In this document: positions 1-24,568 of the stretch, one piece after another
How positions within the stretch are numbered: position 1 is the stretch's first letter
Layout of the letters: every line of letters begins with the position of its first letter
DNA from: a virus
Strand: one strand, 5' to 3'
IMG/VR virus record: IMGVR_UViG_3300031566_000354
Span: 1 to 24,568 of that record
DNA length: 24,568 nucleotides
Notes under the pieces: model-generated
Databases searched by the model: none
Told to the model about the DNA's origin: nothing
The model's input: the letters and a program-made list of their open reading frames with translations, nothing else
Made by a program: the position numbers and the translations under genes

Positions 1-1084
1 CAGATATCCCTTGTCCTGTAAATCCCAATTCCTTTAAGGCTTGCGATGCTTTAATTTTTCCGTCTGGTGTTGCCGTTGTAATTTTTTGAAACGCTTCAAA
101 CACTAGACGAAGGGCATCAGTTGGATCATTTGATAGAATCGCCTGCTTTAGTTGAGCACTGTTTATGCTTAAGACCTCAGCAAATTTTGTATGATCAGCG
201 GTTAACTCACGCATAACGTTAGACATCGCAGTCGCACTTAATCGCGTGCGCAGTCCAGCATCAATCATTGTTGCTGATAATGCAGCGGCTTGATCTATTG
301 TTAGCTTAAACGCTGACGATGCTTGTTGCATTCTTAGCATAGAATCAACAATTTCAGACTGGGTTGCATTAAAATCATTCCCAAGCTGATTTATCACTGA
401 ACCTAAACCTTCAATGTTTGCTGCAATGGGGAGATCCCAGGCATTTAATAATTTAGGGAGTGCGCGAGCGGCAGCTTCCGCCGTTAGATCCGTTGCAACT
501 GTCATCTTTGCAATGGTTTCGGTAAATGCCTCTAAATCTTTTTTTGTTTTTATGCCTAAAGTCCCGCCAATAGATGCAATGTCAGCTAAAGTCTTACTTG
601 CAACCCCACCTTTCAATTCAACAGCTGACAATGTCCGTATTCCATCAGCAAGCGTGTCGAACCATTCCTTTGTCCTTTCGCGAGTCCGTCCAATTGTCCG
701 TTGTGCAACAACGAAGGAATCTTCAAACTTACTAAAATTTTTAACGCTAGAAACAAGTACATCCTGCATTGTTTCTAATCCCTTAATGAATCCTTCTTTA
801 ATGAGATTAGCAGTTGTTTTTAGAGGAATAACCAATGCAGAAAAAGCATTCTTTAAAAGATTAATGCCTGGAATAAGTGTTGAGGTGATTGTTTTTGATA
901 CGACACCGAACACCCCGCCAAAACCTGAAAAATCAACATTCCCCAGAGTCTTCCCAATGTTCTTGAATGTCTTTTTAAAGTTACCTTCAAGGTCTTCGAG
1001 ACGTTTATCCCAGGCATCAAAGGTTTTCCCAGAATCATCCTTAAATTTTAGCTCGAATATTGCTGTATCAGTTGTTGTTGCCAT
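1..1084 (-). CDS. Tail tape measure protein, N-terminal part (runs off the left edge)
   Basis: The frame opens at ATG 1082-1084 and stays open to base 1, giving about 361 residues of an incomplete protein. It begins MATTTDTAIFELKFKDDSG, then has amphipathic helices and hydrophobic segments, followed from about residue 110 by a stretch rich in Ala, Leu and Thr (TAEAAARALPKLLNAW, TIDQAAALSATMIDAG, TAMSNVMRELT). This pattern is typical of the TP901-type tape measure core. The protein sets tail length and is packed inside the tail tube. It follows the tail completion gene directly (stop TAA abuts its ATG) and lies downstream of the tube and chaperone genes, the usual place. The C-terminal part, including any peptidase domain, is outside the window. 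Confidence 0.85.
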   Translation of the reverse strand, partial: MATTTDTAIFELKFKDDSGKTFDAWDKRLEDLEGNFKKTFKNIGKTLGNVDFSGFGGVFGVVSKTITSTLIPGINLLKNAFSALVIPLKTTANLIKEGFIKGLETMQDVLVSSVKNFSKFEDSFVVAQRTIGRTRERTKEWFDTLADGIRTLSAVELKGGVASKTLADIASIGGTLGIKTKKDLEAFTETIAKMTVATDLTAEAAARALPKLLNAWDLPIAANIEGLGSVINQLGNDFNATQSEIVDSMLRMQQASSAFKLTIDQAAALSATMIDAGLRTRLSATAMSNVMRELTADHTKFAEVLSINSAQLKQAILSNDPTDALRLVFEAFQKITTATPDGKIKASQALKELGFTGQGIS

Positions 1085-1513
1085 TTATTTCAGTAAAAAA
1101 GCATCCCTGAAAACTTGAATCATTTTTTTGCGAACCGGAGACTTAAACACAACGTACTTTCGTATAATCTTCTTGAGACTCCCGCCTATTTTTGTACGTA
1201 CCCCTGTATATTGGTGGACTCTGCCATACAAAGGCCCTAATATTGTATTGATATGCCATACCTGCCCATGTTTCCATTCAGTTGCGGTTTTTTCCGCCTT
1301 ATCACGCATTCTTCCGGTCTTATCAAGGATAGGATGAGAGTATTGATATTTTCGTGGTTTCCAGGCAGGGTCCCCCCCTGCCTGGACTTGCCGCGCAATA
1401 TCCTTTGACGCTATTTTCCCAACGTCATCATATGTCTTTGTGCCCTTGAATGCCTCTTCCCGCGTTTTCATATTCTTCCGGGCCTGGTTAAGTCCCGTTA
1501 TTTTGATGGGCAT
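1085..1513 (-). CDS. Phage virion morphogenesis / tail completion protein (Mu gpG / P2 gpS type)
   Basis: 142 residues. The central part reads GGDPAWKPRKYQYSHPILDKTGRMRD and is followed by a segment rich in basic and beta residues ending in FRDAFLLK. The order W-x-P ... L-x-x-TG-R-[LM]-R-D is the hallmark of the phage virion morphogenesis family that completes or terminates the tail. The N-terminus is basic and helical. Its start lies inside the end of the upstream frame (26-base overlap with 1488-1811) and its stop touches the tape measure ATG, so translation is probably coupled. The family call rests on motif recognition only. Confidence 0.7.
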   Translation of the reverse strand: MPIKITGLNQARKNMKTREEAFKGTKTYDDVGKIASKDIARQVQAGGDPAWKPRKYQYSHPILDKTGRMRDKAEKTATEWKHGQVWHINTILGPLYGRVHQYTGVRTKIGGSLKKIIRKYVVFKSPVRKKMIQVFRDAFLLK

Positions 1514-1811
1514 CTCGTTTCTGCACCTCTCTCATGATAATATTCAGCCAATAAAAAGCGTCTGTGAATTTTATCTGATATTCATCACAAATCCTGCCTA
1601 TAAGGTCTATATTAAGAAGTCCTGTTTGTGTCGTGTATGGAACTACCAGGTTAAAAAAATCAACCCAGGCCCTTAGATGGTGCGGAAGAAATGCAGGGTG
1701 CCCATGAATCGGACAATCAACATCTTGCACTCTTCGTCGAAGCGGGGGAACCTTCTTCTCAATATCATCCTGTAAGCATTTCAGACAATACGTTCCCCCA
1801 CGCCACGCCAC
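1488..1811 (-). CDS. Tail assembly chaperone, downstream (-1) frame
   Basis: Open frame of 107 residues with only a GTG as a possible start. It carries a zinc-finger-like pattern (YCLKCLQDD ... DCPIHGHP) and then an aromatic helical half. The frame is open upstream of the GTG to the slippery heptamer at 1823-1829. After a -1 slip the upstream gene continues as LIEFVAWRGGTYC into this frame with no stop. The most likely product is therefore a fusion of about 277 residues made from 1820-2320 plus this frame, equivalent to lambda gpGT. Chaperone pairs of this kind lie between tube and tape measure genes, as here. Independent start at GTG is possible but has no good ribosome binding site. Confidence 0.7.
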   Translation of the reverse strand: MAWRGGTYCLKCLQDDIEKKVPPLRRRVQDVDCPIHGHPAFLPHHLRAWVDFFNLVVPYTTQTGLLNIDLIGRICDEYQIKFTDAFYWLNIIMREVQKRDAHQNNGT

Positions 1812-1819
1812 AAACTCTA

Positions 1820-2320
1820 TCAGTTTTTTTCGTCGTCTTCCTCTTCGTTTGTTCGAAACATGTCGTCATCCTCAAAGACTTCCACAAGTTTTGACGCCAA
1901 CAACCTTGCAAACTTCGCTTTCTTCCGAATCAGTGCGAGCACCCCATCTTTTGATGGTTTCTCGAATAGCCCCTGACTCTCCTTGTACGCGACATCCAAG
2001 ATCATAAGACAGAACTTTTCAGGGTTGCTATTAAGTGTGGCCCCGACGCCTTTATCACGATAATATCTCACCTTATCTTTAATCCCACTATATTTGTGGG
2101 AGGCTTGCTTGAAAATATTCCGAGTCACGTCATTCAGTATAATTGTCAAGGTTGGCACGTCAGTCCCTTCAGGGAGCACAAAAAAATCTAAGGCAATGAC
2201 TTTCGGTGCTTCAGTGTCGTTTAAGATGTCTTGAACATCAAATAAATATGGCATAATTTCCTTTCTAATGTGCTCGAAATCGAGCGGGTTAAAATGTAGC
2301 AATGACAATTTCATGGTCAT
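1820..2320 (-). CDS. Tail assembly chaperone, upstream frame (gpG-like)
   Basis: 166 residues, mostly helical, with an acidic C-terminus (FEDDDMFRTNEEEDDEKN) that ends on the frameshift heptamer. The sequence itself matches no family I can name with certainty; the role comes from the location between the tube gene and the tape measure gene and from the slippery site at its end. It would bind the tape measure protein during tail assembly. The start overlaps the tube gene by 32 bases, which suggests coupled translation. Confidence 0.65.
   Translation of the reverse strand: MTMKLSLLHFNPLDFEHIRKEIMPYLFDVQDILNDTEAPKVIALDFFVLPEGTDVPTLTIILNDVTRNIFKQASHKYSGIKDKVRYYRDKGVGATLNSNPEKFCLMILDVAYKESQGLFEKPSKDGVLALIRKKAKFARLLASKLVEVFEDDDMFRTNEEEDDEKN
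1823..1829 (-). promoter_or_regulatory. Programmed -1 ribosomal frameshift site (A AAA AAC)
   Basis: The last codons of the upstream chaperone read GAA AAA AAC TGA, so the heptamer A-AAA-AAC lies in the right phase for a simultaneous -1 slip directly before the stop codon. The -1 frame is then open to 1488. The heptamer, the phase, the position at the end of the first chaperone gene and the place between tube and tape measure all agree with the G/GT frameshift of tailed phages. I did not identify a clear stimulatory pseudoknot. Confidence 0.75.
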
Positions 2321-3677
2321 TGCCTAATGTCGCGTCAATCACTCCTCGACTCGTAGTATCATTTTTCATGAGCGCATCTGTTGATAAGCTAACCTCAGTA
2401 TTGATTTGGTTCGAGACATAAATCGCCATTATATTCAGGAGTTCATCCCCCAAGGTAATCATAAACCCGCTGCCAATAACGTTATCACGCATCAAGAACT
2501 CTTGCCACGACTTGAAATATGGCGTTTTTGCCAGAGTCACGGTACGTCCGGTAATTGCCTGGCTTTTCTTCCCATAATTCGCCGCCATACAATTTTCGAA
2601 TTCACTTTCCATTTCAACCGTGACCGTGAGGGTATCACCAACCGCCGCGCAGGCCCCACGAAGAATATACACTGTATCGTCAGCACTGGCCGCAATGCTC
2701 ACAGCCGCGTGTGTCAGGGTGATATTAGACCCGGCATCCCCTGATACAACAGAGATAGACTTCGTTTCCCACACGCCCGCACTCACCTCAATTTGGATTT
2801 CATCACCAACTCCAACATCAAACGCCGGAGTCGCAAGGATGGTTTCTGTCGCTGATGGTGTTCCGCTTGCGGTACCTTCATAACGCGTAAACATATTCAA
2901 TCCATCAATACCTAAGCACATTAATGGTTTTGTTGTCGTGTCGTAATTTGGGGTAATCGCCTGAGCCGTATTATCATACAAGGCCGATAAGGCCTTGGAC
3001 GCGAAGGTCATGGGGACATTCTGGCCAACTTCAAAGGTCGCCTCCCAGTTTGTGCATTTGCAGCCCGCATATCGAAGGCGTTTGGGGCCATCGAAATACG
3101 TATAGGCGGTGAAACTCGGAAAGTCTGAACTTGAAAGCATCCAGTTTACCCCTGTTTTAATCAAGTCATCTTCTGCGGGGATGCTTGACAGTGGAATGTC
3201 CAGGGTGATCGCAGGCGCTGAATATGTCGCAATCCTTCTGATCTCGCCTTGTGTTGGGAAATAAAGCAGCATTCCCGGAATAATCGCCGGGCTTGCACAA
3301 CCCGACTTGACCTGTATTATTAACGCTGTACTTCCAGCGTCAACAACCCCAGCCTCTGCCCTCAGCTCTGTGCCCATCAGAGATTTCATGAGCAGATGCC
3401 AATCTGGGCCGTGAGTCCCTAATGTTCCAACCCCACGTATTAAGGTTGGGATTGTCGGGCCTAAATCATCAGACCACATCCCAGCCGCCGGCGCCGTCTT
3501 ACTCAAACTCCCTGTCATGAACGCATTTTCAACAAGGTCACGTTCAAGGTTGAATTCAGCACCATCAGAATGCAGGAGGAGCGCACCGTTCGCCGTTTCT
3601 ACAACCGCAGTGCCTTCTACCGTTTCTTCTTCAATGCTCATTTTTGTATTTTGCAGGACTACAAGTTTTTCTGCCAT
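2289..3677 (-). CDS. Major tail tube protein
   Basis: 462 residues, rich in beta structure, Thr, Ala and Gly. The start region (MAEKLVVLQNTKMSIEEETVEGTAV) and the overall plan, with a first half containing WSDDLGPTIPTLIRGVGT and a second half with an Ig-like segment (GDEIQIEVSAGVWETKSISVVSGDAG), resemble large tube proteins of siphoviruses and related prophages. At 462 residues it is longer than most tube proteins, probably because of the inserted Ig-like domain at about residues 255-345. It precedes the chaperone/frameshift pair and tape measure gene. The ATG follows GAGGAAGGGGG-type ribosome binding sequence at the end of the small upstream gene. Confidence 0.65.
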   Translation of the reverse strand: MAEKLVVLQNTKMSIEEETVEGTAVVETANGALLLHSDGAEFNLERDLVENAFMTGSLSKTAPAAGMWSDDLGPTIPTLIRGVGTLGTHGPDWHLLMKSLMGTELRAEAGVVDAGSTALIIQVKSGCASPAIIPGMLLYFPTQGEIRRIATYSAPAITLDIPLSSIPAEDDLIKTGVNWMLSSSDFPSFTAYTYFDGPKRLRYAGCKCTNWEATFEVGQNVPMTFASKALSALYDNTAQAITPNYDTTTKPLMCLGIDGLNMFTRYEGTASGTPSATETILATPAFDVGVGDEIQIEVSAGVWETKSISVVSGDAGSNITLTHAAVSIAASADDTVYILRGACAAVGDTLTVTVEMESEFENCMAANYGKKSQAITGRTVTLAKTPYFKSWQEFLMRDNVIGSGFMITLGDELLNIMAIYVSNQINTEVSLSTDALMKNDTTSRGVIDATLGNDHEIVIATF

Positions 3678-3680
3678 CGG

Positions 3681-3854
3681 TTATCCCCCTTCCTCGTTAG
3701 GTTGTTGTGTTTTTTGAACGTCTCTATATTCTCTATTGATGATATTTTGAGCAACAACCCGCAACCTCTCATGATCGTCTGCTTCTAATTTGAGCTTGCG
3801 GGTTGTGTGGTAAAAATCAGTTATAGCCTTTTCAATTCGCTGCTCACAAGTCAT
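3681..3854 (-). CDS. Small 57-residue protein between connector and tube genes
   Basis: Starts at ATG 3852-3854, inside the last codons of the upstream gene (11-base overlap), and ends with TAA just before the tube gene start. It begins MTCEQRIEKAITDFYHTT and continues as a charged, probably helical chain ending TQQPNEEGG. The overlaps on one side and the 3-base gap on the other make it a convincing member of the operon. Its last codons supply the purine-rich ribosome binding site of the tube gene. No function is recognised. Confidence 0.7.
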   Translation of the reverse strand: MTCEQRIEKAITDFYHTTRKLKLEADDHERLRVVAQNIINREYRDVQKTQQPNEEGG

Positions 3855-4161
3855 AATTTTCGTTTGCCTCTATCTCGGTTTCTGCTCTGTTTATAAAAGT
3901 TTCTTCTGTGATAAATTTTGATTTCGCCCAATGTATAATCGCGCCCTTCACAGCCTTATCAATCACATTAAGCTTTTCTTGGTTTGTGAGATCGTCATAC
4001 ACCTTGTCGGTTTGGTCTGGATTCTGAATGTGATACCGACCTTTGGTAGTGTAGATCCATTCTGCCGCCTTAGCCAGAGTTGGATCAACCTTAACTTTTA
4101 GTGCTTCATACGTTAGGGTCACGGTCCGATTGCTACCGTTTACCTGTGTTGTGATTGCCAT
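3844..4161 (-). CDS. Hypothetical structural-operon protein, 105 residues
   Basis: Begins MAITTQVNGSNRTVTLTYEAL and has a helical middle and a C-terminus rich in Glu and Asn. The ATG is preceded by GGAGGAACG at good distance. It sits between the large fiber gene and the tail tube gene and overlaps the next small gene. The length and the alternation of a short beta-rich start with a helical body would fit a small tail or connector accessory protein, but I do not recognise a family. Confidence 0.6.
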   Translation of the reverse strand: MAITTQVNGSNRTVTLTYEALKVKVDPTLAKAAEWIYTTKGRYHIQNPDQTDKVYDDLTNQEKLNVIDKAVKGAIIHWAKSKFITEETFINRAETEIEANENYDL

Positions 4162-4178
4162 TGTTTACGTTCCTCCGA

Positions 4179-4203
4179 GGCTACCCGCCTTAGACAGGTA
4201 GCC
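4179..4203 (-). terminator. Intergenic hairpin after the fiber gene
   Basis: GGCTACC pairs with GGTAGCC around an 11-base loop that contains the fiber stop codon. No T-run follows; instead the ribosome binding site of the next gene (GGAGGAACG) follows at once. It is more likely an mRNA-stabilising or processing hairpin than a full terminator. Confidence 0.4.
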
Positions 4204-7200
4204 TTCCTCCGATATGCAGAACGTTAAAGTTCATGTTGAAAATATCAAAGTCCGTGCCAGCGCCAGCGCCAACCTCTTTCATCCGTAAATCAATATCATG
4301 GCCTGTGTTTGTAATATCTATCAGTCCAGATCCAGACATGCTGCCTAATGATGCAACCGCTGCAAATTCACGGCGTGATGAACCATCTTCCTGTTCGACG
4401 CCATTGACAAAAATATCAACCTCATAATCCTTATTAAGACCTTGTGAATCGCCACTTATCTGCCAATCAATCTTATACACGCCGACCGTTCCCACATTAA
4501 AGGCGTCTGAATTAATGGTAACATTGTTTAAAAGTCCTGTTGTCAGTCCGGTAATCTTCACATAGACGCCTTGTCCAACGGCTGAAATGTCAACATTGCT
4601 CGTGCCTTCGTGAAGATATAAAGAACCGTAAGGTAAGCCCGCTGTCCCTACAAACCGCACATCACCGTCATCTTGAATGCTCGTATAGTTCCCCGCACTG
4701 ACATCTCCAATTTGTGCAACATCATCATTTTGGGTGGCATTGGATTGTACGAGGAGTTGTTCGGTGTCTGACGTACCGACGACATGGAGTTTCGCGGTTG
4801 GGGCAGCGTGTCCGATTGATACATTCCCAACAGGTTGCAAAGCTACATCCCCCGTTCCTGTCACTACATTGAAATATCCATCCCCTGCCCCAGTTCCGAC
4901 AAAGCTTAAACTTCCCCATTCTGTGTTATTGGTATCGGGGTTGGTTGATGACTGGAAAAATACAGTTGGATGGGGCGATAGTGTGTCATGGTCATAATCT
5001 TTCGCCACGGAATCCCATTCGGCGAAGATGAAATTTCGGTTGCCGATCCCGTTTAAATTCCGAGGGGCAAAATGAACACCGTCATCACTTTGAGATGTAT
5101 TGATGTAGAAACTAACACTTCCACTGCCAAAAAAACTGACCTGATTGCTTGCAAAAGATAACTGGCTAACACCTGCTGTCACGAATTGAAGCGTATCATC
5201 AAAACTTTCATAGACTCCACTATCACCATCACCAAAAGACAAACCGTTTGCAAGCGCTCCCGTTCCTCCGTTTATATGAAGGGTCGAGAGTGGCGCTCCC
5301 GTTCCTATGCCAACACGCTCATTCGTGCTGTCGACGTCCAAAACGGGAGCGCCACCGTCTGCATCCAACACCTGCAAGAATGTTGTAGAATCAACGGCTG
5401 GTTGAAATCGCCAGGCATCATTGGCCTCATCATATTTACTATTGCCGGCTGCGCCGAAAAGAAGATCACCTTTCGTGGGATCTGAGGTTGATTTTAGCGT
5501 GAGATCATCGCCAGCAGCAGTTCCACCTGAAAGAGTTTGACCTCCCGCCCTGCCCGCTGCCATTATGTATTGTGCAAGCCAGTCTGTCGTTGGATTAAAA
5601 AATTCAAGTGCGGTTGCTCCGGCATTAACTTTTGTGAGATTGTTGGCTTTATCGACATACGCATTTGGTGTATCGCTTAACCCAAGAAATGTTGTCACTC
5701 CACCGCCCCCTCCCCCTCCTCCCCCTGCTGTTGTATTTGGGAGTAGACCTGTTAGGTCCTTGTTTGAATAGAGAGACCAAACGCCAGACGTGTTGATAAA
5801 GGTTAGAAGTGCCATGAGAAAGCTTACTCCCTCGTATAATTGAGGTGTGCTATATACTGTCGATGCGTTGGCATCTTCTATCGCGAGTTCTGGGAAATTT
5901 TTACTATACGTGCCAAGCGGCATATTAGCGCAGAGATGAGACGGCTCTCCTGTTTTATTTTGTACACCGAATACCACAATGCTGAAACTTGTATTATTTA
6001 AAGGGTTACCGCTCGCATCAGTTGTGATCGTAGCTAGATTCAGAACTGAACGATATGACGTTGAGAAATCGTTGATGACCTCAATATAATCTCCGATTGT
6101 ACCGCCAGGTGTTCCGCTCGGAATTACATTGTCAACGGTGATAATAAAATTAGGTGTAGCCCATACAGAACTTGCAATCGTGTATAATCCATTATTTCCA
6201 GTAGAGTTGTTTATTTTTATAATTCTACCATCTGGGAATGTTGACGAGAGATCTCCATCATTTGAAATTGTAAACGTTTTGTTGCTCGTTGAAACGGCAT
6301 CAATGACATATTGTGTCATGTCAAGTTGGGGAAATACATGATTATGCAATTGTTGCACAATTCCGCCTGTTGACTTGACATATACCTGTCCACCACCTGC
6401 AATTGTGACGGAGGTTTTTGCTCCTGATACATATTGTGCGGCTTTGCTGCGGATATTTGATGTAATATCTGTGAGATGTCCTTGATTTGTCTCAGCGTCT
6501 TGAATTTCATCATTCCAGTTTTGATTTCTCGATGCTCCTTCAGCTTTGACGGTTGCTGCTGTCTTTAGGGCCACTCTGGCGACTCTTATGTGTTCTGCTG
6601 TCGGCCATCCGGATGGTGATACGGTCAAAGATTTTGTACTTTGTGGTACGTAGATATAATTTGTTTGAGGATTATTATTAGTCCCTGGCGTTAAAGTTAT
6701 CGTTGCTGGTGGAGTTGCATCAAACCTTGTAAACCCGTCAGAAAACATCATAGTCAAATCTTCATGACCGTTTGTCGGTGATAGATAGCCAGTGATCGTT
6801 GATCCGTTACTTAAAACTCTGAGATCAAACGGTTCACGAAATATGCCGTTAAAAAAATTTGCGGTTGTTTCGCTGATTGATCCCTTGATGTCGATGTAAA
6901 GCTCTCCATCCGTCTCATCAACCACTGCAATGACTCCAAGCAATATAGGAAAGCTTGGAAAGCTTGGCTTATCTTTCGTGAATCCCCCTACAATTGTATC
7001 TGATACCCATATTAGATCGGCTACAGTATAACCAGATGTATTTAAACCTCTAACTTTTCCGGCTCTGGAATAGAAACCATATTCACCGTCTGGGATGTCC
7101 ATTATAGCCATGCCTATCTCAACAGATAATGATTCAAATACGCTTGCTATCGATTTAACGAGGCTTGGAACGCCGTTAAAAATTCCAATCGGAGAAACAA

Positions 7201-7720
7201 CAGTGCCCTTGTCTATTTGCGTCCCGCTCCCATTATAGGCGCGAACCAATGTTTCTTGGCCTGTACGCATAACAACACTGTTATCCTCTAAAACGACATT
7301 AAGTGTCTGCTCTATTGTATCCCAATACGTTGTTCCTTCGCTATTTCCCGGAGAGGATGGGGTTGTGTCAAAAATGAGTTGCTCTACATTTTGGAGAGTA
7401 TTCCCATCCATATCAATATCGCCACTCATCGTATCGCCAGAACTGCTCATGAATCCTAAATCTGATTTGACGTCATTATAGTCTCTACCTTCGATGTGTG
7501 TCGCATCTGAGAATCTTGCGTAGTCGTTAGTAACGGGAGTGCCTGATGTAGAGACATTCCCGCCTCCGGTTGCATTCTTAAACGTTATCCTACCCGCGCC
7601 GTCTGTTGTCATAACCTGACCATCAGCACCATCAAGCAGAGGTAACACGTACTCATCAGCTACGTTGAGAGATGGAACATAAACTTCGTTGTCTTTTCCG
7701 GCTCCGCCTTTTGTTGGCAT
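4190..7720 (-). CDS. Large tail fiber / receptor-binding structural protein
   Basis: 1176 residues, low in Cys and Lys, rich in Gly, Ser, Thr, Asn and Asp. The N-terminal 150 residues hold short fiber repeats (MSGDIDMDGNTLQNVEQLIFD). Residues 150-300 resemble phage fiber beta modules (YNGSGTQIDKGTVVSP). A run of nine glycines lies near residue 665, followed by FLGLSDTPNAYVDKANNLTKV. The C-terminal 130 residues (VGVYKIDWQISGD ... DYEVDIFVNGVEQ ... GHDIDLRMKEVG) look like a C1q/TNF-like jelly-roll head. Such proteins form trimeric fibers that touch the host surface. Its place between a connector gene and the tube gene is unusual, since fibers usually follow the tape measure and baseplate genes. 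Confidence 0.7.
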   Translation of the reverse strand: MPTKGGAGKDNEVYVPSLNVADEYVLPLLDGADGQVMTTDGAGRITFKNATGGGNVSTSGTPVTNDYARFSDATHIEGRDYNDVKSDLGFMSSSGDTMSGDIDMDGNTLQNVEQLIFDTTPSSPGNSEGTTYWDTIEQTLNVVLEDNSVVMRTGQETLVRAYNGSGTQIDKGTVVSPIGIFNGVPSLVKSIASVFESLSVEIGMAIMDIPDGEYGFYSRAGKVRGLNTSGYTVADLIWVSDTIVGGFTKDKPSFPSFPILLGVIAVVDETDGELYIDIKGSISETTANFFNGIFREPFDLRVLSNGSTITGYLSPTNGHEDLTMMFSDGFTRFDATPPATITLTPGTNNNPQTNYIYVPQSTKSLTVSPSGWPTAEHIRVARVALKTAATVKAEGASRNQNWNDEIQDAETNQGHLTDITSNIRSKAAQYVSGAKTSVTIAGGGQVYVKSTGGIVQQLHNHVFPQLDMTQYVIDAVSTSNKTFTISNDGDLSSTFPDGRIIKINNSTGNNGLYTIASSVWATPNFIITVDNVIPSGTPGGTIGDYIEVINDFSTSYRSVLNLATITTDASGNPLNNTSFSIVVFGVQNKTGEPSHLCANMPLGTYSKNFPELAIEDANASTVYSTPQLYEGVSFLMALLTFINTSGVWSLYSNKDLTGLLPNTTAGGGGGGGGGVTTFLGLSDTPNAYVDKANNLTKVNAGATALEFFNPTTDWLAQYIMAAGRAGGQTLSGGTAAGDDLTLKSTSDPTKGDLLFGAAGNSKYDEANDAWRFQPAVDSTTFLQVLDADGGAPVLDVDSTNERVGIGTGAPLSTLHINGGTGALANGLSFGDGDSGVYESFDDTLQFVTAGVSQLSFASNQVSFFGSGSVSFYINTSQSDDGVHFAPRNLNGIGNRNFIFAEWDSVAKDYDHDTLSPHPTVFFQSSTNPDTNNTEWGSLSFVGTGAGDGYFNVVTGTGDVALQPVGNVSIGHAAPTAKLHVVGTSDTEQLLVQSNATQNDDVAQIGDVSAGNYTSIQDDGDVRFVGTAGLPYGSLYLHEGTSNVDISAVGQGVYVKITGLTTGLLNNVTINSDAFNVGTVGVYKIDWQISGDSQGLNKDYEVDIFVNGVEQEDGSSRREFAAVASLGSMSGSGLIDITNTGHDIDLRMKEVGAGAGTDFDIFNMNFNVLHIGGRLPV

Positions 7721-7729
7721 AATATCCCT

Positions 7730-8521
7730 TTAATATACGTCTGCCCTATGTTGTTCTATCCAGAGTTTTTGCCCTGAATCATACGAAAATTGAATACTGT
7801 CGTTTTTCCCTAATACCATATCTCTTCCGTTCTGCATCCGCATTCCACTCCCAACCAAATTAGAGCCATCCTGTAACGTGACAAGCGAACTGTCATCAAG
7901 TCCTTCAATCGTTAAGATTTGTCCATCAGTTCCAGCATAAATTGTAGGAGTTGATGTCATTATCACACCGCCCTGGATGCGTAAGACATCATAACCACGT
8001 GAAAGCGTATCAGTCGCTAAGACTGTGGTATCTGGCGAAACTGTCCTTGCGCACGCTGTCGGCATTGTTATACCCCTCATATCAGTATCAATGTGTGTCA
8101 TGATCATCTCGGATGCCCCTGTCCACACGCCAAAGTCAGGATTAATGCTTGACTGGCTATAATCTTTTGAGGTGACTGACACAAATTGAGACAGAGAAAA
8201 TGTATCGCCATAAAACACATTCTCAACCTTATCTAATAATTCTGCTCCTGTGGTGTCTTCGGGATCTCCATCATTTTCATAGAGTACTGAAAAATTGACG
8301 GGGTATTCTTTCCGTATCATGCAGTTTAAGAGTGTAATAGGTTCTGCCGTGACAACGCCCATCTTGACGAGTAACATTGGTGTCATCGTGCCATACGCTC
8401 TAGGCACATCAGTGTAGATGACAAAATGTGAATTAATCTCTTCAAGTGTCATTCCAGGCGCTGTCTGCGTGTCGAGTTGTGCCTTAATCGCATTCAAAAG
8501 ACTCACCGTGATGTCACTCAT
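7730..8521 (-). CDS. Probable head-tail joining / tail terminator-like protein with beta-rich C-terminus
   Basis: 263 residues. The first about 150 (MSDITVSLLNAIKAQLD ... NFSVLYENDGDPEDTTGAELLDKVENVFYGD) have the helix-then-sheet layout of tail terminator or minor tail proteins of the gpU/gp37 kind. The rest (TDTLSRGYDVLRIQGG ... LVTLQDGSNLVGSGMRMQNGRDM) is a beta-rich repeat segment like those in virion decoration or fiber proteins. Start ATGA overlaps the stop of the upstream connector gene. The N-terminal assignment rests mainly on position and size. Confidence 0.45.
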   Translation of the reverse strand: MSDITVSLLNAIKAQLDTQTAPGMTLEEINSHFVIYTDVPRAYGTMTPMLLVKMGVVTAEPITLLNCMIRKEYPVNFSVLYENDGDPEDTTGAELLDKVENVFYGDTFSLSQFVSVTSKDYSQSSINPDFGVWTGASEMIMTHIDTDMRGITMPTACARTVSPDTTVLATDTLSRGYDVLRIQGGVIMTSTPTIYAGTDGQILTIEGLDDSSLVTLQDGSNLVGSGMRMQNGRDMVLGKNDSIQFSYDSGQKLWIEQHRADVY

Positions 8522-8970
8522 AACGTAATAATAGGTTCCCCGTCTTCTGTTTCAAACGCTGTTTCCATCGAGTCAACATCTGTACTTGTACTGCTGTAAT
8601 CAGATACCCCAGGGATGCTAATTTCTTCGTTTCGGATCGCGGTGAGATCGTCGACGACAATCTGGCGATTTGCCGCAAGGATCTCCCCGACAGCAGCATT
8701 ATTTGAGGTTGAACCGCCTCTATATAGCACAAGTATATCAGACATAGACTGCAAAAAGTCAGGAACGGTGTCAGAGTCCCAATCATTGACTTGATCACCA
8801 TAACGCGGAATGATATACGCAAGAATCTTCCCCTTTGCAAATTTATAGCCAGATTCTAAGACATCAGCGTCAAGTATATCATCCTTATTCCTGTCGAACC
8901 ACTGGAAGAGTTGAATACTCCTCGCAGTGGCTTCCAGGCTCTCTTCCGTTGAAAAATATTCAGTTGCCAT
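8518..8970 (-). CDS. Head-tail connector protein (DUF1320 / Mu gp36-like)
   Basis: 150 residues if started at ATG 8968-8970 (MATEYFSTEESLEATARS), which follows AGAGGGACT; a longer frame begins at 8988 but would overlap the upstream gene. The protein has the pattern of DUF1320-type connectors: an N-terminal helical segment with FDRNKDDILDADVLESGYKFAKGKILAYI, then helices with LVLYRGGSTSNNAAVGEILAANRQ, ending in an acidic tail. It would sit under the portal and join head to tail. It overlaps the next gene by four bases. Confidence 0.6.
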   Translation of the reverse strand: MATEYFSTEESLEATARSIQLFQWFDRNKDDILDADVLESGYKFAKGKILAYIIPRYGDQVNDWDSDTVPDFLQSMSDILVLYRGGSTSNNAAVGEILAANRQIVVDDLTAIRNEEISIPGVSDYSSTSTDVDSMETAFETEDGEPIITL

Positions 8971-8977
8971 AGTCCCT

Positions 8978-10105
8978 CTAGGGAGCACTATCCAAGGCTG
9001 TCAATGTATAATAATAACATACGGCGGTAATTTCACCATCCGTAAAGTCTGCGCCTTGTGGGGTTAGTGTGATGTCAGTTTCCCCGCTTGTAATAGCCGT
9101 TGCGGCATTCGCGTCAAAAAACGTATTCACCTTGGTGTTTTTGGCAGCGGCTCCGCCGGCTCCCTGGATTGCTGCGCTAGAACCGCCTGAATATGCCGCA
9201 GCCCATGTATTATCACCGTCATTCGTCACGGCGACATCAACGCGTAATTGACAGGCATGTAATAGTGACCCTGTCGGGATATTTACCTCAATTTTATCCG
9301 TCGCCCCCGTGAGAGCCCCGCTTGATGCTGTGACTGTCTGTAAGACAAGCGCCCCACTGGCTTCTGTCGCATCAACTGTCAAAAATCCAGGGGCTTGAAA
9401 TGTTCCATCCGTTACGACCGCACCGTTAACAGCATTTGTGATTGTCTCATCATTACTTAAGACGAGGCCACCCGCTGCCGTAATATCAAGCGTACCATCA
9501 ACAGAGATAACGCCATTGACCGAATTGGTGATTGTTTCATCATTTTCTAAGATGAGACCACCTGCGCCAACGATGTCCACAGAGCCTGAAGAGGTCACAT
9601 TGCCCGCGAAGGCATGAGTTGTCGCGGTGTATGTAATGGTTCCATTAACAGAGTTGTCAATCGTTTCTCCGTTGACCAACGTAACAACACCAGTACTGCC
9701 TAAGCTCCACTTGGTTGCCGGAGCCGCACCAGCAGTCATCAGCATAAAATCCATCTGGAAATCTTCTGAGGCTGCCGTTGTATCAGTGGCAATTACGGCG
9801 ATATTCGCCCCGTTCTCGGTGTTCGCAGCCGCCGTTTCTTGGAGCCAGCGGAGTGATAACCCGATCCCATTAGCAGGGGTCGCACTTGTTGTATGTGTGA
9901 AATCAACCAACGGATGTACTGTGTTTGTTAATGCCGTTTCTTCTGACACGTCCAGGCCGCTTGTCGTGCCAACCAACGAATACCGAACTGACTCTGTGCC
10001 ATTGATCACAGAGTCAAGCAGCGATTCTGTGGTCTGCCCTTGCACATTGTCTGTTGTGATAAACACAAGAACACAGGCCAGTAATACCATTCCTAATCGT
10101 TTCAT
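8978..10105 (-). CDS. Exported repeat protein in the virion module
   Basis: 375 residues. Residues 1-23 form a clear Sec signal peptide (MKRLGMVLLACVLVFITT followed by polar residues), which is unexpected in a virion gene cluster. The body is low in charge and rich in Thr, Ala, Gly and Val. A motif of the type N-x-ETI-x-N-x-VNG occurs three times, near residues 145-155, 188-198 and 218-228, each followed by a D/G-T step, as in beta-solenoid or fiber repeats. The C-terminal 120 residues (TDKIEVNIPTGSLLHACQLRV ... ITLTPQGADFTDGEITAVCYYY) look like a beta-sandwich cap. A good ribosome binding site (ATAGGAGAAAC) precedes the ATG. Possible roles are a capsid fiber or a secreted host-surface protein; neither is proven. 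Confidence 0.6.
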   Translation of the reverse strand: MKRLGMVLLACVLVFITTDNVQGQTTESLLDSVINGTESVRYSLVGTTSGLDVSEETALTNTVHPLVDFTHTTSATPANGIGLSLRWLQETAAANTENGANIAVIATDTTAASEDFQMDFMLMTAGAAPATKWSLGSTGVVTLVNGETIDNSVNGTITYTATTHAFAGNVTSSGSVDIVGAGGLILENDETITNSVNGVISVDGTLDITAAGGLVLSNDETITNAVNGAVVTDGTFQAPGFLTVDATEASGALVLQTVTASSGALTGATDKIEVNIPTGSLLHACQLRVDVAVTNDGDNTWAAAYSGGSSAAIQGAGGAAAKNTKVNTFFDANAATAITSGETDITLTPQGADFTDGEITAVCYYYTLTALDSAP

Positions 10106-10129
10106 GTGATGTTTCTCCTATATTTTAAG

Positions 10130-10154
10130 AGCGCCTTACTCATAGTAAGGCGCT
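10130..10154 (-). terminator. Perfect 10-bp hairpin after the major capsid gene
   Basis: AGCGCCTTAC and GTAAGGCGCT pair perfectly around a 5-base loop, eight bases after the capsid stop codon. The downstream side is AT-rich (CTTAAAATA) without a real T-run. It may be a partial terminator or a 3' stabiliser that favours capsid mRNA over the genes that follow. Confidence 0.55.
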
Positions 10155-10161
10155 AATATCG

Positions 10162-11259
10162 TTATAATGCTTTAATCGAGTACATATTTTTCTGTGCGAA
10201 CACTTTTTCTTGCGCGAAATATCCAAGCATCATCAATTCGCCGCCCGCCAGAGTAGAGTCATCCGGGACAACTTTGACACTCCAACCCTGATAATTCGGG
10301 ACAACATTACTATCAAGGATGAATGTTCTGACGCAAGGACTCGCAATTTCAGAACTTGGGTCAGAAGACAAATGACAAACCGTGACATAGTCCTCCCAAA
10401 TACGCGACATCGTAAGCGTTGCCGGAGTTTTCGGCGATGAGTCATAACGAGCAGATCCGACAATGACCGAAGAATCTAAATAATTCTCGATAGCTTCCTT
10501 ATTGACATACGTCTGCAATTCTTGCCGTTTGCTGCCTGAAACAGTGGATGCGCCTGTGATTAAGGTGTTTTTCTGCATCTCACGGTAGACATTATGTGCA
10601 ATAATCGTCATGTCTCGCGGAGCAAGAAGCGCATCTTCAGCCGTTGCCATGTCGCCAAGAATGGTTGCTGAGGACGAGCTCCATAACGGTGAGGCGGTCG
10701 CCGTAAAGCCAGCGTCGAAATTCCCTGTTGTCTGATAGAGGCTGGCAACGGTGATTTCACGGTCTAACACTAACAACCGTGTCAAAAACATACGCGCCAA
10801 CTCTCGGTAACGCTGTTCACTACCGTATTGCGTTTTTGCCTGATCTAAGTCAATCCGGCTCAAATAAATCGACAAAGCGCGCCCAGTCAAATCGTAATTC
10901 ACCAGAGAGTCGCCCCAATCAATACGGTTCGGCGGAGTGTTCTTCGCGGCTCCCACTTTTGGGCGTGTATAGAACGTCTTTTCATCAATCTTACGATATG
11001 ACCCGATCAGATCCGGACGGGGGAAAAACGGAGCCACCTGGTCTGCGATATAAATTTGATCGGGATCTTTATACATCGCCGACGCCTTTGAGTCCAGTGT
11101 CCGAAATTTTTCTTTTGTCGCATACTCTGCGACCTGATGGTTATGTGCTGATAATTCTGTTGTTATTTGGCCGCCTGGGATATCCCATCGGATGCTTCCG
11201 AATAACGGGCTGGCTTTGGCAACCTCTTTGATGAGGTCGCGGTTCCTAATTTCTGCCAT
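10162..11259 (-). CDS. Major capsid protein
   Basis: 365 residues from ATG 11257-11259, chosen because AGGAGG lies nine bases upstream; a longer frame would start inside the previous gene. Begins MAEIRNRDLIKEVAKASPLFG. The sequence has the long N-arm, the conserved-looking YTRPKVGAAKNTPPNRIDWGD, the helical YRELARMFLTRLLVLDREITVASLY, and a late domain with LATGGELMMLG-like strands (DDSTLAGGELMMLGYFAQEKVFAQ), as in HK97-fold coat proteins. Its position after a protease-scaffold and a DUF2190-type protein supports the call. It forms the capsid shell. Confidence 0.8.
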   Translation of the reverse strand: MAEIRNRDLIKEVAKASPLFGSIRWDIPGGQITTELSAHNHQVAEYATKEKFRTLDSKASAMYKDPDQIYIADQVAPFFPRPDLIGSYRKIDEKTFYTRPKVGAAKNTPPNRIDWGDSLVNYDLTGRALSIYLSRIDLDQAKTQYGSEQRYRELARMFLTRLLVLDREITVASLYQTTGNFDAGFTATASPLWSSSSATILGDMATAEDALLAPRDMTIIAHNVYREMQKNTLITGASTVSGSKRQELQTYVNKEAIENYLDSSVIVGSARYDSSPKTPATLTMSRIWEDYVTVCHLSSDPSSEIASPCVRTFILDSNVVPNYQGWSVKVVPDDSTLAGGELMMLGYFAQEKVFAQKNMYSIKAL

Positions 11260-11272
11260 AATAATGTACCTC

Positions 11273-11665
11273 CTAAAGTACGGTTGCGGCGACAAAATCG
11301 AAATCGCCTGTGCATTTTTCACCAACAGAAGCGGCAACAGTTGCTGTCCCGACCACTAAGTCACCGGCTATCGCTGTTCTAATACGCCCAGCCGTGCCGT
11401 CATCAGGACAGAGTTGATCGCCAACGGCGATAGTTCCCCCAGCGATAAAATCTAAACGTCCGCGCTGTAAATATTCACACTGCTCTTCATCAGCATAGAT
11501 GTCTGCTGATAATCCCACAGCAACGTCAGTATCAGCCACCGTTTTAATGACGACACCTTCGCTTTCAAACTTGACACAAGCTCGTGCAAAGGCAATAGCT
11601 TCGCCAGCCGTTGCGGTAAAGACATCTTGTGTATCCCATCGTTCGCCATGAGTTGTGTAGGCCAT
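11273..11665 (-). CDS. DUF2190-like capsid decoration protein
   Basis: 130 residues rich in Ala, Gly, Val and Thr. The sequence contains DVFTATAGEAIAFARACVKF, DVAVGLSADIYADEEQCEYLQRGRL and GGTIAVGDQLCPDDGTAGRI. This is the fold pattern of the DUF2190 / phage capsid cement family, with short beta hairpins and the step 'x-G-D-x-L-x-P-D-x-x-G'. The gene lies between scaffold and major capsid, as in many Mu-like and siphophage head modules. It would bind the outside of the capsid. A ribosome binding site (TAGGAGGAAACT) precedes the ATG. Confidence 0.7.
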   Translation of the reverse strand: MAYTTHGERWDTQDVFTATAGEAIAFARACVKFESEGVVIKTVADTDVAVGLSADIYADEEQCEYLQRGRLDFIAGGTIAVGDQLCPDDGTAGRIRTAIAGDLVVGTATVAASVGEKCTGDFDFVAATVL

Positions 11666-11677
11666 AATAGTTTCCTC

Positions 11678-12313
11678 CTAAAATGCTTTTGGGTATTTAT
11701 TGATTGCCATTTCGCGAGCTTTCAACCATACCTGTTCAGGGTCGTTCGGGTCATTGACATAAGGCTTTGCGGCCTCTGCGAATTCGGCAATATGCGATTC
11801 TTGAATTTCTGTCTTGGTGAGTGGTTTCTCTGATGGGTCATGATACTCTTTCTGTGCCGCAAATTCCCCAACCGGCACAACAAGACTGTCATGCTCTTTA
11901 AGCAACGTCTCAAAACAGTTCTCAAGTGCCGCCGTGAAATCTTTTTCCCCGTCGGCAAACTCAATGACACTCCCAGGCCCATTGAGTAAAAACGGGGTCA
12001 TAAGCTTCACAGCCTTTGGGCTTGCGTGATGCTCATGCGCCATTCGGTCAAAAAATAATTTGACGTGCTGTTGTTTCGTCACGTCCTGTTCTTGTTGCAA
12101 CCCACGTTCAAGTGACTGGATCATATTATCTTTCGCTCTCAGGTGTTCTTGCATCTCCTGGATGAGCGTGTCTGCCTTCGCCTGTCGTACTTTCATAGCA
12201 TTCAGTTCTGCTGCCATGTCGTCGGCGATGTCTCCCCCGTGTGGCACTGCGTTATTCTCTTTTGTTGGGATAGACGTGGTTTTCCCTTCTTCTTTTTTGA
12301 GTTTTTCTGGCAT
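11678..12313 (-). CDS. Nested capsid scaffold protein, internal start in the protease gene
   Basis: An internal ATG at codon 207 (MPEKLKKEEGKTTSIP) is preceded by AAAAGGAGACAACACAC, a better ribosome binding site than that of the full-length gene. It would give a 211-residue, charged, coiled-coil protein equal to the scaffold half alone. Nested protease/scaffold pairs are well known (lambda C/Nu3, Mu I/Z). The scaffold is needed in large amounts and the protease in small amounts, which fits the weak first and strong second start. Expression is inferred. Confidence 0.65.
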   Translation of the reverse strand: MPEKLKKEEGKTTSIPTKENNAVPHGGDIADDMAAELNAMKVRQAKADTLIQEMQEHLRAKDNMIQSLERGLQQEQDVTKQQHVKLFFDRMAHEHHASPKAVKLMTPFLLNGPGSVIEFADGEKDFTAALENCFETLLKEHDSLVVPVGEFAAQKEYHDPSEKPLTKTEIQESHIAEFAEAAKPYVNDPNDPEQVWLKAREMAINKYPKAF

Positions 12314-12931
12314 GTGTGTTGTCTCCTTTTGTTGTTCTCGATGATCAAATTGCGAATACAACGTCAAGACGTTCGTTTCGCTTTCGCCTTCCTCCATAAA
12401 TTCGACAGCAAAGGATGTCGGCTGGTCTCGAACGGCTGGCATTGTCAACCTGTCGAGAAAGCTAATTCCTCTGACTAATTTATTCCAAACTTTACCCGTT
12501 TTCGGGTCTTTTATCGGCGGCAAAATTTCGATGCTTCGCAGCGGAAATTGTTCCTCGATAAATGCCGCCCATTCTTGGGGGATGTTTCGGAGTGTTCCGG
12601 TCAGCCATTTCACGCCGTCTATAAGTTGCGTAGCAAATTCAACGGTGACATCTTTCATGGCTGTCTTCATGGTGTCTTTTAAGTGTAGTTGGTGAAGGAT
12701 ATTCACCATTGCAGGGATGCCTTTTTCATTTTTTATCTGAGGATTCCCTTTATATTCTCCATCCTGGATACTTGATAAAATATATGGCATAGCCTCGTTT
12801 GTATCAGCCGCCATACGCTCTAGCTCTTCGTCAGTGTATGAGAATGATTTTCCCTTCATGTTCCCAGGGTAAAATGTCCCGGCCCTCAGCAGAGGGACAT
12901 CAAAAAATGTGCTATATTCTTCTACTTTCAT
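11678..12931 (-). CDS. Prohead protease-scaffold protein (Mu gpI-like)
   Basis: 417 residues. Residues 1-200 resemble the Mu gpI protease type (MKVEEYSTFFDVPLLRAGTFYPG, FATQLIDGVKWLTGTLRNIP, LRSIEILPPIKDP, ISFLDRLTMPAVRD). Residues about 207-417 are charged and helical with a coiled coil (DMAAELNAMKVRQAKADTLIQEMQEHL), the usual scaffold. The protein would drive and then clear head assembly. The ATG at 12929-12931 has no Shine-Dalgarno; a terminator-like hairpin ends about 14 bases upstream. The second half also has its own start (see the nested gene). Confidence 0.75.
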   Translation of the reverse strand: MKVEEYSTFFDVPLLRAGTFYPGNMKGKSFSYTDEELERMAADTNEAMPYILSSIQDGEYKGNPQIKNEKGIPAMVNILHQLHLKDTMKTAMKDVTVEFATQLIDGVKWLTGTLRNIPQEWAAFIEEQFPLRSIEILPPIKDPKTGKVWNKLVRGISFLDRLTMPAVRDQPTSFAVEFMEEGESETNVLTLYSQFDHREQQKETTHMPEKLKKEEGKTTSIPTKENNAVPHGGDIADDMAAELNAMKVRQAKADTLIQEMQEHLRAKDNMIQSLERGLQQEQDVTKQQHVKLFFDRMAHEHHASPKAVKLMTPFLLNGPGSVIEFADGEKDFTAALENCFETLLKEHDSLVVPVGEFAAQKEYHDPSEKPLTKTEIQESHIAEFAEAAKPYVNDPNDPEQVWLKAREMAINKYPKAF

Positions 12932-12944
12932 GGGTAGCAGGCAC

Positions 12945-12993
12945 GAAAAAAGGCGGAAAATATGAGTAGTATGGGCTACCCATATCGCCGCCT
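12945..12993 (-). terminator. Long intrinsic terminator / attenuator before the protease-scaffold gene
   Basis: AGGCGG, ATATG and GTAG pair in turn with CTAC, CATAT and CCGCCT around a CCCATA loop, giving 15 pairs with small internal loops, followed by a run of six T on the minus strand. The T-run ends 14 bases before the ATG of the protease-scaffold gene. ATGGGTAGC in the hairpin can also pair with GCTACCCAT, which spans that start codon, so two exclusive structures are possible. Confidence 0.6.
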
Positions 12994-13054
12994 AATTTCT
13001 TCAGTTATTGTTAGATGTACGGTCTTTCAATAACCTATGCCGTTCAAATTTCTG

Positions 13055-13303
13055 TCAAATATTACTGTTTTTTTTAAACCAACCGAGTTTATTCATTTCT
13101 TCTTCGTTGAGTGTTTGGAGCGTTTGGTGTTCATGCAATCCAATAAAAGTTATATGCTTATTCTGCTCTAAAAGATGTTGAGACAGTTGAATAATAGATT
13201 CCTTTGCGACTTTATCATATCTCGGTAAATGGTCAATAACTACAATATCGCCATCCTTAATATCTAGTTTTCTCATCAGTAAATCACTTAGTTCTGGACT
13301 CAT
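13055..13303 (-). CDS. Small hypothetical protein between portal and protease genes
   Basis: 82 residues: MSPELSDLLMRKLDIKDGDIVVIDHLPRYD and later HITFIGLHEHQTLQTLNEEEMNKLGWF. The order of a beta strand (DIVVID), a helix (ESIIQLSQHLLEQ), a second strand (ITFIGL) and a final LNEEEMNKLGW helix suggests a small alpha/beta domain. Start lacks a strong ribosome binding site. It is bounded by the portal-MuF gene and by the terminator hairpin, so it is the last gene of the portal transcript. I do not recognise a function. Confidence 0.55.
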   Translation of the reverse strand: MSPELSDLLMRKLDIKDGDIVVIDHLPRYDKVAKESIIQLSQHLLEQNKHITFIGLHEHQTLQTLNEEEMNKLGWFKKNSNI

Positions 13304-13358
13304 ATTCTTTTTTGCTTTTGAACAATCTACTATTTTGCCGAATAAAAAAATAAATCAT

Positions 13359-15293
13359 TCAGCTGAACCTCTTTGGTACTATTTCGGGAAGTTTTTTAGT
13401 ATAGGCATATCTTACCGGGTCGGCCTCAAACATTTCTTTGGTAATAATTTCTTCCCAACAACGACAGTCAAATTCTATAGGGGCTCTTATCTTCTCCCAT
13501 ATAGGATCATCAATAGGACGGATGACCTTATGATAAGCCCTATGTGAGGCACGAACATCTGAATCATTCGCGGTCATTTGGATAAGACCGTGAATCGAAT
13601 CTTTTTCCCGTTGCGCGAGTTCCATTGTACCGTCTGAATACGCTTTGCTTCGTGCAAACCGAAACGAAGCGATGAGTTTCTCCTCTTCGAAGGGAATAGA
13701 CGCCCCTACAAAGATTGTTCTCGCTTTCTTCCGGTATACTTCCCAGGCTTCCGCCTCATTCGTTAGCTTTAACGTGTCTGCAATTTCATTTTTTAACCGT
13801 GTGATAAGCTCAGTACGTCCCTTTGTACTTCCTAGAGAGGAGATTGTAAAGCTATTTTCTTTATCTTTTTGAGGTAAACCGTCAAAATCTTGTTTGTTAT
13901 ATACAGGCATTGCATCCAATGCTTTTTTTGCATCCTTTGCAACTTTTCCAAAGATGTCAGGAGCCGGAGCCTTTGCCGGGAAGTTCTTAATCGTTGATGG
14001 TTTCTCTTCCTCTTCGCCTTCTTTGTCCTGATAGATCTGAATAAATTCTTTTTCTTCTTCTACTTCGCTTTTTTCTTTTTCAGGTTCTTCCTCTTGCTGT
14101 GCATTGATATTTTGTTCTTGATCTTTGGGCGTTACCGGGACAATCCGCTCAGGCTGGATTATTTGCAACCAGGGATATACCTGCACATCTGACCAGTTAT
14201 AATCAATCCCCCAGGGGATAGCCTGGTATGTCCAGGCATTAGACAGCATATTAGCATCGTCCTGTTGAAGTTCTGATTTTGCCCGTGTTCCTTTGGATTC
14301 TTCGGCGCCATAGCTCCCGTATTGTCCATCTAAGAGGGCTGTGGGATTGTGTAATAACACAATTGACACAATTCTTATGGCTAATTCAATATTGGATTGA
14401 AACGCGGAACTTTCTATCTCTGCTTTTAAGGCTTCAATCAAAACCCCCTCTTCTTTAATGATCACCTTATCAGATGACATTTTGGTCAGATCCGCTAAAA
14501 ACTTCGCCCGCCACTGTGCTCGGTCAGTATCTTTCCCTGATTTTGTTTTGGGATACGTTCCCATCCATTGCCCTGTACCTGCCCTTTCAATGCCTCTATT
14601 CCAGTTTTTCCATCCTTCCTTAATCCCTTTCAGTGTGTCGAAGAGGGGCCGCAGTTCTGCAATGCCATAGGGATTCTGAAAATATCCATGGTTGGTGATG
14701 ACCATAAATTTCCTGTCTGGCATCCGTTCAAGGTTGGAGTCATCAAAATATGATTGTTTTTCATAGATACCGGGTTCTCTGTCTTGTGGATTCAGGATAA
14801 ACCGCTCCGGGTCTTTATCCTGAAAGTTAGTAGCATACACAAGGGGTGTCTTTGAGAACGGGGTTTCCCCTCGTGTCCACATATTTTCGATAACTGCCCG
14901 CCCATAGGTCAATGTGGAATCTAAGGCATCTCGCAAAATTTCGCTAAAATCCCGTTCCAACGCCTCATCGTATTGCCATTGTGTAAATTCAAGATGTTGT
15001 TGGTCTATGGTCTGCGAAAATGGGGGGGGAATAATTTGAGGGGGAAAGTATGCTCCCGTGTCATTTGGTTTCAATCCCGTTGCCGACACAAATAATGACG
15101 CCACATGTTTTCGCATGTTCATTGCGGCAAAGACATAAGGGGTCAACGACGCCTCATAAAAAGGGGTAAGTCCATACCGCTGTTCAACGTCATCGGGCGA
15201 GCCTTGCGTCCACGTATATTCTGTGTCTTCGGCCCTTCCCCAGGGCTGGATAATTGCACGAAAAATTGATTGAATATATTCACGTATCTGCAT
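13359..15293 (-). CDS. Portal protein fused to a MuF head morphogenesis domain
   Basis: 644 residues. Residues 1-400 are a DUF935/Mu gp29-like portal (FEASLTPYVFAAM-like start, YGRAVIENMWTRG, YGIAELRPLFDTLKGIKEGW, KVIIKEEGVLIEAL, NPTALLDGQYGSYGAEESKGTRAKSE in separate blocks). Residues about 405-450 are a very acidic linker. The last 110 residues are MuF-like, with VRASHRAYHKVIRPIDDPIW and FDCRCWEEI, the Cys-Arg-Cys signature. In Mu these are two genes; here they are one frame. The portal forms the DNA entry ring and the MuF part acts inside the prohead. The start at 15293 lies only eight bases after a -10 box, so the message may be leaderless. Confidence 0.85.
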   Translation of the reverse strand: MQIREYIQSIFRAIIQPWGRAEDTEYTWTQGSPDDVEQRYGLTPFYEASLTPYVFAAMNMRKHVASLFVSATGLKPNDTGAYFPPQIIPPPFSQTIDQQHLEFTQWQYDEALERDFSEILRDALDSTLTYGRAVIENMWTRGETPFSKTPLVYATNFQDKDPERFILNPQDREPGIYEKQSYFDDSNLERMPDRKFMVITNHGYFQNPYGIAELRPLFDTLKGIKEGWKNWNRGIERAGTGQWMGTYPKTKSGKDTDRAQWRAKFLADLTKMSSDKVIIKEEGVLIEALKAEIESSAFQSNIELAIRIVSIVLLHNPTALLDGQYGSYGAEESKGTRAKSELQQDDANMLSNAWTYQAIPWGIDYNWSDVQVYPWLQIIQPERIVPVTPKDQEQNINAQQEEEPEKEKSEVEEEKEFIQIYQDKEGEEEEKPSTIKNFPAKAPAPDIFGKVAKDAKKALDAMPVYNKQDFDGLPQKDKENSFTISSLGSTKGRTELITRLKNEIADTLKLTNEAEAWEVYRKKARTIFVGASIPFEEEKLIASFRFARSKAYSDGTMELAQREKDSIHGLIQMTANDSDVRASHRAYHKVIRPIDDPIWEKIRAPIEFDCRCWEEIITKEMFEADPVRYAYTKKLPEIVPKRFS

Positions 15294-15301
15294 ATACCTA
15301 T

Positions 15302-15330
15302 AATATATGCAGTGCTGCCAATAAAGTCAA
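15302..15330 (-). promoter_or_regulatory. Sigma70-like promoter of the portal gene
   Basis: TTGACT (15325-15330), a 17-base spacer and TATATT (15302-15307) on the minus strand. A run of A lies just upstream of -35. The portal ATG comes eight bases after the -10 box, so transcription should begin at or next to the start codon. The same -35/spacer/-10 pattern recurs at the array head and before the 83-residue gene. Confidence 0.65.
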
Positions 15331-15367
15331 TTTTTTTTTTGAGAACACCTTGTGGCATTCGTGATAG

Positions 15368-15559
15368 CTAGGTATTTGAGGATTTCAAATAGTATTTGAT
15401 GTCATAAATAATACGTTTCTTTTTATATGCTGGGGTTGCTCTATAGGCGACGAAGTAGGCGACACGGTGCGGGGTTTTGTCATAGCATACAGGGCAAAGG
15501 TCATGCCCTTTTAGGATCCCTCTTCGTCCGCACTGTGTGCAGATGATAATTTTTTTCAC
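15368..15559 (-). CDS. Small zinc-ribbon protein
   Basis: 63 residues with a GTG start: KKIIICTQCGRRGILKGHDLCPVCYDKTP. Two CxxC pairs (CTQC and CPVC) spaced by 14 residues form a typical zinc ribbon, followed by a basic helical tail (PAYKKKRIIYDIKYYLK). The GTG lies three bases after the stop of the previous small gene, so coupled translation is likely. The role is unknown; it could bind nucleic acid or another protein. Confidence 0.65.
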   Translation of the reverse strand: MKKIIICTQCGRRGILKGHDLCPVCYDKTPHRVAYFVAYRATPAYKKKRIIYDIKYYLKSSNT

Positions 15560-15562
15560 GGC

Positions 15563-15739
15563 TTAAATGCGATGAAGATATATGTAACTTTTTGTTTGTA
15601 TCGCCCATGTTCTTATCGTTTCAATGATAATCAATCCTTCAGGATCATTCTGTGGTGCAAGCCACAGAGCAATACTAAAACACCAATTACAAAAAAGAAG
15701 CCTCATCTCCGTAAATATCTTTGTATTCATATTTTTCAT
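15563..15739 (-). CDS. Small 58-residue protein after the methyltransferase
   Basis: Reads MKNMNTKIFTEMRLLFCN, then a hydrophobic helix with CFSIALWLAPQNDPEG, then IIIETIRTWAIQTK and YIYLHRI. GAGG lies ten bases upstream and directly follows the methyltransferase stop. Only 13 bases separate it from that gene and three from the next, so the three appear to form one unit. The layout of a short amphipathic helix, the step LAP-x-x-DPEG and a second helix ending in W resembles small proteins seen in other phage genomes, but I cannot name the family. Confidence 0.6.
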   Translation of the reverse strand: MKNMNTKIFTEMRLLFCNWCFSIALWLAPQNDPEGLIIIETIRTWAIQTKSYIYLHRI

Positions 15740-15752
15740 TACATTTACCTCA

Positions 15753-17228
15753 TTAGAATAATAGTTCTTGCCCTCCCCGTGTTTGCGACTTCGCTTTTTT
15801 CAAGACATCATGTGTCATTGGTAATGTCAAGCGTTTTCCTTCGAGCATGTCTTCGACCGTCACAATCTGGACTCTGTCAAAATTCTGTCCAGCCATCAAT
15901 GGGTTTTGGTAGAACCCGGCTTCTTTGGCCTCTTGTGTCATCCCTCGGCTTGGTTGTTCAAGTGTTAATAAGATTCCGACTGCGGCCTGTTCACGTTCGA
16001 TTGTTCCGCGTAAATCTCTGACCATGCTGGGCTGTAAATGCCCGGACTTGACAGAGAGGATGACCTGCTTATACTCCTCTGCGGTTTCCTGGACAAAGGC
16101 AATGCCGTCAATGCCTTTGTCGCCGCCTTTCTTTTCGTTAATCACGGCGCGGTTATTTGTATAGGTTAAGACGGCCCACTTTTCAAACTCTTTTCTGACT
16201 CGATCATCCTGCTTGTGTGCTAAGGCTGTAGCGGCTTCAATGTCTTGTGGTACGCCATTCAGTTGAATTTCTGGCAACAATTCTTTGCCGAAACTTTCTT
16301 CTAATCGTTTCAACACGACGCTGATACTTTGATACGTGATGTCAATGCCTTTCCATCTTCGCTTGAGCCGTTCTGCGACATTTACTGTTGTACCGCACCC
16401 GCAGTATGTATCCAAAATTATATCGTCTTCATTACTGCTTGCTTTGATAATCTTTTCTAATAACGTTTCGGGCTTTTGTGTCGGATACCCTAAACGCTCT
16501 TTTGCCATTCCATTGATTGTAGGGATATACCAAACATCGGTAGGCATAGCAAATTCTTTGCTTCCTGTTTTACTTTGCTTCTCAATTAATGCTCCTTTAT
16601 ACCGCAAACGATTCTTACTTGCTTCTGACAAGGTTCTCGGCTCTAACACTTGATAAGCATTAAATGTGTATTGATCACTTTTTGTATAACATAAAATGAC
16701 ATCATGCTTTCTATTCCATCGCTTATCAGTTCTCACTCCCCAAGAATATGTCCATATTATCTCTGTAATAAAATCGCCACCATGTCCACAGAATATCGCA
16801 TCAAGGATGAGTTTCAAATAATGACTGCATGTCGGGTCACAATGCAAATAAAAGCTGCCGGTCGGTTTGAGTACGCGCCATATTTCCGCGATTCTGAGCG
16901 TCATACTGATAAGATAGGCCAAGAGACTACCTTTTCCGAGAACTTTTGACAACCCTTGCATCAGTTCAAGCGTCTGTTTGGTCAAGATTCCTCGGCTATT
17001 TGTCAAGATGTCGTCAAGCCCTTCTATCGCCATATTATCCCATGTCCAGGTATCAATGAACGCCTGCGCTTGCGCCAGATTTTCTTTGCCGATATTATTG
17101 TAAATTTGGTTATAGTTCCGCTTGCTGTTGAATGGCGGGTCAATATAACACAAATCTATCGTTTCGTCTCGGAAATACTTACGAAGAATATCTAAGTTAT
17201 CTCCGTAATACAATTCACGTTCATTCAT
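15753..17228 (-). CDS. DNA methyltransferase (beta-class N6-A/N4-C) fused to an Mrr-like nuclease domain
   Basis: 491 residues from ATG 17226-17228 (MNERELYYGDNLDILRKYF); a GTG at 17243 is an alternative. Motif IV CYIDPPFNSKRNY is at residues 27-39, a target recognition stretch follows, then YPTQKPETLLEKI near 248-260 and motif I DTYCGCGTT at 273-281. IV before I is the beta order. From about residue 345 a second domain has KGGDKGIDGIAFV and KQVILSVKSGHLQP, the D...(S/Q)xK pattern of the Mrr-cat restriction nuclease. This fusion is known in bacterial and phage genomes. It may modify phage DNA and cut unmodified DNA. It follows the last attC site directly, but no attC lies behind it, so it is either resident or the end of the array. 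Confidence 0.85.
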   Translation of the reverse strand: MNERELYYGDNLDILRKYFRDETIDLCYIDPPFNSKRNYNQIYNNIGKENLAQAQAFIDTWTWDNMAIEGLDDILTNSRGILTKQTLELMQGLSKVLGKGSLLAYLISMTLRIAEIWRVLKPTGSFYLHCDPTCSHYLKLILDAIFCGHGGDFITEIIWTYSWGVRTDKRWNRKHDVILCYTKSDQYTFNAYQVLEPRTLSEASKNRLRYKGALIEKQSKTGSKEFAMPTDVWYIPTINGMAKERLGYPTQKPETLLEKIIKASSNEDDIILDTYCGCGTTVNVAERLKRRWKGIDITYQSISVVLKRLEESFGKELLPEIQLNGVPQDIEAATALAHKQDDRVRKEFEKWAVLTYTNNRAVINEKKGGDKGIDGIAFVQETAEEYKQVILSVKSGHLQPSMVRDLRGTIEREQAAVGILLTLEQPSRGMTQEAKEAGFYQNPLMAGQNFDRVQIVTVEDMLEGKRLTLPMTHDVLKKAKSQTRGGQELLF

Positions 17229-17281
17229 ATTTCGCGTTCTCACTCACTGTGATATGCTGCGAATGCAACGTGCACAAAGAG

Positions 17282-17419
17282 CGCTAACGCCTGCATTCAC
17301 AAGCACATCCAGCGCCGTGACCGGAAGTACACAGCCTGAACCAGCACAATTTTTAATAGCGGGCACGTATGCTGAAACTACGCCGCGCTGGTTGTGTCTT
17401 GTGCAATGCTTTGTTAGCG
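17282..17419 (-). other. attC site 1 (138 bp)
   Basis: Minus strand starts CGCTAAC (17413-17419) and ends GTTAGCG (17282-17288), perfectly complementary. The arms GCATTGCACAAGACACAACC and GTGCTTGTGAATGC pair with mismatches; the central part forms a long variable loop. The stop TAA of the 87-residue gene lies in the first core. The 5' core of its unit (18897-18903) is also GTTAGCG. Confidence 0.8.
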
Positions 17420-17677
17420 CTTGCCTGTAGTACACTTTTTGTTGCACCATTCATCCAAAAAATCACGTAATTCAATCACATGATCTCGTGTTATCACTCC
17501 CCCGATAAATATTTTTAATTCATCATCAAAACGTTCAATCCCCATCCCCCAATCTTTCATATCACCCGTTTTACAATTTTCAGTAAAAGAATATTGCACA
17601 TCACCTAGCGGGGAAAGAATGCATCGTTTGATAGAACGAGTATCATTATTTCTTGCTATTTCAAGGTTTTTTATCAT
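17414..17677 (-). CDS. Hypothetical cassette protein, 87 residues
   Basis: Starts MIKNLEIARNNDTRSIKRC and contains YSFTENCKTGDMKDWGMGIERF and FIGGVITRDHVIELRDFLDEWC. The beta-then-helix layout and the final segment 'GGVIT..HVIELRDFLDEW' suggest a small alpha/beta protein. The ATG overlaps the TGA of the broken upstream gene (ATGA), so the two were translated together. Its TAA is in the first core of attC site 1, a common arrangement in integron cassettes. Function not recognised. Confidence 0.65.
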   Translation of the reverse strand: MIKNLEIARNNDTRSIKRCILSPLGDVQYSFTENCKTGDMKDWGMGIERFDDELKIFIGGVITRDHVIELRDFLDEWCNKKCTTGKR

Positions 17678-17925
17678 AAAATATCTCGCTTTATTATTGT
17701 CTTCCCAAATTGAGTTAACACAAACATATTTGGGATAGCTTCAAGTTTAATTAAATGTTTTTTTAATAATGAATCAACAGCCTGGTTTATGGCTGAACGA
17801 TCTGCATTAGCTATTCTTTTTATATCATCTTCTATCGCATCTAAAGAAACCACCCAGGGGTTATTGGTTTAGAATTCTTCATAAATACGTTGTAAAACGG
17901 CTCTTTCAACAATACTTAATTTCAT
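17674..17925 (-). pseudogene. Winged-helix-like gene interrupted by an in-frame TAA
   Basis: From ATG 17923-17925 (after AGGAGCAAAT) the frame reads MKLSIVERAVLQRIYEEF, then TAA (17869-17871), then TNNPWVVSLDAIEDDIKRI and on through SAINQAVDSLLKKHLIKLEA to IIKRDIL and TGA. The frame is otherwise intact over 83 residues. The helix pattern with 'LDAIEDDIKRIANADRSAINQAVDSLLKKHLI' spread over it looks like a small winged helix. One stop codon is the only fault, so it is either a recent pseudogene, a sequencing or assembly error, or a read-through case. It overlaps the next gene by ATGA. Confidence 0.65.
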
Positions 17926-17971
17926 ATTTGCTCCTGTCATTATTACCTGTCATATTTAATAAGTTGAGGAA

Positions 17972-17996
17972 GAGCGGATGACAGGAGAATCCGCTC
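17972..17996 (-). terminator. 8-bp hairpin between two cassette genes
   Basis: GAGCGGAT and ATCCGCTC pair perfectly around a 9-base loop in the 102-base gap between the 58-residue gene and the broken gene. Only TTCCTC follows, so termination would be weak. It has no attC cores. Confidence 0.35.
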
Positions 17997-18027
17997 GTTC
18001 GGTTGGCCGACCTATCCTCATGAGTTC

Positions 18028-18204
18028 TTATGATTTTTTCTTATTTTGCTTCTCTTCGGGTTCCTTCATATCAACTTTTTTAGTATCGATCGGCTCTCCT
18101 TTTAAAGTTGTAAGCTGTAATGGCAATTTCTTAGGTTTTTCATGTTTGTTGTTGACGATTCCCCATAGTTTTATGATAGCAGGGTCGGAATCAGATTTAT
18201 TCAT
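18028..18204 (-). CDS. Small charged cassette protein, 58 residues
   Basis: Begins MNKSDSDPAIIKLWGIVNN and ends with a Lys/Glu-rich tail (KEPEEKQNKKKS). GGAGG lies ten bases upstream, inside the end of the membrane protein gene, whose stop is two bases before this ATG. The tight spacing and strong ribosome binding site support a real gene, translated with the membrane protein. It looks partly disordered. No family recognised. Confidence 0.6.
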   Translation of the reverse strand: MNKSDSDPAIIKLWGIVNNKHEKPKKLPLQLTTLKGEPIDTKKVDMKEPEEKQNKKKS

Positions 18205-18206
18205 AT

Positions 18207-18779
18207 CTAATTTTCCTCCCCATTAGCAATTAAAGAGATGTATTCAAGGTCTTGATTAGCTGGAAAGTATAGTAACGGGATGGTTGGAGATAACTCTTTA
18301 TGTTCTTCTCCTATGACTAGATGTGCGTTTTCAATAAGCATTTCATTATTTATTGAGTTGAAATTTCGTATTAAACCAATGAATTCCTTCCCATCTTTAA
18401 ATCCTATTCTTTGCCATCCATTACTCATTTTTTCGGCAGCATCCAATGAATATATTCTATCGTGAGAAGATGGGGCTACTTTACGATTATGAAAGAAGAT
18501 AAAGGGCATCCATCCCTTATTTTTAGATTCTCCACTTATTGACCCAAGTGGGATGGCAATAAGTAATGGGATAAGCAGGCTTTCTTTTTGTAATATCTCC
18601 TGAGATTGATAGACAAAATTCGTGATAGCGTAGATAATCATGGCATAGATGACAGCTTCAAGTACATAAAACTGGTAGTCTTTCCTAATCATGTCAGTTT
18701 TAAACTCGACGATCCTCATACAAAAGAAACCTGGGATGAGGAAAATAATAAGCTGTATAACATCTGATGATATTTGCAT
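18207..18779 (-). CDS. Membrane protein with N-terminal helices (DUF6338-like)
   Basis: 190 residues from ATG 18777-18779, chosen because AGAGGTGA lies eight bases upstream; a longer open frame would begin in the previous unit. Begins MQISSDVIQLIIFLIPGFFC, then has further membrane segments near residues 37-53 (LEAVIYAMIIYAITNF) and 65-80 (SLLIPLLIAIPLG). Residues 85-190 are soluble, with WQRIGFKDGKEFIGLIRNF and a sheet-rich end. The opening 'IIFLIPGFFCMRIVEF' is like the DUF6338 family of bacterial membrane proteins; this is a recollection, not a search. It is the first gene of a 1.6-kb four-gene unit with its own promoter. Confidence 0.6.
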   Translation of the reverse strand: MQISSDVIQLIIFLIPGFFCMRIVEFKTDMIRKDYQFYVLEAVIYAMIIYAITNFVYQSQEILQKESLLIPLLIAIPLGSISGESKNKGWMPFIFFHNRKVAPSSHDRIYSLDAAEKMSNGWQRIGFKDGKEFIGLIRNFNSINNEMLIENAHLVIGEEHKELSPTIPLLYFPANQDLEYISLIANGEEN

Positions 18780-18826
18780 AATTTCACCTCTATTTATTTT
18801 AATTACAATAATTCCACATCTGTCAT

Positions 18827-18866
18827 AAAATAACCTATCATCTTTAAATTGCAAGAAATTTCTTGC
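18827..18866 (-). promoter_or_regulatory. Putative promoter with palindrome for the four-gene unit
   Basis: TTGCAA (18849-18854), a 16-base spacer and TATTTT (18827-18832) lie 48 bases before the membrane protein ATG. The -35 box overlaps a perfect 16-base palindrome GCAAGAAATTTCTTGC (18851-18866), a possible operator. A gene with a possible winged helix is in the same unit, so self-regulation is conceivable. Confidence 0.4.
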
Positions 18867-18896
18867 CAAAGTTACAACAAAACTTGACGGCAAGAG

Positions 18897-18903
18897 CGCT
18901 AAC
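18897..18903 (-). other. Isolated cassette core (GTTAGCG), attC partner missing
   Basis: The core and 15 following bases are identical to those at 19374-19395 (22 bp in all), and the core equals the inner core of attC site 1. It therefore marks the 5' end of the four-gene unit. No complementary first core or palindrome with cores is found in the 140 bases upstream. Confidence 0.6.
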
Positions 18904-18906
18904 AAA

Positions 18907-19116
18907 TTATCGTTTATCAGGATGCACCCACGTCCCTTGCTCATCAGGAATGCCGCCTACAATTGAATGAATTAATTCCGTTACGGGAATCCCCGTAACG
19001 GAAGAAAGTTCTTTGACAAACTCTATTGTTGTTTTTAGACGGCTGTAATCATTAAACTTTTTACCAACTGCTTTACACATTGCCGTTGCATTGACATATC
19101 CAGTATAGGTGATCGG
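18907..19116 (-). pseudogene. KilA-N domain remnant
   Basis: One frame reads ITYTGYVNATAMCKAVGKKF, then NDYSRLKTTIEFVKELSSVT, then GIPVTELIHSIVGGIPDEQG and TWVHPDKR followed by TAA. The order 'GYVNATAMCKA..KKFNDY ... LKTT.EF ... GGIP..QGTWVHP' is the KilA-N domain of phage anti-repressor and DNA-binding proteins. An in-frame TAG lies directly upstream (19117-19119) and there is no start codon, so the N-terminus is missing. The C-terminal part, which should continue after WVHP, is also missing. The remnant ends four bases before the isolated core at 18897-18903. Confidence 0.75.
18976..19003. repeat. Perfect 12-bp inverted repeat inside the KilA-N remnant
   Basis: TTCCGTTACGGG and CCCGTAACGGAA pair perfectly around a 4-base loop. 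It falls in the codons for SSVTGIPVTE. It lies where the missing attC of this unit would be expected but has no proper cores. Confidence 0.6.
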
Positions 19117-19174
19117 CTAACCATTATAATATCACATAACCACCTTGTTTTAAATATGTTAAGGTGATCGGCTA
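19107..19174. repeat. 13-bp direct repeat, 55 bp apart
   Basis: AGGTGATCGGCTA occurs at 19107-19119 and 19162-19174. The first copy contains the TAG that closes the KilA-N frame; the second follows the small RNA terminator. The AT-rich 42 bases between them include TATAAT on the minus strand. It may be the scar of an insertion or deletion. Confidence 0.5.
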
Positions 19175-19179
19175 CACGC

Positions 19180-19288
19180 AAAAAGCCCCGAAGAGGTGTT
19201 ATCGCCATAGATATGGTTTTGCGTTCGTCGCCGAGACGCAACTCTTCGGGGCTAAAATTATTTCATATTCCACATCGTGACGATAACG
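19180..19288 (-). ncRNA. Putative small structured RNA with promoter and terminator
   Basis: A promoter at 19294-19322 would start transcription near 19288. The transcript begins with GACG-TTAT-CGTC, then has an outer 12-bp stem AGCCCCGAAGAG / CTCTTCGGGGCT (19242-19253 with 19184-19195) that encloses two inner hairpins, TTGCGT/ACGCAA and CCATA/TATGG, and ends in five T. The outer stem plus T-run is an intrinsic terminator, the inner hairpins make a three-way junction. The about 109 bases encode no plausible protein. I do not recognise a known RNA family. Confidence 0.5.
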
Positions 19289-19303
19289 TCTCGAATATGA
19301 AAT
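19260..19303. repeat. 11-bp inverted repeat around the small RNA start
   Basis: ATTTCATATTC (19260-19270) and GAATATGAAAT (19293-19303) are perfect inverse copies with 22 bases between them. One copy overlaps the -10 box of the small RNA promoter, so the pair could be an operator or part of an RNA switch. Confidence 0.5.
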
Positions 19304-19322
19304 ACCTGTGATTTTACGTCAA
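19294..19322 (-). promoter_or_regulatory. Putative promoter of the small RNA
   Basis: TTGACG (19317-19322), a 17-base spacer and CATATT (19294-19299) on the minus strand, same layout as the other promoters in the window. No ribosome binding site or long frame follows; a terminator comes about 105 bases on. Confidence 0.5.
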
Positions 19323-19388
19323 GAAAAATCTGAGCGTGTGTATATAATTTCAACTGCTTGCATCAACCAACTGACTTGACGGCAAGAG

Positions 19389-19489
19389 CGCTAACGCCAA
19401 AATAACCGGCGGCACACGCGCTTGTAGACTGCTGATAATACCGACAAGCGCGGGGCGCGGGTGGCGTCAGGTTGATTTTTTTGTTATAT
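19389..19489 (-). other. attC site 2 (101 bp)
   Basis: Minus strand from ATATAAC (19483-19489) to GTTAGCG (19389-19395). Arms AAAATCAACC / GGTTATTTT and CCCGCGC / GCGCGTG pair, with one unpaired C in the first arm. The inner core matches the 5' core of its own unit (19736-19742). Confidence 0.8.
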
Positions 19490-19502
19490 GACGCCTTGGT
19501 CA

Positions 19503-19712
19503 TTATTCATTATCGTACATTTCTTGTGCCTCAGCATACCCACCCCAATTATCAACTCCGGCAGCATTTAGACAGTCCAAAAAGTCTGAATCTTCTTCAA
19601 CCCCTTTGATTTTTTCTAAGACAGCATCAAATTCGGGGTCCCATCCATCACGCGGAATAATGATTCCAATCTTATCTTCAATTGCGTTGATAAGTTGCTC
19701 TGTTAATTTCAT
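19503..19712 (-). CDS. Hypothetical cassette protein, 69 residues
   Basis: MKLTEQLINAIEDKIGIIIP followed by RDGWDPEFDAVLEKIKGVEE, then LDCLNAAGVDNWGGYAEAQE. Acidic, mostly helical. AAGGAGAAATTTC precedes the ATG, about 25 bases from the unit boundary, the usual layout of a cassette with one gene. The motif DNWGGYAEA and the size suggest a small protein of the kind often found in mobile cassettes, but no function is recognised. Confidence 0.7.
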   Translation of the reverse strand: MKLTEQLINAIEDKIGIIIPRDGWDPEFDAVLEKIKGVEEDSDFLDCLNAAGVDNWGGYAEAQEMYDNE

Positions 19713-19735
19713 GAAATTTCTCCTTGCCGAAAGGC

Positions 19736-19793
19736 ATATAACACCCTGTTAACCGGCGCGGCTGTTGGCGTCCGGTTGAACAGATTGTTATGA
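19736..19793 (-). other. attC site 3 (58 bp)
   Basis: Minus strand from TCATAAC (19787-19793) to GTTATAT (19736-19742). CTGTTCAACCGG pairs with CCGGTTAACAG except for one extra C, the extrahelical base typical of attC. The inner core is the reverse complement of its unit's 5' core GTTATGA (20154-20160). Confidence 0.85.
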
Positions 19794-19802
19794 TGTACGG
19801 TT

Positions 19803-20132
19803 TTATGCGATAACGCTAAGAGATACCGAAGGATTCCCAACCTTGACAAACTGCGACATAATGTCTTCTGGCGGCGACAACTCTTTGACAAGTTTCGTCC
19901 AATCAGTGATCTGTTTTGTCTGCGTATGCGCGTCCATGACTTCGGGCGGTACGTCAATTACTTTTGCGATTCCTTCGTAATTATATGTTTTTCGTCCGTT
20001 TGCGAAAGACGCTTTCACGTTGCCGACTTGCTGAGTTTTACCCAACGACAAAACTTCTTTTTTAATTTCAGCCTCAAGTTTTGAGATTTCGAGTTTTAAT
20101 TCTTCCCAACGTGCCATTTTTTCTGTTAACAT
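19803..20132 (-). CDS. Hypothetical coiled-coil cassette protein, 109 residues
   Basis: Begins MLTEKMARWEELKLEISKLE and has a coiled coil over residues 5-30, then GNVKASFANGRKTYNYEG near residues 37-54, then helices ending VSLSVIA. AAGGAGAG lies eight bases before the ATG. The motif 'V.A.F..GR..YNYEG' after a coiled coil is seen in small phage-borne proteins, so this unit may come from a phage gene. The function is unknown. Confidence 0.65.
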   Translation of the reverse strand: MLTEKMARWEELKLEISKLEAEIKKEVLSLGKTQQVGNVKASFANGRKTYNYEGIAKVIDVPPEVMDAHTQTKQITDWTKLVKELSPPEDIMSQFVKVGNPSVSLSVIA

Positions 20133-20153
20133 TATAACTCTCCTTGTTAGTAC

Positions 20154-20212
20154 TCATAACGATTAAGTTCTCTGGCGCGTCTTTTTGCGTCCAGAGCAAC
20201 GCCTTGTTATCC
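20154..20212 (-). other. attC site 4 (59 bp)
   Basis: Minus strand from GGATAAC (20206-20212) to GTTATGA (20154-20160). GTTGCTCTGG pairs with CCAGAGAAC with one unpaired G. The inner core equals the reverse complement of its unit's 5' core GTTATCC (20903-20909). The HTH gene reads into this site. Confidence 0.85.
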
Positions 20213-20420
20213 TTCCTTCCCGAACACCTTCAAGCTCTTTGTTCTGTTCACGCCTACTCAGGCGGTCGAAGAAGGAAATTTCTTTTACGACATATTCCGG
20301 CACATCACGTTTTCCAGATTCCCACATGTGCCAGGCTGGTTGTCTGACGCCTAAAAGCTGTGATATTTGGTCTTGAGTCAGGTTCCAACGTGCCCGAAAT
20401 TGTTTTAGTTGCTCGTTCAT
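20163..20420 (-). CDS. XRE-type HTH protein, candidate antitoxin
   Basis: 85 residues from ATG 20418-20420 (MNEQLKQFRARWNLTQDQIS); a TTG at 20432 is also possible. The helix-turn-helix is RWNLTQDQISQLLGVRQPAW with HMWESGKRDVP, typical of the Cro/CI family. GAGGCATAGG before the ATG lies in the end of the upstream gene, two bases after its stop, so the two genes are coupled. The frame runs through attC site 4, so the last about 22 residues are encoded by the recombination site. Gene order (effector first, HTH second) and the private promoter fit a HigBA/RES-Xre type toxin-antitoxin layout. Confidence 0.7.
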   Translation of the reverse strand: MNEQLKQFRARWNLTQDQISQLLGVRQPAWHMWESGKRDVPEYVVKEISFFDRLSRREQNKELEGVREGRITRRCSGRKKTRQRT

Positions 20421-20421
20421 C

Positions 20422-20760
20422 CTATGCCTCAAAAACTAATTCAGCGTCAACATGTTCTTCGGTCACGAAAAACTTAGCTTCGCCGTTTAAGTATTCCGGA
20501 TCATCATATTCGGGATCGTCTAAAGTTTCGCCATCTGCGTCAAAGGCATAAATGATAAAATCGCCGCCATTTTCGTATCCGAATTCTTTTGCATCCTCAA
20601 TGTCTGTAAAACCAAAAAGTCCACAAATATCTTGACCCTGAAAAGTTTCGTCTGCATTTGACCAGTTTAAATCAACTTGGTTGCCAGGAGCTAATTGAGG
20701 TCCACCATTCCATTCGATTAAACTTTGATTTGCTTTTTTTGTTGTATGATATAATTTCAT
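20422..20760 (-). CDS. Small acidic protein with ART-like N-terminus, candidate toxin
   Basis: 112 residues. Begins MKLYHTTKKANQSLIEWNGG, then has CGLFGFTDIEDAKEFGYENG and GDFIIYAFDADGE, and ends EEHVDAELVFEA. A start of the form LYHxT, an 'IxxGF'-like step and a later FIIYAFD strand recall small ADP-ribosyltransferase-fold domains, where the His and a late Glu act in catalysis. The match is weak and the protein is very acidic, so other roles are open. It is coupled with an HTH gene and has its own promoter 47 bases upstream. Confidence 0.55.
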   Translation of the reverse strand: MKLYHTTKKANQSLIEWNGGPQLAPGNQVDLNWSNADETFQGQDICGLFGFTDIEDAKEFGYENGGDFIIYAFDADGETLDDPEYDDPEYLNGEAKFFVTEEHVDAELVFEA

Positions 20761-20806
20761 GTTGCTTCTCCGCGTTGAGTTATTATCAATTACTTAGTAT
20801 AACCTT

Positions 20807-20834
20807 AATATATAACATATTTATAATTTGTCAA
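20807..20834 (-). promoter_or_regulatory. Promoter of the candidate toxin-antitoxin unit
   Basis: TTGACA (20829-20834), a 16-base spacer and TATATT (20807-20812) on the minus strand, within a very AT-rich 140-base leader. Cassettes usually lack promoters except for toxin-antitoxin units, which must be expressed at any place in an array. Confidence 0.6.
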
Positions 20835-20902
20835 GTAAATAACACAATTATTTTATAAAAATGTTATTTTTTTATTTCAAACGAGCAACCAACACGAAAG
20901 AA

Positions 20903-21011
20903 GGATAACGCCGCATTTCAGCCGCCAAAGACACGCGGCCACAACAGCCCGAATAACACCATAAAACTTTTCCCGCGTGGCTTTGGTCGGGCTGCAAATG
21001 CATTGTTATAA
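20903..21011 (-). other. attC site 5 (109 bp)
   Basis: Minus strand from TTATAAC (21005-21011) to GTTATCC (20903-20909). Arms GCATTTGCAGCC / GGCTGAAATGC (one unpaired G) and CCAAAGCCACGCGG / CCGCGTGTCTTTGG pair over more than 20 positions. The gene upstream ends with TAA in the first core. The inner core differs by one base from its unit's 5' core GTTATAC. Confidence 0.85.
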
Positions 21012-21239
21012 TGCTTGTTTCTTGAATTCTTTCCATAGACTTATCATTAAATCGGCAAGCTCTACTTTTTCTTGTCGTGACAACTCAGTCTCGTAGTCAT
21101 CTTCATCATAAATAACTCCGTCGTATCCTTCCCAAACGCTCAAATCTTTCGTTATTCCAATAATTCCATTATTGGCATGAATATCTTTCCCTGTTGAAAA
21201 ACATATTTTATTATGTTCTGGTATTATTGTTGCTGGCAT
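21006..21239 (-). CDS. Hypothetical cassette protein, 77 residues
   Basis: Start at ATG 21237-21239 (MPATIIPEHNKICFSTGKDI), chosen because GGAGGG lies seven bases upstream and 14 bases from the unit boundary; the longer frame begins in the attC site. Contains HANNGIIGITKDLSVWEGYDGVIYDEDDYETELSRQEKVE in pieces, then a helical end LADLMISLWKEFKKQAL. The acidic middle (YDEDDYE) followed by a helix is seen in many small cassette proteins of unknown role. TAA falls in attC site 5. Confidence 0.7.
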   Translation of the reverse strand: MPATIIPEHNKICFSTGKDIHANNGIIGITKDLSVWEGYDGVIYDEDDYETELSRQEKVELADLMISLWKEFKKQAL

Positions 21240-21249
21240 AATGCCCTCC

Positions 21250-21349
21250 GTATAACGCCGCGATAACCCGCCTTGAACCCCATGAAATGCAGCTTCTGTC
21301 ATGCAAATGCGCTGAGGGGTTCAAGGTCGGGTTTATCGTATTGTTAGCA
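21250..21349 (-). other. attC site 6 (100 bp)
   Basis: Minus strand from TGCTAAC (21343-21349) to GTTATAC (21250-21256). CGATAAACCCGACCTTGAAC and GTTCAAGGCGGGTTATCG pair fully except for two extra A in the first arm. The inner core equals the reverse complement of its unit's 5' core GTTAGCA (21601-21607). Confidence 0.88.
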
Positions 21350-21580
21350 GGTACGTGTTTTGAAAAAAGTTTTTTGTTTTTGTATGTCTGCTATCTGTCC
21401 TTTTGATAACAATATGAATTCTATCTTTCTGCCAGCTTCATAACATTTGCCACATGCACTGCATTTATAATACCGCAAGAACTCACCGTCAAAGTGCTCT
21501 TCTTCTCCACATATACATGTAATCGACAGACAGACATCTGACTCTTTCCAATTAATTGAAACATTAGGTTTATCGGACAT
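21344..21580 (-). CDS. Small zinc-ribbon-like cassette protein, 78 residues
   Basis: Start at ATG 21578-21580 (MSDKPNVSINWKESDVCLSI), the first ATG after the upstream attC site; the longer frame would be encoded by the attC. TCICGEEEHFDGEFLRYYKC and SACGKCYEAGRK give a CxC ... CxxCxxC set, which fits a zinc ribbon. The C-terminal part is a strand and a helix. The TAA stop is in the first core of attC site 6. The ribosome binding site is weak. The role is unknown. Confidence 0.65.
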   Translation of the reverse strand: MSDKPNVSINWKESDVCLSITCICGEEEHFDGEFLRYYKCSACGKCYEAGRKIEFILLSKGQIADIQKQKTFFKTRTC

Positions 21581-21600
21581 AATATTTATTCTGCAAGTAG

Positions 21601-21703
21601 TGCTAACGGCACAAATAACGCGCACAACACGCGCCTGTACCAAGTTTAAAACTACGACAAATCTTCGCGCGCGGGTTGTGTCGCGTTGATTTGTTTGTTA
21701 TGC
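21601..21703 (-). other. attC site 7 (103 bp)
   Basis: Minus strand from GCATAAC (21697-21703) to GTTAGCA (21601-21607). ACAAATCAACGCGACACAAC and GTTGTGCGCGTTATTTGT pair with one extra C and one mismatch step, extended by CCGCGC / GCGCG. The inner core differs by one base from the 5' core of its unit (GTTATAC at 21932-21938). Confidence 0.88.
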
Positions 21704-21909
21704 GGGATTGGTGTCAACTTTTCAGTTCCTTTATTCGGATGACAAACCGAATCACACCCATGCCAATCAAGATTTTTCTTAACAGAAACACCAACCGTTT
21801 GAATAAAATTACAAACCATCTCTGCAAGTAAAAAATCAGGCATGTCAACTTCATTTTCAACGCAATATGTGTTGATTAACTGCTCCAACTCTTTTTTAAA
21901 TTCATCCAT
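21652..21909 (-). CDS. First cassette protein, 85 residues, phage-type small protein
   Basis: Starts MDEFKKELEQLINTYCVENE, then DMPDFLLAEMVCNFIQTVGV, then a Cys/His stretch DWHGCDSVCHPN. The opening 'F..EL..LIN....EN..D.PDF.LA' is like a small protein family I know from phage genomes, although I cannot name it. AAAGGAGAAATT precedes the ATG, 24 bases after the unit boundary. The frame continues through attC site 7, so about the last 15 residues come from the site. Being first, it should be the best expressed unit. Confidence 0.7.
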   Translation of the reverse strand: MDEFKKELEQLINTYCVENEVDMPDFLLAEMVCNFIQTVGVSVKKNLDWHGCDSVCHPNKGTEKLTPIPHNKQINATQPAREDLS

Positions 21910-21931
21910 AATTTCTCCTTTTCATAGTGAC

Positions 21932-21938
21932 GTATAAC
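21932..21938 (-). other. Lone core at the head of the array (possible attI-like junction)
   Basis: GTTATAC on the minus strand marks the 5' boundary of the first unit. No palindrome lies upstream of it, as expected for an insertion point of the attI kind. AT-rich sequence and the promoter at 21968-21996 precede it. Confidence 0.5.
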
Positions 21939-21967
21939 AAATTATTAACTTGACAAATACTGTAATA

Positions 21968-21996
21968 AATATAGAGCACATATGTGGAAAAGTCAA
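21968..21996 (-). promoter_or_regulatory. Promoter at the head of the cassette array
   Basis: TTGACT (21991-21996), a 17-base spacer and TATATT (21968-21973) on the minus strand. The spacer contains the palindrome CACATATGTG (21977-21986), a possible operator. Transcription would start about 23 bases before the first core and read all cassettes in their coding direction, as the Pc promoter does in an integron. The 140-base gap between this unit and terL holds nothing else I can support. Confidence 0.65.
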
Positions 21997-22078
21997 GTAT
22001 AAAAGGTAAAAATATAAAAATAATTAAAGCGGAAATGTAGAAATGCGTATAGACGGGGACAATCACGGCTTTGAACAA

Positions 22079-23404
22079 TTAAATAAACATCGACTTTCCA
22101 GCACTTTGAATTCTGGGGAGTTCCCCAAATTTCCCCTCACAATAGGTGTCTAACTCCACCAATGCATACCGAGTCCCATCAATTAGATGATCGTTTTGTG
22201 GCTTTTTAGGCTCTTGAGTCCCCGGTTTTGACACGTAACTTTCAATCTCTTCGATGGTTTTTGGACAGTTGTCACACACAAAGAGAGATGGCCTCCCGTT
22301 CTCATGGACCTTTAAGCGCCGCCTGAAAATCTCGATGCCAAGTTGGACGCTTTTGTTCGCCGGAGTACACGGGATCCCATGCGCTTCCAACTCAAATCGC
22401 TCTTGAAAGGCATGGTCCGTATGTGTATCAATAATTTTGTGGGAAAACGCATATCCGAACTCCTCTTCAATGGATATAATTGCCTCTGCCATGTCCTGAA
22501 TTGAACATTCATCATTCTTCCACTCCGCCAGGATATAGGCATCTTCATCGTGATCGATGCCGACCCATGAGCAGGCTTTCCATCGCCCGAAATCAACTCC
22601 GCGAATAATATACTGAATCCGTCCAAACAACTCAATATCAAACGGGATAACATGCACATCTTCATTGAAGGTTTTGTATATTCGTCCTTCTAAAATTCCC
22701 CATTCGCCATAGACTCTGTAGGGGAGTTCTTCTTCGCCATAGAAGGCAACCTGCATATCTCGTGCCTTCGGATCTAAATAGATATTGTCATAGAGTGAAA
22801 TAGTTCGAGAAAAAACATTATCATTCAGAAACAAATCCTTATATGACCAGTGCGTTTTTCCTAGCAGGGGAGTGAAGCTCAATAATATTTGGCCGCCGGT
22901 CATTGTTGTTCTTGCAACGCAGGAGGTAAAGACCATCTTGCTTTTCAGCTGCTCATCTATCCAGACAAGATCACATTGAGCCGCCTCAAACTTACGAAAT
23001 CCGGCCTCTTCGCTTTTAAAAACAACACGACCGCCATTTTTGTGTGGTTGCGAGTATGCAATGCCTTTGCCTTTTGCCGCCCATATCGGCTCACAAATTT
23101 CATCTGGATGAAAATATTCGTCCAGCTTGTCGAAACATATCTTTGTCATTTCAAAATTTGGAGCGACCGCCCACACCAAACATCCTGGATGATTCCGCAC
23201 GTAATCTGCAACGTACGCGCCGGCTGTTGTTGACTTGCCTGATTGATTGCCGCCGACAAGCATTTTGATTTTATTCGGGGCGTCCCACCATTCTTGGACC
23301 TTCTGGCAGGAGGGAGTGAATGGAGGAAGGATAATGGGTGTGTCTTGTGAGGTTATATGTTGATGTATGACTTTTTGTTGATCATAGCGACCTAAGAGGA
23401 GCAT
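22079..23404 (-). CDS. terL: Terminase large subunit
   Basis: 441 residues. Walker A GGNQSGKST at 51-59, Walker B LVWIDE at 146-151, the coupling motif LLSFTPLLGKTHW near 174-186. The nuclease half has GVDFG at 269-273, DTHTDHAFQERF near 326-337 and a late Asp in NDHLIDGTRYALVE. All catalytic parts of an ATP-driven DNA packaging motor with RNase H-fold nuclease are present. The ATG directly follows the TAA of the 45-residue gene. In most phages the portal gene follows; here 4.7 kb of cassettes and a methyltransferase unit lie between. Confidence 0.93.
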   Translation of the reverse strand: MLLLGRYDQQKVIHQHITSQDTPIILPPFTPSCQKVQEWWDAPNKIKMLVGGNQSGKSTTAGAYVADYVRNHPGCLVWAVAPNFEMTKICFDKLDEYFHPDEICEPIWAAKGKGIAYSQPHKNGGRVVFKSEEAGFRKFEAAQCDLVWIDEQLKSKMVFTSCVARTTMTGGQILLSFTPLLGKTHWSYKDLFLNDNVFSRTISLYDNIYLDPKARDMQVAFYGEEELPYRVYGEWGILEGRIYKTFNEDVHVIPFDIELFGRIQYIIRGVDFGRWKACSWVGIDHDEDAYILAEWKNDECSIQDMAEAIISIEEEFGYAFSHKIIDTHTDHAFQERFELEAHGIPCTPANKSVQLGIEIFRRRLKVHENGRPSLFVCDNCPKTIEEIESYVSKPGTQEPKKPQNDHLIDGTRYALVELDTYCEGKFGELPRIQSAGKSMFI

Positions 23405-23542
23405 TTATTTTAAAAATGACAAGAACTCTGGTTTTGCTTGTGGATTTGTAAGGAATAATCCACGAATAGCACTTGTCACCAGTTGGCTGTGTTGTTTTTT
23501 AACACCTCTTAATGAGTTAATATTGACTTTTTGTAGGTTCAC
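23405..23542 (-). CDS. Small 45-residue gene between terS and terL
   Basis: GTG start (23540-23542) after GAGGAAAACG, inside the end of terS. Reads MNLQKVNINSLRGVKKQHSQ, then LVTSAIRGLFLTNPQAKPEF and LSFLK, then TAA, which touches the terL ATG. The 26-base overlap with terS and zero gap to terL make a coupled gene likely. It is basic and helical. No family recognised; without it the 112-base gap would be unexplained. Confidence 0.55.
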   Translation of the reverse strand: MNLQKVNINSLRGVKKQHSQLVTSAIRGLFLTNPQAKPEFLSFLK

Positions 23543-24116
23543 CGTTTTCCTCTATGAGTTTCGTTTGAAGACCACGTTTCTGTAGTTCTTCTATCGCCTC
23601 ATTCTTCCATATCTGCAGCCATTTTAGAAATTTCATTTGTTCACTCTCTCCCATGCCTGATGAGAGGACGCTGTCAATCTGGTTACTGACGACAAATAGA
23701 ATTGATTCTTGGCTCCACTCCGCGCGCGGGTGCAAAACGTCCCATTCCCACTTTTGCAATCCAAAATTTTTATATGTTTTTCTGACGACTTTTTTATTGT
23801 CATCATACTCATAAAAAACCTGGTTGCTTCGTCCTGACCTGATCCCATCAGAAAACTGTTGATAGGCATCAGCCTGAATTTTTGGGTCTTGTGCTGGATG
23901 ACGATGGAGAGTCTTGTAGTCACGGAAAGCTTGCTGGACGCCTTCATGAAATGCTGGAAAATAATACTGACTTTTAGAATCAAGAGCTAGCGTAACCGTA
24001 CGAAAACCGAGTTTAATTGGTAATTCGTGTGTACAACCTGTCAATTTGCCCTTATCTCGAATATAAGCAAAAATAAGATTTTGTATCTCTTGTGTAAGTT
24101 TTTTAGGTGCTCCCAT
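23517..24116 (-). CDS. terS: Terminase small subunit
   Basis: 199 residues. Starts MGAPKKLTQEIQNLIFAYIRDKG in two pieces, a helix-turn-helix-like start (KLTQEIQNLIFAYIRDKGK ... THELPIKLGFRTVTLALDSK), the form in which terminase small subunits bind the packaging site. The middle carries FHEGVQQAFRDYKTLH and the C-terminus is helical and charged. It lies directly before terL. The ATG has no Shine-Dalgarno and comes seven bases after a palindromic terminator with a T-run. Confidence 0.7.
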   Translation of the reverse strand: MGAPKKLTQEIQNLIFAYIRDKGKLTGCTHELPIKLGFRTVTLALDSKSQYYFPAFHEGVQQAFRDYKTLHRHPAQDPKIQADAYQQFSDGIRSGRSNQVFYEYDDNKKVVRKTYKNFGLQKWEWDVLHPRAEWSQESILFVVSNQIDSVLSSGMGESEQMKFLKWLQIWKNEAIEELQKRGLQTKLIEENGEPTKSQY

Positions 24117-24122
24117 ATAGTA

Positions 24123-24154
24123 AAAAAAGCAATAATTGCAATTATTGCTTTTTT
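24123..24154. terminator. Perfect palindrome with A and T tracts before terS
   Basis: AAAAAAGCAATAATTGC and its exact inverse form a 32-base palindrome, usable as a terminator in both directions. On the minus strand it contains the stop of the 83-residue gene and its T-run ends seven bases before the terS start. It would separate the small gene's transcript from the packaging genes or act as an attenuator. Confidence 0.7.
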
Positions 24155-24393
24155 ATTTTGTCTCTCCAATGTTCAGGCAACATTGACACGACTTCGGAAG
24201 TTAACATATTACGACTTGTGTTGCCCTGTGTGATGCTTTTGACAATATCTAACACTAGCATGCTGGCATCATACATTTCTTCGCCTGCCTTCACTACGTG
24301 GTCTGATGCTTCAATTAGGTGTTTCCGGTTTTCATCATTAAACACTTTTTCAACCGCGTGGATCACTTCTACAATTAATTCAAATTTTATCAT
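24142..24393 (-). CDS. Small helical protein after the integrase, 83 residues
   Basis: MIKFELIVEVIHAVEKVFND, then ENRKHLIEASDHVVKAGEEM, then VLDIVKSITQGNTSRNMLTS and WRDKIKKQ. Almost fully helical and charged. AAAGGAGGAGCC precedes the ATG, a strong ribosome binding site, and a near-consensus promoter lies directly upstream. It has a strong own promoter and terminator, so it is a single-gene unit, perhaps expressed in the lysogen. Function not recognised. Confidence 0.7.
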   Translation of the reverse strand: MIKFELIVEVIHAVEKVFNDENRKHLIEASDHVVKAGEEMYDASMLVLDIVKSITQGNTSRNMLTSEVVSMLPEHWRDKIKKQ

Positions 24394-24413
24394 ATTGGCT
24401 CCTCCTTTTCTGT

Positions 24414-24442
24414 AATATACAAGGTTGTGAATAATTTGTCAA
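24414..24442 (-). promoter_or_regulatory. Near-consensus sigma70 promoter of the 83-residue gene
   Basis: TTGACA (24437-24442), a 17-base spacer and TATATT (24414-24419) on the minus strand. The -35 box overlaps the stop codon of the integrase gene. Confidence 0.75.
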
Positions 24443-24568
24443 GTTGATTCTAAATCAGCCAAACTAAAAAATGGTTTTTGATGTCTCGCTAAGTGGATAT
24501 ATTTCTCGGTGGTTCGTGTGTCTGAATGTCCAAGAAATTCAGACACCTCCTTCAGTGTTTTCCCCATC
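24439..24568 (-). CDS. Tyrosine recombinase (phage-type integrase), C-terminal end only
   Basis: The last 43 residues, cut by the right edge. LKEVSEFLGHSDTRTTEKYI and HLARHQKPFFSLADLEST hold the conserved box with LGHS and the catalytic Tyr of TTEKYIH. The sequence after the Tyr is not like that of integron integrases, which usually have 'TTxIYTH' and a longer tail, so a phage or Xer-type integrase is more likely. It lies next to the packaging genes and reads toward them. The rest of the protein is outside the window, so the IntI question cannot be closed. Confidence 0.85.
   Translation of the reverse strand, partial: MGKTLKEVSEFLGHSDTRTTEKYIHLARHQKPFFSLADLEST

Follow-up and report, generated by a model that had tools for sequence, protein, structure and literature searches.

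A CALIN of eight cassettes in a phage genome

The phage genome fragment analysed here (hereafter the window, an incomplete contig of 24,568 bases constituting one IMG/VR virus record) harbors, judged from its sequence, a genuine integron-type CALIN of eight cassettes between the phage terminase and methyltransferase genes (a CALIN being a cluster of attC sites that lacks an integron integrase, with at least two attC sites close together as the criterion). We consider it likely that phage DNA and CALIN meet on the left at the head of this array, and that the lone core located there, GTTATAC (21932-21938, minus strand), came in with cassette 1 as its 5' core, the left boundary of the cassette lying at the expected cleavage point (G 21938 | T 21937).

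Structural genes and array alike are encoded on the minus strand. The array is flanked on the left by the terminase large subunit (22079-23404) and on the right by an N6/N4 DNA methyltransferase with an Mrr-like C-terminus (15753-17231), and the window also encodes a fusion of portal and minor head protein (15293-13359), a capsid protein (11265-10162) and tail genes. About 4.7 kb of short, co-oriented ORFs separate the terminase from the methyltransferase, and no integron integrase was found among the ORFs between terminase and portal. The contig end (24567-24443), upstream of the terminase genes, encodes the C-terminus of a tyrosine recombinase, a 41-aa fragment (LGHSDTRTTEKYIHL) whose best matches are Xer-type and phage integrases and which is too short to classify; owing to this gene the phage may be temperate, and an integrase may lie elsewhere on the phage, as the contig is incomplete. 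The description of the site as being without integrase, made in the first-pass annotation, thus stands for the surroundings of the array, but, given that the contig ends inside a tyrosine recombinase gene, it is true only of the known portion.

Seven attC sites, all in one orientation and in a direction agreeing with that of the genes, are present within 4.4 kb, and each has at its start an inverted core of 7 bases, the last three being AAC (R''), and at its end a core that begins with GTTA (R'). All given on the minus strand, they are attC1 (21601-21703; R'' GCATAAC, R' GTTAGCA; fold z = -4.0, scanner score 13.5), attC2 (21250-21349; TGCTAAC, GTTATAC; z = -4.7, score 15.5), attC3 (20903-21011; TTATAAC, GTTATCC; z = -4.9, score 13), attC4 (20154-20212; GGATAAC, GTTATGA; z = -2.9), attC5 (19736-19793; TCATAAC, GTTATAT; z = -5.1, score 10.5), attC6 (19389-19489; ATATAAC, GTTAGCG; z = -3.2) and the last one, attC8 (17282-17419; CGCTAAC, GTTAGCG; z = -3.7, score 13), which forms the right boundary of the array. 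They fold on the plus (bottom) strand, with z-scores from -2.9 to -5.1, and none of 200 shuffles folded as well, except for four shuffles in the case of attC4. The strand and direction of an attC site can be told from its extrahelical bases, and arm comparison places two extra bases in the L'' arm of every site (C or G, or A in attC2, followed by A), the second of which belongs to a two-base bulge in attC3. That attC sites require extrahelical bases is stated in PMC12901181. It is the clustering of seven sites with integron-type inverted cores, bottom-strand hairpins with R and L boxes and extrahelical bases, with no integron integrase nearby, that leads us to designate the array as a CALIN.

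The purpose-written attC scanner recovers all three sites of Tetrasphaera phage TJE1 and yields ca. two matches scoring at least 9 in six simulated contigs. Since it missed the array of Pseudoalteromonas phage PH101 (first 50 kb of the genome scanned) and gave weak matches in Polaribacter phage P12002L, it is no general detector; these three phages are among the published examples of phages carrying CALINs (Qi et al. 2023, PMC9892861). A further candidate attC at 20869-20797, overlying the promoter-like site of cassette 4, was rejected as an AT-rich chance palindrome.

Cassette boundaries and lone cores

The upstream core of an inserted cassette carries TTRRRY from the cassette's own attC, and should therefore match the inverse complement of its own R'' and not the R' in place. 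Cassette 7 lacks a terminal attC and was omitted from the test. For the other seven cassettes, comparison of the upstream core with the inverse complement of the own R'' gives 47 matching positions out of 49, as against 34 of 49 for the R' in place, and only 2 of 5040 permutations do as well (P = 0.0004). At the head itself, GTTATAC is followed by AAGGAG and an ATG at 21909 (minus strand), and the surrounding DNA (21932-22034) contains no attC-like hairpin (z = -0.74, compared with -2.9 to -5.1 for the attC sites), which bears out the earlier claim of a single core without a palindrome behind the promoter. The motif occurs six times on this strand of the window and, taken alone, would be weak evidence for a boundary; it gains weight from sitting where cassette 1 should begin and from matching the inverse complement of the attC1 R'' (GCATAAC) at six of seven positions. 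As GTTATAC fits several other attC cores equally, the own-core test does not prove the head by itself.

A second lone core, GTTAGCG (18897-18903, minus strand), lies inside the array, where it follows a KilA-N fragment and lacks a preceding attC (interval fold z = -0.82). Together with the last attC, it shows that the array did not form by simple one-by-one insertion. It also bears on the origin of the head, as an older first cassette or attC could have been deleted there, leaving its R' core and some of the DNA before it, the promoter among it. In this array attC loss or bypass has occurred, as is shown by the lone core at 18903 beside a KilA-N gene that looks truncated, and cassette 4 possesses its own promoter of the same style; however, no L' arm or half-palindrome is recognisable upstream of GTTATAC and the intergenic gap behind the terminase is short (140 bp), and we regard such a residue as unlikely. 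A lone core at the left end is in any case what every cassette insertion leaves, whether an attI or a secondary (attG) site was the target or an attC has been lost, and any CALIN necessarily starts with one, whatever its insertion target.

A promoter-like sequence at the head

Upstream of the core by 30-58 bp, a sigma-70-like promoter sequence is present on the minus strand just as the first-pass annotation described it, reading into the first unit: TTGACT (21996-21991) and TATATT (21973-21968) are separated by a 17-nt spacer, within which the palindrome CACATATGTG is located, and the site scores 10/12 against the consensus (21968-21996 overall). A transcription start near 21961 is a reasonable prediction. 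Among 100-bp windows taken from this contig, 1.8-2.0% have a site of at least 10/12 on one strand; for simulated sequences of the same length and the local composition (29% GC) the figure is 3.9%. With such a chance level (2-4% per 100 bp) the score is suggestive and not strong. ACTTGAC and TATATT are common to this site, to the one before the terminase operon (24442-24414) and to that of cassette 4 (20834-20807), i.e., the head site appears closer to two other promoter-like sites of the window than to any named Pc. Given this shared style and the chance level of the score, a phage-type promoter seems more likely than an imported Pc.

ACTTGAC is present in 12 copies in the whole window (2.9 expected; 0 of 100 shuffles reach 12), e.g., at 21948, 21992, 20830, 24438, 19374 and 18882, several of them close to a promoter or a cassette core. 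At the array head, two copies are arranged around the promoter so that they point towards each other, the inverted one (21948-21954, plus strand; GTCAAGT on the minus strand) being situated between promoter and core as a possible operator arm.

Could the promoter match and the GTTATAC motif both be random occurrences in the AT-rich 140-bp gap, with cassette 1 a resident phage gene and the array starting only at attC1? The expected frequency of the promoter score and the six copies of the motif would be in keeping with this, as would the 85-aa protein of cassette 1, which matches PHROG families of unknown function. Yet the core and the start codon are 29 bp apart, an arrangement also seen in the other cassettes, the core agrees with the attC1 R'' as described above, and its inclusion makes the own-core rule hold throughout the array. 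We hold a chance origin to be very unlikely.

Contents of the cassettes

All cassettes lie on the minus strand. Cassette 1 (21607-21937) contains the 85-aa ORF (21909-21652), which runs into attC1, cassette 2 (21256-21606) a 78-aa ORF (21580-21344), cassette 3 (20909-21255) a 77-aa ORF (21239-21006) and cassette 5 (19742-20159) a 109-aa ORF (20132-19803). Cassette 4 (20160-20908) combines its promoter-like site with an acidic 112-aa ORF (20760-20422) of no known family and a helix-turn-helix (HTH) protein (20420-20163) whose matches to HTH families, among them MqsA-type antitoxins and Aca2/YdiL, stay below threshold. Just upstream of this strong promoter-like site there is an inverted repeat (AATAACA...TGTTATT), and the layout of the cassette (20908-20160) resembles an anti-CRISPR/aca or a toxin-antitoxin operon.

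The 69-aa ORF (19712-19503) of cassette 6 (19395-19741) matches the T7 gp5.9 RecBCD-inhibitor family with its last 33 residues (Pfam 49.3 bits, cut-off 24.5; PHROG 1.9e-13), an unexpected cargo for an integron. As the same gp5.9-like motif occurs in Bacillus phage proteins, some of them annotated otherwise, inhibition of RecBCD by this protein is only suggested. Cassette 7 (18903-19394) ends without attC and holds the KilA-N fragment (19080-18907) and a possible small RNA with terminator (19287-19178): a promoter-like TTGACG-17-CATATT is followed by ca. 110 nt whose end forms a perfect terminator hairpin (AGCCCCGAAGAG...CTCTTCGGGGCTTTTT; fold z = -2.97), so that 19287-19172 may represent a small-RNA cassette. 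Rfam searches of the window, this candidate included, gave no family at the gathering threshold; a sub-threshold match to int-alpA RNA is seen at 17946-18022 on the minus strand (24.6 bits, gathering 35.8), within the bounds of cassette 8 (17288-18902), which encodes a 193-aa membrane-like ORF (18788-18207) and two further ORFs (17853-17674 and 17677-17414). An identical 22-base leader (GTTAGCGCTCTTGCCGTCAAGT) is common to two cassettes (19395-19374 and 18903-18882), and a third core, at 17288, shares GTTAGCGCTCTT with these. Searches with the cassette proteins gave no match in plasmids and, in phages, only the 40-aa gp5.9-like motif. Overall, it can be weakly inferred that the cassettes may carry counter-defence genes.

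Searches for relatives and for an empty site

Scans with the terminase, portal and capsid proteins recovered one other contig, of the same virus (99.95% identical), which starts at window position 16080 and does not extend as far as the array. For empty-site relatives, IMG/VR was scanned with a terminase profile and with the terminase, portal, capsid and methyltransferase proteins singly, and only the same virus or unrelated phages were returned: the closest other terminases have ca. 30% identity, with no portal or capsid relatives at their loci, and methyltransferase relatives (50-59% identity) occur in unrelated viral contexts. Joining the flanks predicts an empty site of AATAATTTG directly followed by TTAGCGCTCTTTG; this 21-mer is absent from IMG/VR, which speaks neither for nor against the boundary, and an exact search for the 23-mer of the head found no other occurrence there. 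Comparison of the array head with annotated phage and plasmid DNA gave no match beyond chance, and the head resembles no known attI. The repeated cassette leader (GTTAGCGCTCTTGCCGT), used to look for source genomes, produced 14 matches, all attributable to chance and none beside an attC, and no host integron of origin was found in the searches made.

Comparison with known arrays

Phage cassette arrays are already known, and the present one adds a well-formed example with seven attC sites (TJE1 has three). Like the published phage CALINs (PMC9892861), it combines co-oriented attC sites, small ORFs, the lack of an integrase and methyltransferase genes in or next to the array; its position between terminase and methyltransferase/portal is unlike theirs. 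In the same publication, attC sites from virulent phages are reported to work with IntI1, and a CALIN headed by an attI is described in the late region of the Shewanella prophage M16-3. The own-core rule is kept at the start of both phage CALINs with a located head, i.e., TJE1 (GTTGGAT against ATCCAAC) and M16-3 (GTTACAA against TTGTAAC), and neither has a promoter of comparable score, the TJE1 head being preceded by a terminator (PMC9892861) where ours is preceded by a promoter-like sequence. With M16-3 our array shares the location among late genes, a lone core at the head and a head core close to the inverse of the R'' of the first attC. However, our sequence analysis of M16-3 showed its head to be a copy of the attI of its own integron and the prophage carries intI, whereas here neither attI homology nor an intI was found. 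Another phage array, beside recombination-type genes, is present on an IMG/VR contig of 67.9 kb (L098), in which two cassettes (L098:2840-2700 and 2090-1960, minus strand) seem to contain, in place of ORFs, a structured RNA that is possibly tRNA-like or a closed helix; neither ARAGORN nor Rfam gave a match in them.

These comparisons are pertinent to the idea of a dedicated landing platform, in which the phage would keep a promoter and an attI-like site behind which host integrases repeatedly insert cassettes. Promoter-like sequence and core are indeed in the right order, spacing and strand, much as in a class 1 integron (intI-Pc-attI-cassettes), where promoter, core and attC-bearing cassettes follow in order, and M16-3 offers a precedent with its CALIN behind a Shewanella-type attI among late genes (PMC9892861). 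Unlike in a class 1 integron, there is no intI beside the array and no L box, DR1/DR2 or similarity to Pc is established. The head resembles annotated phage or plasmid DNA no more than by chance, the heads of TJE1 and M16-3 are without a comparable promoter, a lone core is also found inside the array, and a single genome covers the head, which thus offers no cassette diversity to see. We consider such a platform improbable. What holds of the integron platform or landing site first suggested for this spot is that a real cassette array without a neighbouring integrase starts here and that a promoter-like sequence reads into it; an attI-like nature of the core and a Pc identity of the promoter would go beyond this.

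Insertion of cassettes into non-classical attG or secondary sites (Loot et al. 2024, as cited in PMC12444791 and PMC11023631) and off-target integron insertion sites (PMC10127599) have been described, and such a reaction would leave exactly what is seen here, a lone G|TT core on the left and an attC on the right; for this phage we infer the reaction, no empty target being known.

A proposed route of acquisition

For the preferred reading, i.e., a left junction between phage DNA and a CALIN, we propose that an integron integrase supplied in trans by an integron-bearing host, during infection or lysogeny, inserted cassettes downstream of the terminase gene, into a site of GTT type. The G of GTTATAC would then derive from the phage target and TTATAC from cassette 1, and the target could have been an attI, a secondary (attG) site or the residue of an older attC. 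A functional IntI can act on CALINs in trans and mobilise them (PMC12444791), and precise removal of cassettes by the host integrase would be expected as well. The first cassettes would be expressed from the phage-type promoter already present in the intergenic gap and by read-through from the terminase, which we propose because no terminator-like site is predicted on the minus strand between the terminase end (22079) and 21939; cassette 4 would bring its own promoter. The site works like an integron head.

To the few described phage CALINs this adds an array from an uncultivated phage with boundaries that can be read to the base, and with the own-core rule, cassette boundaries can be tested simply from sequence, whatever the array. 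The contents of the cassettes hint at counter-defence. It is doubtful that the phage keeps a fixed promoter-plus-core acceptor in its packaging/late region, used in trans by host integron integrases, and so samples counter-defence cassettes without an integrase of its own. If this were true, the acceptor would let the phage sample the cassette pool of its hosts (e.g., the RecBCD-inhibitor-like protein, the HTH-linked small acidic protein and the methyltransferase), and a head that could serve repeatedly as an acceptor site would make phages users of the bacterial cassette pool as well as its vectors.
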